A stretch of 64,000 bases of DNA from Pseudodesulfovibrio sp. JC047 (GTDB lineage: Bacteria > Desulfobacterota > Desulfovibrionia > Desulfovibrionales > Desulfovibrionaceae): positions 1-64,000 of the forward strand of contig NZ_WUEH01000019.1 in the NCBI RefSeq assembly GCF_010468615.1, read 5' to 3'. Below, in pieces: positions 1-64,000 of this stretch. How positions within the stretch are numbered: the stretch's first letter is position 1; every line of letters starts with the position of its first letter. Position numbers and translations under genes: made by a program. Under the pieces are notes generated by a model. The model did no database searches. It worked only from the letters and a program-made list of their open reading frames with translations, and was not told the origin of the DNA.

Positions 1-61
1 CAGGACAACCTGGGAAATCATTGAGGAGCAGGGACTTGCCGGGGTGTTAAGTTTGGTTTGA
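1..61 (+). CDS. 3' end of an unidentified upstream gene (partial)
   Basis: In the second frame the first 19 codons are open and end at a TGA at 59-61. The residues end in IEEQGLAGVLSLV, which has the composition of a real protein C-terminus. Nothing identifies the family and the 5' part lies outside the window. A GC hairpin at 141-153 followed by a pyrimidine-rich tract could be its terminator. The open stretch is too short to exclude chance. Confidence 0.35.
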   Translation, partial: RTTWEIIEEQGLAGVLSLV

Positions 62-140
62 CAATTTGCCCCAACAAAAAAACGGCCCCCGCCGGGAGGG
101 CGTGGAAGCGGTTCGGGTGCGCAGCACCCACCCTGGCTCC

Positions 141-182
141 GCGCCAAAGGCGCATTCTTTCTCTTCTCTTCTCTTCTCTTCA
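141..182 (+). terminator. Possible terminator: short hairpin plus CT-rich tract
   Basis: A perfect 5-bp stem (GCGCC/GGCGC, loop AAA) is followed by a run built from repeated TCTTC units. The stem is short and the tract is not pure T, so this is a weak call. It lies between the partial upstream gene and the convergent molybdate transporter gene. Confidence 0.3.
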
Positions 183-254
183 TTCCAGAAAGCATCGCCG
201 CTGCAAGCGGCATCCTCACCTCTTCAGGCCCGCTGCTCGAAGCTCCCCCCTCAA

Positions 255-1448
255 CTACACATGAACCCGCCCCTTGCGAAGCAACCACTCCAACACAATG
301 GCAATCGCGAACGCCCAAGCCAAATTCGCGGCCAACGTTATCCCCAACATGACAATGACAATGAAAAGATCAGTCCGTTCCGTCACATCCTGCACAGTCA
401 AGGCGAGTTGCGTTCCCGAAAAAAACAACAACACCCCCAACACACCCATGGGCAACAGATGCAAAACATTCACCGACCCTGTCCCGAGAAAAACAGCCAA
501 CGCCATGAAAAATCCGCCGATGATGAGGTTGGAACCGGACGTCCTCGCACCAAAGGCGTAATGAGCGGCCAACCCTCCGGCTCCGTGACACACGGGCATC
601 CCCCCGACACAGGCAGAAAAGACATTGGATAACCCCATGGAAATACACAAGGAACGGTCTGTCACTCTTCGACTTTCCTCGCCAAAATACTCGAAACTCA
701 AATCCCGGTTGGCAATCACCGCATTGCCCACGGTCATGGGAATTTGCGGCAAAACCAAGGCAAACAGCGCATACGAAAAATCCACACCGGTCGGAAAGCC
801 AAATGGCAGGATTTCCGGCAAATGCAGCCCGGGTTGAACCAATGCCAACTCCCGCCACGCACCGAGCATCGCACCAAAAATCGCCCCGCACACCACCACG
901 ACCAGCCCTGCGGGATAGCGATGACTTCGCAAAAGGAACAACGTGACAACACCAAAAATCACTCCGGACACGACAGACATGGGGATTGGACCAATGGCCT
1001 GCACCGCGAGAAACGGCTCGACCGCGCCACGCAATTCCTGAAATGGATTAGACCCGACGACCAAAGATGCGCCCTTGGATAACAGCAAGACCCCGGTGGC
1101 AAGCTGAACCCCACGAATCACGGATCGAGGCACGATTCTGGCGACAGTTTTAACCAATCCGGTGGCGCCGAGAATCAAAAGGATTGCGGCCAACAACAGA
1201 CCGGAAGCGGAAATCACGCCGGGAGACAACGCCAACGCGATACCATAGGCGGAAACCACTTTCATGGGCTGCACGGCAATGGGCACCCGATAATATGATC
1301 CCGCGACGACATACATCAACCCAACGGTCAAAAAAAGCCCGGTAGCGGACAGACCATTTATCATGATCAGCCCGAAAGCCAAGGGGAGCAAGGTGCCCAA
1401 GTCTCCGACCGAACCGGCCCATTCCATCCTGTCAAAGCTGATTTTCAT
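255..1448 (-). CDS. MOT1-type molybdate/sulfate transporter
   Basis: Inner-membrane carrier of 397 residues with about ten hydrophobic segments. It carries the MOT1 family signatures GDLGTLLPLAFGL near residue 15, PQIPMTVGNAVIAN in the middle, and GGMPVCHGAGG plus HYAFGARTSG further on. MOT1 proteins are distant relatives of SulP carriers, lack the STAS domain, and import molybdate. No STAS-like tail is seen here. It is divergent from argB, and moeA is two genes away, so a molybdenum role is more likely than bulk sulfate uptake. The start ATG at 1448 places GDLGT where the family has it. Substrate specificity between molybdate, tungstate and sulfate cannot be read from sequence. Confidence 0.85.
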   Translation of the reverse strand: MKISFDRMEWAGSVGDLGTLLPLAFGLIMINGLSATGLFLTVGLMYVVAGSYYRVPIAVQPMKVVSAYGIALALSPGVISASGLLLAAILLILGATGLVKTVARIVPRSVIRGVQLATGVLLLSKGASLVVGSNPFQELRGAVEPFLAVQAIGPIPMSVVSGVIFGVVTLFLLRSHRYPAGLVVVVCGAIFGAMLGAWRELALVQPGLHLPEILPFGFPTGVDFSYALFALVLPQIPMTVGNAVIANRDLSFEYFGEESRRVTDRSLCISMGLSNVFSACVGGMPVCHGAGGLAAHYAFGARTSGSNLIIGGFFMALAVFLGTGSVNVLHLLPMGVLGVLLFFSGTQLALTVQDVTERTDLFIVIVMLGITLAANLAWAFAIAIVLEWLLRKGRVHV

Positions 1449-1471
1449 AACGCCATCCTCTCAATTTTCTT

Positions 1472-1484
1472 CACATGATATGTG
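1472..1484. promoter_or_regulatory. Inverted repeat between divergent molybdate transporter and argB genes
   Basis: CACAT-GAT-ATGTG is a perfect 5-bp inverted repeat about 24 bases upstream of the transporter start. It could be an operator for the transporter or for the divergent argB-moeA pair. No regulator is assigned and the site is short enough to occur by chance. Confidence 0.3.
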
Positions 1485-1591
1485 GAATTTATAGGCTTGG
1501 CACACAGAAGGCAAGACCGTTTATTGACTTCATCCCGGCTTTCCATGACAATCCGACCACACATTCGAAAGCCCAGTTTTCAGGAGCATCA

Positions 1592-2497
1592 ATGAAAAAA
1601 GAGCCTATCAACAAACGGGACATGCAGCGGTATCAACTGCAAGCCACATCCATCATCGAAACCCTGCCGTACATTACCGAATTTTACGGCAAGACTATTG
1701 TCATCAAATACGGTGGCAACGCCATGATCGACGAAGAGCTGAAACGCGCATTTGCCCTGAACATCATCCTCCTCAAATATATCGGTATTCACCCCGTTGT
1801 CGTCCACGGCGGCGGCCCGCAAATCGGCGAGATGCTCAACGCACTCAACATCGAATCCCATTTCAGAGAAGGATACCGAGTGACGGACAAGGCCACCATG
1901 GACGTGGTTGAAATGGTCTTGGTCGGCAAGGTGAACAAAGAGATCGTCAATCTCATCAACCTGCACGGAGGCCAAGCCGTGGGGCTTTCTGGCAAAGACG
2001 GCACCCTCATTCAGGCTGAGCCCAAGGAATTGGCCATTGAAAAGGCCGACGCGCCACCGGAGATCATCGATCTCGGCAAAGTCGGCGAAGTAACCTCAGT
2101 CAACACCAAGCTTATCGATTCCCTGTTGAGAGACGGCTTCATTCCGGTTATCGCGCCGGTTGGAGTGGATGAAAAAGGCGAGACATACAATATCAACGCG
2201 GATTCCGTGGCCGGAGCCGTTGCCACTGCCATGGGAGCCAAACGATTGTACCTGTTGACCGATGTTCCGGGCCTGCTTGATGCGGACAAGGAACTCGTCT
2301 CCACTCTGACAGCCAAAGAAGCCTTCGAAGCCATTCGGAACGGCGTGGTTACCGGCGGCATGATTCCAAAAATCAAATGCTGCTTGGAAGCCATGGCAAG
2401 CGTTGAAAAGACCGCGATCATCGATGGTCGAATCGAAAACTGCATCCTGCTGGAACTCTTCACGAAATCCGGCATCGGCACTGAAATCATCAATTAG
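1592..2497 (+). CDS. argB: Acetylglutamate kinase
   Basis: Phosphorylates N-acetyl-L-glutamate with ATP, the second step of arginine synthesis, in the cytoplasm. The 301-residue product has the amino-acid-kinase fold motifs in order: [10 protein letters not shown] (glycine-rich phosphate loop), [10 protein letters not shown] (acetylglutamate site), and [11 protein letters not shown] near residue 200. Length is normal for the family. An in-frame ATG exists 39 codons upstream at 1475, but the ATG at 1592 is preceded by CAGGAG at the right distance and gives the usual N-terminus. moeA follows after 7 bases, so the two are probably cotranscribed although their pathways are unrelated. Confidence 0.95.
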
Positions 2498-2504
2498 GAA
2501 AATC

Positions 2505-3758
2505 ATGAATCACGGTTTCTTCACCATTATCAGTCGAGAAGAGTTCGTCGGTCTGCTCAGGCAGTTTTCACCGCTGGCACCCGAAATAAAAAGCCTGACC
2601 CGATCCGCCGGGCGCGTTCTGGCCAACGACATCGTGGCACAACATGACTGGCCGTTGCAGGATCGCTCCTGCATGGACGGATTCGCGGTCAACGCCAGAG
2701 ACATCTTTGGTGCAACTGAGTCGAATCCCGGCTACCTGGAATGTGTGGCGAGCCTGTCCATCGAGACCATGCCGGACATTGAGCTGAACCCGGGAGAATG
2801 TGCCCGGATTGCCACGGGCGGCGTACTCCCACGCGGGGCCAATGCCGTGGTGATGGTGGAGCACACGCAGGCCATGGAAGCCGACACCACAATGGGCACT
2901 ATTGAAATCCGCAAGAGCGTGGCTCCGGGCGAAAATGTCATGCAACGCGGTGAAGATGCACGCAAGGACGCGGTCGCTCTTGCTGCCGGGACAACGGTCC
3001 GTCCACAGGAAATAGGCCTTGCCGCCGCCCTCGGATTCGAAGAAATTTCCCTGCGACGCCGTCCTCGGGTCGGTATTCTATCCACGGGTGACGAACTCAT
3101 CGAGATCAACGAGACCCCGAATCCGGGACAGGTCCGAGACGTCAACTCCCTGACCATCGCCGCGTTGGTCAAACAGGCAAACGGCAAACCCACCCGGTAC
3201 GGCATTATCAAGGATGACCTTGAAAGCCTGAGCCGCGCTCTGAAAAAGGCCCTTGAAGACAACGACATGGTCTTGTTGTCCGGTGGCAGTTCCATCGGGG
3301 TTCGAGACTTGACGGTTCAGGCCATCGAATCCATGAAGGATGCCGAAATTCTGGCCCACGGCGTGGCACTCAGTCCGGGCAAGCCCACCATTCTGGGACG
3401 GGTCGCCGACAAACCGATTCTCGGACTGCCCGGACAAGTCACGTCTGCACTCGTGGTCATGCACGTCCTCGTCTTGCCGCTCGTTCGTCATCTGCAAGGC
3501 GATGACAGCGGATTCACCACCCTGAACCGAGCCAGACGCAAGGCCGTCCTCGCCAGAAATGTGGCCTCCAAGCCCGGACGCGAAGACTATATCCGCATCC
3601 GGCTGGAAGAACGAGACGGACAGCCTCCCTTGGCCCACCCTGTCTTGGGAAAATCCGGCCTGCTACGAACCATTGTCCAAGCGCAGGGCCTTGCCGCCAT
3701 TCCAGCGGATTCCGAAGGGTTGTACAACGGGGAATTGATTGACGTATGGATCATCTAA
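2505..3758 (+). CDS. moeA: Molybdopterin molybdotransferase MoeA
   Basis: Inserts molybdenum into adenylylated molybdopterin, the last common step of molybdenum cofactor synthesis. The 417-residue product shows MoeA blocks in order: DRSCMDGFAVNARD, IATGGVLPRGANAVVMVEHT, GILSTGDEL, LSGGSSIGVRD, PGKPTILG and LPGQVTSALV. GQ replaces the usual GN-P in the last block. The MoeA N-terminal, MoCF-like and C-terminal domains are all present. An in-frame ATG at 2403 lies inside argB. The ATG at 2505 follows a weak AGGAAA and begins at the normal family N-terminus. With the MOT1 transporter it makes a small molybdenum locus around argB. Confidence 0.93.
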   Translation: MNHGFFTIISREEFVGLLRQFSPLAPEIKSLTRSAGRVLANDIVAQHDWPLQDRSCMDGFAVNARDIFGATESNPGYLECVASLSIETMPDIELNPGECARIATGGVLPRGANAVVMVEHTQAMEADTTMGTIEIRKSVAPGENVMQRGEDARKDAVALAAGTTVRPQEIGLAAALGFEEISLRRRPRVGILSTGDELIEINETPNPGQVRDVNSLTIAALVKQANGKPTRYGIIKDDLESLSRALKKALEDNDMVLLSGGSSIGVRDLTVQAIESMKDAEILAHGVALSPGKPTILGRVADKPILGLPGQVTSALVVMHVLVLPLVRHLQGDDSGFTTLNRARRKAVLARNVASKPGREDYIRIRLEERDGQPPLAHPVLGKSGLLRTIVQAQGLAAIPADSEGLYNGELIDVWII

Positions 3759-3782
3759 GGAACTGATAAACAAAAGCTTTGA

Positions 3783-4727
3783 TTAAAAACGCTGTTTCTG
3801 TCCATCGAGTTCGAGAATATTCCATCCGTCCTGTCCCTTCATCAAGGCAAACACGGAATCATCGTCCAGATTTTGATCCAGGTCCGCCACCTGCACCCGA
3901 TAGGAGCCGAACACGCGGACCTCGGCCACATCCTCATGCAGGTACACGAGATCAAACCGGAGTCCTGACGGGTCCACTTCTGCCGTGCGCAAAATTTTAT
4001 AGGTCCCGCGTTGTCGTTGGATCTGTTTGAAGACCTCGAACTGAAAATCGAACTGGTCACGCACATGGGGAGCGAACAGTGTATGATAGGCATCGGCCAA
4101 TGACGTTTGCATGACATAAAACGAACGCAGCAGGTCCTTGATCTCTTCCGGCACTTCATTGGTCAGATCGGCCGGCGGCAAAGACGGAATATTTTTGACG
4201 CTGGTCTCGTCATCACCTTGGGTTGGTGACGCCATGAGAGTCAGGTAAAATTTGATCTCTGACACGGCCAATTTCTGCTGGCCCAGCAGGCCGCCTTTCG
4301 GAAAAACTTCATCCACGACAATGCGAAAGGATTTGACCGGTTTTGACTGGCATTCGATAACCTGTTCACCAGCTTCATCGCGAAGCCAGAACGGGCTTTC
4401 CGAACCATCAGGGTACACGATGCGGCCCGACCGAATCCGTCGAAATTCCTTGAATCGCCCTTCTGCCTGATGCCCATTGAAAATGCCCAGTCGCGCCACT
4501 CTCACCGGCACCGGAAAAGCAAAATTCATCCATTGCCCGACCCCGGAGCTGGCACTTCCACCAACCCACGCCGTTGCCGGGTCCGCATCCAGCAGATTCT
4601 CAGGAGCATAGGACAAGGCATGGTCCAATCTGAAGCTGGAGACAGACACTTCCACTTCCAAAGCCGCCGCAGGACGCGCCAAGCCCACCAGCAAAAACAG
4701 TATCAAGATGAAACAGGTATATCGCAT
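3783..4727 (-). CDS. Secreted protein with NADase-type glycan-binding (discoidin-like) domain
   Basis: A 314-residue exported protein. Residues 1-22 form a signal peptide ending in AAA. Residues about 25-165 resemble the galactose-binding-like beta-sandwich found in NADase-type glycan-binding proteins: NLLDADPATAWVGG, then GQWMNFAFPVPVRVARLGIFNGH, and SEIKFYL near its end. The C-terminal half has no recognised domain. It is predicted to be periplasmic or surface-attached; no enzymatic residues are evident. It converges on moeA with 24 bases between the stops. The function is unknown and the domain call rests on motif appearance. Confidence 0.65.
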   Translation of the reverse strand: MRYTCFILILFLLVGLARPAAALEVEVSVSSFRLDHALSYAPENLLDADPATAWVGGSASSGVGQWMNFAFPVPVRVARLGIFNGHQAEGRFKEFRRIRSGRIVYPDGSESPFWLRDEAGEQVIECQSKPVKSFRIVVDEVFPKGGLLGQQKLAVSEIKFYLTLMASPTQGDDETSVKNIPSLPPADLTNEVPEEIKDLLRSFYVMQTSLADAYHTLFAPHVRDQFDFQFEVFKQIQRQRGTYKILRTAEVDPSGLRFDLVYLHEDVAEVRVFGSYRVQVADLDQNLDDDSVFALMKGQDGWNILELDGQKQRF

Positions 4728-4812
4728 GGCTCTCTTCCTACCACGCTTGCCACGTTCGGTCCTCTATAAATTTACCCACTCCAAATGAGGGGGAGGAAGA
4801 GGCCTCCGGCGG

Positions 4813-5179
4813 CCCCTCGCCGGGGTGGCGTCTTCGACGACCAGAGAACCTTTTGAAAAAGGTTCTCTGGACTCTCCAAAACTTTTTGGGTCGCTTCGCG
4901 AGGGCTGTCGGCAGCGTGCGTTCGTGTGACTCTTGAAGAGGCGTTGTAAAAAATAGTATTTTTTACAGACTCTATTAAAAAAACCTACAACGTATTTTCC
5001 TGTAGAATCCTCTTACTTCTTTAACCATCCCCTCTTCTATCCTTCTTATCTCTTCAATCTCACCAACGAATGACGTGGGGCCTCGCCGAAGGCGCGATAA
5101 AAAGTTCTGGAAAGGGAGTCCAGAGGGAAAACCTCTTCCAAGAGGTTTCCCCTCTGGCCGTCGGAGACATCTTCTCCCT
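4813..5179. repeat. REP-like hairpin array, tandem unit 1
   Basis: First of two tandem units of about 367 bases. Each unit holds two inverted copies of one roughly 100-bp element. Here the left copy is 4813-4900 and the right copy 5081-5179. The left copy has a perfect 14-bp stem with a 2-base loop (CCAGAGAACCTTTT then its complement). The right copy has an AGAGGGAAAACCTCTT hairpin. Both share the AAAAAGTT-TGG-GAGTCCAGAG core in opposite orientation. The arrangement resembles bacterial interspersed mosaic elements built from REP pairs. Short open frames through it are by-products of the repeat. Confidence 0.8.
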
Positions 5180-5547
5180 CCCCTCGCCGGGGTGGCGTCT
5201 TCGACGACCAGAGAACCTTTTGAAAAAGGTTCTCTGGACTCTCCAAAACTTTTTGGGTCGCTTCGCGAGAGCTGTCGGCAGCGTGCGTTCGTGTGACTCT
5301 TGAAGAGGCGTTGTAAAAAATTCCATTTTTTACGGACTCTATTGAAAAATCTTAAAAACTGTTTTTCTACAAAATCCTCTTACTTCTTTAACCATCCCCT
5401 CTTCTATCCTTCTTATCTCTTCAATCTCACCCAACGAATGACGTGGGGCCTCGCCGAAGGCGCGATAAAAAGTTCTGGAAAGGGAGTCCAGAGGGAAAAC
5501 CTCTTCCAAGAGGTTTCCCCTCTGGCCGTCGGAGACATCTTCTCCCT
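5180..5547. repeat. REP-like hairpin array, tandem unit 2
   Basis: Second copy of the 367-base unit, offset 367-368 bases from the first. The inverted element copies are at 5180-5267 and 5449-5547. Most differences from unit 1 lie in the AT-rich spacer around 5310-5370. The hairpins are unchanged, which suggests a recent tandem duplication or selection on the stems. It ends about 35 bases before the ahcY terminator. Confidence 0.8.
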
Positions 5548-5580
5548 CTCCTCGACAAGTGTTGTTGATGGGGAAAAGAT

Positions 5581-5612
5581 AAAAAAAAAGGGAAGCCGTT
5601 TGGCTCCCCTCG
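5581..5612 (-). terminator. Rho-independent terminator of sahR-ahcY
   Basis: On the minus strand AGGGGAGCC-AAAC-GGCTTCCCT (nine pairs, one G-T) is followed by a run of nine T. It lies about 20 bases beyond the ahcY stop. Confidence 0.9.
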
Positions 5613-5631
5613 ATTTTTCGATCCGCAGTGA

Positions 5632-7062
5632 CTAATAGCGGTAGTAGTCCGGTTTGAAGGGACCTTCTTTTTCGACACCGATATAATCAGCCTGTTCTTT
5701 GGAAAGCGTATCAAGCGTCACACCCAGACGAGCCAGGTGCAGTCGAGCGACTTCTTCGTCCAGTTTCTTGGGCAGAATCATGACGGTGGGTTCGTACTCG
5801 TTTTTGGCCAAATCCATCTGGGCCAGAACCTGGTTGGTGAAGGAGTTGGACATCACGAAACTCGGATGGCCAGTGGCGCAACCAAGGTTGACCAGACGAC
5901 CTTCAGCCAGGACGATCAGGGATTTGCCGGACGGCAGCGTCCATTTGTCAACCTGCGGCTTGACTTCCTTTTTCACGCATTCGGGGTTGCCTTCAAGATG
6001 CAGCATTTCGATTTCGGAATCAAAATGACCGATATTGCACAAAATGGCTTCGTCCTTCATGGCGTCCATGTGCTTGCCGGTCACCACATGGTAGTTGCCG
6101 GTGCAGGTCACAAAAATATCACCACGGGAGGCCGCATCGTTCATGGTCGTGACTTCAAAACCCTCCATGGCCGCCTGCAAGGCGCAAATCGGATCGATTT
6201 CAGTGACCAGTACGCGAGCACCGAAACCACGCATGGACTGAGCGCAGCCCTTGCCCACGTCGCCATATCCGATGACAACCACCACTTTGCCAGCGATCAT
6301 CACGTCTGTAGCACGCTTGATACCGTCAGCCAGGGACTCTCGGCAGCCGTACAGGTTATCGAACTTGGACTTGGTCACGGAATCGTTGACGTTGATGGCC
6401 GGGAAAAGCAATTCGCCATTGCGCTGCATTTCGTACAGACGGTGGACACCAGTGGTGGTCTCTTCCGAGACACCACGGATGACCTTGGCAATATTGGTCC
6501 ACTTCGTGGGATTCGCGTCATAAGAAGCCTTCAGGCGATTCATGACGATCTGAAATTCCTGAACATCATAGGTCTTGTCGAACAAGCTGGGATCTTTTTC
6601 GCATTTGACACCCTGATGAACGAGCAGCGTGGCGTCACCACCATCATCCACGATCAAATCAGGACCGGAACCGTCAGGCCAGGTCAAAGCCTGCTCCGTG
6701 CACCACCAGAAGTCGTCCAGGGTTTCACCCTTCCAGGCAAAAACCTTGGCCATGCCGGAATCCGCAATGGCGGCGGCAGCGTTATCCTGGGTGGAAAAAA
6801 TATTGCAGGATGCCCAACGCAGATCAGCACCGAGTTCGTACAGGCACTTGATGAGCATGGCGGTCTGAATGGTCATGTGCAAGGAACCCATGATTTTCAA
6901 ACCTTTCAAGGGTTTTTCTTCGCCATATTTGTCGATCAGGGCCATGAGACCGGGCATTTCCCGCTCGGACAACTGCATTTCCATGAGGCCCCATTCGGCC
7001 AGAGACAGGTCTGCGACCTTGTTTTCGCATTTCGGGTCGACAGGTAGTACGTTCTTGGACAT
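5632..7062 (-). CDS. ahcY: S-adenosylhomocysteine hydrolase
   Basis: Splits S-adenosylhomocysteine reversibly to adenosine and homocysteine, with bound NAD, in the activated methyl cycle. The 476-residue product has the substrate-site blocks [13 protein letters not shown] and [13 protein letters not shown] near residues 60-95. It has the Rossmann NAD motif [14 protein letters not shown] near residue 270 and the family C-terminus ending PDYYRY. Length matches the bacterial long form, which carries an insertion relative to the shortest members. It is the second gene of an operon with the SahR-type regulator, 28 bases downstream of that gene's stop. A strong terminator follows. Repression relieved by S-adenosylhomocysteine is the expected control. 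Confidence 0.96.
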
Positions 7063-7090
7063 TCATTTCCTCCCAATAGAGTCTTGGTTT

Positions 7091-8002
7091 TTATTTTTTC
7101 TCGGCCTCGTAGAGGACAACCACGAGACCCATGTTGACGATAAATTCCGTGACAGCTGTCACATCAAATCGTGCTTTCTCCAACCACTCGACCATCTTTT
7201 CCCGTGGGATACCGAGTCGGCGATCTCCATACTCACTCCGCATCCGCTCATTTTCATGTTGGTCGAATTCGGCGATTATCAACCGCCCACCGATCTTGAG
7301 CACACGGCTTATTTCCGTGAGCGCATCAAGTGGCCGCGCCAAATGATGCAAGACCAGCGACACGACCGTACAGTCGGCTTCCCAATCCCGGAGGGGCAGA
7401 TGCGTCATTTCCCCGATGCGCAACGACATGGACGTGTCCTGCGAAAAACGGGCTTCGGCCAGTTCCAGCATCTTGGGCGAGTTGTCCACCCCGATCACGA
7501 TGTCCGACGTCTTGGATAAAATTTCAAGCATGTCACCGGGACCACACCCGATGTCCGCAGCACAGGTACATTCTGGCAACCGAACCTGTATTTCCCTGCC
7601 CAGATTCAATTCACCAAGAACCTCGGCGGTCATGCGATCCCAATCCGACGCAATGTCATCAAAGAATTGCCGCGTCTCAGCGGTCCGCTCGCGAATCACT
7701 CTGTCGGCCCGGTTCCGATCCCGTTGAAAATCAGACTCCCCGGCCAATAGTGAACCAATACCATCAAGGAATTCACGCCCCTGACCTTCTTCACTCGCCC
7801 GGTAAAATGCCCACAGCCCATCACGACGAACATCCACCAGACCAGACTCGGATAAAATTTTGAGATGCCGAGAAATTCGGGACTGGCCCATTTCCATAAC
7901 CTGCACGATTTCACCAACATTCAATTCATATTCTAACAGAACGTTGACAAGTCTCGCGCGGGTGTCGTCTGATAATGCTTTACAATATTTGATTATTTCC
8001 AT
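7091..8002 (-). CDS. sahR: ArsR-family regulator fused to a SAM-methyltransferase-like domain (SahR-type)
   Basis: A 303-residue two-domain protein. Residues 1-75 are an ArsR winged helix-turn-helix: LSDDTRARLVNVLL, then EIVQVMEMGQSRISRHLKIL. Residues about 110-300 are a class I methyltransferase fold with motif I, DIGCGPGD, and VIGVDNSPKMLELA. No metal-binding cysteine pair of the metalloregulatory ArsR type is seen. This architecture next to ahcY matches SahR, which is established in Desulfovibrio as a repressor of methyl-cycle genes sensing S-adenosylhomocysteine. The methyltransferase domain presumably serves as the ligand pocket. A 22-bp palindrome just upstream of the start suggests autoregulation of the operon. 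Catalytic methyl transfer cannot be excluded. Confidence 0.88.
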   Translation of the reverse strand: MEIIKYCKALSDDTRARLVNVLLEYELNVGEIVQVMEMGQSRISRHLKILSESGLVDVRRDGLWAFYRASEEGQGREFLDGIGSLLAGESDFQRDRNRADRVIRERTAETRQFFDDIASDWDRMTAEVLGELNLGREIQVRLPECTCAADIGCGPGDMLEILSKTSDIVIGVDNSPKMLELAEARFSQDTSMSLRIGEMTHLPLRDWEADCTVVSLVLHHLARPLDALTEISRVLKIGGRLIIAEFDQHENERMRSEYGDRRLGIPREKMVEWLEKARFDVTAVTEFIVNMGLVVVLYEAEKK

Positions 8003-8013
8003 GCGCTTTACCT

Positions 8014-8035
8014 TATATCAGGATATCTTGATATA
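8014..8035. promoter_or_regulatory. Palindromic operator, probable SahR site
   Basis: TATATCAGGATATCTTGATATA is a 22-bp palindrome with a single mismatched pair, centred on GATATC and 12 bases upstream of the sahR start. Position and symmetry fit binding by a dimeric ArsR-type repressor covering the promoter of sahR-ahcY. The resemblance to published SahR sites is from memory. Confidence 0.75.
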
Positions 8036-8156
8036 CTGAACAAACCTTCTCTACCTCATGAAGTAGCAGCCGGTCAAGCCCTCTGGCCGGGACTTTGCGT
8101 TGCCCTGACGCGTGTCATAGTCTATAGGATGATTCATACTATATACCGGAGGAAGA

Positions 8157-8903
8157 ATGAGTAAACGTGTTCACATCTTTTTGATTTTTGCCTTGGCCGC
8201 ACTCCCACTGACGGGATGTGGTGTCGCGACACAAAACATCCCTGTTTCCAGTAATCCCAGTGGTGCGCAGGTCTTTGCCGACGGAATGCAAACCTGCACA
8301 ACGCCGTGTTCTGTGGAATTGGAAAAAACGCAAGCGCACATACTGACATTGAAAAAGCCCGGCTATCGGCAGGCAGATGTCCAGATATCACAAAAATACG
8401 ACACTGGCGGCGTGACCCGTGACGCGGTTCAATCCGGCATGTCCAGTTCTTCAATGGGCAGTTCGGTCGAAGGGTCCATTGCAGGTGCGCTTCTTTCTGC
8501 CGAACAAGATGAGGCCAGTGGCAACGCGTATGTGCTGACACCAAGCAGTGTTGTCGTCACGCTGGTGCCGGACTGCAAAACAGGCACCGCACAACCGCAG
8601 CAGGGCACCGTCCAAACAACCGAACCCGCCACCATTGGCTCTGCCATCGAAAAAGACCCTGTCGGTGTTGGCGAAGAAGTCCTGAAGGAAGCCGCCGTGG
8701 CCGCGCCGACCATTGGGACCGAAAAAGAAATAAGTCACCACTCTCACACCTCCACTCACCACAACAGTGACGGGTCCATGTCACAACATTCATCCTCCAG
8801 CTCGGTCAGCGTGGGTGTTCATGTCAACCCGGTAGAAGCGGGACTGGATGCACTCGAATTCCTCGAAGGTGCAGAAAAAAAAGAAGCTGACACCACAAAA
8901 TAA
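8157..8903 (+). CDS. PEGA-domain lipoprotein with His/Ser-rich tail
   Basis: A 248-residue lipoprotein. The lipobox LPLTGC puts the acylated cysteine at residue 21. Residues about 28-80 form a PEGA domain (IPVSSNPSGAQVFADG, then LTLKKPGYRQADVQI) carrying a CTTPC pair that could form a disulfide. The tail around residues 190-225 is rich in histidine and serine (SHHSHTSTHHNSDG). PEGA domains are small beta-folds found in surface and periplasmic proteins. This one is paralogous to the lipoprotein at 10129-10545, down to the SG-AY-LTPS motif. It starts at 8157 after a strong GGAGGA. The function is unknown; envelope attachment and metal binding by the tail are inference. Confidence 0.75.
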   Translation: MSKRVHIFLIFALAALPLTGCGVATQNIPVSSNPSGAQVFADGMQTCTTPCSVELEKTQAHILTLKKPGYRQADVQISQKYDTGGVTRDAVQSGMSSSSMGSSVEGSIAGALLSAEQDEASGNAYVLTPSSVVVTLVPDCKTGTAQPQQGTVQTTEPATIGSAIEKDPVGVGEEVLKEAAVAAPTIGTEKEISHHSHTSTHHNSDGSMSQHSSSSSVSVGVHVNPVEAGLDALEFLEGAEKKEADTTK

Positions 8904-8928
8904 GTTCTTCGACACCAATCCCCACTCT

Positions 8929-8964
8929 GGCACTGGCCTTTGACCTTCGTCCAAGGCCAGTGCC
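8929..8964 (+). terminator. Hairpin downstream of the PEGA lipoprotein gene
   Basis: A perfect 12-bp stem (GGCACTGGCCTT and its complement) with a 12-base loop starts 26 bases after the stop. No T-run follows, so it may be a factor-dependent end or an mRNA-stabilising structure. The remaining bases to 9225 hold nothing recognisable beyond the ribosome-binding site of the next gene. Confidence 0.5.
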
Positions 8965-9225
8965 TGTTAAGGTATCCGTCTCAACCATATGCCTTCGCCT
9001 TCCGTGGAGTGCCCTTTATCACTGCCCATTTCACCCACCATCACAGCCCGAAAAGCCACCACTCTTTCTGCTCGATATCCCGTCCAAATCAGCGCACAAC
9101 CCCGAACGGTCAATTCACTGATAATGCTTGCCCTCACCCAATGAAATTGCGATAGTCGTAATGGATCATCGTCAAAACCGATTGGCAACACGCTGAAATG
9201 ACACCGGCAAAGCAAAGGAGACGAC

Positions 9226-10116
9226 ATGTTCAAAAAGATACTCCTGGCAGTGACCCCTCAAATCGCTCCCCAGACAGCCCCCAAAGCAGCTTTCAACCTG
9301 GCCCGGAAACACGGAGCGGAACTCATGTTGTTCCACGCTCTGCCTGTAGGACGAGATGCGTGGTGTTCATTTGAAGAAACCGTGTCGGAACACGATCTTC
9401 TCGAATCCACAAAAAACAAGATTGCCCAATTCTATGCAGAAGATCTCAAAGACATTCCGAACCACTCCATCAGGGTGGTCGCCGGCCCGGTGGATGAGCA
9501 GCTTCTCAAGATCATCCATTCGGAAGGCATTGATCTGATCGTCATGGGCCATCATACCTCGGCCATGCACCGACCAGACCGCATGTGGGGCGTCGTGGAC
9601 ACGTCCATCCGTCGAGTCTGCTCCAATGTATTCTGCCCTGTCATGGTCGTAACCAACGAGATGCCCGGCAATGCCAACATCAACCGGATTCTCATGGCAA
9701 CGGATTTTTCAACGCCGTCGGATTCAACGCTCTGCTATGCAACGCAACTCGCCAGGTCCAATAACGCTCATCTCGATATTTTCCATGTGCTGGATGTCGG
9801 CCTGACCCGTCCCAATCCAAAATATTACATGCAGGAAATGGATATTTTCATCGACCGCGCACTGGAACGGATGAAAAAACGATACACTAGGGCCTTGGAC
9901 GGGATCAGCCACTCATTCCATTGTTGGGAAGGTATTCCGTACACCGAAATTCTCAAGCAGGCGCGTTGGGACAACGCCGATGTCATTGTCATGGCCCAAT
10001 ATTCCTCAAGCGAGGAACCGGCCCAGCCTTCCATTGGGTCCACGACCATTCAGGTGGCGCTCTCGCCGGGATGTCCGGCCATCATCGTCAATTACCGCGC
10101 CAGAGTCTGTATGTAG
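9226..10116 (+). CDS. Tandem-domain universal stress protein (UspA family)
   Basis: A 296-residue cytoplasmic protein made of two UspA-like domains, about residues 1-145 and 150-293. Each begins with a hydrophobic strand (KKILLAVTPQ, then NRILMATDFSTPSD) and ends with the typical VFCPVMVV or GCPAIIV strand. The second domain retains part of the nucleotide-binding G-GS-T pattern (SIGSTTIQ); the first is more degenerate. Tandem Usp proteins often act as stress-induced ATP-binding regulators. Start is fixed by AAAGGAGA eight bases upstream. A PEGA lipoprotein gene follows after 12 bases with its own ribosome-binding site, suggesting cotranscription. Confidence 0.88.
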   Translation: MFKKILLAVTPQIAPQTAPKAAFNLARKHGAELMLFHALPVGRDAWCSFEETVSEHDLLESTKNKIAQFYAEDLKDIPNHSIRVVAGPVDEQLLKIIHSEGIDLIVMGHHTSAMHRPDRMWGVVDTSIRRVCSNVFCPVMVVTNEMPGNANINRILMATDFSTPSDSTLCYATQLARSNNAHLDIFHVLDVGLTRPNPKYYMQEMDIFIDRALERMKKRYTRALDGISHSFHCWEGIPYTEILKQARWDNADVIVMAQYSSSEEPAQPSIGSTTIQVALSPGCPAIIVNYRARVCM

Positions 10117-10128
10117 CAGGAGGAAGAC

Positions 10129-10545
10129 ATGAAAGCATGGACTGTTTTTTCAATCGTGACCTCCGTCCTGCTTCTGGCGGCGTGTGGTCCGCCCAAACAG
10201 AAAATCCCCGTCAGCACTGACCCCATCGGTGCGACCGTCTATGCAGACGGCAAGAAGACCTGTACCAGTCCATGCTCTGTCAGCCTTGACAAACAGGGGG
10301 AACATCTCATTACCATTGTCAAAGAAGGCTACCAACAGGAAGAAATCATCGTCCGTCGCCAATTCAAACCGGACCGGGCCGTGCGTGACGGTGTGATCTC
10401 CGGCCTGCTCAAGGGGGGCGACCCCAAGGATGTGGCCGAGGAAACGGCCAAAAAAGTCGATGAACAGGAGCGGTCCGGCGAGGCGTATGAATTGACGCCG
10501 TCCATCATCACACAAACCCTGACCCCAAACCAAAGCGGATTGTAA
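10129..10545 (+). CDS. Small PEGA-domain lipoprotein
   Basis: A 138-residue lipoprotein with lipobox LLAAC (cysteine 19). A PEGA domain follows (KIPVSTDPIGATVYADG, CTSPC pair, LITIVKEGYQQEEIIV) and then a short helical tail ending ELTPSIITQTLTP. It is a clear paralogue of the 8157-8903 lipoprotein but lacks the His/Ser-rich extension. It sits between the Usp gene and a DciA-like gene with 3-12 base gaps, consistent with one transcript from 9226 to 11040. The role is unknown. Confidence 0.72.
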   Translation: MKAWTVFSIVTSVLLLAACGPPKQKIPVSTDPIGATVYADGKKTCTSPCSVSLDKQGEHLITIVKEGYQQEEIIVRRQFKPDRAVRDGVISGLLKGGDPKDVAEETAKKVDEQERSGEAYELTPSIITQTLTPNQSGL

Positions 10546-10548
10546 ACC

Positions 10549-11040
10549 ATGCGACGCAGTCGAAGAAAATATAACGAATACACGTCCAGACCCGGGCCTC
10601 GAAAGACCAGCGATCTCATGCCCCGCTTTTTGGACAAGCTCGACACCACTGGTGGGGCCGCCTTGGTCCGACTGTGGCGGTCCTGGGATGATCTCATGGG
10701 TGAAATGGCCGCCATGGCCCGCCCGCTTGGTCATCGTGGCACCAGAATCGTGCTCGCGGCTCAAGACCCCATCGTCATGCAGGAAGCCCAATATCTGGCT
10801 CCCATGATGCTCCAAAAAATAAATGAATATCTGGGCGAAGAAGTTTTTGACAAAGTCGTCTTCGAACTGCTAAACGGCAGAGTTCCTTTGGACGAAGTAA
10901 TTCGGCCGGAGGCTCCAGAGCCTCCGAGGAAACTTAAAAGGCCCAAGAATTTGGGTCATGTCGATGATCAGCTGGACCCGGATTCCCCAGTGGGAAAATG
11001 TTACCGGGCCTACCGGCGAATGTTTGACGACAAAGACTGA
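10549..11040 (+). CDS. DciA-like (DUF721) protein
   Basis: A 163-residue basic protein. Residues about 25-110 match the DUF721/DciA fold: LVRLWRSWDDLMGEMAAMARPLGHRGTRIVLAAQDP, then QEAQYLAPMMLQKINEYLG. DciA is the ancestral loader of the replicative helicase DnaB in bacteria lacking DnaC, and this is a plausible role here. The C-terminal 50 residues are charged and proline-rich. The start ATG lies 3 bases after the preceding stop with only a weak ribosome-binding site, implying translational coupling. The family call is good; the helicase-loading role is inferred. Confidence 0.7.
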   Translation: MRRSRRKYNEYTSRPGPRKTSDLMPRFLDKLDTTGGAALVRLWRSWDDLMGEMAAMARPLGHRGTRIVLAAQDPIVMQEAQYLAPMMLQKINEYLGEEVFDKVVFELLNGRVPLDEVIRPEAPEPPRKLKRPKNLGHVDDQLDPDSPVGKCYRAYRRMFDDKD

Positions 11041-11073
11041 CATTCGCCTCCCTCTATTTTTAAGGAGTACACC

Positions 11074-11424
11074 ATGAGTGAAGATGTAAAAGAAATTTCC
11101 TTTGATGAGCTTGGCCTGACCAAGCCCCTGGAAAAGATGACCGCCAAAGAATTGCGTGCCCTGTGCGTTGCCAAGCTCCCCATGATTACGGGTGCCTCCG
11201 GCAAGGACAAGGACGCTCTGGTTCAGGAAATCAAAGACGTTTTTGGTATTGTCGAAGAAGAGCAGGTTTCTCCCTACAAGAAACAGATTGCCGAGATCAA
11301 AAAAGAGATCAGAGCTCTCCGTGCTGCAAAAAGCGAAATGGAAGACCGCAAGAAACGTGAGTATATCCGTCGCAAAATCAACAAACTGAAAAAACGTACT
11401 CGCAAACTCGCCCGCGCAATTTAA
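11074..11424 (+). CDS. Small charged protein with SAP/Rho-N-like segment and basic coiled coil
   Basis: A 116-residue cytoplasmic protein. Residues about 20-60 (LEKMTAKELRALCVAKLP, DALVQEIKDVFGI) look like a SAP or Rho N-terminal helix-extended-helix. Residues 65-116 are a long helix rich in K, R and E ending in KLKKRTRKLARAI. This composition suggests nucleic-acid binding. A clean AAGGAG precedes the ATG. Two tRNA genes follow with their own promoter. No named family is recognised with certainty. Confidence 0.65.
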   Translation: MSEDVKEISFDELGLTKPLEKMTAKELRALCVAKLPMITGASGKDKDALVQEIKDVFGIVEEEQVSPYKKQIAEIKKEIRALRAAKSEMEDRKKREYIRRKINKLKKRTRKLARAI

Positions 11425-11442
11425 AAAAAAGCAAAAAAGAAG

Positions 11443-11470
11443 TTGACATAACAAGGCCTAGCCTTTAAAT
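11443..11470 (+). promoter_or_regulatory. Promoter of the tRNA-Gln/tRNA-Glu pair
   Basis: A consensus -35 TTGACA at 11443-11448, a 16-base spacer and TTAAAT at 11465-11470 lie 14 bases before the mature tRNA-Gln end. The strong -35 suits a stable RNA promoter. Confidence 0.65.
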
Positions 11471-11484
11471 CACTTCTTCGTTGC

Positions 11485-11559
11485 TGGGCTGTCGTTCAAT
11501 TGGCAGGACGACGGGTTCTGGTTCCGTTAATCAAGGTTCGAGTCCTTGCAGCCCAGCCA
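11485..11559 (+). tRNA. tRNA-Gln (CTG)
   Basis: Seventy-five bases including an encoded CCA. Acceptor TGGGCTG pairs with CAGCCCA. The anticodon stem ACGGG/TCCGT encloses TTCTGGT, giving anticodon CTG. The T-arm loop TTCGAGT is standard. The pair with tRNA-Glu, 10 bases downstream, is probably transcribed as one unit. Confidence 0.93.
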
Positions 11560-11569
11560 ACAAATATGC

Positions 11570-11647
11570 GTCCCCATCGTCTAGCCTGGTCCAGGACGGC
11601 GGCCTTTCACGCCGTTAACAGGGGTTCAAATCCCCTTGGGGACGCCA
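11570..11647 (+). tRNA. tRNA-Glu (TTC), copy 1
   Basis: Seventy-eight bases with encoded CCA. Acceptor GTCCCCA pairs with TGGGGAC. The anticodon loop CTTTCAC gives anticodon TTC, and the T-loop is TTCAAAT. The gene is identical to a second copy at 17368 and closely similar to a degraded third copy at 21569. Confidence 0.95.
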
Positions 11648-11656
11648 CGGAAATAC

Positions 11657-11693
11657 AACGGGTTTCATCGAAAGATGAAACCCGTTTTCCTTT
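11657..11693 (+). terminator. Terminator of the tRNA-Gln/tRNA-Glu unit
   Basis: A perfect 13-bp stem (AACGGGTTTCATC and its complement) with a GAAA loop is followed by a T-rich tract. It starts 10 bases after the tRNA-Glu CCA end. Bases 11694-12008 hold no gene I can support. Confidence 0.93.
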
Positions 11694-12008
11694 ATGGTCT
11701 CATTTTCATTTTTCCAGCCTCGTCTTTCCCCCTCTTTCATGAATACCCGGGCTGCATGGCCCAAATCCCAGCCTCTTCATTCGTGCATCATATCGCCCAG
11801 ATGAACCGCGTTTCCATCCGTACTCAGGGGGAACCACTTCAGTTCAGCTATTTCATCAAAAACTGGTTCACATCGCATACCCATCTTTTTTTCATTGAAG
11901 GTGGACGCAACGCGCTGGCAAGTGTACAGAATAGACAGGCCCATATGCAGTGTCCGACACGTTTGAGGGTTGTCGGGATGTCTCGAATCAAAAGACAAGG
12001 AAGGCAAG

Positions 12009-13706
12009 ATGATGAAACGATGGCTTATAACTTCGCTGTGTCTCATGCTTTTTTTGGCGTTGCTCACAGCGTGCAGTTCCGAAGCGGAACAACCTGAAGA
12101 AAAAGCAGTGTCGGAAACGTCCATATCAAACCCCTCTCCGACAGAATCGGCAGCCAACACACCGGAAAACCCTGACCAAACGGCCACGGAAGCCGCTTCC
12201 CCCGCAACCATCCCGTCAACAGACAAGCCAAACATCGTGGTTATCTGGGGTGACGATATTGGCCAAAGCAATCTCAGTGCCTACACCCGTGGCGTCATGG
12301 GCTATACCACGCCCAACATTGATCGCGTGGCGCACGAAGGCATGATCTTTACCGACTATTATGCCGAACAAAGTTGCACCGCCGGTCGCTCCGCATTCAT
12401 CACCGGCCAGTCCGTCTATCGCACAGGCCTCTCAAAAGTGGGAATGCCCGGCGCAGAACTCGGCATGAATGAAGCCGATCCCACCATCGCCGAGCTGCTC
12501 AAGAATCACGGCTATGCCACCGCCCAATTCGGCAAAAACCATCTGGGAGATCGAGACATCCACCTACCCACCAACCACGGCTTCGATGAATTCTATGGCA
12601 ACCTGTACCACCTCAATGCCGAAGAAGAACCGGAACACCCCGATTATCCAAAACCAGAAGAATTTCCGAACTTCAAAAAGAACTACGGTCCTCGTGGGGT
12701 CATCCACTCCTATGCAACCGCTGACGGACAGAAAATTGAAGATACCGGCCCTCTGACCAAGAAACGCATGGAAACCATTGATGAAGATGTTGCCACACGC
12801 AGCGCCGAATACATCCTAAAACAGGCACAAACCGGCGATCCCTTCTTTGTCTGGGTCAATTTCACGCACATGCACTTCCGCACCTATGTACCAGACGACA
12901 AAAAGGGACAGGCTGGACGCTGGCAGTCCATTTATCACGATGCCATGGTCCAACATGACAAGGATGTGGGTATCGTGCTCGATGCCATCGACGAAGCTGG
13001 CATCGCCGACAACACCATTGTTTTCTATTCCACGGACAACGGCCCGCACAAGAACACCTGGCCGGATGCAGGTACCTCTCCGTTCCGCAATGAAAAGAAC
13101 TCCAACTGGGAAGGCGCGTACCGTGTGCCCGCCATGGTCCGCTGGCCCGGACACATTCAGGCCGGTGCGGTCTCCAATGACATCATCTCCCATCTGGACT
13201 GGATGCCCACTTTGCTCGCCGCAGCAGGAGAAACCGATGTAAAGGAAAAGCTGCTCACGGGCCACTCCGCCAACGGCAAGGAATTCAAGGTCCACCTGGA
13301 CGGGTACAATTTCCTGCCCTACCTCACAGGTCAAAACGACACGGCTCCACGCAAAGACTACTTCTATTTCTCGGATGACGGCGATCTCACGGGATTGCGG
13401 TACGACAACTGGAAAATCGTCTTTGCCCAGCAACGGGCTCCCGGCTCCATGCTGGTCTGGGGCGAACCACTGGTGAATACGAGAATCCCCTGGCTCTTCA
13501 ACCTCCGAACCGATCCGTATGAACAGGCGACCATCACCTCGAATACCTATTGGGACTGGTATCTGGACCATGCATTCCTGCTCGTCCCGGCGCAGGGTAT
13601 TGTCGGGGACTTCCTTGGCACATTCCAGGAATATCCTCCCCGGATGAAGGCGGCCAGTTTCACTATCGATCAGATCATGGAAAAGCTGACCCCACCGACA
13701 CAGTAA
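12009..13706 (+). CDS. Sulfatase-family lipoprotein (arylsulfatase-like)
   Basis: A predicted periplasmic, lipid-anchored sulfatase of 565 residues. Lipobox LLTAC follows a signal helix, then a Pro/Thr/Glu-rich linker of about 45 residues. The catalytic domain starts at NIVVIWGDDIG, whose aspartates are metal ligands. The formylglycine motif CTAGR has its cysteine at residue 123, and STDNGPHKN is the second metal-site block. Cysteine-type sulfatases need a maturase; none is visible here. An in-frame ATG 13 codons upstream exists, but ATG 12009 follows AAGGAAGG and begins the signal peptide. It lies between two identical tRNA-Glu genes. The sulfate ester substrate is unknown. Confidence 0.88.
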   Translation: MMKRWLITSLCLMLFLALLTACSSEAEQPEEKAVSETSISNPSPTESAANTPENPDQTATEAASPATIPSTDKPNIVVIWGDDIGQSNLSAYTRGVMGYTTPNIDRVAHEGMIFTDYYAEQSCTAGRSAFITGQSVYRTGLSKVGMPGAELGMNEADPTIAELLKNHGYATAQFGKNHLGDRDIHLPTNHGFDEFYGNLYHLNAEEEPEHPDYPKPEEFPNFKKNYGPRGVIHSYATADGQKIEDTGPLTKKRMETIDEDVATRSAEYILKQAQTGDPFFVWVNFTHMHFRTYVPDDKKGQAGRWQSIYHDAMVQHDKDVGIVLDAIDEAGIADNTIVFYSTDNGPHKNTWPDAGTSPFRNEKNSNWEGAYRVPAMVRWPGHIQAGAVSNDIISHLDWMPTLLAAAGETDVKEKLLTGHSANGKEFKVHLDGYNFLPYLTGQNDTAPRKDYFYFSDDGDLTGLRYDNWKIVFAQQRAPGSMLVWGEPLVNTRIPWLFNLRTDPYEQATITSNTYWDWYLDHAFLLVPAQGIVGDFLGTFQEYPPRMKAASFTIDQIMEKLTPPTQ

Positions 13707-13720
13707 AAAAACCCATAAAT

Positions 13721-13757
13721 GCCGTGTGCCTGTTGCAACACCAGCAGGCACACGGTG
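13721..13757 (+). terminator. Hairpin between sulfatase and cytochrome genes
   Basis: CCGTGTGCCTG pairs perfectly with CAGGCACACGG across a 12-base loop, 15 bases after the sulfatase stop. No T-run follows, so full termination is uncertain. Confidence 0.4.
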
Positions 13758-13792
13758 CTTCATCCACCGCTTGAAAGACAGACTGGAACGCC

Positions 13793-16111
13793 ATGAGACA
13801 CTCGACATCGCACTTTCCGCTTCATGTACTATGGTCCTTTCTCCTAATCGCACTCCTCGCCACACCGTCCCCTCCGGCACAGGCGCAACACTTTGCGGGA
13901 TCTGAAAGCTGCCGGGACTGCCATGAACGGTTCTACCAATTGTGGGCACCGTCACGACATGGCACAGCCATGCAGCCTTACACCGACGAATTCGCCAGGG
14001 CCAACCTGACCCACCAGCCCTCTCCCCTGACTATTGAAGGCATCGAGTATCTCGCCCATGTCGAAAAAGGAACAGGGTACATCCTTGCCACAACGGCTGA
14101 TGAACAGAATCGCCTGCCCATCGAGCACGTTCTCGGGGGGAAATACGTCTATTATTTCCTGACCCCCATGGACAAAGGACGGCTTCAAACCCTTCCGTTG
14201 GCCTATGATGTGGTCAACAAAGAATGGTTTGATATGGCCGGAAGCGGCATTCGACATACGGGGGGGGATGCCGTGTCCTGGACTGATGCAGCCTTTACTT
14301 TCAATACTTCGTGCCACGGCTGCCACGTCAGCCAGTTACGAAACAACTATGACCAGAAAACCGGCAGGTATGAAACGACGTGGGCCGAACCCGGCATCAA
14401 TTGCGAGACCTGTCACGGGCCTTCGTCCGAACACAACCGGGTCTGTCGCGAAGCCGAAAAGGGCACGGTCCCGGACGACTTGAAAATCCTCGGGGGAAAA
14501 GGGAAATTCACGGTGCAGCAGAACTCGGACGCCTGCGCACCCTGTCACGCCCAGATGATTCCGCTGACTGGCTCGTTCATGCCGGGCGATGCCTTTTATG
14601 ACCATTTCGATCTGACCACACTGGAAGACCCTGATTGGTATCCCGATGGCCGAGACCTCGGCGAGAACTACACCCACACCACCTGGAGCCTCAGTCCATG
14701 TGTCCAGTCCGGTGCATTGGGATGCGTCCATTGCCACACGTCAAGCGGCCGCTTCCGCCAAAAGAACGCCCCGAACACCGCCTGCGCCCCCTGCCATGAT
14801 GCCAAGGTCTCTGCCCCGGGAAAACATACCATGCACACACCCGGCCCGGATACGCCGACCTGTCTTTCCTGTCACATGCACAAAACCCGTTTTGCCCGCA
14901 TGGACCGGAGCGACCATTCAATGCTTCCGCCGACACCGGCCACCACCATGGCGTTCGGCTCTCCCAATGCCTGTAATGGATGCCATACGGACAAAGACGC
15001 AGCTTGGGCCGATTCCATTGTCCGCCAATGGCGATCCCGGGACTATCAGGCCCCAATCCTTCACCGCGCAGGTCTCGTTGATGCCGCCCGAAACAGCGAG
15101 TGGTCCAAACTGCCCGCAATGACCGCGTATATCACCGATCCAAACAGTGACCCGATTTTTGTGACATCATTGATCCGCCTCCTCCGCGCCTGCCCCATGC
15201 AGGACAAATGGCCCGCCATCCTCTCGGCCATGGAACATTCCTCTCCGCTGGTCCGATCAGCCGCAGCCGAAGCACTCACTCCACCGAGGTCCCCAGAGGC
15301 CCTTCAAGCTCTGGTACAGGCCACAGGAGACCCGGTTCGACTGGTCCGCATCCGAGCCGCCGCCGCATTGACCGGAGTGCCCATGCACATCACCAAGGGT
15401 GAACACGCATCACACTTCGAAGCCGCAAAAACGGAATACCTGCATTCCCTGACAGCGCGCCCGGACCTGTGGACATCCCACTACAATCTCGGGAATTACT
15501 ATCTGCTCAACCGGGAATTCAGAAAAGCCCGCATCGCCTTCAGAGAAGCCCATGACATTGCACCACAGGCCATTCCGCCACTCGTGAACAACGCCATGGC
15601 CCATGCCCGCATGAACGATCTCAAGGGCGCGGAACTGCTGCTCATGAAAGCGTTGAAGCTGGCTCCGGAAGCCCCTGCCATTCTCTATAATCTGGGCCTG
15701 CTCAAAAGTGAGTTGAACAAGATTGACGAAGCCGAAACGTATCTGCGAGCCAGTCTGAAAGCCGATCCCCAGCTTGCCGGAGCCGCATATAATCTCTCTG
15801 TCCTTGTTGGGGAAAAGTCGCCCGGAGAAGCCATCGAATTCGCCCAAACCGCGTCCGATCTCCGCGAGGATCCTCGATACGCCTTCAACCTCGCCTTTGC
15901 CCAACATCGAGGAGGCCACACGGAAAAGGCCCGCACCACACTAAAAAATTCCATCAAGAATTGGCCGGAATTCACCGATGCCTATCTCTATCTTCTCAAC
16001 ATCGCCGAGACACCGACCCAGCAGTCCGAAGCCAAGAAACTGATTGCCACCGCCCTGTCTTCGCACACCCTTTCGCCAGCAAGTCGGGCCAGATTGAAAC
16101 AGGTCTTCTAA
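13793..16111 (+). CDS. Octahaem c-type cytochrome with C-terminal TPR repeats
   Basis: A 772-residue exported protein with a signal peptide ending near AQAQ. The first 400 residues hold eight CxxCH haem sites (CRDCH, CHGCH, CETCH, CAPCH, CVHCH, CAPCH, CLSCH, CNGCH). A helical HEAT-like stretch follows (SSPLVRSAAAEALTPP, VRIRAAAALTGV). Then come about five TPRs with the YNLGNYYLLN and YNLGLLKSELN signatures. This fits a periplasmic electron-transfer or nitrite-reductase-like multihaem protein with a protein-docking tail. Similar cytochrome-TPR proteins occur in metal- and sulfate-reducers; the partner is unknown. It follows the sulfatase on the same strand. Confidence 0.85.
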   Translation: MRHSTSHFPLHVLWSFLLIALLATPSPPAQAQHFAGSESCRDCHERFYQLWAPSRHGTAMQPYTDEFARANLTHQPSPLTIEGIEYLAHVEKGTGYILATTADEQNRLPIEHVLGGKYVYYFLTPMDKGRLQTLPLAYDVVNKEWFDMAGSGIRHTGGDAVSWTDAAFTFNTSCHGCHVSQLRNNYDQKTGRYETTWAEPGINCETCHGPSSEHNRVCREAEKGTVPDDLKILGGKGKFTVQQNSDACAPCHAQMIPLTGSFMPGDAFYDHFDLTTLEDPDWYPDGRDLGENYTHTTWSLSPCVQSGALGCVHCHTSSGRFRQKNAPNTACAPCHDAKVSAPGKHTMHTPGPDTPTCLSCHMHKTRFARMDRSDHSMLPPTPATTMAFGSPNACNGCHTDKDAAWADSIVRQWRSRDYQAPILHRAGLVDAARNSEWSKLPAMTAYITDPNSDPIFVTSLIRLLRACPMQDKWPAILSAMEHSSPLVRSAAAEALTPPRSPEALQALVQATGDPVRLVRIRAAAALTGVPMHITKGEHASHFEAAKTEYLHSLTARPDLWTSHYNLGNYYLLNREFRKARIAFREAHDIAPQAIPPLVNNAMAHARMNDLKGAELLLMKALKLAPEAPAILYNLGLLKSELNKIDEAETYLRASLKADPQLAGAAYNLSVLVGEKSPGEAIEFAQTASDLREDPRYAFNLAFAQHRGGHTEKARTTLKNSIKNWPEFTDAYLYLLNIAETPTQQSEAKKLIATALSSHTLSPASRARLKQVF

Positions 16112-16116
16112 ACGAC

Positions 16117-16150
16117 AACAGCCTTTGAAGCATCGTCTTCAAAGGCTGTT
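16117..16150. terminator. Bidirectional terminator between convergent genes
   Basis: A perfect 14-bp stem (AACAGCCTTTGAAG and its complement) with a 6-base loop lies between the convergent cytochrome and HAD genes, so it can serve both. Confidence 0.75.
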
Positions 16151-16173
16151 TGTCAAGTCTTTCCCCTGCGGGG

Positions 16174-17160
16174 CTACGGCGAAACTTCTTCGGCGAAAAT
16201 CACCTTGAAATCCTGCTTCATGCTGATCTCATGCCAGCCGTTTTCCTCACACATCGCCCGCATGGCCTCATCCTTGTACTGATATTCCCGGTCAGGATCA
16301 TCATGGTTGACGATCAACTGAATGCTCCGAGCGGCGGTCTTGGAATATTCCAGCATATGATAGTCTCCGCCAGAATTCCCCACGGCAAAGAGAGGCACCC
16401 GGCCAATGGTATTCCGAATATTCACGGGCTTGCCTTCCTTGTCGTTGATCGGCTTCACAAAGGCGTGTTGCCGAACAAAATCGGCCCGCTTCCCATTCCG
16501 AACCCATTTGGTCAGAACCGTGGTCCCGATCACATGTTCCGGGCTGACATGGGCGGCTTTCAGCGCAAAGCCCCGGGTAAACTGCGGGTCGGACCCAGAA
16601 CAGATATAGACCGTAAACTGATGCGCCTTGAGATAATCAATAAGCTGCACCACGGGCGCATAGACCAGCGTGTTGTAACTCGTGCCAAAACGAGCGTCTT
16701 TCACCTGCGTAAAGTACGCGGCCAGTGCGTCGGAATATTCCGCATCCGTATAGCCATCCGTGGCATAGAGCAAAATGGTATACAGGCTGTTGATCGCAGC
16801 CGGATCATGGCTGAAATAGGCCATATCCTTCTCAAGCACGGCCTTGTAGGGCTGCACTGTCTTGAGTGACGGTTCTTTCTCCAACCGCTTGAGCAATTCC
16901 CGCTCGGCAAAATCGAAAACAACGTACTGCGGTTTTTCAACAAGGATGGTCCCATCCATGTCAAACGTTGCAATCCGATCCTCAGGCGGCACATACCCCG
17001 GTCCGGACTCATTGATGATATTTTCTACAAAATCGATAATCACCGTCTTGACGGTTCCATCACGCCACAAATCAAGATCCCCCTGCCCTCCAGGACTCTG
17101 CACGGGCAACAACAGCAAAAAAAACAGCAAAACCCCCACCTTCAACACACCGTATCTCAT
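16174..17160 (-). CDS. Exported HAD-superfamily phosphatase
   Basis: A 328-residue protein with an N-terminal hydrophobic signal segment (GVLLFFLLLLPVQSP), so it acts in or facing the periplasm. HAD motifs are complete: DMDGT at residues 67-71 (nucleophile D67), CSGSD (motif II), a lysine in the KPVNIRN region (motif III) and GNSGGDYHML (motif IV). The cap resembles that of the phosphoserine-phosphatase-like group. The substrate is not predictable. Divergent from the second tRNA-Glu gene, it is the last gene in the segment bounded by tRNA-Glu copies 1 and 2. Confidence 0.8.
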   Translation of the reverse strand: MRYGVLKVGVLLFFLLLLPVQSPGGQGDLDLWRDGTVKTVIIDFVENIINESGPGYVPPEDRIATFDMDGTILVEKPQYVVFDFAERELLKRLEKEPSLKTVQPYKAVLEKDMAYFSHDPAAINSLYTILLYATDGYTDAEYSDALAAYFTQVKDARFGTSYNTLVYAPVVQLIDYLKAHQFTVYICSGSDPQFTRGFALKAAHVSPEHVIGTTVLTKWVRNGKRADFVRQHAFVKPINDKEGKPVNIRNTIGRVPLFAVGNSGGDYHMLEYSKTAARSIQLIVNHDDPDREYQYKDEAMRAMCEENGWHEISMKQDFKVIFAEEVSP

Positions 17161-17367
17161 AAGGCCTCCTCTGCTTCATTTTTCCGATAATCACCAATGA
17201 CACTACAGCAAAAAAACAATGAATCAAACATAGAACACCCTTTTTCTTGGGTGTTCATCAAAAAAAATTAAAAAAAACAGCAAATGCGCTTGCCAAGCCC
17301 TCGGTTTTGTGTAAAACACGCCCTTCACGGATTGGAGCTGACCAGCACATCCGTTTGAAAAAAGTGC

Positions 17368-17445
17368 GTCCCCATCGTCTAGCCTGGTCCAGGACGGCGG
17401 CCTTTCACGCCGTTAACAGGGGTTCAAATCCCCTTGGGGACGCCA
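17368..17445 (+). tRNA. tRNA-Glu (TTC), copy 2
   Basis: Identical over all 78 bases to copy 1 at 11570, with encoded CCA. The flanks differ apart from a few bases each side (TGCG before, CACG after), so the repeat is essentially the tRNA itself. A dedicated terminator follows. Confidence 0.95.
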
Positions 17446-17454
17446 CGAAAATTC

Positions 17455-17488
17455 ACGGGGTACATCTTCACGATGTACCCCGTTTTTT
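17455..17488 (+). terminator. Terminator of tRNA-Glu copy 2
   Basis: A perfect 12-bp stem (ACGGGGTACATC and its complement) with a 5-base loop and six T, starting 10 bases after the CCA end. The stem sequence differs from that of copy 1 but the placement is the same. Confidence 0.93.
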
Positions 17489-17720
17489 GTTTGTGTTGAA
17501 AACACGAAGAGCATTCCGGATATTTACGTTTCCGGAATTTCTTTTCAAGCAGCAAATGCCCTACTCCAACGCAACAAAAGGCCTTACCATCTCTCTGAGC
17601 ATCTCCCTCTTTGAAGCCATACTGCTCACCCTACTGCATTCGACGTGGTGCACACATCAACTGAACCACCTGCTCACTAAATACAAACTTTCACCAGTAT
17701 TCAATTCCGATCCGACCATA

Positions 17721-17754
17721 AAGAAAGCCCCGGTGACATCCGTCACCAGGGCTT
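17721..17754 (-). terminator. Terminator of the proVWX-like operon
   Basis: On the minus strand AAGCCCTGGTGACGGATGTCACCGGGGCTT folds into a long stem followed by TCTTT. It lies 24 bases after the substrate-binding-protein stop. Bases 17489-17720 hold nothing supportable. Confidence 0.85.
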
Positions 17755-17777
17755 ATCTCTTCAAAAATGAAGAGGTG

Positions 17778-18782
17778 CTACTTGGCGGCCTTGCGAGCTG
17801 CGTCGAGCCAGCCGTTCCACTTGTCCTGATGTTTGGCAATCCATTCGTCAACATGCTTGGCGATGTCCTTGTCGGACTTTTCACCTTCATTCATGCGGGT
17901 GTTCTGAGCACTGACATCACCGATGGTGAGCCTGAAGCTCTTCAGGAAGGCTGCGGCTGCCGCGTTCTTCTCAAGGAACGTCTTGTTGGCCACGACGGTA
18001 ATGTCATATACCACAAAGCCTGGACGCAAAGGATCGGAGACAGCACCTTCGATACCGGAAACCGGAGCTTCGGTATCACCCTCGGCAGGAACGTTGATCC
18101 ACATCACGTCCTTGCCCGGCTTGACCTTGAACACAGTCCAGTTGGGGGTCCAAGTGTAGAAGAAAATCGGTTTGCCGGATTTGAATGCTCCGAGAGCGGA
18201 CGCCATGCCTGCTTCATAAGAGGCCTTGATCGGCTTGATGTGACCGGCGAGGTCATACACTTCCATATGTCTGGCGATAACCTTTTCACAGCCCCAGCCC
18301 GGAGGGCAGGCGGTGAGATCGGCCTTGCCGTCGCCGTTCAGGTCAAACGCCTTCTTGACTTCGGGACGCTTAAAATCATCGAGAGACGTGATGCCAAACT
18401 TTTCGACCTCCTTCTTGGACACGAGGTACCCCTGCATGCCGCCGGCCTTGATGATCGGATCGAGAATCACGCCCCGCTTTTCAAAATTCTTGGGCAGCTG
18501 AGCATCATGCAGCGGGAAGTTGCCATTGCACCAGTAGTCGATATCGCCCAGATAAATGGACTTGTAAGCGATGGGATTCGACAGGTCCTTGGGCTTCTTG
18601 ACGGTATAGCCCAGTTCTTCCAACCCTCGACGGACCAGAGCTTCCTGAAAAAAGCCGGTATTCCAGGTAGCGCGTGCAGGGTTCAGGGTCACGCCCTTGC
18701 CCGGTTTCATATCCATTGCTAGAGCGGAGGACGCGATCAGAACCGCACAAATTACGGCGAACGTCAACTTCATCAACTTCAT
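17778..18782 (-). CDS. proX: Glycine betaine/proline ABC transporter substrate-binding protein
   Basis: A 334-residue periplasmic binding protein with a signal peptide (ICAVLIASSALA). It has the ProX/OpuAC features: TWNTGFFQEALVRRGLEELGY near the N-terminus, then LGDIDYWCNGNFPLHD. Aromatic residues (W, Y, F) in FFYTWTPNW and PPGWGCE would form the cage for quaternary ammonium groups. It is the third gene of the operon, 29 bases after the permease stop, and ends in a strong terminator. The likely role is uptake of glycine betaine or a related compatible solute in osmotic stress. Confidence 0.9.
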   Translation of the reverse strand: MKLMKLTFAVICAVLIASSALAMDMKPGKGVTLNPARATWNTGFFQEALVRRGLEELGYTVKKPKDLSNPIAYKSIYLGDIDYWCNGNFPLHDAQLPKNFEKRGVILDPIIKAGGMQGYLVSKKEVEKFGITSLDDFKRPEVKKAFDLNGDGKADLTACPPGWGCEKVIARHMEVYDLAGHIKPIKASYEAGMASALGAFKSGKPIFFYTWTPNWTVFKVKPGKDVMWINVPAEGDTEAPVSGIEGAVSDPLRPGFVVYDITVVANKTFLEKNAAAAAFLKSFRLTIGDVSAQNTRMNEGEKSDKDIAKHVDEWIAKHQDKWNGWLDAARKAAK

Positions 18783-18811
18783 GGAACCTCCTCAGATTCT
18801 GTATTTTATTA

Positions 18812-19639
18812 TTACTTTTGAGCCATTGATTGAGTGATGCGGTCGAGAACGATAGCCATGAGTACAATCCCCACGCCACCGACAACCGCACGGCCGATAT
18901 CAAGCGTGTTCAGACCGAGAATGACAGGGGAACCAAGGCCGCCCGCACCGATGAGCGCGGCAATGACAACCATGGAAAGCGCCATCATGATGGTCTGGTT
19001 CAATCCGGCCAGAATCGTCGGCAGGGCCAGAGGAATCTGCACCTTGACCAACACCTGCAAGCGGTTGGCACCGAAGGCCTGAGCCGCTTCGACCAACTCG
19101 GGATGAACCTGCCTGATTCCCAGACTCGTCAACCGGATGATGGGCGGCAGGGCAAAAATGATCGTTGCAAGGACACCCGCCACGTTACCCACGGAAAAAA
19201 GCATGACGATAGGGACCAGATACACAAAGGCCGGGGTGGTCTGCATGGCATCCAGCACGGGCCTGAACGCCGCCTCGAATGTGTCGCTGCGTCCGGCCAT
19301 GATTCCAAGCGGAATGCCGAGCAGCGTGCAGATGACCACCGAGGACAAAACCATGGCCAACGTGATCATGGAATCCTCCCACAGCCCCAAAAAGCCGATC
19401 AGGAGCATGGCGAAATAACTGAAGACAGCGAGCCGTTTCCCGGAGAACTTCAACGCCACAACGGCAATGACAGTTATGACAATCAGCGGGTGCAGGCTGG
19501 TAAGCCCCCGCTCAAACCCGTTGAGCATCTGCTCCACAGGCCATTTCAACATCTGGAAAATGTCTCTGTAATCATCAACCAGCAAATCAACAAAAGTCGA
19601 AACCCACTGGTCAAGAGGTATAAGTGCTTCTTCAAACAT
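18812..19639 (-). CDS. proW: Glycine betaine/proline ABC transporter permease
   Basis: A 275-residue inner-membrane permease with about six or seven transmembrane segments. The binding-protein-dependent transport signature EAAQAFGANRLQVLVKVQIP lies near residue 195, with the EAA loop that docks on the ATPase. The N-terminal 45 residues are an extra-membrane segment typical of ProW/OpuAB. It starts 2 bases after the ATPase stop, so the two are translationally coupled. Confidence 0.92.
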   Translation of the reverse strand: MFEEALIPLDQWVSTFVDLLVDDYRDIFQMLKWPVEQMLNGFERGLTSLHPLIVITVIAVVALKFSGKRLAVFSYFAMLLIGFLGLWEDSMITLAMVLSSVVICTLLGIPLGIMAGRSDTFEAAFRPVLDAMQTTPAFVYLVPIVMLFSVGNVAGVLATIIFALPPIIRLTSLGIRQVHPELVEAAQAFGANRLQVLVKVQIPLALPTILAGLNQTIMMALSMVVIAALIGAGGLGSPVILGLNTLDIGRAVVGGVGIVLMAIVLDRITQSMAQK

Positions 19640-19641
19640 GG

Positions 19642-20862
19642 TTATTCGCCCCCTTCATCCTGAATAACGTCCTCTGCCTTGTGCAGAATCCTCAAAAAAC
19701 GGCTCTTGGACACAACACCCTTGTAAATCCCGTTGGCGTCAACCACCGGTACGGGCCACAGGCTCGACGCGACCAGAGGCAAGATATCCTGCATGGAATC
19801 ATCCAATGACACGGCCTCAAACTCCGGCAGCAGGACCTCACGCAACGACAATTCGCTCAACCCGGCTTCCAATGCGGCCTGAATACCTTCGGATGACACC
19901 ACACCGATGAGATGACGATGCGCGTCAAGCACATATCCGTGCTCCCGCTCGCTGCCGCTGAGAATCTCATGGGCCGCACGCATGCTCCCTTTCTTGGTGA
20001 TGATGATAGTCGGATGCGTATCCTTGACAATATCTCCGGCGTTGATGACGTTGGTGGGATCGACACCGCGGAAGAACGCACGGACATAGTCATTGGCGGG
20101 ATTTTGCAAAATGTCGTCCGGCGTCCCCACCTGAACGACCTTGCCGCCCTCCATGATGGCGATCCGGTCACCGATACGGAGCGCCTCGTCGAGGTCATGG
20201 GAAATAAAAACGATGGTGCGCTGATGCTCATCCTGCAACTTGAGCAACTCATCCTGCATTTCGGTACGAATCAACGGATCAAGGGCAGAAAACGCCTCGT
20301 CCATGAGCAAGATTTCAGGATCGACCGCCAGCCCGCGGGCCAATCCGACACGCTGCTGCATACCGCCGCTCAATTGATCAGGGTACTGGTCTTCCCAACC
20401 GGCCAATCCGACCTGTTCCAATGCCTCGCGCGCACGCTTGTGACGCTTCTTTTTTTCCACGCCAGCCAATTCCAGCCCGAAAGCGGCATTATCCAGAACG
20501 GTCTGGTGCGGCATGAGGGCGAACGACTGGAACACCATGCTCATGTTATGAAGCCGGAAGGTGAACAGTTCTTTGCTACTCATGCCCGTGACATCCTGTC
20601 CGTCAACAAGGACGCGACCTGATGTCGGTTCGATAAGGCGATTGAGCATGCGGACAATGGTGGACTTGCCGGACCCGGACAATCCCATGATAACGAATAT
20701 CTCGCCGGCCTCTATGGTGAAGGACGCATCATTCACACCAACGGTCATCCCGGTTTCCTCAAGAACGGACTTCTTGTCGTGGCCCGACTTGAGCATCCCC
20801 ACAGCCTTTTGGGGTTTATTTCCAAATATTTTATACAAATTCTCTACGCGGATAGTTCCCAT
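19642..20862 (-). CDS. proV: Glycine betaine/proline ABC transporter ATPase with CBS pair
   Basis: A 406-residue ATPase. It has Walker A GLSGSGKST, Q-loop, signature LSGGMQQRVGLARGLA, Walker B ILLMDEAFSALDP and the switch histidine (FISHDLDEA). Residues about 285-400 are two CBS modules (YVLDAHRHLIGVVS, VPVVDANGIYKGVVS), which in OpuAA/ProV sense ionic strength and gate transport. It is the first gene of the operon. A GGAGAG precedes the ATG at 20862. The operon is expected to respond to osmolarity. Confidence 0.94.
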   Translation of the reverse strand: MGTIRVENLYKIFGNKPQKAVGMLKSGHDKKSVLEETGMTVGVNDASFTIEAGEIFVIMGLSGSGKSTIVRMLNRLIEPTSGRVLVDGQDVTGMSSKELFTFRLHNMSMVFQSFALMPHQTVLDNAAFGLELAGVEKKKRHKRAREALEQVGLAGWEDQYPDQLSGGMQQRVGLARGLAVDPEILLMDEAFSALDPLIRTEMQDELLKLQDEHQRTIVFISHDLDEALRIGDRIAIMEGGKVVQVGTPDDILQNPANDYVRAFFRGVDPTNVINAGDIVKDTHPTIIITKKGSMRAAHEILSGSEREHGYVLDAHRHLIGVVSSEGIQAALEAGLSELSLREVLLPEFEAVSLDDSMQDILPLVASSLWPVPVVDANGIYKGVVSKSRFLRILHKAEDVIQDEGGE

Positions 20863-21568
20863 GCTCTCTCCGATATATGTGACAACAGACCCCCTTCATC
20901 CAAGACGAAAAGGTAACCTACACAATTATAAAAAAAAGAAGAGCTAAGGTACGGGAACACGGTCACGCAGACCGCAGGGGATAGTTATCCGGAGAACACC
21001 GTGAATAGGTGAATTTTCAGATTGGATATGCCACTCTGTAGGCAAAGGCATGGTACTTATTGTAAAACGATCAATCATACTACTTTTTGAATTGTACAGT
21101 AATTAATGACTACAAAAAAACAGTGTTATATCGAAATAACGATGCAACAAATCATTATCCACTGCACCAAAAAACACCCTCAATGCATCTTTTTGGAATC
21201 AACATCGATGGTTAACAAAATAAATTCAATCGATTGTAATATACGACAATATTGTCGCTATGTCAAAAAAAGTTATTTTTAGATATAATTACAGGTTTTA
21301 ACACCGATCACTGCTTCAATTTTTCATACTCATAACAACGACAAAACACTCTTGGATCAAGGCGCTGAATTGTCGCATTTTTCTCGCAGGAAGCCCCACT
21401 CCTTCACGCCAGATATTTCCAATCCCGACAAGGAAAGCAGAAAAAATTATATCCCCCTGAAAAAAGACTCGCCCCGTGCAGGAAAATGTACAAAACACGC
21501 TTCTCCAACGGGGCAAACCGGCACCAAAAGGTTCCAGAAAACCTACTGAAAAGCCTGTTGCATCATGC
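20863..21568. other. AT-rich intergenic region without a recognisable gene
   Basis: About 700 bases between proV and the decayed tRNA-Glu. The stretch 20990-21320 is clearly more AT-rich than its surroundings. It holds the 14-bp perfect palindrome CGACAATATTGTCG at 21244-21257 and presumably the proV promoter. I see no convincing open frame or known RNA. Confidence 0.6.
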
Positions 21569-21646
21569 ATCCCCACCGTCCAGTCTGGTCCAGGACAGCG
21601 GCCTTTCACACCGTTAACAGGGGTTCAAATTCCCTTGGGGACGCCA
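21569..21646 (+). pseudogene. Decayed tRNA-Glu copy 3
   Basis: Aligns without gaps to the other two tRNA-Glu genes but carries seven differences, all transitions, at positions 1, 8, 13, 16, 29, 42 and 63. G1 to A breaks the first acceptor pair with C72. T8 to C removes the conserved U8. Position 42 breaks an anticodon-stem pair. The anticodon loop CTTTCAC is intact. This is most likely a pseudo-tRNA, though a terminator still follows it. Confidence 0.8.
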
Positions 21647-21652
21647 CGAGAA

Positions 21653-21689
21653 AACAGCAGCAATTACATCAGTGATTGCTGCTGTTTTT
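21653..21689 (+). terminator. Terminator after the decayed tRNA-Glu
   Basis: A 12-bp stem (AACAGCAGCAAT and its complement) with a 10-base loop and a T-run starts 7 bases beyond the tRNA-like sequence. Its integrity indicates this copy was once, or still is, transcribed. Confidence 0.85.
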
Positions 21690-21829
21690 GTTCTTTCAAC
21701 AGTCACTCCACACACCTTTTCCAGCATCCCGCCGAAGAGACACCACATCGGCGTCCATCTCTTTGGACTTTGTCTCTTGCGCTCATGACCGCTCTCCCGT
21801 ACTTTTCTCAAAAATCACGGAGATAGGTC

Positions 21830-22768
21830 ATGAAAAAAAGAACGGTTGCCGCATTGCAAGTCGGCTCTGAGCACGGAACTGCGGCCACTCTTGAGACCAT
21901 ATTGGGATATGAAACAGCCATTCGGCAATCAGGATGTCATCTACTGGTCCTGCCTGAAGCAATTCTGGGCGGCTATCCAAAAGGAGCGGACTTCGGCACC
22001 AGACTGGGCTATCGCACTCCCGAAGGCCGTGACGATTTCCTGAAATACTGGAACGAAGCCGTGGACATTGACGGCCCGGAAATCACGCAACTCTGTGGTC
22101 TGGCCAAACGGTGTGAAACCGCCATGGTTGTGGGGATCATTGAACGCGGTGGCTCGACACTGTATTGCACGGCCCTGTTCATTGCCGAAGATGGCACCAT
22201 CGCCGGGAAACATCGAAAACTCATGCCGACAGCCACGGAGCGACTCATCTGGGGGCAAGGGGACGGTTCGACTCTTCCGGTCATCGAGACACCAGCTGGT
22301 CGTGTTGCCGGAGCCATCTGCTGGGAGAACTATATGCCACTCCTCCGGGCCACCATGTACGGCAAAGGTATGGACATATGGTGTGCTCCAACAGTCGATT
22401 CTCGCGACATATGGGTCGCCAGTATGCAATTCATCGCCTATGAAGGCCGCAATTTCCTCGTCAGCGCATGCCAGTATCAAGGCCCGCCGACCGACGAAAC
22501 CCATCTGGACCCAACATGGCCAAAAGACGAACCACTCATTCGGGGCAATTCCATCATCATATCCCCCATGGGAGACATCCTTGCCGGCCCCCTGCGAGGA
22601 AAAGAAGGCCTGATTTCCGCCGAGATCGACCTCGATGACATTATCAAAGCCCGTTATGACATGGATATAGCTGGCCACTACGCCCGTCCAGACGTCTTCA
22701 CACTCACCGTCGATGAACGCCCCAGACCAGCTTTCAAGAATGTACCGGATACACACAACGACAAATAG
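21830..22768 (+). CDS. Nitrilase-superfamily carbon-nitrogen hydrolase
   Basis: A 312-residue cytoplasmic enzyme with the full catalytic triad: E43 in LLVLPEA, K130 in HRKLMPT and C164 in [16 protein letters not shown] after the cysteine and [18 protein letters not shown] are typical of the true nitrilase or cyanide-hydrolase branch rather than of amidases. The probable reaction is nitrile to carboxylic acid and ammonia; the substrate is unknown. It lies between the decayed tRNA-Glu and selC with no obvious operon partner. The start ATG follows GGAGATAGGTC. Confidence 0.87.
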
Positions 22769-23025
22769 CCCCCACACGCCACGGGCTGGCGGCTGCGCAA
22801 TTGGCGCACATTGACCGATTGCAGGAACATTGAGGGTCAAACCGTCAGGATATGCTTGATGCTTGTCTGTCCCGGTCAAACTTGATAGGAGTATTTCCAG
22901 TTCGTTACGAAGCGGCCAATGGAAGCATTCTTCCTGCCCCAATCAGACGATGTCATCACATGGCACAAGGACGTCTATCAAACTCTGGAGCTTCGACACA
23001 CGGCGAGTCATCGCCAAAACGACAT

Positions 23026-23119
23026 GGAAGCGTTTCGTCACCGGTGTGGCGCTTGGTCTTCAAAACCAATGTATGGCAGTGATGTCATGGGCAGGTTCGA
23101 CCCCTGTACGCTTCCGCCA
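23026..23119 (+). tRNA. selC: Selenocysteine tRNA (TCA)
   Basis: Ninety-four bases with encoded CCA. The eight-pair acceptor GGAAGCGT/ACGCTTCC is the extended acceptor of bacterial tRNA-Sec. The anticodon stem TTGGT/ACCAA encloses CTTCAAA, giving anticodon TCA. A long variable arm follows, then GGGCAGG-TTCGACC-CCTGT for the T-arm and G73. It reads UGA as selenocysteine. Its presence implies selenoproteins in this organism, as expected for a Desulfovibrio-type formate dehydrogenase or hydrogenase. The defence operon begins about 320 bases downstream. Confidence 0.95.
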
Positions 23120-23135
23120 TTGTTAAACAAACTTA

Positions 23136-23160
23136 CCGACTATAGCGTCGGCCTTTTTAT
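23136..23160 (+). terminator. Terminator of selC
   Basis: CCGAC/GTCGG stem with a six-base loop followed by CC and TTTTTATT, 17 bases beyond the tRNA end. The remaining sequence to 23437 is non-coding and holds no integrase or clear attachment-site repeat. Confidence 0.75.
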
Positions 23161-23437
23161 TGCCAAAAAATTGGTCCCCCCAATAGTCCCCCTATCCATT
23201 GGTATTTCACGGGCCCGCAGTCCCAATCCCGACAGCCTTGTGGTGCTAGCGACTCGTCCCTTCTCGTGGTCGACAACCCTCACCAGAGTTTCTCTAACGA
23301 CTATTATTGCAGCTATTATCCTGCCGCCCCCTTTTTGACAGTCAGTAAAGCCTCAAGCAACTCAATTCCCAAGAAGACGTCTTTAAATTATTGACGATTC
23401 GATGTATAGAGTCAGACAAAGAACAACGAGGTTCCAG

Positions 23438-26302
23438 ATGCCGACTCCGTATCATGCCAAATACTTCGCTCACGACTTGACCATTCAGAAACCTCTTGAT
23501 GGCGTGGAGAGGATCTCACGCTCCCTTTTTGATGCCTGTGTAGACCTCAATCCGCACCAGATAGACGCGGCTCTGTTCGCGCTTCGTTCGCCCCTCTCAA
23601 AAGGTGTCATCCTTGCCGATGAAGTCGGTTTGGGTAAGACCATCGAAGCGGGGCTGCTCCTTTGTCAATTCTGGTCGGAACGAAAACGAAAGATGATCAT
23701 CGTTTGCCCGGCGTCGCTCAGAAAACAGTGGAGCCTGGAACTCTCCGAAAAATTCAACACCCCGAACATCGTGCTCGATGCACGCGCCTACAGGCTTGAA
23801 AAGAAAAACGGCAACATCCAGCCGTTCGAGCAGGACAAGGTCATCATCACCTCGTTCCACTACGCCTCGCGAATGCAAGAGGAAGTGCGGCTGACCAATT
23901 GGGACCTGGTCATCATCGATGAAGCGCACAAACTGCGGAACGCATACCGTCCGAGCAACAAGATGGGGCAGAACCTGCGCTGGGCGTTTGAAGACTGCTT
24001 TAAAGTGCTCCTGACCGCCACTCCCCTCCAAAATTCACTCCTTGAACTCTACGGCCTGTCCACCTTCATCGACGACTACATGTTCGGCGACATCAGCTCC
24101 TTTCGGTCGCAGTTCATCAATAGCGGCGGCGATCTCCCCTTCCTCCGGGAACGGCTGGGCACCGTCTGCAAGCGAACCTTGCGCCAAGACGTGCTGGAGT
24201 ACATCCGCTTCACCGAACGAAAGCCGATCGCCTTCCAATTCCGTTCGACCGACGAAGAACAACGACTTTACGACGCTGTCTCGGAATTTCTCAGGCGTGA
24301 AGAAACATACTGCTTCCCCAGCCGTCAGCGGCACCTCATTAAGCTGATCCTACGTAAGCTGCTTGCTTCGTCCACCTACGCGCTTCTGGGCACGCTCCAG
24401 ACCATGCGCAAACGGCTGGTGGACCTCAAGGAAGGATTCATCACTGAAATCAAGCTTGCCGAAGAGCTCATCGATATGGAGGAGCTTGAAGACGAACTCC
24501 TCGAAGAGGAGGAACTGCTCGCTCTTGAAGATGAAGAGAAAGCCGAGGAAGAGCTGAATCTGGAGAAGGTTCAGGAAGAGATAGACGAGCTCGACAAATA
24601 CATTTTGTGGGCTAAAAATATCCGGGTTGATACGAAATCGAAGACACTCCTCACGGCCCTCGACACTGGTTTTTTCGAAATGAAAAAGATGGGAGCCAAG
24701 CGCCGTGCCTTAATCTTCACGGAATCCCGCCGCACGCAGGATTATCTCAAGGAATTTCTCGAAGCCAACGGATTCGCCAATAAGGTCGTTTCCTTCAACG
24801 GCACCAATTCTGCCCAGGACACCCGCGCCATTTACGATGCCTGGATCAGCAAGAACCAAGGCTCCGGACGTATCAGCGGCTCTCGTCCGATTGATGTCCG
24901 CACCGCGCTGGTTGAGCACTTTCGCGACAACGCCCAGATCATGATCGCTACCGAAGCTGCCGCCGAGGGCGTGAACCTGCAATTTTGCTCGTTGGTCATT
25001 AATTACGACCTGCCGTGGAACCCGCAGCGCATCGAACAACGCATTGGCCGTTGCCATCGTTACGGACAAAAGCACGATGTTGTTGTGGTCAACTTTCTCA
25101 ATGAGCGTAATGCTGCCGACCAACGTGTGTATGAGTTGCTGGAACACAAGTTCAACCTGTTTAACGGCGTATTTGGTTCGTCCGATGCCGTACTCGGCTC
25201 AATTGAATCCGGTGTTGATTTTGAAAAGCGCATTCTGAGCATCTATCAGTCCTGCCGTTCGTCGGAAGAAATTAAGGAAGCATTCGAAGCATTGCAGGCT
25301 GATCTTGAGGAGCAAATCACCAAGAAGATGGAGGATACCAAGAAGCTCCTGCTGGATCACTTTGACGAGGATGTTCATACCCGCCTCAAGGTGCAGCTTG
25401 ATGATGCCCATTCCCAGCTTGATCGTTTCGGCAAGCAGTTCTGGACGTTGACCCGATTTATCCTGCGCGATCTTGCTCGATTTGAAGAGGAGAATCTCTG
25501 CTTCAACCTTGAGCCTTCACCGATTCAGAACGCAAGCCCTGGTACGTATCACCTTATTTCCAAGGATAAGACTAATGTGGCAGGCGAGTACCTTTATCGT
25601 CCGTCGCATCCGCTTGGGGAGCATGTCATTGACCAAGGTAAAGTGTGCGCTACGCCAGACGCCAGTATCCGTTTTGACATTTCCAGCCATCCCACCCGGA
25701 TTGCCATGGTGGAGCAATTGAAAGGCATGAAAGGCTGGCTCACACTCCAGCTCTTAACCATTGAATCTTTCCGCCGCGAAGAGTATCTCCTTTTTTCCGG
25801 CTTTGACGAAAAGATGCAGACGCTTGATCCAGAAGTATGCGAAAAGCTGTTCAACTGCCATGCGCAGGTGTGCGGCAATGGTTGTTCCCTTGAGGGAAGC
25901 CCGTTTGAGCGCCTTGAAGGCGATGCCAAGCAGCACGTCAAAGCGACCATCAGCCGGTCGGCTCATGAGAACAACCGGTTCTTTCATGAGGAACGGGAGC
26001 GGCTCGACCGGTGGGCTGAGGATATGGTCATTGCCTCGGAAAAAGAGCTGGCCGATACCAAGGCGCAGATTAAGGCGCTCAACCGGCAGGCCCGTTTGGC
26101 CACGACCATGGAAGAACAGAAAGAGCTGCAAAAACGGATAGCTGATTTGAAAAAGACCAAGCGCAGGCAACGCCGCAAGATATTTGATGTAGAAGATGAA
26201 ATCGAAGCAAAGCGCGACCATCTAATTGACAGTTTAGAGAAACGGATCAGCAGAAAGACCGACGTGACACCGCTTTTTACCATACAATGGGAAGTCGTTT
26301 AG
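23438..26302 (+). CDS. SNF2/RapA-type helicase of a defence operon
   Basis: A 954-residue superfamily 2 ATPase. It has Walker A DEVGLGKT (about residues 61-68), DEAH (161-164), LLTATPLQN (motif III), a long acidic insertion (EELEDELLEEEELLALE) between the lobes, and motif VI QRIGRCHRYGQ near residue 535. Beyond about residue 600 it is mostly helical with charged coiled coils and ends in a basic segment. This resembles the helicase of helicase-methyltransferase-ATPase defence loci. It probably translocates on DNA rather than separating strands. ATG 23438 is chosen over 23402 because GAGG lies eight bases upstream. It is the first of five co-directional genes; the next starts 9 bases after its stop. 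Confidence 0.85.
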   Translation: MPTPYHAKYFAHDLTIQKPLDGVERISRSLFDACVDLNPHQIDAALFALRSPLSKGVILADEVGLGKTIEAGLLLCQFWSERKRKMIIVCPASLRKQWSLELSEKFNTPNIVLDARAYRLEKKNGNIQPFEQDKVIITSFHYASRMQEEVRLTNWDLVIIDEAHKLRNAYRPSNKMGQNLRWAFEDCFKVLLTATPLQNSLLELYGLSTFIDDYMFGDISSFRSQFINSGGDLPFLRERLGTVCKRTLRQDVLEYIRFTERKPIAFQFRSTDEEQRLYDAVSEFLRREETYCFPSRQRHLIKLILRKLLASSTYALLGTLQTMRKRLVDLKEGFITEIKLAEELIDMEELEDELLEEEELLALEDEEKAEEELNLEKVQEEIDELDKYILWAKNIRVDTKSKTLLTALDTGFFEMKKMGAKRRALIFTESRRTQDYLKEFLEANGFANKVVSFNGTNSAQDTRAIYDAWISKNQGSGRISGSRPIDVRTALVEHFRDNAQIMIATEAAAEGVNLQFCSLVINYDLPWNPQRIEQRIGRCHRYGQKHDVVVVNFLNERNAADQRVYELLEHKFNLFNGVFGSSDAVLGSIESGVDFEKRILSIYQSCRSSEEIKEAFEALQADLEEQITKKMEDTKKLLLDHFDEDVHTRLKVQLDDAHSQLDRFGKQFWTLTRFILRDLARFEEENLCFNLEPSPIQNASPGTYHLISKDKTNVAGEYLYRPSHPLGEHVIDQGKVCATPDASIRFDISSHPTRIAMVEQLKGMKGWLTLQLLTIESFRREEYLLFSGFDEKMQTLDPEVCEKLFNCHAQVCGNGCSLEGSPFERLEGDAKQHVKATISRSAHENNRFFHEERERLDRWAEDMVIASEKELADTKAQIKALNRQARLATTMEEQKELQKRIADLKKTKRRQRRKIFDVEDEIEAKRDHLIDSLEKRISRKTDVTPLFTIQWEVV

Positions 26303-26311
26303 GAGACACCT

Positions 26312-29300
26312 GTGAACGAAAAATACAAACGCCTTATCAAGCTCCTGAAAGAGCTGTTTCAGATAGATCGCCCTGACCTTGATTTCGGTATCTACCGGAT
26401 CATGAACCAGAAGCGGGACGAGATAACCCGGTTTCTGGATAAGGACTTGCTGCCTCAGGTGAAGCGATCCTTTGCCGAGTATGGCTCTGGTGGGCGTGGC
26501 GATATTCAGGAAGAGATGGATGAGGCGATCAAGCAAGCACAAGGACTTGGCGTGAATCCTGATGAGGTGCAAAAAGTTAAAGACCTCAGAGAAAAACTCG
26601 AAGCTGCCGTCGATGTCTCCGAGCTAGAAAACGAAGTCTATTCCCACCTCTACAATTTTTTCCGTCGTTACTACAAAGACGGCGATTTCCTGTCGCTCAG
26701 ACGCTACAAAAAGGACGTCTACGCCATCCCTTACGAAGGCGAAGAGGTAAAGCTCCATTGGGCCAATGCGGACCAGTATTATATCAAGTCTTCCGAGAAC
26801 TTCCGCGACTATACGTTCAAGCTGGGTGAGCTCCCCGAGAAAAAAGGAGAAGACACTCGCAAGACTGTTCATTTCAAGCTTGTTGAAGCTGACACCGAGA
26901 TTGCCAACAACAAGGCGCTTGAGGGGAAAGAACGCCGCTTTGTGCTGTGTGAAGACACACCCATGATCGAAGAAGATGGGGAGCTGTTCATCCGATTTGA
27001 TTACCGCCCGTTTGCCAAGAAGCAGGCACAGAAGAAGCTGAATGAAGCAGCTATAAAGACGCTGGAAAGCAACGTGGAGTTTGCCGGTTGGATTCGTGAA
27101 CTTTTCAAGGAAGACAACGGCACTCCCATACTGACCAAGCACCTCAACACATACACGGCCAAAAACTCTTTCGACTACTTCATCCACAAGGATCTCGGCG
27201 GCTTCCTGCGCCGGGAGCTGGACTTCTTTATCAAGAACGAAATCATGCATCTCGATGACATCGAGGAGGAATCCGTCCCTCGTGTGGAGCAGTATCTGAA
27301 TCAGATCAAAGTGCTCAGACAGATAGCCCACAAGCTCATCAAGTTCCTTGAGCAGTTGGAGAACTTCCAGAAAAAACTATGGCTCAAAAAGAAATTTGTT
27401 GTTGAGACAAACTACTGCATCACTTTGGATCGAGTGCCGGAAGAGCTGTATCCTGAGATATGTGCAAACGATGCCCAGAGAAAAGAATGGGTTGAGTTGT
27501 TTGCGATTGATGAGATTAAAAAAGAATTGGGGATTGAGGGATATTCTGAGCCGTTGACGGAAGATTTTTTACGGCAACAGCAATCATTACCACTAGATAC
27601 AATATTCTTTTCCAACGAGATAAAAAAAGTTGTTTTATCAGGAATTGATAATTATGAAACTAGAAATGATGGTCTTGTAATAAATGGAGAAAATTTTCAG
27701 ACACTAAATTTTCTTTCTCGTCGATACACTAAACAAATTCAATGTACATATATTGATCCTCCCTACAATACGGGAGGAGACGGCTTCGTTTACAAAGACA
27801 ACTATCAACACTCAAGTTGGCTCAGTATGATCAATGATAGGCTTCGACAACTCCCCACCCTAAGTGGGGTTGGAGCACCGTTTTTTGCAAGCGTAGACGA
27901 CAATGAACAAGCCCACTTCAAACAGTGCTTAGATTCTGTTTTTGGCGAATCTTGTTTTGAAACTCAAGTAATAGTGCAATCGAACAAACGAGGGCAAACA
28001 TACCAATCAATCGCTAAAACCCATGAATATCTTATTGTTTATGGGATTGGCTCTGTACCAGAGCTGCACGAACTCCCTAAAGAAGTAGCAAAGAATGCCT
28101 TAAAAGACTCCAAGGGTATATACGAACTGTGGGAACTCAGAAACAGAAATCCCAAATTTGGACGACATAACAGACCTAATCTCTACTACCCGTTCTATGT
28201 CGCCCATGAGACCACTGATAAAAATGGATATGCAAGCGTCTCACTTGCTGAGGATGATGACCACCTGCTTAAGGTTACTCCTAAAAACAGTGAAGGGGTA
28301 GATTCCTGTTGGCGATGGGGCACTGAAAAAGTGCAACAGGCATTAACTGAAGAGCCTTTGTCTGTTTTAGTCGCCAAACAAAAGCGAGATGGCGGCTGGA
28401 ACATATATGAAAAAGCGAGAAAAGGGACCAAAAAGGCTAAGTCGATTTGGGAAGAAACTGAAGTTATAAATGAGCAAGGCACAGTTGAGTTGCGGCATCT
28501 TGGTTTTAGAGAATTTGGTTTTCCGAAGCCTGTAGGACTTCTCAAAAAAATAATTCAAGTTGGTGCCAATAAAAAAGATTTGATTTTGGACTTTTTCGCA
28601 GGTTCTGGGACAACAGGCCATGCAGTGATTAGTAAGAATCACGAAGATGGCGGGAAGCGCAAATACATCCTAGTCGAAATGGGGGACCACTTTAAGACGG
28701 TTATCCTCCCACGATTAAAAAAGGTAATTTACTCTAGCGACTGGCGAGATGGGAAACCTGTTTCACGTCAAGGCTCTAGCCATATGTTTAAGTATATCTC
28801 CCTTGAATCATACGAAGACGCCCTCAACAACCTCACTATCAAGCGCACAGACACACAAAAGGGGCTCCTCGACACCTCCCTCGCCCTCAAAGAAGAGTAC
28901 ATGCTCTCCTACATGATGGACATGGAGACCGAGGGAAGCGCTTCCCTGCTCAACGTGGACCGCTTTGACGATCCGTGGAACTACACCATGAAGATCGCCA
29001 CCGGCAGTGCTGGGGAAACCAAGGTGCGCCCCGTCGATCTGGTGGAGACCTTCAACTACCTCATCGGCCTCACCGTGATCCGCCGTGATTTCATCCGAGG
29101 CATCGAGGTCATCGAAGGCACCAGCCCGGACGGCAACAACGTACTCGTCATCTGGCGCAACACAAACGAGACCAATAACGAACAACTGGACGAATTCTTC
29201 CGCAAACAGGACTACAACACCCGCGACACCGAATTCGACCTCATCTACGTCAACGGCGACAACAACCTCGAAAACCTTCGCCGCCCCGACCAAACCTGGA

Positions 29301-29359
29301 AAGTCCGGCTCATAGAAGACGATTTCAAACAACTCATGTTTGACGTGGAGGATGTGTAA
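26312..29359 (+). CDS. Beta-class N6-adenine DNA methyltransferase (Mod-like) of the defence operon
   Basis: A 1015-residue protein. A helical N-terminal third of unknown function is followed by the methyltransferase. The catalytic motif DPPYNTGGDG lies near residue 481 and the SAM motif FFAGSGTTGHAV near residue 762. That order (catalytic first, SAM last) with recognition sequence between them is the beta class, as in type III Mod. It starts at GTG 26312 after AGGAGA. Bases about 27400-28850, covering the recognition region, are visibly more AT-rich than the two ends, suggesting exchange of the specificity segment. It would modify host DNA so that the Res-like protein spares it. Confidence 0.88.
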   Translation: MNEKYKRLIKLLKELFQIDRPDLDFGIYRIMNQKRDEITRFLDKDLLPQVKRSFAEYGSGGRGDIQEEMDEAIKQAQGLGVNPDEVQKVKDLREKLEAAVDVSELENEVYSHLYNFFRRYYKDGDFLSLRRYKKDVYAIPYEGEEVKLHWANADQYYIKSSENFRDYTFKLGELPEKKGEDTRKTVHFKLVEADTEIANNKALEGKERRFVLCEDTPMIEEDGELFIRFDYRPFAKKQAQKKLNEAAIKTLESNVEFAGWIRELFKEDNGTPILTKHLNTYTAKNSFDYFIHKDLGGFLRRELDFFIKNEIMHLDDIEEESVPRVEQYLNQIKVLRQIAHKLIKFLEQLENFQKKLWLKKKFVVETNYCITLDRVPEELYPEICANDAQRKEWVELFAIDEIKKELGIEGYSEPLTEDFLRQQQSLPLDTIFFSNEIKKVVLSGIDNYETRNDGLVINGENFQTLNFLSRRYTKQIQCTYIDPPYNTGGDGFVYKDNYQHSSWLSMINDRLRQLPTLSGVGAPFFASVDDNEQAHFKQCLDSVFGESCFETQVIVQSNKRGQTYQSIAKTHEYLIVYGIGSVPELHELPKEVAKNALKDSKGIYELWELRNRNPKFGRHNRPNLYYPFYVAHETTDKNGYASVSLAEDDDHLLKVTPKNSEGVDSCWRWGTEKVQQALTEEPLSVLVAKQKRDGGWNIYEKARKGTKKAKSIWEETEVINEQGTVELRHLGFREFGFPKPVGLLKKIIQVGANKKDLILDFFAGSGTTGHAVISKNHEDGGKRKYILVEMGDHFKTVILPRLKKVIYSSDWRDGKPVSRQGSSHMFKYISLESYEDALNNLTIKRTDTQKGLLDTSLALKEEYMLSYMMDMETEGSASLLNVDRFDDPWNYTMKIATGSAGETKVRPVDLVETFNYLIGLTVIRRDFIRGIEVIEGTSPDGNNVLVIWRNTNETNNEQLDEFFRKQDYNTRDTEFDLIYVNGDNNLENLRRPDQTWKVRLIEDDFKQLMFDVEDV

Positions 29360-30523
29360 ATGGAACGCCACTTATCCGAAATTTCGATTAAGGGATTCAA
29401 GTCGATTCGAAACCTGGAAGCCCTCAAGCTGAAAGACATCAACATCCTCATTGGAGCCAATGGCGCGGGCAAAAGTAATTTTGTCGAGTTCTTCAAAATG
29501 CTCCGCTCAACCATGATGGGCAACCTCGACAGCTTCATAGAAAAAGGCGGGGGTATTAACGATTTCCTCCACAACGGACCTAAGCGCACAAAGCAGATTG
29601 AAGCTTCGCTTATGGCTGGAGGCGAAAGAGAGACATTTCTCCTCACACGGTCATCAAGAGAGACTGCGGTTGCACAAGATATGGGAGGAAAGGTTCTCAC
29701 CGGTGCGGCACTAGGCGCGATTCTTGGTGCTTTTCTGGGCGGGAATAAGGGAGCTGCATGGGGAGGCACTGCAGGAGCTATTCTCGCAGGGGAAGGATCA
29801 GCCCGAGACACCAAGCAACCTGTAGAAGTTGAAAGCACCTTGAGAAATGCCGACAAAACCAAAGAGGCTTTTGTCGATATTGCCCCCTACCATTTCCAGG
29901 ACACAAGCGCTCACTCTGCAATGCGGACATCTGAAATAATTCAAGATAACCAATTCCTGCGTATGGATGCCGCCAACATTGCTCCTTTTCTGCTACGCCT
30001 CAAAAATGAAGAGCCGAGAGCTTACGATGACATTATCGAAGCAATTCAAACAGTAGCTCCTTTCTTCAAAGACTTCACAATGAATGTGGTCAAACGAGGA
30101 GAAAAAGAAAGCGTCAACTTGGAGTGGTACCAGAAGGGTTCTGAAAATTACCCTATGCAACCACACCACCTGTCTGATGGAACCATCAGATTCATATGCC
30201 TGGCCACCGCCCTATTGCAGCCCAATCCCCCGGCCATCATCATTATCGACGAGCTTGAGCTTGGCCTGCATCCCTTTGCCATCAGCATCCTTGCAGAACT
30301 TATCGGAGCAGCAGCAGAAAAATCCCAGCTTATCATTGCCACCCAATCAGCTTCTCTTGTCGATCACTTCGACCCGGAAGATGTGATTGTTGCGAACAGG
30401 AATGATGGAGCATCGTCTTTTAGACGACTACGTACCAACGAGCTCAATGTGTGGTTGGAAGACTACACTCTCGGCGACCTCTGGCGAAAGAACGTCTTTG
30501 AGGGGGGGCCAAGGTATGAATAA
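29360..30523 (+). CDS. AAA ATPase (OLD/RecF-like) with an internal glycine zipper
   Basis: A 387-residue ABC-type ATPase. Walker A is GANGAGKS (residues 32-39), signature-like LSDGTIRF, Walker B IIIIDELELGLHP, and an ATQSASLVDHF switch region. Residues 108-147, where relatives carry a helical insertion, form a glycine zipper (GAALGAILGAFLGG, then GTAGAILAGEG), a pattern typical of membrane-inserting or oligomerising helices. The start codon abuts the methyltransferase stop, and the next gene overlaps this one by 8 bases, so all are coupled. With the following TOPRIM-like protein it resembles split OLD or PARIS pairs. Membrane action by the zipper is inference. Confidence 0.8.
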   Translation: MERHLSEISIKGFKSIRNLEALKLKDINILIGANGAGKSNFVEFFKMLRSTMMGNLDSFIEKGGGINDFLHNGPKRTKQIEASLMAGGERETFLLTRSSRETAVAQDMGGKVLTGAALGAILGAFLGGNKGAAWGGTAGAILAGEGSARDTKQPVEVESTLRNADKTKEAFVDIAPYHFQDTSAHSAMRTSEIIQDNQFLRMDAANIAPFLLRLKNEEPRAYDDIIEAIQTVAPFFKDFTMNVVKRGEKESVNLEWYQKGSENYPMQPHHLSDGTIRFICLATALLQPNPPAIIIIDELELGLHPFAISILAELIGAAAEKSQLIIATQSASLVDHFDPEDVIVANRNDGASSFRRLRTNELNVWLEDYTLGDLWRKNVFEGGPRYE

Positions 30524-31193
30524 CAAACTTACAGTGGTTGTTATTGTCGAAGGGCCTACAGAAAAAGGGTTTGTCAACAATGTGCTCGCCCCGGAGTTTG
30601 GCGCGAAAAACATCTTTTTCTATGCAACTATAATTGGAAAAGATAACCACAAGGGTGGAGACGTTAAGTTTGACCGGGTGTCCCCATTTTTCAGAAATTT
30701 TTTAAAACAACGTGCCGATACAATTGTAACCACCATGTTTGATTTCTTTCGAATCGACACCAAGTGGCCAGGTATTTCTGACGTAACTGCGAATATGAAA
30801 GCGCATGATATTGGCGTCGCGGTAGAAAAGGCTACCTATGAAGCTGTTAAAGCAGCTTATCCTGACTTACGAGTTGCTGATCGCTTAATTCCGTATATTT
30901 CCATGCACGAATTTGAAGCCTTGCTGTTCAGCTCTCCTGAATACCTAGCCTTGGGAATCGACGTAGAAGAGAAACATATTCAAAACATAGTAGACAGCTC
31001 CGGCGAGCCCGAAGAAATCAACACAGGCCCGGAAACAGCCCCTGCAAAACGAATCCAAAACCTGTGCCCCAGAAAATACAAAAAGACGATTGAGGGACCG
31101 AACATCGCCCAAGCAATTGGCTTGGAGACAATCCGTCAACAATGCCCCCATTTCAACTCCTGGCTCGTTAAACTCGAAGCCTTAGTGGATTAA
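30516..31193 (+). CDS. DUF4276 (TOPRIM-like) protein
   Basis: A 225-residue protein beginning VVVIVEGPTEKGFVNNVLAP, the DUF4276 N-terminus. Its glutamate corresponds to the TOPRIM-type acidic residue. The family hallmark YISMHEFEALLFSSPE lies near residue 130, and TMFDFF corresponds to the second acidic site. DUF4276 proteins are commonly paired with an upstream AAA ATPase. The start ATG overlaps the ATPase stop by 8 bases, so stoichiometric synthesis is likely. A nuclease or toxin role triggered by the ATPase is inferred by analogy with OLD-family and PARIS partners. Confidence 0.78.
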   Translation: MNNKLTVVVIVEGPTEKGFVNNVLAPEFGAKNIFFYATIIGKDNHKGGDVKFDRVSPFFRNFLKQRADTIVTTMFDFFRIDTKWPGISDVTANMKAHDIGVAVEKATYEAVKAAYPDLRVADRLIPYISMHEFEALLFSSPEYLALGIDVEEKHIQNIVDSSGEPEEINTGPETAPAKRIQNLCPRKYKKTIEGPNIAQAIGLETIRQQCPHFNSWLVKLEALVD

Positions 31194-31198
31194 TATAC

Positions 31199-34100
31199 AT
31201 GCCTATCCCGTTCTATAAACGTCTTGCCCTCAACAAGTGGCTTTTCAGCCTCTTCGGCGCAAAGAAATTCGAAGACCTTGCCAAGCATCTTACTGATGAC
31301 AGTCTTGAAGGTTTTGACGAAGACAACATCAGCAGATTCGTCCAGGTCCTCATCCCTCATCTTCCGATTGGCTCTTCGCTGACCAAAGAACGGCTTCTGG
31401 GATACGACGAAAACATCGTCAGGCATTGGAAGACTATGGCAGAACCTCGCTCTCATGGCAGTAAGCTTATTACCCCTAAATACTTCCAGTACCTCTCCCT
31501 GCTTTTTACAGAAATTTATTTAGAGAGATATTTTCAGGACAAGGAAAGCCTGCTGGGTGAACTGAATGCATTTCTGCTCAAGTTTAACGACGGATTGAGG
31601 AATGCTGATAAAGTCAGCAAATTCAAAATCAATGAGCTCAACAAACTCGCCTTCTGGAATGCCACCGGATCGGGCAAGACGCTGCTCATGCACATCAATA
31701 TTCTTCAGTACAAACACTACCTGAAGAAATACGGGCACGAACGCGACCTCAACCGGATCATCCTGCTCACGCCAAACGAAGGGCTGTCCCTCCAACATTT
31801 AGGAGAATTTAAGCTCTCCAAAATGCCCGCGCACATGTTCCGAAAGGACCAAACGAGCCGCCATCTGAAGCAGATCGAAATCATCGACATCCACAAACTC
31901 AAAGACGATTCCGGCGACAAGACCGTGGCCGTTGATTCCTTCGAGGGCAACAACCTCGTGCTCGTCGACGAAGGCCATAAAGGTTCGGGCGGCAAGGAGT
32001 GGATGGAAAAACGCAACAAACTCTGCGAGCAAGGCTTTTCTTTCGAATACTCGGCAACCTTCGGCCAGGCGCTCAAGGCTGCGAACAAGCCGAAGCTGAC
32101 CGAACAGTATGCCAAGTGCATCATTTTTGACTATTCGTATCGCTATTTCTACAAAGACGGTTACGGCAAAGACTACAAAATCCTGAACCTTTCCGAAGAA
32201 ACTGACCAAGAGAGAATGGATTTATATCTCTCAGCCTGCCTGCTTTCATTCTACCAGCAGGTGCGACTATTCGAGGAAGGGCACAAGAAATTGCGTCCGT
32301 TCAACATCCACCGCCCCCTCTGGGTCTTCGTCGGCGGCAGAGTTAATGCTGTCCGCAAAGAAAGAGGGCAAGACGTCTCGGACGTTACTGCTGTCCTGCG
32401 GTTTCTCAGCATATTTACCAAAGACAAGAAGGCCAGCTCTGCTGCTCTGGATCGTATCCTCAGCGGAACTGATGGCCTCACTGATGCTAATGGTCGCAGT
32501 ATTTTTGCTGCCACGTTTGGGCATCTGAAGATTGCGAAACTCACAGCTGAAGAAGTTTTCGATGATATCTTGAAGCGTGTCTTTCACGCGCGAACTCCGG
32601 GCAAAATCCACGTCGAGCATCTCAAAGGCGGTGACGGTGAAATCGCACTCAAACTGGGTGAAGGAAACGATCCCTTTGGTGTGATCAATGTTGGCGACGC
32701 CAAAAAGCTCTGGAAGCTTTGCGATAAGCTGGATGAGCTTGTCGCCATTGAGAAAGATTTTTCGGAATCTCTGTTCCAAAAAATTAACGACGAAGATGGT
32801 GGCATCAATCTGCTTATTGGTTCAAAGAAGTTCACCGAGGGCTGGAATAGCTGGCGCGTCAGCACCATGGGGCTGATGAACATCGGCCGAAGCGAAGGGT
32901 CTGAAATCATACAGCTTTTCGGACGCGGCGTGCGTTTGAAGGGATATGATTTTTGCCTCAAACGAAGCAAAGAGGTTCGTGATGTTCCAAAGCCCGACTT
33001 CATCACTACCTGCGAAACGCTTAATATCTTCGGTGTCCGTGCCGACTACATGCAGCAATTCAAAGAATTTCTTGAAGAGGAAGGCCTTCCCGCCGAAGTC
33101 GAAGAGTTTGTGCTTCCGGCCATCCGTAACCTGGGCAAGGTCAAGCTCAAGGTGCCAAGCGTTTCTGACGATGTGAACTTCAAAAAAGAAGAAAGAACGA
33201 CTCTGGCCACTCCGCCTGAGAGGCTCACCAAACGGCCTTTCACCCTCGACTGGTATCCCAAGATCCAAGCCATCGTTTCCGAGGCTCACCAAGGGGCTTT
33301 TGCCGATGGCGAAAAGCATGAAGTCTGGAGACTCGAAGAGAGACATTTAGCCTTCATCAATTGGGACGAGATTTTCTTTGAGCTCGTTCGCTACAAAAAC
33401 GAACGTAGCTGGTTTAATTTCAATCTCAACAAGGAGCTGCTGAAAGACCTCATTCTTGAAGGCGGCTGGTTCAAGCTACAGATTCCAGAAGAAGAAATTG
33501 AACCCACCAGTTTCACGAATATTCGACGTTGCCAGGAAGTCATCGTCGCCTTGCTTAAGAAGTATTGCGATCGGTTCTACGGGTACAAGAAAGACGAGTT
33601 TGAGAAGCCGCATATGGGCTACAAGGAAATCACTCCTGATGATCCCAATTTCTTTGACGAGTACCGGATTGCTGTCGACAAGTCTGCAGAAAACATCATT
33701 AGGGAAGTCCAAGAACTTCAGGAAGCAATCAACAACGGCGACCTCAAAGACCAAGGCCTTCAGCTTCAATCTTTTGTTTTCCAACAGCACCTCTACTATC
33801 CACTCCTGCATGTAAACGGGAAGGAAACATCAGCTCTCGTCAAAGTCACGCCAGTAGACCTCAATGAAGGAGAAAAGGACTTCGTCTTCGACCTCCGAAA
33901 ATTCTACGACACTAACACAAGTTGGTTCGAAGGCCGCGAGCTTTATCTGTTGCGCAACCTGAGCAAAGGCAAAGGCATTGGTTTCTTCGAAGCCGAGAAT
34001 TTCCATCCGGACTTCATCCTCTGGCTTGTAGAAGACGGCAAGCAGCACATCGCTTTTGTAGACCCTAAGGGCATTCTGCGCCTGCGAGGCCTGGAAGATC

Positions 34101-34318
34101 CCAAAATCATGTTCTTCGAAAAGGTCAAAGAGCTTGAGCATCGCCTCAAAAATGACAACGTCACCATGACCTCATTCATTGTCTCGAACACACCTCTGGA
34201 AGAAGTCAAATGGTGGTCAGGTGGCGATGCCGTTGAATTTGGCAAGCGCAATGTGCTATTTCAGAAAGAAGATAAAAGGATATACGTTAAAACGCTTTTA
34301 GAGGAACTTATCGCATAA
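31199..34318 (+). CDS. Type III Res-like helicase-endonuclease
   Basis: A 1039-residue protein. The superfamily 2 helicase part has Walker A ATGSGKT (from about residue 155), a DEGH variant of motif II (from residue 257) and motif VI QLFGRGVRL. Near the C-terminus, HPDFILWL with D938 and FVDPKG with D955 and K957 fit a PD-(D/E)xK nuclease core. This is the layout of type III Res subunits. It starts 5 bases after the DUF4276 stop and is the last gene of the operon. No terminator is visible before the IS element. It most likely cleaves unmodified invading DNA with the Mod-like partner. Confidence 0.85.
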   Translation: MPIPFYKRLALNKWLFSLFGAKKFEDLAKHLTDDSLEGFDEDNISRFVQVLIPHLPIGSSLTKERLLGYDENIVRHWKTMAEPRSHGSKLITPKYFQYLSLLFTEIYLERYFQDKESLLGELNAFLLKFNDGLRNADKVSKFKINELNKLAFWNATGSGKTLLMHINILQYKHYLKKYGHERDLNRIILLTPNEGLSLQHLGEFKLSKMPAHMFRKDQTSRHLKQIEIIDIHKLKDDSGDKTVAVDSFEGNNLVLVDEGHKGSGGKEWMEKRNKLCEQGFSFEYSATFGQALKAANKPKLTEQYAKCIIFDYSYRYFYKDGYGKDYKILNLSEETDQERMDLYLSACLLSFYQQVRLFEEGHKKLRPFNIHRPLWVFVGGRVNAVRKERGQDVSDVTAVLRFLSIFTKDKKASSAALDRILSGTDGLTDANGRSIFAATFGHLKIAKLTAEEVFDDILKRVFHARTPGKIHVEHLKGGDGEIALKLGEGNDPFGVINVGDAKKLWKLCDKLDELVAIEKDFSESLFQKINDEDGGINLLIGSKKFTEGWNSWRVSTMGLMNIGRSEGSEIIQLFGRGVRLKGYDFCLKRSKEVRDVPKPDFITTCETLNIFGVRADYMQQFKEFLEEEGLPAEVEEFVLPAIRNLGKVKLKVPSVSDDVNFKKEERTTLATPPERLTKRPFTLDWYPKIQAIVSEAHQGAFADGEKHEVWRLEERHLAFINWDEIFFELVRYKNERSWFNFNLNKELLKDLILEGGWFKLQIPEEEIEPTSFTNIRRCQEVIVALLKKYCDRFYGYKKDEFEKPHMGYKEITPDDPNFFDEYRIAVDKSAENIIREVQELQEAINNGDLKDQGLQLQSFVFQQHLYYPLLHVNGKETSALVKVTPVDLNEGEKDFVFDLRKFYDTNTSWFEGRELYLLRNLSKGKGIGFFEAENFHPDFILWLVEDGKQHIAFVDPKGILRLRGLEDPKIMFFEKVKELEHRLKNDNVTMTSFIVSNTPLEEVKWWSGGDAVEFGKRNVLFQKEDKRIYVKTLLEELIA

Positions 34319-34405
34319 AGGACAGAAGTGGGTCGGTAATCCCCCCGAAAAAAAGTAGTTCTGAAAAGTAGAATTTTCTCGTAATCAAAACGCAGGAGAT
34401 TTTAC

Positions 34406-34672
34406 ATGAAGAAGTCCCGTTATTCCGACAGTCAAATTTTGAGTATTTTGAAGCAGGCCGAAAACGGCGTGCCCGTGGTTGAGCTTTGCCGTGAACACGG
34501 TATGAGTAGCGCTACCTTCTATAAATGGCGTTCCAAATATGGCGGCATGGACGCTTCTCTGATGGCTCGCATGAAGGAGCTGGAGAAGGAAAACCGACTT
34601 CTCAAGCGCATGTATGCCGAAGAAAAGATGAACGCCGAAGTCGTTGCAGAGGCACTTGCAAAAAACTGGTAA
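34406..34672 (+). CDS. IS3-family transposase OrfA
   Basis: An 88-residue DNA-binding protein with helix-turn-helix [24 protein letters not shown] and a leucine-rich C-terminal helix. It resembles OrfA of the IS407/IS511 side of the IS3 family. The run of six A at 34660-34665, just before the stop, is a site for -1 frameshifting into OrfB to make the full transposase. Confidence 0.92.
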
Positions 34673-35493
34673 GGCCGTCTCGTCGCCGCGAGATGGCCAA
34701 AAAAGCCGTGAAAAGGAAACGGTTGAATATTCGGCAGTCCTGTGAAGCTTTCGACATTAGCCAGACATGCTACAGGTACGAACCAAAATTGTCGGCCGAG
34801 AATGAACGTGTGGCGGATTGGCTTATTCGTCTGACCACCAATCAGCGCAACTGGGGATTCGGACTATATTTTCTATACCTGCGTAACGTCAAAAAGTTTG
34901 GCTGGAATCACAAACGCGTGTACCGGATTTATTGCGAACTGGAATTAAACATGAGAATCAAGCCTAAAAAACGTCTAGTACGCGAGAAGCCTGAACCGCT
35001 CGCCCAACCTAAGGCGATCAACCAAGCGTGGTCTATGGATTTCATGCACGACCAGTTGCGGGATGGCCGCAGCTATCGATTGTTCAATGTGATTGACGAC
35101 TTTAACCGGGAAGGCTTGGGCATCGAAGTGGACTTTTCATTGCCAGCTGATCGGGTGATCCGCTCCTTGGAACAAATCATTGAATGGCGTGGTATGCCAC
35201 AGGCAATTCGTTGCGACAATGGTCCTGAATATATTAGCCATCGGCTTCAGATTTGGGCGAAGAAAAAGGATATCCGGTTTGATTACATCCAGCCAGGCAA
35301 GCCACAGCAAAATGCATATGTTGAACGATTTAATCGGACTGTGCGTTATGACTGGCTCAACCAATATTTGTTTAAAAGCATACAAGAGGTTCAGGAGCAT
35401 GCCACCAAGTGGCTTTGGACATACAACAATGAACGACCGCATCTTGCCCTTGGGGGGATCCCCCCAAGGGCAAGACTGACCGAGGTAGCGTAG
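34666..35493 (+). CDS. IS3-family transposase OrfB (DDE integrase domain), expressed by -1 frameshift
   Basis: Provides the catalytic domain. The DDE triad is visible in [20 protein letters not shown] and [15 protein letters not shown]. The frame is open from 34525, upstream of the slip site. A stand-alone start could be the ATG in [12 protein letters not shown] (34693), but fusion to OrfA by the -1 shift at the A6 run is the usual mode. The coordinates begin just after the slip. It ends 39 bases before the right inverted repeat end, as in related elements. Confidence 0.9.
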
Positions 35494-35628
35494 TCTCTAC
35501 TTTTCAGACTGACTAGAAAGGGGAGGATTACCTTAACAGTTCGAAATCATTTCCTTTTGAATTGCTGATCATCCCAACCTCCTTCAATTGAATCACAGAT
35601 GAAGGGAAAAACTAGCACAAGGGCGGCC

Positions 35629-35670
35629 TAGTCTCTACTTTTCAAGCCTACTGAAAATAAAAGAATTACC
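35629..35670 (+). mobile_element. Relic right end of a second related IS
   Basis: TAGTCTCTACTTTTCA at the start and ATTACC at the end match the intact element's right end, with drift between. No transposase sequence precedes it, so only the terminus remains. It suggests an earlier insertion or one-ended loss next to the intact copy. The remaining bases from 35533 to 35820 carry no supportable gene. Confidence 0.6.
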
Positions 35671-35820
35671 GAACGACCTCATGAATATCTCTACAACATG
35701 ACGCCAATTAAATCTGCTGCCCAGAGGGGAGGGAATCCCCCGGCCCTCTGGACAAACCCGAAAATACAGTGAAAATTTCTATTCGTAGGAGCCCCTGAGA
35801 TGCAGAATTTCACACAGGCT

Positions 35821-36768
35821 TTATTCTTCACGTATCCCATATTTAGAAAAAACAAACGACAGACCACAGAAAACAATATCAAACAAATACTGGACAACCA
35901 ACCACAAAAACACAACGGATGCGGTAATTTCTTTAGGTACAAAAAGCAAATGGTTGTACAAATAAATCGCCGAGACTTGAGACACTCCTAAACCAGAAAT
36001 AGAAATCGGCAAAAGTTGAATAATACTAATTATGCCAGATATACAACAAACTTGAAATACCGTTATGTCAGCACCATAAAATTTAAAAAGCAGCCACGTC
36101 ATGCAATAGGAGACACCCCATTTACCTAACGTGCAAATAAAATTGATGTTTAATGTCGATGGACTTTTTACCAAAGAACGACAAAAAACCCAAAACCCAC
36201 TAAAATAGTCAACATATTTTCCAAGTAAAATCCGTTTTACTACCGCATGTATGAGGCCGTGAAATTTAATATATAGCCCTGCGCTAAGGATAAAAACAAC
36301 CACATAAAAAACAATGAGCACCTTCATTTGTGGAGCAAATAGAATCGTTCCAATAAATGCAAACAAAGAAAAAAAGCTCAAGGATATGAGCTTATCAAAA
36401 ATAGTTACCGCCAACGATGCACCAAGCGGGACAGCGTGCTTTTTTAAAAAAACAATAATTGAGAAATCTCCAGAACGGCCAGGCATAACTAAAGCCATCA
36501 GACGGCTATAATTCACTGCGTTCACCAAATCAAAAAGCCCCACCCTATATGATAAATGGGCAAGAAAAGACTGAAGACCGATCGCGGTAAATATTCGTGT
36601 TAATAAAGCAACCGCAACCATTGGGAATAGAAGTCTTTTATCAAAACTTTTCAACAAACCCCAGAATATTGGTAGATCGATTTTATAAAATAAAAAGGCT
36701 AACAACAAACCCGCAACAAAAGACTTGGTAACGTTTTTATGATTTAATATACTTTTTTTTATACTCAT
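35821..36768 (-). CDS. LPG-synthase-TM/UPF0104 family membrane protein
   Basis: A 315-residue integral membrane protein with about eight hydrophobic segments. It has the family features RLMALVMPGRSGDFSIIVFLKK near residue 90 and LLPISISGLGVSQV near residue 255. The family comprises flippase-like domains related to MprF and often sits in polysaccharide or lipid-linked sugar clusters. It is the most downstream gene of a minus-strand cluster of about 19 kb. The role is probably lipid or glycolipid translocation; specificity is unknown. Confidence 0.75.
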   Translation of the reverse strand: MSIKKSILNHKNVTKSFVAGLLLAFLFYKIDLPIFWGLLKSFDKRLLFPMVAVALLTRIFTAIGLQSFLAHLSYRVGLFDLVNAVNYSRLMALVMPGRSGDFSIIVFLKKHAVPLGASLAVTIFDKLISLSFFSLFAFIGTILFAPQMKVLIVFYVVVFILSAGLYIKFHGLIHAVVKRILLGKYVDYFSGFWVFCRSLVKSPSTLNINFICTLGKWGVSYCMTWLLFKFYGADITVFQVCCISGIISIIQLLPISISGLGVSQVSAIYLYNHLLFVPKEITASVVFLWLVVQYLFDIVFCGLSFVFSKYGIREE

Positions 36769-36856
36769 TCTAAATCTAAATATGCTGAATAATTATAAAG
36801 GAGAAAACAGACCGCCAAGGAATTTATTAATAATAACAAAAAAATGAGAAATCATA

Positions 36857-38590
36857 TTACGAATGCCAAAAGTTCTCCAAAGAAAGCTTCCCCTCTCTCA
36901 ACAGGCGCAATTTCCCTCGAAACCAAGCGAAAATCCATTTCCCGTATTTTTTGATAACAAAACTATAAATGAAATGAACGAGGAACCACCGGATATTGAG
37001 CCAAAATTTTGAAGGTTTTACCGTAGGATCGGGAACTGTTGTCACTTCTTTACGAAATGCTAAATCCATAAAATCTGCGTGCTGGAAGGGGTATTTGATA
37101 GTACCATCCTCTTTTTTATATACGCCCCCCTGACGAGCGTAAGACAAAAGATTGTTCCCTTCAAGGTCTTGATACTCTAACTCCACATAGTCGGCGATAT
37201 CGTCCACTGCAGCCAGCGGTACCAAGCCGGGGAAAGGTGTCGGTTCAAGGTCAAGATTGATCGAATCTTCAAAAACATTACCGTAAGACCGGTCACCTAC
37301 ATAGGAGTCACACATTTCGATCTTCCCAAAATTATCCACAAGAATATGGCGAACACCAATCATGGACAATCTTCCAAGTCCGCTTACTTCACAAAGTTGA
37401 TACTGCAAATTTGCACGATCCATATATCGCGCAGTCTTTATCCACTGGTCTTCGGTATATGCTCCTGGGTACTTTTTACCCCGGTATAAACCTCGAAAAG
37501 CACGAATATGAACAACCAAACCGTTCGCATTGAAAGCGGGCAAATATTTGCTTTCAAAGTCATCAATCTGAGGAGGGTACATCACATAGACAATTGAAGG
37601 TTCAATACCGGCCGCACGCAGTTTCAGGCACTGCTGGATAAATGTATCCACATCTACCTGTGTTGGGTGAAAAGATGTATTAATATTAAGTCTTTTCTCT
37701 CTAGCCAGTCGTGTAGCCAACAATTTATCCAAAGGAAGAGATAAATTAGTGGTAATTTTTGCTTCCCAATTTTTATTTTCCGCAACCATATCAAGGACAT
37801 CAAAAAAATACTGGGCAAGAGTCGGTTCACCATAGGAAAAATAAAAAACAGTATGAGTATCGCCAAAATGTCTATTAAAGGCAGTTTTCCATTCCTCAAT
37901 CGAATGTTGAAAATGCATCCCCTTGTTAACGCTTGTTGATACATAACAATAAGGGCAAGCATAATTACAATGAGCATAACGTCCATTAAATTGCCAAAGA
38001 ACAATCATTTGCCTACGGATCAAAACCGGAAGTATCGCCTGCACCATAACTTTGTACCCTTCCGAATTTGGATGAATAGCATCTTCTAGCCCCAAATAAA
38101 TGGGATCGAATGTACGCATCCAGTAATCGTAGACATTGGCTATAAGAACTTTAAATTTGGATGCCACCTTAAGAATAATCTCATTATATTGTTTGATCTC
38201 ATCACTTATCCCCTGTCTTCCTTCTTGAGAAAACCGATATGTTGTACCATTAAAATCAGGTTGAATAGTACAAACAACAACGTGTGATAAATTTCGGGTA
38301 AGTGTTTCCAAAATGGTAGTATAGTTACGTTCAAACTCCTCAAGCTCCAATCCCTTACGCCAATCATTCATACCAAAATTAACAACAGCAGAATCAACAT
38401 TGGAATCAATGACCGTTTGTAAACGCTGCAATCCATCTCTCGATGTTTCAGAAGAGATGCCCATTTGGAGAATTTCTATAGAATAGCCTTCCTTGGCTGA
38501 AAAAACTTTTTGCAACTTTTTCTGCAAATAACTGACACAGCCTTTAGCTATGCTATCACCGAATAATGCAACCCGTTCATTTTTTTTCAT
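36857..38590 (-). CDS. SGNH hydrolase-radical SAM fusion protein
   Basis: A 577-residue two-domain protein. Residues 1-195 form an SGNH/GDSL hydrolase: GDS (catalytic serine 13), NFGMND, and DAIHPNS for the Asp-His pair. From residue 208, CNYACPYC is a radical SAM CxxxCxxC cluster site, followed by FSYGEPTLA and a MYPPQ-rich barrel. The start is taken as ATG 38590 because GGAG lies nine bases upstream; a Met three codons earlier is too close to it. It overlaps the upstream pyruvyltransferase gene by 14 bases. The combination suggests removal or transfer of an acyl group coupled to radical chemistry on a cell-surface glycan; this is inference. Confidence 0.8.
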   Translation of the reverse strand: MKKNERVALFGDSIAKGCVSYLQKKLQKVFSAKEGYSIEILQMGISSETSRDGLQRLQTVIDSNVDSAVVNFGMNDWRKGLELEEFERNYTTILETLTRNLSHVVVCTIQPDFNGTTYRFSQEGRQGISDEIKQYNEIILKVASKFKVLIANVYDYWMRTFDPIYLGLEDAIHPNSEGYKVMVQAILPVLIRRQMIVLWQFNGRYAHCNYACPYCYVSTSVNKGMHFQHSIEEWKTAFNRHFGDTHTVFYFSYGEPTLAQYFFDVLDMVAENKNWEAKITTNLSLPLDKLLATRLAREKRLNINTSFHPTQVDVDTFIQQCLKLRAAGIEPSIVYVMYPPQIDDFESKYLPAFNANGLVVHIRAFRGLYRGKKYPGAYTEDQWIKTARYMDRANLQYQLCEVSGLGRLSMIGVRHILVDNFGKIEMCDSYVGDRSYGNVFEDSINLDLEPTPFPGLVPLAAVDDIADYVELEYQDLEGNNLLSYARQGGVYKKEDGTIKYPFQHADFMDLAFRKEVTTVPDPTVKPSKFWLNIRWFLVHFIYSFVIKKYGKWIFAWFRGKLRLLREGKLSLENFWHS

Positions 38591-39824
38591 GAACCACATC
38601 TCCTTTACGATTTAATCGGTAGCGGACTGAGAGTAATGCTGACGAAAGCACGTCGTAACCTCTTAAAACGGTCTGGCTACTTTTGATATAAGGGGTCAAA
38701 CTGCAAAGCGATTGGTGCCAACGCAGAGGAAAAAAAAGCCGTTGTCGTTCACATCTATCTTCGACCTTTTCGGTTAGCCCAACTAAAAATCTTGTTGCTT
38801 TGTGTTCCTTGCTATCAACAAGGTCTATATAGTCTGTATAATCAAGATTGCGCGGCGAAACAAGAAGCCCTTCCAACCCTAATTCTCGAAAAATCTCCTC
38901 ACCCCGATCATCGCGTTTTTCCATAACTACAGCTGGCCTTCCTTCAAGCATCGCAGCCACTCCCGCACTACTTCGTAAGCTAAGAAGAAAATCCATCTCA
39001 TCCAATCGAGCATATCGTAAAAACACATCTTCACAAAACGGATGTATTACTACACGGTCTGGATCACATAAACGATCCCGTAATATCCTAGCCAAATGTT
39101 CCTCATCCTCCCGCTCAAATAAACGACCAACAGGACCTCGCCGTTTTATTTTAAAAGCAAAAAGGTGAAGCTCTGTGTCTGGAGCAGCCTTCAATTCTTT
39201 GTCCCCATAAGCGGCCAGCAAATCCAGCAAAGCCGTCGGAGCTAAGCCAAAATTACGCCTTCCAACCAAAGCGATTCCCACTTTCCGACCAAGTACACCC
39301 TTTCGAATAGCATTACCTTGACATTTATCAGAGCGAGCAAGCTGCACAAGAGGGTCACCGACAATTTCAATAGGAACACGGACATACGGCTTAATATATT
39401 CACCCACACTTTGAGTACGCACACTCACAGCACTAGCTCGCGCCAACAACTCGAATAACGCCATGCGCGACATAGCATTAAGATGCTGTACAGGACGATC
39501 TGTCCCAAAACCAAAAAAAATAACGGGAATATTCAATCGTCGCAATTGATGTAAAGAGGGCATCCAACGAAAAGAAGCGAGTCCATCGTCACAGACGACA
39601 CAAAGATTACAACCAAAATGATCTACAAAAATAACGTCAAGCTGAACATGAGCGGCCGCTTCAAGAACTAAATCCTCGACTAATACCCGCACCAACTGCG
39701 ATGTATACCCCACAAGGCGGACTTTAAGCATGGGAACACCCGCCAAAGAAAGCGATGGACGCTTTGCAGGGCCATGATTCGGCTTGAATATTTTATCCAT
39801 GGTGGTCCAGAAAGTATGAACCAT
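38577..39824 (-). CDS. Polysaccharide pyruvyltransferase-family protein
   Basis: A 415-residue protein of the CsaB/WcaK-like pyruvyltransferase superfamily: FFGFGTDRPVQHLNAMSRMALFELLARASAVSVRTQSV, VGIALVGRRNFG, and the C-terminal DFLLSLRSSAGVAAMLEGRPAVV. These enzymes add pyruvate ketals from phosphoenolpyruvate to sugars. The family also contains plain glycosyltransferase-like members, so the reaction is not certain. GGAG precedes the ATG at 39824. It overlaps the downstream fusion gene. Confidence 0.65.
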   Translation of the reverse strand: MVHTFWTTMDKIFKPNHGPAKRPSLSLAGVPMLKVRLVGYTSQLVRVLVEDLVLEAAAHVQLDVIFVDHFGCNLCVVCDDGLASFRWMPSLHQLRRLNIPVIFFGFGTDRPVQHLNAMSRMALFELLARASAVSVRTQSVGEYIKPYVRVPIEIVGDPLVQLARSDKCQGNAIRKGVLGRKVGIALVGRRNFGLAPTALLDLLAAYGDKELKAAPDTELHLFAFKIKRRGPVGRLFEREDEEHLARILRDRLCDPDRVVIHPFCEDVFLRYARLDEMDFLLSLRSSAGVAAMLEGRPAVVMEKRDDRGEEIFRELGLEGLLVSPRNLDYTDYIDLVDSKEHKATRFLVGLTEKVEDRCERQRLFFPLRWHQSLCSLTPYIKSSQTVLRGYDVLSSALLSVRYRLNRKGDVVHEKK

Positions 39825-39862
39825 GTATTACAACTCCTTTTGCGCTCAGCCACAAATACAGA

Positions 39863-40417
39863 TCATCTCGAACAGAAATCCGTTTCGGCTCTTACTCGAT
39901 GCGTACGTATTCCCAACTGCCGAGCCGAGTTAATGCGCTCTACTCCATCATCCACCAGAAGGATTTGTTCAGGAGCAAGGCCAGAACTGTCAACGACAGC
40001 ACGCAAGAGTTGATCATTGTCCTCAAAATCTTCACCAAAGAACTCAGCATCAAAAGTCAATTCGAGATGCTCAAGAACGAGATGCGCGTTAGACTTGGAG
40101 GCGTTTGTCACCAGCCAACATGGTACTATACCATGAAATTGTGTCCATAAATCATATCCTTCTCGAACTAAAGAAATTAAAGGGATAAAATGGGGATAAA
40201 GATCTTTTTTGCGTCGATGCACGGCTTGAGCGACCTCAGGTGTCCCAGATCGTTTTGGCCCCCATTCGTTCCAACTTTTACCCACATAATCACAATATTC
40301 TTCCGGCACAAAAGAACACCCCAGTTCAGTAAACGCTTTAGCGTAGGCTTTTGCATTAGCAGAGAAAGAGTGAGCGAGTGTTCCGTCCAAATCAAAAAGA
40401 ACAAGCTGTGAAGTCAC
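39863..40417 (-). CDS. HAD-family phosphatase of the polysaccharide cluster
   Basis: A 184-residue cytoplasmic HAD hydrolase: LFDLDGTLAHSF (nucleophile aspartate), WLVTNASKSN (motif II) and LLVDDGVERINSAR (motif IV). It starts with GTG at 40417 in a GTGA overlap with the kinase stop. It forms a translationally coupled trio with the kinase and nucleotidyltransferase, which suggests sugar-phosphate handling on the way to an activated precursor. Confidence 0.8.
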   Translation of the reverse strand: MTSQLVLFDLDGTLAHSFSANAKAYAKAFTELGCSFVPEEYCDYVGKSWNEWGPKRSGTPEVAQAVHRRKKDLYPHFIPLISLVREGYDLWTQFHGIVPCWLVTNASKSNAHLVLEHLELTFDAEFFGEDFEDNDQLLRAVVDSSGLAPEQILLVDDGVERINSARQLGIRTHRVRAETDFCSR

Positions 40418-41298
40418 GATGCGACCCTCATGCTTCGAACCAATTCATCTGTAAGTCGAAGGCTCAAGTCATAGTAATATTTGGACAGTTTTGGACTAGT
40501 CCGATACTTATAATCAAGCAACCTGATATAATGTGATATCTCAAAAAAACGGCTTTGTTGATCCAATGCTTCCGACCAAACAGGAAATAAACGGCTAAAC
40601 CTTTCGCCAATATAAAGATAAACCTTTTCTAAGGCTTCCCGCGACTGTGCTCCGCTATATTTCGAACGTTCGTAAAACGAAAAAACAGATTGACGAATTT
40701 TGCCAACATCCAACGCCCATGGAGCAAAATAGGACGGCGATGGATTGGAATCAATAAGAACAAAAGAATCTGCAGTGAGTAAAATATTTTCAAAAGTCAA
40801 ATCACCATGAACCAACCCAGCCCGACAATGTTCCAATGCGGTTTTCCCATTGAGGCATGCACGCAAATCCTGCAACCGGGCATTCAATTCCGAAGCCCCT
40901 CCCGCCAAGCGGCCATAACTCTCTAACCGTTTGTTTAAATAGTCAAAATAAGCATAAATATCGTAAGATTCATTATGCTTCGCATATAAATTATCATGCA
41001 TCAACGTGACTATTTCTGACAAACGTTGAAAAGCGGCATATGGAGAACACATCGTACAAAAAACATCCAAACTGATACCAGGGAAATACTCCATGCTATA
41101 ACCACAGGAATCCGTCTTGATAGGCTTAAGGACATGTCCAGGAAGTTTTTGCGCTAAACGCTTCATGTGTTCAGCTTGGGCAAGCAACTTTTCTTCCCCC
41201 CCAGACCGGGCCGTCTTGCGCACGGTCCGACCTAAAAACTCTATGGAAGAACCGGAAATCCCTCCCCGTTCATCAACCCCAGAACAAACATGACTCAT
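40414..41298 (-). CDS. APH/choline-kinase-like phosphotransferase
   Basis: A 294-residue kinase-fold protein with GLVHGDLTFENILL (catalytic HxDxxxxN block) and FVLIDSNPSPSY (metal-binding region). The aminoglycoside-phosphotransferase fold is also used for sugar, choline and hydroxyl-acid kinases. Beside a nucleotidyltransferase, a sugar or alcohol kinase is likeliest. It has 4-base and overlapping junctions on both sides. It is unlikely to be a resistance gene. Confidence 0.75.
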   Translation of the reverse strand: MSHVCSGVDERGGISGSSIEFLGRTVRKTARSGGEEKLLAQAEHMKRLAQKLPGHVLKPIKTDSCGYSMEYFPGISLDVFCTMCSPYAAFQRLSEIVTLMHDNLYAKHNESYDIYAYFDYLNKRLESYGRLAGGASELNARLQDLRACLNGKTALEHCRAGLVHGDLTFENILLTADSFVLIDSNPSPSYFAPWALDVGKIRQSVFSFYERSKYSGAQSREALEKVYLYIGERFSRLFPVWSEALDQQSRFFEISHYIRLLDYKYRTSPKLSKYYYDLSLRLTDELVRSMRVAS

Positions 41299-41993
41299 AT
41301 CCCCTCCCGCTCAAAAGCGACAAGCCCTTCTGGTGTACCTAAATCAATAAATTTTGAAGCAGGCCTGACTATCACCTTGTCATGAGTCTGTGCATAAGCA
41401 TTCAATATTTGCGACATGTAAAATTCACCTTTGGTTTTTTCCCCAGCAGCAAGACATTGTTCCAAAGTTCGTGCCAACCCCTCACCATCACTAAAATGAT
41501 AAATTCCACCAACGGCATGATGAGAAACGACCTGTTTTTCCACTGCTGCGCGCACAAAACCATTTTCCAATTTTACATAACTTTTGGATGGACAATTAGA
41601 CTGAAAAGTTAAGACAGATCCATCAATACGATTATCATTCCACCCCGGAGAAGCAAAAGCTGATACTGCTGAAATATCACAATCAACAACTGCAACATGA
41701 GACGTATTACAAAAATAATCCAAAGCACAATACACTGTGTGTGCCGCCCCTTCTAAGGGCGTCCGTTGTTCGACGAAAGTGGCCTCTGGCAAAAGCCCAC
41801 GTAAGGCGTAACGCAAAACAGGAGATTGCTGGGCATGATAGATGACTATAACATCTTCTTGGGCACAATGAATCGATTCCAACGCATATTCCAACATGAG
41901 CTTGCAGGAAACCGGCAAAAGACATTTGGGCAATGTGACGGATTCTGGGTAAAATCGTTTGCCGTGGCCGGCAACAGGAAATATAACTTTCAT
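41295..41993 (-). CDS. Sugar-phosphate nucleotidyltransferase
   Basis: A 232-residue NTP-transferase: VIFPVAGHGKRFYPESVTLPKCLLPV (nucleotide loop with catalytic R and K), AVVDCDIS (metal aspartates), and C-terminal FIDLGTPEGLVAFE. It forms an NDP-linked precursor from a sugar- or alcohol-phosphate. The start is placed at ATG 41993, nine codons after an in-frame ATG, because it overlaps the previous gene by ATGA and begins at the family N-terminus. Confidence 0.83.
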   Translation of the reverse strand: MKVIFPVAGHGKRFYPESVTLPKCLLPVSCKLMLEYALESIHCAQEDVIVIYHAQQSPVLRYALRGLLPEATFVEQRTPLEGAAHTVYCALDYFCNTSHVAVVDCDISAVSAFASPGWNDNRIDGSVLTFQSNCPSKSYVKLENGFVRAAVEKQVVSHHAVGGIYHFSDGEGLARTLEQCLAAGEKTKGEFYMSQILNAYAQTHDKVIVRPASKFIDLGTPEGLVAFEREGI

Positions 41994-43039
41994 ATATGGC
42001 GTTCCTTGTGTTCGATCCAAGACAAAATATAAGGTCGTACAAGCCGCTGATAAATGCTGTCTACATCCGCGTCCTCAGCAAAAATTCTTTCCGAAAAATG
42101 ATTCTGTTCCCAAAAAGAGTCCATCCATGTACCGAAGCGTCTATTGTTTTTACGAAAACCTTCTCTATCGATGAAATTGATAGAAGGAACTCGGGCGATA
42201 AAGAAAAAATGTTCGAAGCTACCCCGCCCACCGACAAAGAGCTGAGATTGCATAACTATCTGATAAAGTGTTCTCAAGGGAACACCTTGAGTATAATTAT
42301 CAACAAGACTGACTGTATGCCCCCCTTCCAGTTCAGGGATATACTGATTGCGCGTAGAGCCGAGAATCAATGCCGTCACCCATGGCGCCACTGCGGGATC
42401 GTCGACCATTCGTTGATATAAAGCCGTGACCAAATCTGCGTTGCGCCTCAAATGTAACGCGACGACAAACCTATCCAAAAGGTTATTTTGCTCGCGCCAT
42501 TTTTGCGCCGATTGCACGTCTTCTGAAATAAATATTTCTGGGAATAAGGCATCGGCCCATGCATCCGGTGAAAGATAAGGTCCCCACACACGCCTAAAGG
42601 CATTATCTGGAAACCAATATTCACCTTGTTTATATGGCACCCCTCCCCTATGCTCATCAATAAAAGAAACATTGGCGAGAAAATCCGCAATAGGATTAAT
42701 AAGGCCACCATCAGCGTTCCGTTCAACTCGAGTTTGAGCATACCCAAACCTTTCCGGGCACGGTGCCTGATCTATGTTGTCAGTATACACCACATGCAAA
42801 GGACGATGCGAGTTGCGCTTCTTGAAATATTGCAAATAGGGCAGTAGCAAAACAACATCGCCAAGCCCACCATGAATCCCCACAACCTTCGGTGTCTCGG
42901 AATGACAAAGAGTGTCGTCTATCCAGTGGTCACGAATAAAAACAGGCCTTCGATTGCCAACAACAACAACTCGATTATAGCGAAGGTGCGACCAAATCTT
43001 CTTGAGCCGCTGCATCAATATCGTCTCAAGACTTTTCAT
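41990..43039 (-). CDS. Heptosyltransferase-like glycosyltransferase (GT9-type)
   Basis: A 349-residue protein with VVGIHGGLGDVVLLLPYLQYFKKRN, the GT9 N-terminal glycine-rich block. FVVALHLRRNAD and LFVGGRGSFEHFFFIARVPSINF correspond to the C-terminal nucleotide-sugar domain. It probably transfers a sugar in LPS-like glycan assembly. It overlaps both neighbours by 4 bases. Confidence 0.65.
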   Translation of the reverse strand: MKSLETILMQRLKKIWSHLRYNRVVVVGNRRPVFIRDHWIDDTLCHSETPKVVGIHGGLGDVVLLLPYLQYFKKRNSHRPLHVVYTDNIDQAPCPERFGYAQTRVERNADGGLINPIADFLANVSFIDEHRGGVPYKQGEYWFPDNAFRRVWGPYLSPDAWADALFPEIFISEDVQSAQKWREQNNLLDRFVVALHLRRNADLVTALYQRMVDDPAVAPWVTALILGSTRNQYIPELEGGHTVSLVDNYTQGVPLRTLYQIVMQSQLFVGGRGSFEHFFFIARVPSINFIDREGFRKNNRRFGTWMDSFWEQNHFSERIFAEDADVDSIYQRLVRPYILSWIEHKERHI

Positions 43040-44154
43040 GTGGCGGGATGCGCTTTCAGCGTCTTACAAACATAAAGAACTTCTTCGTCCGTTAGCTCTG
43101 GATAAAGTGGCGGACAAATATGATGGCCACAAAAAGTATCTGCACATGGGAAAGAATTATTTTTAAACTCTGCCTCGAATACTGGCTGCCTATGCAATGG
43201 CATTCGATAAACTTCACCTGTCAAACTTATTCCGTTGATTTTACAGTAATTTTCAGCTTCTTCAGACGGCACCGGGGATGCACAAATCACTTTATAAAAT
43301 GTTGAATGAATATCCTCTGGACACGGCTGAACAGCCCAAGCAGTTCCACTGAGTTCGTGACGGTACAATTCAGCCAGATACTGTCGTCGCTGAACTCGAT
43401 CGTTCAAACGGTCACACTCAAGAAGGCCGAGTAGCCCTTGAAACTCCGTAAGTTTAAAATTAGAGCCGCTCCGAATAAAAACATTCGTCTTTTTCGGATC
43501 TTGCCCGAACTGTCTAACAGACTTACATAAGTCTGCAAAGGAATCGTCATTCGTGGTGATCATGCCGCCTTCGGCACAGGTCATAACCTTGGTTGGAAAA
43601 AAAGAAAAACAACCCGCCAGTCCTAACGCACCCGCAGATGTTCCTCGATAGGACCCCGACTGAGCATGAGCCGCGTCCTCAATAAGAGGAACGCCATATT
43701 CATCACACAAATTTATAATACGCTGCATAGCTGGACTGACCAGCCCTCCAATATGCACAGCAATGACAGCAGCAATGTCACCTGTAGTCCGTAAAGCATG
43801 CTCGACAGCGTCAGGAGCAATACCATAACCATCTAATTCGATATCCAAGGGGACGGGTAGACCTCCTGCATTACGAATTGCCATGGCTGTAGCTATAAAA
43901 GTATTTGTCGGAAGTAAGACTTTTTTGCCCTCAACACCCAATGCTCGAAAGCATATCTCCAAGGCTGCCGTTCCATTGCTTACAGCAATAGCATGGCGGG
44001 TTCCACAAATCTTAGAAAAGGCAGCCTCAAAAGCACGAACTTGCGGACCATTGGTTAAAATCCCAGATTCGAAGATTCGATCGCACCCATCATGAAACCG
44101 TTGACGTAAATTATCATCGAACTGCAATCGAAAAATAGGAATATCCATAACCAT
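43036..44154 (-). CDS. DegT/DnrJ/EryC1/StrS-family sugar aminotransferase
   Basis: A 372-residue PLP enzyme. GTAALEICFRALG binds the cofactor phosphate, IEDAAHAQSGSYRG carries the PLP-contacting aspartate, and the lysine of FSFFPTKVMTCAEGG forms the Schiff base. It transfers an amino group from glutamate to an NDP-keto-sugar, giving a 3- or 4-amino-deoxy sugar. The formyltransferase gene just upstream suggests the product is N-formylated. No dehydratase is present in the window. Confidence 0.9.
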   Translation of the reverse strand: MVMDIPIFRLQFDDNLRQRFHDGCDRIFESGILTNGPQVRAFEAAFSKICGTRHAIAVSNGTAALEICFRALGVEGKKVLLPTNTFIATAMAIRNAGGLPVPLDIELDGYGIAPDAVEHALRTTGDIAAVIAVHIGGLVSPAMQRIINLCDEYGVPLIEDAAHAQSGSYRGTSAGALGLAGCFSFFPTKVMTCAEGGMITTNDDSFADLCKSVRQFGQDPKKTNVFIRSGSNFKLTEFQGLLGLLECDRLNDRVQRRQYLAELYRHELSGTAWAVQPCPEDIHSTFYKVICASPVPSEEAENYCKINGISLTGEVYRMPLHRQPVFEAEFKNNSFPCADTFCGHHICPPLYPELTDEEVLYVCKTLKAHPAT

Positions 44155-44163
44155 ACTTCTTTC

Positions 44164-45141
44164 TTAAGAAATTATAATGGGGGTAACATCGCCGTAGCAC
44201 ATACGATCTTGGCCATAGTGGATGGGAATGGGAAAATTCTGTTTATTGCTTGGTCCGGTGACAGACTCCAATTTATCCCCTGGACGGAGCCTGTTGTCCA
44301 CGACCAGACATGTCACGACCCCATTTGCACACGTCACAACAGCACGATTTTTGACGATTTCAACAACAGTCCCAGGAGGCGCAGGAAGGGGCTTTTTTTG
44401 AAACTGCACAACATACAACTCCACATTTTCATCTTCCCCAAAACGACAAGTTCGTGGGCCAGGATACGGTGGAAAATTAAGAGCTCTAGAAAAACGAAGT
44501 AAAAAATCCCCGCGCCACTCCCAAGAAATCCACCGATCATTAGGCATTCCCTGCACATGGTAAAACTGCCCAGGATAAAGTGGAATTTGAGGCTTCCAGC
44601 CTGTCAATATTTTATCGAGCGTCCTTGAAAAATCTGCAACAACAAAACGGCACAAGCGATCATACAGGGTTTTAGCAGTGTCCTCGCTCCTAATAAGCGT
44701 CTTATTTTGATGCACAATCAATCCACTATCGATTTCCGGCGTTACACGATACGTTGTAAACCCCGCGACATCATCCGCCATAAGAGCATGCACAACAGGA
44801 TAACACCCTCGATTATATGGAATAATGCCCAAATGAGTATTGTAAACCTCGCCGTGTACTGCTTCGATAAACGGCTTGTGAATAATTCCATCATAACCGC
44901 CTAAAATCACCAAATCAACATCACACGCACGATCAACAATATCCTCATCATTAACGTTCCGGGCTCCTAAATATGAAACATTGGCATCTTTACATAAATA
45001 TTGAAAAGAACGTTCAAATTCACTGACATGAGCTGCAGGATATCGTTTACTTGTCGCAAAGGAGACGTCTAACCCTTTCTCCACTAACAATCGCATGTAC
45101 TCCAAACCAAATGAGCAAAGGCCGAGAAAACCAATCTTCAT
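44164..45141 (-). CDS. Formyltransferase (sugar N-formyltransferase-like)
   Basis: A 325-residue protein with a Fmt/ArnA-type N-terminal domain. MKIGFLGLCSFG is the Rossmann start. NTHLGIIPYNRG carries the catalytic Asn and His. TTYRVTPEIDSGLIVHQ carries the catalytic Asp. The C-terminal 100 residues form an extra beta-rich domain. It is not the housekeeping Met-tRNA formyltransferase because it lacks the usual NHSLPP context and lies 9 bases before a sugar aminotransferase. It is expected to use N10-formyltetrahydrofolate to formylate an NDP-amino-sugar. Confidence 0.8.
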   Translation of the reverse strand: MKIGFLGLCSFGLEYMRLLVEKGLDVSFATSKRYPAAHVSEFERSFQYLCKDANVSYLGARNVNDEDIVDRACDVDLVILGGYDGIIHKPFIEAVHGEVYNTHLGIIPYNRGCYPVVHALMADDVAGFTTYRVTPEIDSGLIVHQNKTLIRSEDTAKTLYDRLCRFVVADFSRTLDKILTGWKPQIPLYPGQFYHVQGMPNDRWISWEWRGDFLLRFSRALNFPPYPGPRTCRFGEDENVELYVVQFQKKPLPAPPGTVVEIVKNRAVVTCANGVVTCLVVDNRLRPGDKLESVTGPSNKQNFPIPIHYGQDRMCYGDVTPIIIS

Positions 45142-45150
45142 AGTATCTTC

Positions 45151-46137
45151 CTATGCATTCGTTTTGATCTTTCGCATGATGGGCACAAGAGCTTTATACG
45201 AACAATTACGACAATGTCGGTGAGCTTTATTTGCTGTGAGACTCTCACGTATATCTTTAAGAAATGAGTTCTGATACAAGTCTTCAATTTTTTCCTTATA
45301 GATGTTGCCTACACACCACTTATCGGAAAGAGATATGACACAGGGAAATACATTTCCGTGCACATCCACATACATCCGCTCGAAAGGCCAAATGCAACTA
45401 CTGTAATCAAAATTTTCGTTACCTGCGATAAGGACTTGAAACGGTTCTTGTATATTTTTCTCATGAATGCTACGTAAGGTTTGAATATAAGCACTATTGG
45501 AATAACGCTCAGGGCTTGCCAAACTGTTATCTGCGGACCAATCTTGCACCGGATTAATTCGTAACTCATCAATCGGATAATCATATAAAAGTGAAATAAG
45601 GTCTTCAATCTCGTTATGATTTAAATCAGAAGCAGTAAAACTAACCACAAATAAATTTCCCTCTTGCTTACAGCGAGCCAACTGCTTCATGCTACGCCAT
45701 AAGACATCCCATTTGCAGCCATGACGAAGATCCTCATAGGTTTCTTGACAGCCTCCGTCAATCGACAAGTAAAGGACATCCAATTCCTTAAGATTGTCTA
45801 TAAGCTGTTCATCTGAAAGGGACCAATTAAGATTGGTAGAACTCATCACGGACGCAGATGGGAAATGAGTCTTCAAGCAATGCACAAGAGAACCTATATC
45901 TGGATGCAAAAAGCACTCTCCGAGCCCTTGTAGCTTTACATACTTCACTTGATCAAAATGTTTACATAATGCATCAAGTTCTTGTATATTCATGTGACGA
46001 GGTTCTTGACTTTTAAATTTTCTGATACAAAATTTGCAATCTGCATTGCAATAATTTGTCGGCTCAATCTGCAAATATCGAACAACAAGACTTTCGTCCT
46101 GACTATATTGAAATGTATTATGAACAAAATTTTGCAT
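45151..46137 (-). CDS. Radical SAM/SPASM protein
   Basis: A 328-residue enzyme with CNADCKFC (radical SAM cluster) near the N-terminus. SPASM-type cysteines for auxiliary clusters follow: CIWPFERMYVDVHGNVFPC, then KWCVGNIYKE and CRNC. The start at 46137 is preferred over an in-frame ATG 61 codons upstream: GGAAAG lies just ahead, and the upstream extension has no family character. SPASM proteins mature peptides or act on small molecules; here it sits inside a glycan cluster, so the substrate is open. Bases 46138-46432 hold only a small GC hairpin near 46335. Confidence 0.82.
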   Translation of the reverse strand: MQNFVHNTFQYSQDESLVVRYLQIEPTNYCNADCKFCIRKFKSQEPRHMNIQELDALCKHFDQVKYVKLQGLGECFLHPDIGSLVHCLKTHFPSASVMSSTNLNWSLSDEQLIDNLKELDVLYLSIDGGCQETYEDLRHGCKWDVLWRSMKQLARCKQEGNLFVVSFTASDLNHNEIEDLISLLYDYPIDELRINPVQDWSADNSLASPERYSNSAYIQTLRSIHEKNIQEPFQVLIAGNENFDYSSCIWPFERMYVDVHGNVFPCVISLSDKWCVGNIYKEKIEDLYQNSFLKDIRESLTANKAHRHCRNCSYKALVPIMRKIKTNA

Positions 46138-46432
46138 ATTCTTTCCATGGTCTTTTATAATCTTTGACGATAAAATTGTTACACTTAATCGAATATAACA
46201 AAGTGTGCCTCGCTCCACAACTATCTCATATTTTGGACTTTTCCACTCGACTCCCGACAAGATTCCGCCCATTGATTGGAGGTCTGTATCGTTTCCGGCA
46301 ACTTTGCGCAAGCGGCTCACGGTTGAATGCAGCAGCCCTAAAGGGGCTCAAAACAATTCGGCAGAAAAATTCAACAAATTCCAAAATGCTTAATAAAAAA
46401 AGACTCTAAACTCATATAACAACACACAACAT

Positions 46433-47587
46433 TTAATTATTATCTATCAAGTCAAAGATTTTAGACATATTTTCTCGCTCAGAAGTATGTGCTTTCATAT
46501 AATATGCATTCATTTTTTCAAGCACCTGATCCAGGTTATTTTCTATATGATTCAGGACCTGACTAAACCCTTCTATAGTTACATTACTGACGGGGACAGC
46601 CAATGACTCCAACCCTCCACCGGCAAGCATACCGTCGACTTTCTGACTATAACTCAATGCCACAAAAGGCGTCTGCGCTACAATGGAATAGATCAAGGAA
46701 TGCAACCGCATGCCTACAGTAAGCCTCGCCCGCTTCATCAATGACATCACAACTTCAGGCTTCATTTGAGGATCATCAAGAATACGACAATCACCATGTA
46801 TTCCCTCAGAGACATGTCTGGCTACCAAAGAATCTTTTCCTGCCCGAAAAGCATGAAAAACGATCTGACTGCCATACCGTCTAATCAATTCATTGCAGCA
46901 TTTCTGCATACTGGTAATGAAAGAATCGTAGCTGGCCTGTTGAAATTTTGACTTGATATTGAATTGGGTCGCAATTTTCACAGGAATAAGAGGATGAGTA
47001 TCAAACCAATGTCGAAGTGAAACAAAAATGAATTTCGGAGCAATAGAGTATTGATGCATTACAGCATCACTTTTCGCCTCATCTGGTCGCTTGAAGGAAA
47101 AAACTGGATCAAAGGCAGACGTGATGGGGACCTTGACTCCAAGCTCCTGCAAAAGACTATATGAGCTGTTATCTCGGACGATCACATGCGCCGCGCGACT
47201 CAAATATTTCTTTGCTAGATACTTATTGATTGAATATTTGAGAGGCCCAATACTATTTCCATAAACAATGCACGGTTTAGAATATTGTGTGGCGACTTTC
47301 AAAAACTTGAGCCATCTATAAGGATTGTAAACTGTCGTTTCATCCTGAATTAGCCCACCTCCTCCTAACACGACCATATCCGACTTGCGAACGGCGTTTA
47401 CTATTTCTTTATGAGAACTGAGAGAATATGCATCAATTCCATGGAAACGCCGTGTAAATTCAGCATCAAATGACAAAGCCATTGGATGAATAGCCCGACC
47501 ATTCATTTGCATTAGCATAGCACGCAATAAAGCTTCATCTCCGGAATTTGGCAATCCAGAAGCACAAGCAAACAATATTTTCTTCAT
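46433..47587 (-). CDS. CsaB-like polysaccharide pyruvyltransferase
   Basis: A 384-residue protein: ACASGLPNSGDEALLRAML at the N-terminus, DMVVLGGGGLIQDE, VYGNSIGPL, and the C-terminal RARLTVGMRLHSLIYSIVAQTPFVAL. All are standard for the CsaB/WcaK pyruvyltransferase family. It probably adds a pyruvate ketal to a surface polysaccharide. ATG 47587 starts at the family N-terminus; an in-frame ATG 15 codons upstream gives an atypical extension. Confidence 0.82.
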   Translation of the reverse strand: MKKILFACASGLPNSGDEALLRAMLMQMNGRAIHPMALSFDAEFTRRFHGIDAYSLSSHKEIVNAVRKSDMVVLGGGGLIQDETTVYNPYRWLKFLKVATQYSKPCIVYGNSIGPLKYSINKYLAKKYLSRAAHVIVRDNSSYSLLQELGVKVPITSAFDPVFSFKRPDEAKSDAVMHQYSIAPKFIFVSLRHWFDTHPLIPVKIATQFNIKSKFQQASYDSFITSMQKCCNELIRRYGSQIVFHAFRAGKDSLVARHVSEGIHGDCRILDDPQMKPEVVMSLMKRARLTVGMRLHSLIYSIVAQTPFVALSYSQKVDGMLAGGGLESLAVPVSNVTIEGFSQVLNHIENNLDQVLEKMNAYYMKAHTSERENMSKIFDLIDNN

Positions 47588-47815
47588 TATGTTCTCCACA
47601 AAAAAGGCAAACATCCATGCATTGCAAAACAATCTTTGATAAATGTTATGCGCATATTCTCACACAAATTTACCAAAAGAAGCTTTTCAAAAAAGACCTA
47701 AACGTTAAAATTCGAGCCCCATGTTCAATGCTCTTTGAGCAAATCACTTCCCTTATCAAGGGAACACTTGAATGGTGTTACCATGGGATTACAACGACAG
47801 ACTTTCTCGTCAATT

Positions 47816-48949
47816 TCATGCATGAGAACCATCAGAATCACAAATAAGCGTGACCAGTTTGTCCCAGGAAAAACTTTTTTTCGTTTCTTGAGCCTTAAGA
47901 AGAAGATGGCTTAGCATCGTCTCCTTAAGGCTGGCAATAAGAGCCTTTGCCAATTCATCTGGATTAGAAGGAGGAACGAGTAGTCCATTTTCTCCGTCTT
48001 GAATCACTTCCGACAAATTGCCAACATTGGTAGCCACAACTGGTTTTCCAAATCCATAAGCCAACTGAGAGACACCACTCCCCGAAGCGGATCTATACGG
48101 CTGCACGACGATGTCAGCAGCTGCAAAATACCATGGTAGGAACTCATTTGATACATATTTGTCAACCAAACGAACATGCTTACCAATGCCAAGCGTGGAG
48201 ATCTGTTCCAAATATATATTCTTGTCTTTCCAAAATTCGCCAACGACTAGAAGAGTTACATCGCGGGCAGCAAGGACTGCGGGCATGGCATCCAGCAAGA
48301 CATCTAACCCTTTGTAGGGACGTACGAACCCAAAAAAAAGTAAAACATTTCCCTGAAGATTGAACTTTTGAACAGCCCTAGCATGATCAATGAGTTCGAC
48401 AGCTAAAGGCGCATATGTAGGGTGAAACCCTGTTATTACTGAAAAATTCTCACCAAGAAATCTTTTCGCTTTTTTGCTCTCCAGATTCGACTGAGTTACA
48501 ATACTGTCCGCTCGAGACAAAGTTATGCGAGTAATCATTCGTTTCGAAAAGGACGACTCATGTTCTACGACATTATGACATAAAAAGACGATCCGAGTTG
48601 AGGAAAACAACCGCATCCATGTGGTAAGGACTAAATAAAACGGTGCCCAAAAAACAACCCACCAAGGCAGCACAAGTAAATCAGGTTGAAACCGTACAAT
48701 TTCCCGAGCGGCCTGAATCCAAGTTATTGGATTTAATGAATCCACAAGAAACTTAACCCCGTGTGCTCGAAGTGCTTCAGCGCTTGGATCCTTGTCGGAT
48801 GTTCCAGGGAAAAGCCATGACGGGTACTGACGTTTGTACGAAACAAACTGAACATCATGTTTTTCCCTCAAGGCCTTGTACAACAATGTTGTGTGATGCG
48901 CTATACCACCTCGATAGGGATATGTAGGACCAACAAGACTAATACGCAT
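47816..48949 (-). CDS. GT4-family glycosyltransferase
   Basis: A 377-residue GT-B enzyme: GPTYPYRGGIAHHTTLL at the N-terminus, VLLFFGFVRPYKGLDVLLDAMP, and the C-terminal nucleotide-sugar block SGVSQLAYGFGKPVVATNVGNLSEVIQDG. It is a retaining transferase acting at the cytoplasmic membrane face. Nine bases separate it from the next upstream gene. Confidence 0.9.
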   Translation of the reverse strand: MRISLVGPTYPYRGGIAHHTTLLYKALREKHDVQFVSYKRQYPSWLFPGTSDKDPSAEALRAHGVKFLVDSLNPITWIQAAREIVRFQPDLLVLPWWVVFWAPFYLVLTTWMRLFSSTRIVFLCHNVVEHESSFSKRMITRITLSRADSIVTQSNLESKKAKRFLGENFSVITGFHPTYAPLAVELIDHARAVQKFNLQGNVLLFFGFVRPYKGLDVLLDAMPAVLAARDVTLLVVGEFWKDKNIYLEQISTLGIGKHVRLVDKYVSNEFLPWYFAAADIVVQPYRSASGSGVSQLAYGFGKPVVATNVGNLSEVIQDGENGLLVPPSNPDELAKALIASLKETMLSHLLLKAQETKKSFSWDKLVTLICDSDGSHA

Positions 48950-48958
48950 GAATTTCCT

Positions 48959-49933
48959 TTAATCACGACGACAATTATTGCTTACTTCAGCGTCCTGAAA
49001 ATCCAATTGCTGTTTTTGACGAAAGCGTATTTCTTCAAGCAATCTTCGGTTGGCGGAAAGTAAATCTGCCATTAGCGCTATCAAAAAAGTTTGAAAGCCC
49101 ATCCCAGTTAATAGTCCAGCAAGGATTAAGGACTGAATATGCCCGCTTCCACCACCAATGAAATAGTAATAAAGGAATCGGATACCTACGAGCACCCCCA
49201 TTAGAAATAGAATGGCGGCGATAAGTGAAAAAAAACGAAATGGTTTATAGACTACAAAAATTCGAATAATAGTAAAAACACTTTGTTTGATGTAGGACGG
49301 GATATCTTTGACAAGGCGGGAAGGCCTCAAGTCTTCGTTCACTTGCACAGGCACTGAAGTAACAGACATACCCTTTTGACCAGCTTGAATAATGGTCTCC
49401 AACGTGTAGGTGTAATTATTAAAAACCAATAACTGCTGTGCGGCTATTCTGGAAATTGCCCGGAATCCACTAGGAGCATCAGGGATGTTAGTACGACTGG
49501 CTATACGCACAACCCAGCTACCAAGGCGCTGCAACAGTTTTTTCAATGGAGAAAAATGATCAATAGAGGCGATGGGACGTTCTCCGACAACCATGTCAGC
49601 AGTTCTTTCCAAAATGGGGCGAACTAAATCAGGAATGTTACCAGCATTATATTGATTATCGGCATCCGTATTAACAATAACATCCGCCCCCAAAGCAAGA
49701 CATGCGTCAAGCCCAGTTCTGAAGGCAGCAGCCAACCCTTTATTATTAGGATGACTGATGACATGATCAACTCCATTTTTTTTTGCCTCGGCAACGGTAT
49801 TGTCACTACTACCATCGTCGATGACCAACCATTCAACTTTCGTGAAACCAGGTACACTACGGGGAAGTGCCGCAAGAGCGACGCTCAAAGTTTGCTCTTC
49901 GTTGTAGCAAGGTATTTGAATAATCAACTTCAC
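48959..49933 (-). CDS. GT2-family glycosyltransferase with C-terminal membrane helices
   Basis: A 324-residue enzyme. It has a GT-A domain with IQIPCYNEEQTL, VIDDGSSDNT and DADNQY (metal-binding aspartates). Two C-terminal transmembrane helices follow (LIAAILFLMGVLVGIRFLYYYF, LLTGMGFQTFLIALMADLL). This is the DPM1/GtrB architecture that loads a sugar onto polyprenyl phosphate, which could supply the GT-C-like protein two genes away at 50139-51650. Confidence 0.88.
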   Translation of the reverse strand: MKLIIQIPCYNEEQTLSVALAALPRSVPGFTKVEWLVIDDGSSDNTVAEAKKNGVDHVISHPNNKGLAAAFRTGLDACLALGADVIVNTDADNQYNAGNIPDLVRPILERTADMVVGERPIASIDHFSPLKKLLQRLGSWVVRIASRTNIPDAPSGFRAISRIAAQQLLVFNNYTYTLETIIQAGQKGMSVTSVPVQVNEDLRPSRLVKDIPSYIKQSVFTIIRIFVVYKPFRFFSLIAAILFLMGVLVGIRFLYYYFIGGGSGHIQSLILAGLLTGMGFQTFLIALMADLLSANRRLLEEIRFRQKQQLDFQDAEVSNNCRRD

Positions 49934-50138
49934 GGTATAGCTCCTTGGTAACGTGCAAAGAAAAATTTGTTTATTTCAATCTAGTTGCTGTTAATTCATG
50001 GATATGTTTCAAATTTTCTCTTTCCTAATGGACTTGCTGTTCGTTGGCAAGTCACCGATCAAGTCATTCGAAAATTAGCCATGATTCACCTCGACCACAA
50101 CAACAGCTGACAGAGTGCCTAAAAACTCCGAAATATCA

Positions 50139-51650
50139 TCAATATCGATCCAATAATATTGCTTTCGTTTCCAAATCACCTACATATCCATTAGAGTCTA
50201 CCAACATATAAGAATCTCCATCCCTGATAATAGAAGGAAAATCTGTGAGATGGATATTATGCACACGGTTATATGGCGTTCTTCCGAAATACCGCTCATT
50301 TGTATAAAGTGCACGGAATTTGATTATACGTTTAATCGATTCTCGTTCAGTTTCTCCTTGAAGAATATACACAGGGTTGCCTTCTTCTTTGGCTCCGCGA
50401 ACAAGACTCATGGTGCGATTTGTCTGCATATAACCTGTGTCCAAATGAATACGTTTCACTGCGTTTACCGTAATGGGAATAAACAAAGCAAAGAAAAAAA
50501 TACTTCGAATGACTTGATCTTTCCTGTTCGATGAACTCAAACATTTCAAGGCGGACTTGTTAAACCGGGGAGCCGACAAAAACAACAAAATGGTTAAAAG
50601 TGCCAATTCGAATACAACGGACTGATACCGAAAAAGCACTCGTTCAGGTCGAGTGAAAGGGAAAATAGACGTAACAGCGTACGCATGTCCCAAAAAACCA
50701 AATAAAAAAGGAACCGCTGTAATAGATATGTCATTCCACTTTTTATTCAGTGCGATCACCGCAACGATAATTGTTGAATAGTATAATACAGCTGGAGCCC
50801 GACCAGGATACTTAAAATAGACCAAGAAATTTGCCAAATACTGCAATAAAGAACTTGAACAAGACTGCCATGTATTGGTTGCAAGATTAATAGCACGAAT
50901 CGGACGATGCGAATCTTGGATAAGCTCCATTCTGCCGAAAGAACTGCAAGTCAATGTATTGAAAAAAAAGGTTTCAACAGCAAAAAAAACTACGAACACA
51001 CTTAAAAAACAAACACCATTACGAACAAAATTTTTCTTGTCATCCGAAAACAGATATAAAAGAGAAAGAAACGCTGGAATATAGTAAACAGTTGTGATTT
51101 TTGCTCCATATGCGATAAAAAGGAAAAAAGCACTGATAACTATATTGAATTTATCTTTTTTGTCTCGCCAACGGATTAAGAAATAGAGAGCTAACAGCAC
51201 AAAGGGTACAACCGTCCCCATGGGTAAAAGTTGAGTCCCCTGGCGCAGCATGGGGTCCGAAAAAATCAGCAAAATAGCTGCGACTAATCCCAATCGCCAC
51301 GTACGTACTTTCTCCAACAACAAAAAAGCAAAAAGCGCAGACAAAGTAGAAGTAACAAAAGGCCATATATAATAGAATTTAGGGGCAGTTCCAAAAACTT
51401 TCTGAAGCAAAAAAAGTGGAATATTAATGGCCCATCGGCATGCATGGTGATTCAATTGAAAGGGGACTTCGCCAAAAAGGACATACTGTTTAACAATTGA
51501 CCATTTATAAATGGCATCGCCTCCACTTTCGACCACATTGGAAGTCAAAAAACGAAAAAACAAAGAAAAAGATATCAAAAATAAAATATTTACCCACAAT
51601 AAAACATATCGTTTTTCAAAAAAATTCTTAATATTTGTCCAATCATACAT
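50139..51650 (-). CDS. Polytopic membrane protein, GT-C glycosyltransferase-like
   Basis: A 503-residue protein with about 10-12 hydrophobic segments and a C-terminal soluble tail of about 100 residues. The first periplasmic loop has VVESGGDAIYKWSIVKQY, containing an acidic residue after TM1 as in GT-C enzymes that use polyprenyl-phosphate sugars. No closer family is recognised. It lies next to a DPM1-like GT2. The 205 bases downstream to 49934 are non-coding. Confidence 0.6.
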   Translation of the reverse strand: MYDWTNIKNFFEKRYVLLWVNILFLISFSLFFRFLTSNVVESGGDAIYKWSIVKQYVLFGEVPFQLNHHACRWAINIPLFLLQKVFGTAPKFYYIWPFVTSTLSALFAFLLLEKVRTWRLGLVAAILLIFSDPMLRQGTQLLPMGTVVPFVLLALYFLIRWRDKKDKFNIVISAFFLFIAYGAKITTVYYIPAFLSLLYLFSDDKKNFVRNGVCFLSVFVVFFAVETFFFNTLTCSSFGRMELIQDSHRPIRAINLATNTWQSCSSSLLQYLANFLVYFKYPGRAPAVLYYSTIIVAVIALNKKWNDISITAVPFLFGFLGHAYAVTSIFPFTRPERVLFRYQSVVFELALLTILLFLSAPRFNKSALKCLSSSNRKDQVIRSIFFFALFIPITVNAVKRIHLDTGYMQTNRTMSLVRGAKEEGNPVYILQGETERESIKRIIKFRALYTNERYFGRTPYNRVHNIHLTDFPSIIRDGDSYMLVDSNGYVGDLETKAILLDRY

Positions 51651-51719
51651 TAGCGCCTCTTTTTAATTTGTAGCCGTATACCTGGCAATAGCTCACTTTC
51701 AAACGTTTTTTTACACAAG

Positions 51720-52775
51720 TTAGTTGCTCTTAATTCTGGTCATAAAATAACGATCAAGAAAATAAGCTGTAAGCCAACAGAGAGATAAAACACTAAGGAT
51801 ATTAAAACCCCAATATTGTTTTGGAATAAATGGTACCAAAACCAAACGAAAAATTACTATTCCAACAAAGAAGTGTACACCATAAAGGACAAGAGAATGT
51901 CGCCCCATCAAAGCCAGTGAAGCGAGAATCCGTTGAGCGAGGGAAGTCTTTGAGCCTTCAAGCTTGCATAATAAAAAGGAAAATCCTGACGCAACACCAA
52001 AACAATAAAAATAATATGAAACAGCCATATTCTTAAGCGCACTAACAGGTGGGTAAACAATGAAATAAAAAACTATAGCCAATACTCCTCCAACAAACAT
52101 AGAGATTAACGCTCGATTACATTTCTCAGGTATATTCATCTCTGCAAAATAATCACCCAATAAAGAAGCATAAACACCTAAACTAACCGTCACAAACCAA
52201 GGAAGATCTTGATAAGTTTTTATGTCTGAAGTGATGACATTGAAAAAAAGGCAGGCAGAAGCAAGAAATAGCATGCAATACGTCTTACATCGAAATGAGC
52301 ACTGATAGTAATTTAAAAAACTATGTAAAACAAGTTCACTGAATATATATATAAATAAAATGTTAAAAAGGACATTAGGAGCCAGTAACAACATCGAAAA
52401 TTCTTTGATATTTTGCGGGAATTGTGTGTTTAAAATTAAAATTATATTGACAATTAACGTCCCTGAAATCAGTTTAAAACTTTTGTTATAGATTTTACGA
52501 AAATCTACAACTGAATGTTTTTTAAATTTAATATTACACATGATTCCAATAATAAAATAAAATAGAAACGGAGCTAAGAAAGATGCATTTGCATGAAAAA
52601 AGTAAAGTAAAATTAGAGGAATACTTCCTATTTTTGCTAAAAAATTATTCAACACAAGTCCATCAAACTCAGCAGTCTCGACATAACTAAAATGGGCAAC
52701 GATCATGCATAAAATGGCCACACCACGCATCGCATCCCACAATTGGATACGTTTGCCTAATTGTTTCCCCATCAA
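51720..52775 (-). CDS. Acyltransferase-3-family membrane protein
   Basis: A 351-residue inner-membrane protein with about ten transmembrane helices. RIQLWDAMRGVAILCMIVAHFSY is the acyltransferase-3 start with the catalytic histidine. It typically O-acetylates sugars of surface glycans using acyl-CoA. GRHSLVLYGVHFFVG near the C-terminus is also typical. Confidence 0.82.
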   Translation of the reverse strand: MMGKQLGKRIQLWDAMRGVAILCMIVAHFSYVETAEFDGLVLNNFLAKIGSIPLILLYFFHANASFLAPFLFYFIIGIMCNIKFKKHSVVDFRKIYNKSFKLISGTLIVNIILILNTQFPQNIKEFSMLLLAPNVLFNILFIYIFSELVLHSFLNYYQCSFRCKTYCMLFLASACLFFNVITSDIKTYQDLPWFVTVSLGVYASLLGDYFAEMNIPEKCNRALISMFVGGVLAIVFYFIVYPPVSALKNMAVSYYFYCFGVASGFSFLLCKLEGSKTSLAQRILASLALMGRHSLVLYGVHFFVGIVIFRLVLVPFIPKQYWGFNILSVLSLCWLTAYFLDRYFMTRIKSN

Positions 52776-52963
52776 AAGGTCCTTATTATTTAAATTTTGA
52801 ATAATTCATTGAATATTTGACTCAAACAAAATTCGTGCATGTTCTATTTGTTTGCCAATATCGACAAATGTCCCCTCAATGCAACAAACTATCCCCAAAG
52901 AGACTGATTCCAATTCATAAAAACACTTAAAAATACTTTTATCGAGACCGCTATGGACAATTA

Positions 52964-53935
52964 TCACTTCGACAATTTTGCTTTCTTAGAACGAGGGCCC
53001 TCTGAAATCTTCAACTTTGTGATTTGATTTATTTCTGGCAAATAGTCTGGTATGCGATAGTCTGTGTCCGTCAAATGATCAAAAATTTCAAACATATATT
53101 TATTATTCAAATGAGCAAGGTCCGGGCAGGATTCAAGAAAAACATATGATGGGTTCGTTTTATAAAGCGCAAATGAAGACGACAGTTGGTCACGACGAGA
53201 AAAACGGCTGATTTCATTTCTCCAAGCATTGAAAAATATTGAGCAATTATCACTTTTGACATTGGCAACGAATATCCCCGTAACCAAAAGAGGTTGATCA
53301 TTGATCTCAGCAATATCATGCTTGGTTACATAATAGCCCCGTTGCGCTTCAATAACTGCAGCATCATCCTTCCCTTTCCGAAGACAGGCGGCGACTTCTT
53401 CTTCATAACAATTCCTATCGGGATGAGGAAAGACCCCTAAATCAGCATTCGCTCGTTCAACCTTGGCTACATATGGTTCCAAACTATTTCGAACAAGAAA
53501 ACTTGCGTCTACCCACACAGCATATTCATATCCAAAAAACAATTCATAAGGATTAAGTTTGACGTTACGGGCGAGACGGATAGGATCGTCTTCGGATTTA
53601 TCAAGTAGAATTTTTTTGAAAGGTTCAAAGACCTTAAGGTCTTTGTCATCCGTAAAAATATAATAGTCAAAAGTCGGATCAAAATATTCAGGGACCTTAA
53701 ACGATTCGTAGCCCCCTGTAAGCGCCGTGTAGTAAACATTCTTTTTCTTGACAGTAGAAGACTGATATTCTTCTAGGCGAGCGAGATGAGCCTCTTTTGA
53801 AATCTGAGATTTATAGTATTTCAATCGCCTCGTATTGCGCTTAGCGATATCTCTAAAACGGATGGAGACTAGAATGGAAACAAAAAACAACGCTGTCAAA
53901 ACAACATGCGCTGTATCAATATTATGTATATTCAT
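52964..53935 (-). CDS. DUF616-type glycosyltransferase-like protein with N-terminal anchor
   Basis: A 323-residue protein. One N-terminal transmembrane helix (TAHVVLTALFFVSILVSI) is followed by a soluble domain beginning NVYYTALTGGYESFKVPE, with YYIFTDDKD, NPYELFFGYEYAVWVDASF and LGVFPHPDRNCYEE. These are the hallmarks of the DUF616/TOD1-like family thought to be glycosyltransferases (VDAS being the metal-site equivalent). It lies 26 bases after the upstream GT2 gene. Confidence 0.72.
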   Translation of the reverse strand: MNIHNIDTAHVVLTALFFVSILVSIRFRDIAKRNTRRLKYYKSQISKEAHLARLEEYQSSTVKKKNVYYTALTGGYESFKVPEYFDPTFDYYIFTDDKDLKVFEPFKKILLDKSEDDPIRLARNVKLNPYELFFGYEYAVWVDASFLVRNSLEPYVAKVERANADLGVFPHPDRNCYEEEVAACLRKGKDDAAVIEAQRGYYVTKHDIAEINDQPLLVTGIFVANVKSDNCSIFFNAWRNEISRFSRRDQLSSSFALYKTNPSYVFLESCPDLAHLNNKYMFEIFDHLTDTDYRIPDYLPEINQITKLKISEGPRSKKAKLSK

Positions 53936-53961
53936 ATTACCTCAAGGTATTATGTGCAACA

Positions 53962-55014
53962 TCACTTCTTCCGAGTGTTAACAACTGCTAGCCCTTTATT
54001 CCACAGGACTCGCCACCAAGGATAAGGAAGTAGTCTATGGCTATATTTCTGAAGTAATCGTAGCAAGGAATCCGATTTCCTCTCCTTTAAGCAAACAAAA
54101 AGAACATGATATTCGCTTCTCAGCGGCCCCAAGTCTCTGATTTCTGCTCGATTTAAAATCGCTGCTGCCTGCTCAAAAAAAACTTTTTGCTCAACCTTAT
54201 TCACATGAATAGAGGCCCACGCACACATTCCGGCTATTGCCGGAAAATCTATGCGATCAAACCGAAATGCCAAGGCTTTTTCATTTCCGGTTTCCCACAA
54301 AATATCCATCATTTTCCCATGAGCCCGGATATTGTCAAGCATACTTCTTGAATTCTTACGCCCTTGAAGTGAAGTATGTCGACGGCGATATTTGACTAAT
54401 GGTATACGACTAATCGTTAGTGATCGAGCCGCTGTTAATGCTTGAAGCAAGAATACTTTATCATCATGACCAATGACATCCAAAAAAATCAATCCATTAT
54501 TGAGAACAAATTCCCTATTAAATATCCAAGCAGCAAAGTTCTCTCCTCGCCAAAGTTCCGGCTTTTCTCTAAATTGCGTGGTAATTGGAGAAGAAGGCAA
54601 AAAACCATTCATGTTTTTTTCTCTCCCTTTTTTTAAAGACAGTCGGACACCTCGCACAGCATCACTTTTACATCGTTTGGCGAGTTGAGCCAAGTGATCC
54701 AACGCCCCCTCGACTAACAAATCATCCTGATCGAGAAATATCAAATACTTCCCGCTGGCATGGTCTAAAGCCGTATTACGAGCGGCGAAAGGGCCACCAT
54801 GAGACTCCTCATGAAAAAACAATCTAATCTTACTATTTTCAGATTTTGCATCAAGAACGCACTGCACCGAATTGTCCGTTGAACAATCATCTATCGCAAT
54901 AATCTCCCAATCCAAAAAAGACTGAATTTCAACGGATTTGATTGTCTCCCTCAAAAAGGCAGATCCATTATATATAGGAATAATAATACTGAAAAAAGGA
55001 CGGCTCATACGCAT
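53962..55014 (-). CDS. GT2-family glycosyltransferase
   Basis: A 350-residue GT-A enzyme: FSIIIPIYNGSAFLRETIKSV, AIDDCSTDNS, and YLIFLDQDDLLVEGA (metal-binding aspartates). The C-terminal half is helical without membrane spans. It is the first gene of the minus-strand cluster, so the main promoter should lie between 55015 and about 55240. Confidence 0.9.
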   Translation of the reverse strand: MRMSRPFFSIIIPIYNGSAFLRETIKSVEIQSFLDWEIIAIDDCSTDNSVQCVLDAKSENSKIRLFFHEESHGGPFAARNTALDHASGKYLIFLDQDDLLVEGALDHLAQLAKRCKSDAVRGVRLSLKKGREKNMNGFLPSSPITTQFREKPELWRGENFAAWIFNREFVLNNGLIFLDVIGHDDKVFLLQALTAARSLTISRIPLVKYRRRHTSLQGRKNSRSMLDNIRAHGKMMDILWETGNEKALAFRFDRIDFPAIAGMCAWASIHVNKVEQKVFFEQAAAILNRAEIRDLGPLRSEYHVLFVCLKERKSDSLLRLLQKYSHRLLPYPWWRVLWNKGLAVVNTRKK

Positions 55015-55242
55015 GCGGATAAGCCGAATTCATTTGCCTAGCAAGAAAAATTTTGATTTCACTCTCTTTTTTCTATTGTAAAAAACGTCTTCGTTGTTAT
55101 TTCTTTACCAAAACCGTCCAAATTTAATACACAGACTGGCCCAACGGCCACCTGGGCCATGTATAACTTCAATATACAGGCTGTCAGCACGATCGGAAAA
55201 GTTCTTCCGCCGTCTCATCGCATGCTTCTGGATTGCAGGGAA

Positions 55243-55515
55243 TCAGATGCCCTGCCCCGTTCCAATGGTCCTCATGATTTTGCCTGCTCCATGTTTTTGA
55301 TAAATTCCGTGAACTACCTCTATCGCTTCAACAAAGGCATCCATATCCCGCATATCGGAGGTGTCAACGACCTCGATAATCTTATCGATATCCTCTTGCG
55401 GCACCCCCCTCCCAAGATACCTCCGAATGCGAATCATACGCCTTCCTTTTCAATTCCTTAGACTTTGATTCGTCCCATTCGCCGTTTTGCAGGCCAGACT
55501 CCATCTTGAATTGAA
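55243..55515 (-). pseudogene. Frameshifted copy of an acidic helical protein gene
   Basis: Minus-strand reading gives MESGLQNGEWDESKSKELKRKAYDSHSE from 55503. It then loses frame and resumes one frame over as VPQEDIDKIIEVVDTSDM. Both halves match the intact gene at 56255-56629 (MESGLQKGEWDESKPEELKAKAYDSYSE and LPQEDIDKVIKVVDRMDM). The shift lies near 55400-55420, where a run of C occurs. The C-terminus also diverges. Confidence 0.7.
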
Positions 55516-55524
55516 GCAGGTCCT

Positions 55525-55767
55525 TTGTGTGTTCCATCAATGGCGTTGCTGATTTTTTTTAAAACGGTATATATTGACAATAAATATAAGAATCTCATAT
55601 GGATGGGTACAGCTGCAGGACTCGTTGGGACAACCTTCTGGGAACTAGCTGCTCACGATATTCCTGTAGCAAACATACTTGTTCCATTTTCAGTCGCATT
55701 GGGCGGTTTGATATCCGATTTTCTTATTTGGCAGTTGCTTGTTGAAAAAGGTATTCAGGACACATGA
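55525..55767 (+). CDS. Small membrane protein, paralogue of the 56691 gene (start decayed)
   Basis: Up to 80 residues with two hydrophobic segments. IWMGTAAGLVGTTFWELAAHDIPVANILVP matches the paralogue at 56691-57149 almost residue for residue up to LLVEK, after which this copy ends at GIQDT. The paralogue's ATG is replaced by ATA here, so translation may start at ATG 55603 or not at all. The next gene starts in an ATGA overlap with its stop. Likely a truncated duplicate. Confidence 0.45.
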   Translation: MCVPSMALLIFFKTVYIDNKYKNLIWMGTAAGLVGTTFWELAAHDIPVANILVPFSVALGGLISDFLIWQLLVEKGIQDT

Positions 55768-56150
55768 TTCGTTTTAATAAACCCAGACTTCTCTTTGCCC
55801 TAGGTATTGGCTGCATAGCTCTTGGTTATTCGCTTTGGATATTCTTCAGCATACCCACGGCTGATAAGATTCCTTTCACACTGGTTCCAACCGTGGCCGC
55901 ACCGATAGGATCATTCACCGTTGCAGCGTTATGCTGGTTTTTTTTAATTGAAAAGATGCACTACTGCAATAACTTGACTCGAGTAATACTTGGATTAATA
56001 TTTGGATGGTCTGTTTTCCCATCTGGTCTTCTGGCTGCTTTTATTGCGGATACAATTATTGAAGGAGGCGGTTTACGGAAGGTCGAAGGACTCATCCTGC
56101 AAGCAAAGATTGCAGTTGGGCTTGGCCCATTGATTTTGATTATGGCGTGA
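55764..56150 (+). CDS. Small four-helix membrane protein, unrecognised
   Basis: A 128-residue protein with about four transmembrane segments: LLFALGIGCIALGYSLWIFF, then a GSFTVAALCWFFL segment, VILGLIFGWSVFPSGLLAAF and IAVGLGPLILIMA. The start ATG overlaps the previous stop by 4 bases. No family is recognised. It is part of the duplicated small-gene patch; a role as an inner-membrane immunity or toxin-type component is possible but not supported by any motif. Confidence 0.5.
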   Translation: MIRFNKPRLLFALGIGCIALGYSLWIFFSIPTADKIPFTLVPTVAAPIGSFTVAALCWFFLIEKMHYCNNLTRVILGLIFGWSVFPSGLLAAFIADTIIEGGGLRKVEGLILQAKIAVGLGPLILIMA

Positions 56151-56220
56151 GGGTGGATTCCGCTGTTGTTGTGTGTACTTTGGGGCTCAGTTTGGACTCC
56201 TTCCTACTGTTCACAAGATC

Positions 56221-56255
56221 AAAAAGAAAAGCCAGGGAGGTGACCTTCCCGGCTT
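56221..56255 (-). terminator. Terminator of the 56255-56629 gene
   Basis: On the minus strand AAGCCGGGAAGG-TCA-CCTCCCTGGCTT folds with one mismatch and one G-T pair, followed by TTCTTTTT. The stem begins at the stop codon. Confidence 0.8.
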
Positions 56256-56629
56256 TATGCCTTCCAACGAACTGGCGGTAGGACCGGTATTGATTCAAAC
56301 ACCGTCTTGGCTACTTCACCAACTTCTTCTATTGTCAAAGCTAAATACTTTGCACCGGTGACTCCGGTGTCCCAGCTCCTTCCGTGTTTCTCTTGTTTAA
56401 TCAATTCTCTTTCAACCTCAAGCGACTCCTTAAGGACTTTGAAGTCGATCATATCCATACGATCAACGACCTTGATTACCTTATCAATGTCTTCTTGAGG
56501 CAACTCCGCCAAGCCAGCCTCAAGATACGCCTCCGAATACGAATCATACGCTTTCGCTTTCAACTCTTCGGGCTTTGATTCATCCCATTCGCCTTTTTGC
56601 AGACCAGACTCCATCTTGAATTGAAGCAA
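56255..56629 (-). CDS. Acidic helical protein of unknown function, intact copy
   Basis: About 119-124 residues, strongly charged and helical: EELKAKAYDSYSEAYLEAG, LPQEDIDKVIKVVDRMDM, then LKESLEVERELIKQE. The start is TTG 56629 or ATG 56614. AAAGGA sits only 3 bases before TTG, so the ATG is also possible. It is divergent from the membrane protein gene at 56691 with about 60-75 bases between. A frameshifted copy lies at 55243-55515 and a shortened relative at 57155-57448. No family is recognised; it has its own terminator, which supports expression. Confidence 0.6.
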   Translation of the reverse strand: MLQFKMESGLQKGEWDESKPEELKAKAYDSYSEAYLEAGLAELPQEDIDKVIKVVDRMDMIDFKVLKESLEVERELIKQEKHGRSWDTGVTGAKYLALTIEEVGEVAKTVFESIPVLPPVRWKA

Positions 56630-56690
56630 GTCCTTTGTTTATTCCATCAATGGTGTTGCTGGGATTTTATCAAAATGGCATACATCGATA

Positions 56691-57149
56691 ATGAATACAA
56701 AAAATAAGAATTCCATATGGATGGGAACCGCTGCAGGACTCGTTGGGGCAACCTTCTGGGGGCTAGCTGCTCACGATGTGCCTATAGCAAACGTGCTTGT
56801 TCCACTTTCAGTAGCATTGGGCGGTTTGATATCCGGTCTTCTTTTTTGGCGGCTGCTTGTTGAAAAAGAAAAAAAGACAATATTTCGATGCGTACTGGCT
56901 GGAGGGCTTACAGGACTCTTGTTTTTGGTGCCCTCGGCAATAGTCCTCGCGCTATTGACCGTGGTGTTTCAAATAAACGTTCCGGTCAGCAAACGACTGT
57001 CTTTAGCAAGCGCATACCTGATTTTTGGTTTTCCTTTCCAATTCTATCTCGCGACTTATTTCGTACCAGCCTACGCCTGCATGGGAGGGGTTATCGGATT
57101 CTTGCAAAAGAGAAGAAAGGGTAAGCCTTCCTTCTCTTGCGATAACTGA
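56691..57149 (+). CDS. Small multi-pass membrane protein, unrecognised, intact copy
   Basis: A 152-residue protein with about four hydrophobic segments: GTAAGLVGATFWGLAAHD, VLVPLSVALGGLISGLLFW, CVLAGGLTGLLFLVPSAI and FQFYLATYFVPAYACMGG. The C-terminus is basic. The N-terminal half is duplicated at 55525. It is divergently paired with the acidic helical protein gene, and the pairing is repeated in the decayed copy upstream. This suggests the two genes form a functional module. No named family is recognised. Confidence 0.6.
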   Translation: MNTKNKNSIWMGTAAGLVGATFWGLAAHDVPIANVLVPLSVALGGLISGLLFWRLLVEKEKKTIFRCVLAGGLTGLLFLVPSAIVLALLTVVFQINVPVSKRLSLASAYLIFGFPFQFYLATYFVPAYACMGGVIGFLQKRRKGKPSFSCDN

Positions 57150-57154
57150 CGAAA

Positions 57155-57448
57155 TTACTCTACAAGCCAATCGATCTTTTTTCGCGCCTCATCGGAAAGT
57201 AAGTTCAATTTTTTCTTCAAAGCACGAGCTGTTTCATTGCCTCTTTTTTTGAGATCATTCACCCCAGCCTCAAATCCGTCTGGAGCGACTTCAATTGCTT
57301 CTTTTATCGCCTTCTTAGTCCAAAAGTCTTTTGCATCAACTTCAGAGGCAATTTTTATCAAGTCGGGTATCGTCACCTTGGAAAGGCCGCCTTCAGAATA
57401 GGCCTCGGAGTGCGAGTCAAAAGCCTTTTCTTCCAAAAGGGTACTCAA
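57155..57448 (-). CDS. Relative of the acidic helical protein, 5' end altered by a repeat
   Basis: About 97 residues: EEKAFDSHSEAYSEGGLSKV, then IPDLIKIASEVDAKDFW and AIKEAIEVAPDGFEAG. These align with KAKAYDSYSEAYLEAGL and DIDKVIKVVDRMD of the 56255-56629 protein. The N-terminal third seen in that protein (MESGLQKGEWDES) is missing because the 145-bp direct repeat begins within it at 57434. A TTG at 57448 is the only plausible start, so this may be a truncated gene. Confidence 0.45.
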   Translation of the reverse strand: MSTLLEEKAFDSHSEAYSEGGLSKVTIPDLIKIASEVDAKDFWTKKAIKEAIEVAPDGFEAGVNDLKKRGNETARALKKKLNLLSDEARKKIDWLVE

Positions 57449-57578
57449 AGGATAAAAATGCAGCTTGACATGGTCTTACAATATGACGCCTATACCGGAT
57501 ACCACCTCCGGGCTATTGGTATGGCAATGCGGGAAAATCTGTTGAATCAAAAAAACACCATGATCAACTTTTCAAAAA
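57434..57578 (+). repeat. 145-bp direct repeat, left copy
   Basis: About 93% identical to 59823-59967. It includes AAAGGAT and an ATG (57458) opening a frame MQLDMVLQYDAYTGY, so each copy could encode a short peptide of about 40 residues. Most differences between the copies would change the residue, which argues against a conserved protein. The repeats bracket the lysozyme-like/secreted-protein pair. Confidence 0.8.
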
Positions 57579-57636
57579 CGGTGAGCTGTCCTTAATGGGG
57601 TTGACACGATGAGGGCTTATTTATCGACGAAACACG

Positions 57637-57671
57637 GTAAAAAGAGAGCCGCTGGCAGATGTTGGCGGCTC
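57637..57671 (-). terminator. Terminator of the lysozyme-like/secreted-protein pair
   Basis: Minus-strand stem GAGCCGC/GCGGCTC with a 12-base loop, followed by TCTTTTTA. It lies 10 bases beyond the stop of the secreted protein. Confidence 0.85.
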
Positions 57672-57681
57672 AATTTTTATA

Positions 57682-58203
57682 TCATTGGCAAAGATTTTCA
57701 AGTTCCTCTGGATGCTCCTTGTAATAAGGTAAATCATTATGAAATATATCTTTGATTTCCGAGCAAGTATGTTTTTTGTACTTCCCGTAAAAGCGGACAT
57801 GAATTCCACATCCGGCAAAATGAGGAAGAGCGTTCAGGACTTCTAACTCATTGTCACCAAATTTGATATGAACATATACATCATCCACCCGATCCTCAAA
57901 GACATAAAAGGCTATCACGCTATCATCCTTGAGAGGCCCCCGAGCACGCAATTCACAGTCAGATGGGACTATCACGTCGTCGAGTTCGCCAGAATGGCCA
58001 CCTGACAACCGGATAGTCACCACCCCGTAGGCCTCGTCAATGTAAACAAGCGAGTGCGTTCCGCTTCTATGAACATTCAAATAAATTCCTGAAATGGATT
58101 CGGCAGCAGCTGGGCTTACAAGAAGGCAGTAGCAAAAAAAAACAACAACAACTCTGTATATTTTATTCTTGCTTGTTTCCTTCCAGCCTCTTCCGTACCG
58201 CAT
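57682..58203 (-). CDS. Secreted four-cysteine protein, candidate immunity protein
   Basis: About 173 residues from ATG 58203. A signal peptide (IYRVVVVFFCYCLLVSPAAA) is followed by a beta-rich domain (SGIYLNVHRSGTHSLVYIDE, VVTIRLSGGHSG). Four cysteines in the mature part (SDCEL, AGCGI, HTCSE, NLCQ) could form two disulfides. The gene overlaps the 3' end of the lysozyme-like gene, so the two are coupled, and a terminator follows. A periplasmic protein coupled to a peptidoglycan hydrolase gene fits an immunity or inhibitor role. The exact start is uncertain because upstream in-frame codons lie inside the neighbour. Confidence 0.6.
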   Translation of the reverse strand: MRYGRGWKETSKNKIYRVVVVFFCYCLLVSPAAAESISGIYLNVHRSGTHSLVYIDEAYGVVTIRLSGGHSGELDDVIVPSDCELRARGPLKDDSVIAFYVFEDRVDDVYVHIKFGDNELEVLNALPHFAGCGIHVRFYGKYKKHTCSEIKDIFHNDLPYYKEHPEELENLCQ

Positions 58204-59728
58204 CAAGGGCATCCTGTTTTTCACGGTCAAGTCTCTTTTGAACATTTTCTCGGACTTTTTTTGAAGAACCGCCAAAACGAGTTTTCCTTTCATCATAGAT
58301 CGCTTCTATAAGTTTAGCTTCAAACTCTTTATCGGAGGGATTGAATCGTTTTTCCGTCTTGAGCTTTTCAACTGCTTTTTTCACAACATTGGTGTTCGGG
58401 CCATGCTGAACTCCAGTCGACCAAAAAACCTGTTGCAATGTTTTTGACTGTTTGTCCGCATCTATACCATAAGCTTGGACACTTTTTGCGACAGGCGAAT
58501 AATGCATATCGTATATGAACTTGTCTTGAATTTTCCCGAATTCCTCAGGATTTTTATTTGCGATCTCGTGCCATTTTTCATCAAACCCGGCAGTCCCCGG
58601 AGTCAGTCCTTCAAAATCTTTTGCCCACGGGAATTCTTCCCATGTAACGAATGCTTGAACGCTACCCCCAACCTTGCCATTATGTCTACTCGTCATCTGA
58701 TACTTGCCATACGATTTACCCCCTAGATCTCCCTTGCCGGACGAAATGGCATGTGATCCATCTTTTCCGGATTCATATTTTTCAGACAATTTACCAAGCT
58801 CATCTTGGGATTCAAAGGAGGCCTTCTTGGGGAAATACTGATACGAGCTTGCAGGAATCTTAGCGGCACCTTCTTTGTCAAAATACTGCTCATACATTTC
58901 TTCGTTCTTTGACTTTTCATTTTCTTCGTTACCCGCCGCATCTTCGACAGGCTGCATCCCCTCTTCTTTGCTTCCAGCATCGCTGACGATATCATCATCT
59001 TTTGCTGCAAGCATGACGCCGTCTTCCATTTTGAAACCTGGCTTGAATCCCGGCACCTCTTCATTTTCAACAGCCTGCTTTTTCTCAAAATCAACACCCG
59101 CATACCCCAAATACTTGTCGTACATGGCGTCGGCATCCTTTTCGTCAAATTTGGCCTCGGACAACACGTACTTGTTGATAAGGTTGAAAGCCGCATCGTC
59201 ATGCGTCTGGATATCCTTTTCGTCTTTGGCTGTCAGAGCTCCTTGCGCGATACGCTGCAACCCCTTGTCGAGGACACTTATGGACCGTTCGTTAAGCGTG
59301 TCCACGGCGAACCGGTGGCCCTGTTTCAAAAAAACATCCTTGATCTTGGGTAACGAATCCGCCAAAGCGACATGGCGCTTGCCACCTTTGGGCACCGACG
59401 CAAGCACGGAGTGTTCATACTCATCGAACTGCTTTTTGAGATTGGTGGCATCCTTGGAGGGATTGTTGCCGGTCACCCCCTTTTGCCAGTCGGCCAGCCC
59501 CTTACCGAAAAAGTCGTTTGCCTCATTTTCTTTCTCCACGGTAAAATTGAGACGGTCCAGGTCGTGATAGGCATCGCGCTTTTTCTGTCGCGGTTGCTGC
59601 TGGTTCTGATTCTTGAAGCCAATATCCATTTCCAGCGTCGTCTTGCGCGGACGGAATGTTGCATTGTCGAGGATTTTTTTCTGCTCATCGTGATTCAAGT
59701 TGATAAGGGATTTTCCAAAGTCAAACAT
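58163..59728 (-). CDS. Lysozyme-like protein with long N-terminal region, candidate effector
   Basis: A 521-residue protein without a signal peptide. Residues 1-290 are charged, helical and low in hydrophobics. The C-terminal 200 residues look like a lysozyme-fold glycan hydrolase of the kind in phage tail and VgrG-associated proteins: SEKYESGKDGSHAIS has the likely catalytic Glu, then GGKSYGKYQMTSR, and QQVFWSTGVQHGPNT. The ATG at 59728 follows AGGAGGAAT. It is followed by an overlapping secreted protein gene. The lack of a Sec signal suggests delivery by a secretion apparatus or a phage-derived origin. No tail or secretion genes are in the window. Family assignment is by motif appearance. 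Confidence 0.6.
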   Translation of the reverse strand: MFDFGKSLINLNHDEQKKILDNATFRPRKTTLEMDIGFKNQNQQQPRQKKRDAYHDLDRLNFTVEKENEANDFFGKGLADWQKGVTGNNPSKDATNLKKQFDEYEHSVLASVPKGGKRHVALADSLPKIKDVFLKQGHRFAVDTLNERSISVLDKGLQRIAQGALTAKDEKDIQTHDDAAFNLINKYVLSEAKFDEKDADAMYDKYLGYAGVDFEKKQAVENEEVPGFKPGFKMEDGVMLAAKDDDIVSDAGSKEEGMQPVEDAAGNEENEKSKNEEMYEQYFDKEGAAKIPASSYQYFPKKASFESQDELGKLSEKYESGKDGSHAISSGKGDLGGKSYGKYQMTSRHNGKVGGSVQAFVTWEEFPWAKDFEGLTPGTAGFDEKWHEIANKNPEEFGKIQDKFIYDMHYSPVAKSVQAYGIDADKQSKTLQQVFWSTGVQHGPNTNVVKKAVEKLKTEKRFNPSDKEFEAKLIEAIYDERKTRFGGSSKKVRENVQKRLDREKQDALDAVRKRLEGNKQE

Positions 59729-59822
59729 TGTTGAATTCCTCCTGTCAGAATTTTAATTTTCAAAGATCAAACATCCTAACCCCGGTTTTCGGCCCAGAAG
59801 GAAAACGGGCGAAAATGGCTAT

Positions 59823-59967
59823 CAAAAGGGTACTCAAAGGATAAAAATGCAGCTTGACATGGTCGTACAATATGACGCCTATGCCGAATACCTCCTCCGG
59901 GCTATTGATATGGCAATGCGGGAAAATCAGTTGAATCCAAAAAACACCGTGATTAACTTTTCAAAAA
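59823..59967 (+). repeat. 145-bp direct repeat, right copy
   Basis: Right copy of the repeat at 57434-57578, adjoining the ech terminator. It opens a frame from ATG 59847 (MQLDMVVQYDAYAEY). After the repeat ends the frame runs through the terminator, so only about 40 codons could be meaningful. Sharp ends in both copies suggest a discrete element or a recombination product. Confidence 0.8.
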
Positions 59968-59975
59968 TTACACAC

Positions 59976-60007
59976 CAAAAAGCCCCGACTCTTGCGAGTC
60001 GGGGCTT
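59976..60007 (-). terminator. Terminator of the ech operon
   Basis: Perfect 12-bp stem (AAGCCCCGACTC and its complement) with a 4-base loop; on the minus strand it is followed by TTTTTGG. It lies 22 bases after the echF stop. Confidence 0.95.
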
Positions 60008-60029
60008 CGTTATTGGTCAACAAGGAGAA

Positions 60030-60506
60030 CTACTTCTTGGCAGTCTTCTTGCCTTCATTCTTTGGCTCGACCTTGGCAGCCGTTTCAGGCTTTGAGGACG
60101 GAGCTTCCTTGGCGGTCGCTTCCGCCTTGGGAGCGGCTTCCGTAACTGGAGCAGCCTTCTTCTTTTTGGGTCTGGGCGGTGTGCCATGCTCGATCCAGGT
60201 GACCTTTTCGGTCACAGGCTTGCGATGCACATCTTTCATGGTCAGGCATTTGGTCGGGCAGTTGTCCCGGCAATACCCGCAGGAAATACAGGCGTGCGGA
60301 TCGCACTGCCAAGTTCCTGCCTGCTTGTCCACGGTAATGCACTGACTGGGGCATTTGCGTGCACAGGTTCCGCAGAAGATGCACTTATCGATGTCGATGA
60401 CCAGTTCGCCACGGAAGTTGTGAAACGGCTCGCGCACCTCGAAAGGATATTTCCGAGTGGCAGGCTTTCTCAACAGATTCTTGACGACTGTGGATGTAAA
60501 CAGCAT
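60030..60506 (-). CDS. echF: Ech hydrogenase ferredoxin-like subunit EchF
   Basis: A 158-residue iron-sulfur subunit (NuoI-like). Two [4Fe-4S] motifs, CIFCGTCARKCP and CISCGYCRDNCP, pass electrons from ferredoxin towards the EchC cluster. The last 60 residues are an Ala/Lys/Pro/Glu-rich tail (APVTEAAPKAEATAKEAP) not needed for the fold and longer than in typical EchF. ATG 60506 follows TAGGAGA; a longer in-frame reading lies inside echE. It is the last gene of the operon. Confidence 0.93.
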   Translation of the reverse strand: MLFTSTVVKNLLRKPATRKYPFEVREPFHNFRGELVIDIDKCIFCGTCARKCPSQCITVDKQAGTWQCDPHACISCGYCRDNCPTKCLTMKDVHRKPVTEKVTWIEHGTPPRPKKKKAAPVTEAAPKAEATAKEAPSSKPETAAKVEPKNEGKKTAKK

Positions 60507-60517
60507 GTCAAATTCTC

Positions 60518-61597
60518 CTAGCGTTCGGTGCAACTGATGCACGGGTCGATGGACAAAACGATGACCGGCACGTCGGCCAGCTCGCACTCTGGCAACATGT
60601 GCAGCAGAGGCGGGATGTTGGCAAACGTGGGGGTCCGGATACGCAGGCGGTCCAAATGCTTGGTGCCGTTGCCCTTGATATAATAGACGCACTCACCACG
60701 CGGTTGTTCCACGCGCATGTAGACTTCGCCTTCCGGCGGATTGCCCTTGACCTTGGCGGCCAGCTCGCCTTCAGGCAATTTGCTGATGGCCTGACGAACC
60801 AGATCAATGGATTGCAGAACTTCACGGAAACGGACGGTGCACCGTGCCCAGCAGTCGCCGGAGGTCTCAACGACCGGTTCGAAGTCCAGCTCGGGATATG
60901 CACCATATCCGGTTTCACGCATGTCGGACGCCACACCGGAACCACGAAGGGTCGGACCGGCTGCACCGAGAATGTACGCGTCTTCCTTGGACATGTAGCC
61001 AATACCGACGGTCCGGGATTTCACCGTGTAGTCGTTCATCAGCGTATTCTGCATTTCTTTCAATTCTTTTTCCACGATGTCCAGCTCGCTGAGAATCCAA
61101 CGAATCTGTTCCATGGAAAGGTCAGTCCGCACGCCGCCGATGATATTGACAGAAACAATAACACGGCTGCCAGCGGTGGCCTCATTGATATCCATGATGC
61201 GTTCACGCACTTTCCAGAACTGCATGAACAATGCTTCGAAACCGAAGGCATCGGCAAACAGGCCCAACCACAACAAGTGGGAGTGCATTCTGTGCAGTTC
61301 GCTCCAGATGATGCGCAACATTTTTGCCCGATGTGGAACATCGATGTCCATCAGTTCTTCCACGCACTGCGAATAGCAGGTGCCGTGAATCATGGAGCAG
61401 ATGCCGCACACGCGTTCACACACGGTGATCATCTGGTGGAAGTCACGGATGTCGGCCAGCTTTTCCAGACCACGATGGACGTAGCCCAGAGCCGGAACGG
61501 CTTCCTTGACGATTTCGTCCTCAACCTTGAGCGTCAGGTGAATCGGCTCCGGGAGAACGGGATGCTGCGGGCCGAAGGGAATTACGGTAGTTGCCAT
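60518..61597 (-). CDS. echE: Ech hydrogenase catalytic subunit EchE
   Basis: A 359-residue [NiFe] large subunit (NuoD-like, group 4). The nickel ligands are complete: C64 and C67 in ERVCGIC, and C353 and C356 in the terminal DPCISCTER. The protein ends right at this motif, so no cleavable C-terminal extension is present, as in Ech-type enzymes. It reduces protons or oxidises hydrogen with ferredoxin, coupled to ion translocation. Confidence 0.95.
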   Translation of the reverse strand: MATTVIPFGPQHPVLPEPIHLTLKVEDEIVKEAVPALGYVHRGLEKLADIRDFHQMITVCERVCGICSMIHGTCYSQCVEELMDIDVPHRAKMLRIIWSELHRMHSHLLWLGLFADAFGFEALFMQFWKVRERIMDINEATAGSRVIVSVNIIGGVRTDLSMEQIRWILSELDIVEKELKEMQNTLMNDYTVKSRTVGIGYMSKEDAYILGAAGPTLRGSGVASDMRETGYGAYPELDFEPVVETSGDCWARCTVRFREVLQSIDLVRQAISKLPEGELAAKVKGNPPEGEVYMRVEQPRGECVYYIKGNGTKHLDRLRIRTPTFANIPPLLHMLPECELADVPVIVLSIDPCISCTER

Positions 61598-61606
61598 TAC
61601 AGCCCC

Positions 61607-61975
61607 CTATTTTTTCGGCTCAATCTTGACGTTGGACACCAGGGGAACCTGGGTGACCTCGGGATCAAGAAGGAGCGTACGGTTAAAGTCGAGAACCAAG
61701 CCGTCAAATTTGACGTCCCACTGGTCGCGGATTTCGTTTTCCACCAGCATTGCACCGAAGTACACGCCGGACACACTGGGAATAGGCTTGTCCATGTCAA
61801 CGGAGACTCGCAAGTGGGTATCCTCGTAATCCTTATCAAAATGATACAGGATACCAAGCTTGCCTTCGCCGTCCTGATATGTGGACAACGTGACAAACCG
61901 CTGTCCGTCATTCTTCATGTTCATGACCTCGCCGACAATGGTGTCGATGGTCACTTCTCGTATAGTACCTTTCAT
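61607..61975 (-). CDS. echD: Ech hydrogenase subunit EchD
   Basis: A 122-residue NuoC-like subunit: DGQRFVTLSTYQDGEGKLGILYHFDKD, then PIPSVSGVYFGAMLVENEIRDQW, the conserved contact with the large subunit. It is hydrophilic without metal sites. AGAGG precedes the ATG. Confidence 0.92.
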   Translation of the reverse strand: MKGTIREVTIDTIVGEVMNMKNDGQRFVTLSTYQDGEGKLGILYHFDKDYEDTHLRVSVDMDKPIPSVSGVYFGAMLVENEIRDQWDVKFDGLVLDFNRTLLLDPEVTQVPLVSNVKIEPKK

Positions 61976-61995
61976 ATCTTACCTCTGTGGACCGC

Positions 61996-62439
61996 CTAGC
62001 TGGCGTCTTCCACTTTTTGCGCAAACTTGGCCAGTCCAACAACCACACCGTCGATAATAGCTTCAGGCCGGGCCGGGCAGCCGGGGACATACACGTCCAC
62101 CGGAATCACCTTGTCCACACCGCCGATGACGTTGTAGGCCTCACGGAATACTCCACCACTGTTGCCACATGCGCCAATGGCGATGACGGCTTTCGGCTCG
62201 GGCATCTGATCGTACAGATTTCTGAGCACCTTCTTGTTGCGATGGTTGACAGTGCCAGTCACCAGCAGCACATCAGCGTGCTTGGGGTTACCGACGTTAA
62301 CAATGCCGAACCGTTCAATATCATACAACGGTGTCAGACAAGCCAGAACCTCGATATCGCAGCCATTACAACTCCCGCAGTCAAAATGAATGATCCACGG
62401 CGATTTGGCGCGAGATTTCTTGATAAATGATCCAAACAT
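61996..62439 (-). CDS. echC: Ech hydrogenase small subunit EchC
   Basis: A 147-residue NuoB-like subunit carrying the proximal [4Fe-4S] cluster: CGSCNGC near residues 21-27, GACGNSGG and PGCPARPE supply the cysteines. It links EchF to the [NiFe] site in EchE. There are 3 bases between the echB stop and its start. Confidence 0.95.
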   Translation of the reverse strand: MFGSFIKKSRAKSPWIIHFDCGSCNGCDIEVLACLTPLYDIERFGIVNVGNPKHADVLLVTGTVNHRNKKVLRNLYDQMPEPKAVIAIGACGNSGGVFREAYNVIGGVDKVIPVDVYVPGCPARPEAIIDGVVVGLAKFAQKVEDAS

Positions 62440-62442
62440 AAT

Positions 62443-63291
62443 TTACCTCGCGTACAGCCAGATGAGGTTGACGATGGACAGGCCCATGCCGAGCAGCCAG
62501 ACGCGTTTCAGCATCCAACGCCAGGTCATGCGAGCCATGGTGTTGTCCACCAGGATTTCAAGCAGGTAAGTGATAACCAGCAAGACAGCCATCCACAAAA
62601 CGTTAGTATGCCAGAAGATGGCACACAAGCCGAGAATCAGGACGGTCTCATACCAATGAGCTATTTCAATCAGGGCCAGATACGGGCCGGAGTACTCGGT
62701 GAGCACACCCTTGACCAGTTCCTGATGACCATGATGGGACGTGGAGAAATCAAACGGAGACTTTCTCAACTTGATGGTCAGGGCATAGCCCAAGGCCAGA
62801 TACAACAACGGCATCTTGGCAATCAATGGCATATCCTGAGACCAGACTGCTTCCAAAGAGAAGGAGTTGGTGACCATGTAAAACCCGACGAACACCAGAA
62901 TGAGAATCGGCTCATACGCGAGAATCTGAATCAATTCACGCTGTGCGCCAACCTGCGAATACGGAGACTTGGTAGCCATGGCACCCATGACCAAGAAGAC
63001 CGCACCGATTGCCTGGACAAAGAAGATGAGCAGCAAATCACTCTGAGCAAAGAACAAAGCCAGACAGACAGCAGCCGCGATCACATACACCCAGGCGCAC
63101 AAGATCTGCCACTGGTTGACCACCATTTTTTCTTTGCCAAACAATTTTGCGACGTCATAAAAGGCCTGCGTAATCGGCGGGCCTTGACGAGATTGGAACC
63201 ATGCCGTGACACGTCTGTCCAACCCCGCGATAAGACCACCCAGCAGCGGTCCTGCAATAAGTCCGATAAGAACAAGAATAAGCGTATCCAT
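62443..63291 (-). CDS. echB: Ech hydrogenase membrane subunit EchB
   Basis: A 282-residue NuoH-like membrane subunit with about eight helices. The cytoplasmic loop SRQGPPITQAFYDVAKLFGKE near residue 35 and KLRKSPFDFSTSHHGHQELV form the interface to the soluble arm. GDVxK-type acidic residues of the ion path are in the loops. It starts one base inside the echA stop (TAATG). Confidence 0.94.
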   Translation of the reverse strand: MDTLILVLIGLIAGPLLGGLIAGLDRRVTAWFQSRQGPPITQAFYDVAKLFGKEKMVVNQWQILCAWVYVIAAAVCLALFFAQSDLLLIFFVQAIGAVFLVMGAMATKSPYSQVGAQRELIQILAYEPILILVFVGFYMVTNSFSLEAVWSQDMPLIAKMPLLYLALGYALTIKLRKSPFDFSTSHHGHQELVKGVLTEYSGPYLALIEIAHWYETVLILGLCAIFWHTNVLWMAVLLVITYLLEILVDNTMARMTWRWMLKRVWLLGMGLSIVNLIWLYAR

Positions 63292-64000
63292 TAGATCGCC
63301 CCTCCCAGCATAAGCACAATCAAAGCGATCGCGAGCGCGTTGAAGATCGGCGTGAGCTTGCCTTCAGCGAACCACTCGCCCAGGTACATATTCCCGGCGG
63401 CAAACGGTACATCACCGTTCATGGGACCAATATACGTCCCGTCAACAGAGGTATTGGCACCACTCAGATACGGCGGCATGACCTTGGCCTTGCGGAATCC
63501 CTTGGCAGCCCTGGCGGCAAAAAGGACGCCCAGGCCGAAAACGATAAACAAGGGCACCACAGCAAACGAACCGACCGATGAGTTCAGCGTACCAAAGCTC
63601 ACGGTAAACGGTGCCGTTCCCAGCCAGGGAGCCAACATGGAATTATAGAACCACGGAGAAATCAACGACAGGACCAGCGCGCCGAGGCACAAAACCGTCA
63701 GCGGCAGGCGCGTCAAAAACGCCTGAGATTCGGAAGGTGTACCAGCCTTGCGGGAACCCATCATGGAGCCACCCCAACGAGCCCAGTAGATAACCGTCAA
63801 CGCAGAACCAAGCGCGAGCATGGTGACCACGAAGATGTTTGTTCCGGCACCAGCTTCAATCGCCATCCACTTGCACATGAGCACGCCAAACGGGGGCAGC
63901 AACATGGTCAGGATACCGATGACGGTAATCAGTGCAGTCCGAGGCAGCTTGGTATACAGGCCGCGCATATCTTCGATATCACGAGAACCGATTGCCTGCT
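63291..64000 (-). CDS. echA: Ech hydrogenase antiporter-like subunit EchA (3' part)
   Basis: The C-terminal 235 residues or so of a NuoL/MrpA-like ion-translocating subunit; the 5' part lies beyond the window. Visible helices include LITVIGILTMLLPPFGVLMCKW (with the conserved Lys), FVVTMLALGSALTVIYWARW and several later segments ending LIVLMLGGAI. It couples the hydrogenase reaction to proton or sodium movement. It is first in gene order echABCDEF. Confidence 0.92.
   Translation of the reverse strand, partial: QAIGSRDIEDMRGLYTKLPRTALITVIGILTMLLPPFGVLMCKWMAIEAGAGTNIFVVTMLALGSALTVIYWARWGGSMMGSRKAGTPSESQAFLTRLPLTVLCLGALVLSLISPWFYNSMLAPWLGTAPFTVSFGTLNSSVGSFAVVPLFIVFGLGVLFAARAAKGFRKAKVMPPYLSGANTSVDGTYIGPMNGDVPFAAGNMYLGEWFAEGKLTPIFNALAIALIVLMLGGAI

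Follow-up and report, generated by a model that had tools for sequence, protein, structure and literature searches.

A glycine zipper private to one ATPase, among those read, in a candidate defence pair lodged in a type III restriction-modification operon

Described systems closest to the locus

In PARIS, a hexamer of the AriA ATPase holds the TOPRIM tRNase AriB until a phage trigger, as stated in the available part of the article (PMC12409363). OLD-type ATPase-nuclease pairs are presented as back-up layers in BREX in an excerpt of another study (PMC12839542). The Hma-embedded candidates were named by guilt-by-embedding, and the portion of that paper at hand names HEC-06 there, not HEC-01 (PMC12988326). 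The loci of type III-A CoCoNuTs also bring together a glycine zipper and an ATPase in a defence locus. However, in the extract of that source the zipper belongs to a separate, neighbouring protein, at its C-terminus, and the ATPase is a SpoVK/CDC48-like one (PMC11090510).

We analyzed 64,000 nucleotides of Pseudodesulfovibrio sp. JC047 (contig NZ_WUEH01000019.1, positions 1 to 64,000), hereafter the window. It encodes an ATPase and a DUF4276 protein between the Mod and Res subunits of a type III restriction-modification (R-M) operon with a DrmD-like helicase. The features are as follows.

23402..26302, + strand, DrmD-like SNF2 helicase (PADLOC DrmD, 4.9e-207; NCBIfam DrmD_b, 687.1 bits, cut-off 950)
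26312..29359, + strand, type III DNA methyltransferase, Mod (PADLOC MTase_III, 1.4e-230)
29360..30523, + strand, AAA_21/OLD-type ABC ATPase of 387 aa, HEC-01A (PADLOC HEC-01A, E 4.5e-124; Pfam AAA_21, 4.5e-33)
29453..29476, + strand, Walker A motif GANGAGKS, residues 32-39 of the ATPase (from the sequence)
29681..29800, + strand, glycine-zipper segment, residues 108-147 of the ATPase (translation and shuffle test; Gly-zipper_YMGG at 22.7 bits in the scan of its own genome, below the cut-off)
30170..30184, + strand, signature motif LSDGT, residues 271-275 of the ATPase (from the sequence)
30236..30259, + strand, Walker B region IIIIDELE, residues 293-300 of the ATPase, with an unusual P299L (DEPE in nearly all relatives)
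30516..31193, + strand, DUF4276 partner of 225 aa, HEC-01B, a probable TOPRIM-type nuclease (PADLOC HEC-01B, 4.3e-72; PF14103, 2e-51)
31199..34318, + strand, type III restriction subunit, Res (PADLOC REase_III, 1.2e-214)

Both genes of the pair match the PADLOC candidate HEC-01 (E 4.5e-124 and 4.3e-72), adjacent and in the same order, and all five PADLOC matches of the DUF4276 partner are HEC-01B. The likeness to PARIS is that of an ABC ATPase with a separate nuclease-type partner. The AriA model matches the window ATPase at 1.7e-29, and the profile of the ATPase family matches AriA chains (E 1.9e-7). However, AriA is not the best family for the window ATPase, as the HEC-01A models rank far higher, and the partner is a DUF4276 protein, with no match by sequence between it and a solved AriB. 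The MAD3 ATPase of MADS is also related to the window ATPase (NCBIfam, 94.7 bits, far under the cut-off of 420). The DrmD_b match of the helicase, the point of comparison with DISARM, is under its cut-off. Both subunits of type III R-M, Mod and Res, are present.

The zipper segment and its absence from homologues

The ATPase open reading frame (29360-30523) is intact. A reading of this DNA from the sequence only had pointed out a repeated small-residue spacing at residues 108-147, between Walker A (from residue 32) and the signature motif (from residue 271), and our analysis agrees with it on both counts. Seven glycines stand at exact i+4 positions (115, 119, 123, 127, 131, 135, and 139; nucleotides 29702-29776), with an alanine at 143. 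The segment includes GAALGAILGAFLGG (residues 115-128) and GTAGAILAGEG (residues 136-146). None of 20,000 shuffles that kept the composition of the protein gave a run of seven such glycines; the longest shuffled run had six and was seen once. Likewise, the ATPase has six GxxxG within 40 aa, a number that none of 5,000 shuffles got to. These shuffles make chance low complexity unlikely, and the consecutive GxxxG tetrads qualify as a glycine zipper in the sense of a motif beyond chance. When 92 ATPase-family ORFs were scanned, the window ATPase came out at the top with its six GxxxG per 40 residues; the next best had three, placed 5' of the likely start of its gene (L005).

Repeated GxxxG tetrads are also what characterizes the Pfam family Gly-zipper_YMGG (PF13441), but the window segment is embedded in an ATPase and falls below the cut-off of that family (28.9 bits). 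The score was 16.8 bits with the protein as input and 22.7 bits in the scan of its own genome, where the segment ranked second of nine matches. Matches to this profile are no rarity, as 10 of the 14 control genomes have them too. Judging by the pattern and the score, the zipper is real, yet the segment is no formal member of Gly-zipper_YMGG.

We collected homologues of the ATPase from 60 relatives, 395 genomes of the phylum, 296 and 294 genomes of two other groups, three single genomes, GTDB contigs, viral contigs, and plasmids. The blastp threshold was E <= 1e-40, or 1e-30 for the final alignment of 81 proteins. Loci were taken from the best 20 or 30 matches of each genome search; in part of these searches the best four to six candidates per genome were scored, so that the reading covers the weaker relatives incompletely. 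A further six strong matches that had no locus were fetched and read. On plasmids, five were read of 15 near-full matches (35-47% identity), and the ten left unread span 1062-1092 bases, less than the length of the window ATPase itself. Before the final alignment, open frames shorter than 300 aa were excluded, which left out four partial sequences (L039, L079, L082, and L116). The resulting 80 homologues include near-duplicates (e.g., L070/L071, L077/L078, L091/L092, and L006/L016) and one protein truncated at a contig end (L166).

None of these 80 homologues has the zipper. Their equivalent interval contains no more than two GxxxG and is 37-79 aa long (median 64; 37-73 aa in a smaller set of 70), versus 83 aa in the window ATPase, so that among the 81 aligned proteins only the one of the window combines a zipper with an 83-residue interval. 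Over the C-terminal half, the closest relatives among the loci read share 55-61% identity with the window ATPase, and none of those with a full frame has the zipper either. The sequence-only reading had named absence from all homologues as an outcome that would count against its proposal, and this absence is what we observed (0/80). The zipper is real and out of the ordinary, yet among the proteins read it is confined to a single one, and since no homologue read carries it, conservation gives no sign of use.

The seven 12-nt units of the segment have a likeness of 5.95/12, compared with 5.91 +- 0.27 in a synonymous null using the operon's own codon use, where 2,162 of 5,000 sets were at least as alike. 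Tandem Repeats Finder reported no repeat over the segment. Hence, we rejected a recent tandem-repeat origin: the periodicity is at the level of the protein and, here as in any donor, is not that of a recent DNA repeat. No convincing copy or donor of the zipper was found in its own genome (the best match was 43% over 35 aa, in a 374-aa frame), and when the zipper was the query against the 60 related and 395 phylum genomes the sole match was the zipper itself. Plasmids and phages gave no match with the BLAST low-complexity filter on, a setting with which these blanks say little. A transposon scar was likewise rejected, as the surroundings of the segment showed just a direct repeat of 9 nt and an imperfect inverted repeat of 13 nt.

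That the zipper occurs in only one genome among those searched could also be explained by a frameshift or an assembly artefact masking an ordinary loop. However, homologues match the other frames of the region at chance only (E 0.31 or worse), which led us to reject a frameshift origin, and a Gly/Ala periodicity with varied codons is unlike a random frame. We regard an artefact as very improbable.

The predicted model of the window ATPase is poor (mean pLDDT of 50.9, about 25-37 in the zipper), so neither the exposure of the zipper nor a hairpin is shown directly. In a good model of a zipper-less homologue with an SMC/Rad50-like head, the zipper site is a low-confidence loop after the third strand and before the strand YHFxD; the sequence aligner put the zipper over neighbouring strands. 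On this model the zipper seems to sit in an exposed loop, and burial in the ATPase core, the other outcome that had been named against the proposal, is not what the model suggests. In the SMC/Rad50 topology, the coiled coil leaves after the strand YHFxD. The placing of the segment where OLD/RecF-like ATPases have a coiled insertion was thus inexact, since the site is the loop before that strand.

In an alignment of eight sequences, the Walker A residues G32, N34, G35, G37, K38, and S39 are invariant. At residue 299 (30254-30256), the window ATPase reads DELELGLHP where nearly all relatives read DEPELGLHP. Across the 81 aligned proteins, the window ATPase departs at 5 of the 59 columns conserved at 90% or more (Y91E, E108M, H180Q, L241M, and P299L), tied third among the rows, whose median is 1; one of the higher rows is a truncated protein. 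P299L adjoins the Walker B glutamate and E108M lies at the edge of the zipper. Such departures fit a relaxed constraint of the ATPase. They raise the possibility that the zipper is a tolerated idle loop, i.e., a stray fragment in a disordered loop, without a selected role, in an ATPase under relaxed constraint. Such a fragment would be expected to be private to one of the 81 aligned proteins and to lie at a low-confidence site of the homologue model, as is the case, in a protein whose conserved-column departures exceed the median. On the other hand, the reading frame and the partner are intact, and an unbroken sevenfold glycine spacing is unlikely to last in an idle loop, even if the recent capture of an old motif could explain it. 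We consider an idle loop a real, if doubtful, possibility.

The DUF4276 partner and the Mod-Res junction

The DUF4276 gene starts inside the end of the ATPase gene, with an 8-nt overlap. A DUF4276 ORF is present at 76 of the 80 homologue loci; it was not seen in L016, L020, L096, and L167, and the flanks of the loci are short. Among 18 DUF4276 members, window copy included, the residues E12, G13, E16, D76, E132, and E134 are invariant. Five of the 18 match OLD-like_TOPRIM, weakly (best E 4e-4), and the window copy is not one of them. The DUF4276 profile found no relative among solved structures, its one row being a ribosomal protein (E 0.11). The pairing of this ATPase family with DUF4276, given the invariant acidic residues and the weak OLD-like TOPRIM link, makes a nucleolytic output the more likely one. 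By analogy with PARIS and the OLD-type pairs of BREX, the pair most likely consists of an ATPase that senses and a nuclease that acts as the output, which speaks against a need for the ATPase itself to act on membranes.

A membrane-acting, suicidal output is what the sequence-only reading had put forward, and the zipper pattern is indeed of a kind found in membrane-inserting families. A hairpin might insert in the membrane or anchor to it on activation, and so depolarize the cell or tether the complex. A loop position, as given by the homologue model, would suit such a device, and so would the second rank of the segment among the nine Gly-zipper_YMGG matches of its genome, below the cut-off as it is. 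Yet the hydropathy of the segment is modest: its best 19-mer (residues 108-126) reaches 1.54, less than the 1.69 that the same protein has in its Walker B strand region. The zipper is, moreover, found in none of the 80 homologues read, and the family has a probable nuclease partner, so the proposal is left unsupported. Membrane action has just the motif in its favour and we think it unlikely. Slightly less likely still is that a captured N-lobe hairpin, exposed by nucleotide-driven head movement, adds a membrane-inserting or tethering output to a nuclease-based abortive module.

Mod is matched at 1e-100 in 14 of 297 genomes of the phylum, its own included, and the corresponding stretches were read for 12 of the 13 other genomes (L143-L154). 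The DrmD-like helicase was seen in three of them (L143, L144, and L145) and the ATPase/DUF4276 pair in none of the 12. Their Mod-Res junctions differ in content. The junction is empty in L143, L146, and L151, whereas Pfam identifies Fic in L144 and L145, HepT with a nucleotidyltransferase in L147, and DUF559 in L152. By eye, L148 and L150 carry the same kind of genes as L147, and L154 carries a HicA/HicB-like pair. The junction of L153 has no ATG-started frame of 70 aa, and the stretch of L149 ends before any Res.

The pair is found in other settings too. In L024 and L025 it lies without the operon within 19.5 kb. One Aeromonas plasmid has a methyltransferase, the ATPase, DUF4276, and a DEAD/DEAH helicase, ordered as in the window, and another has SNF2, the ATPase, DUF4276, and a methyltransferase. 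An Ideonella plasmid carries a methyltransferase, the ATPase, DUF4276, and Mrr, while in plasmids of Nostoc and Acinetobacter the pair has no R-M-type neighbours in the stretch shown. The occurrences without the operon and the plasmid contexts suggest that the pair is movable cargo, often lodged in R-M operons. The Mod-Res junction, for its part, has the appearance of a slot in which abortive or toxin-like cargo modules can replace one another (29360-31193 in the window; L143-L154 and L169 elsewhere). In the open-licence literature we found nothing on this idea, nothing on DUF4276, and nothing joining a glycine zipper, an AAA ATPase, and anti-phage activity.

A tRNA-SeC gene (23026-23119) lies just 5' of the operon and is plausible as an integration site or island boundary. 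Directly 3' of Res are transposase genes in two overlapping frames (34406-35493; HTH_Tnp_1 and rve), IS3-like by eye. Two similar HEC-01A ATPase genes lie close by each other (5122-6273 and 7444-8559) in a Bacteroidota contig (L022). HEC-01A/B pairs are also present on two IMG/VR viral contigs (L099 and L100), and prophage-like elements may thus be another vehicle of the module.

A possible role for the zipper

The sequence-only reading had also offered, beside membrane action, a helix-packing or oligomerizing element, and this part of it stands as plausible, since the zipper is a true one, beyond chance, and its site is a loop in the homologue model. Tentatively, we prefer to explain the zipper as a packing loop specific to this lineage and borne by a PARIS-like ATPase. 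The ATPase would be the sensor half of such a pair (HEC-01A/B), which Mod and Res enclose as cargo, and would release or activate the DUF4276 nuclease upon infection or inhibition of the R-M system. The zipper would have replaced, in this lineage, the poorly conserved loop that comes behind the third N-lobe strand of the ATPase. It would probably form a small-residue helical hairpin that packs on itself, on another ATPase subunit, or on a partner protein. Such packing may tune the assembly or the sensing of the complex and would not be the killing part. Overall, the zipper appears to be a single graft onto a defence pair of a known, nuclease-linked kind and not a shared device for killing at the membrane.

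Should the loop have a use, the N-lobe loop of OLD/SMC-like defence ATPases would be a graft site, where interaction or membrane elements can be added while the ATPase core is left untouched. Should it be idle, it cautions that even a striking motif in a defence protein may occur in that protein alone. Of wider bearing is the setting, with the junction between Mod and Res as a likely cargo slot.
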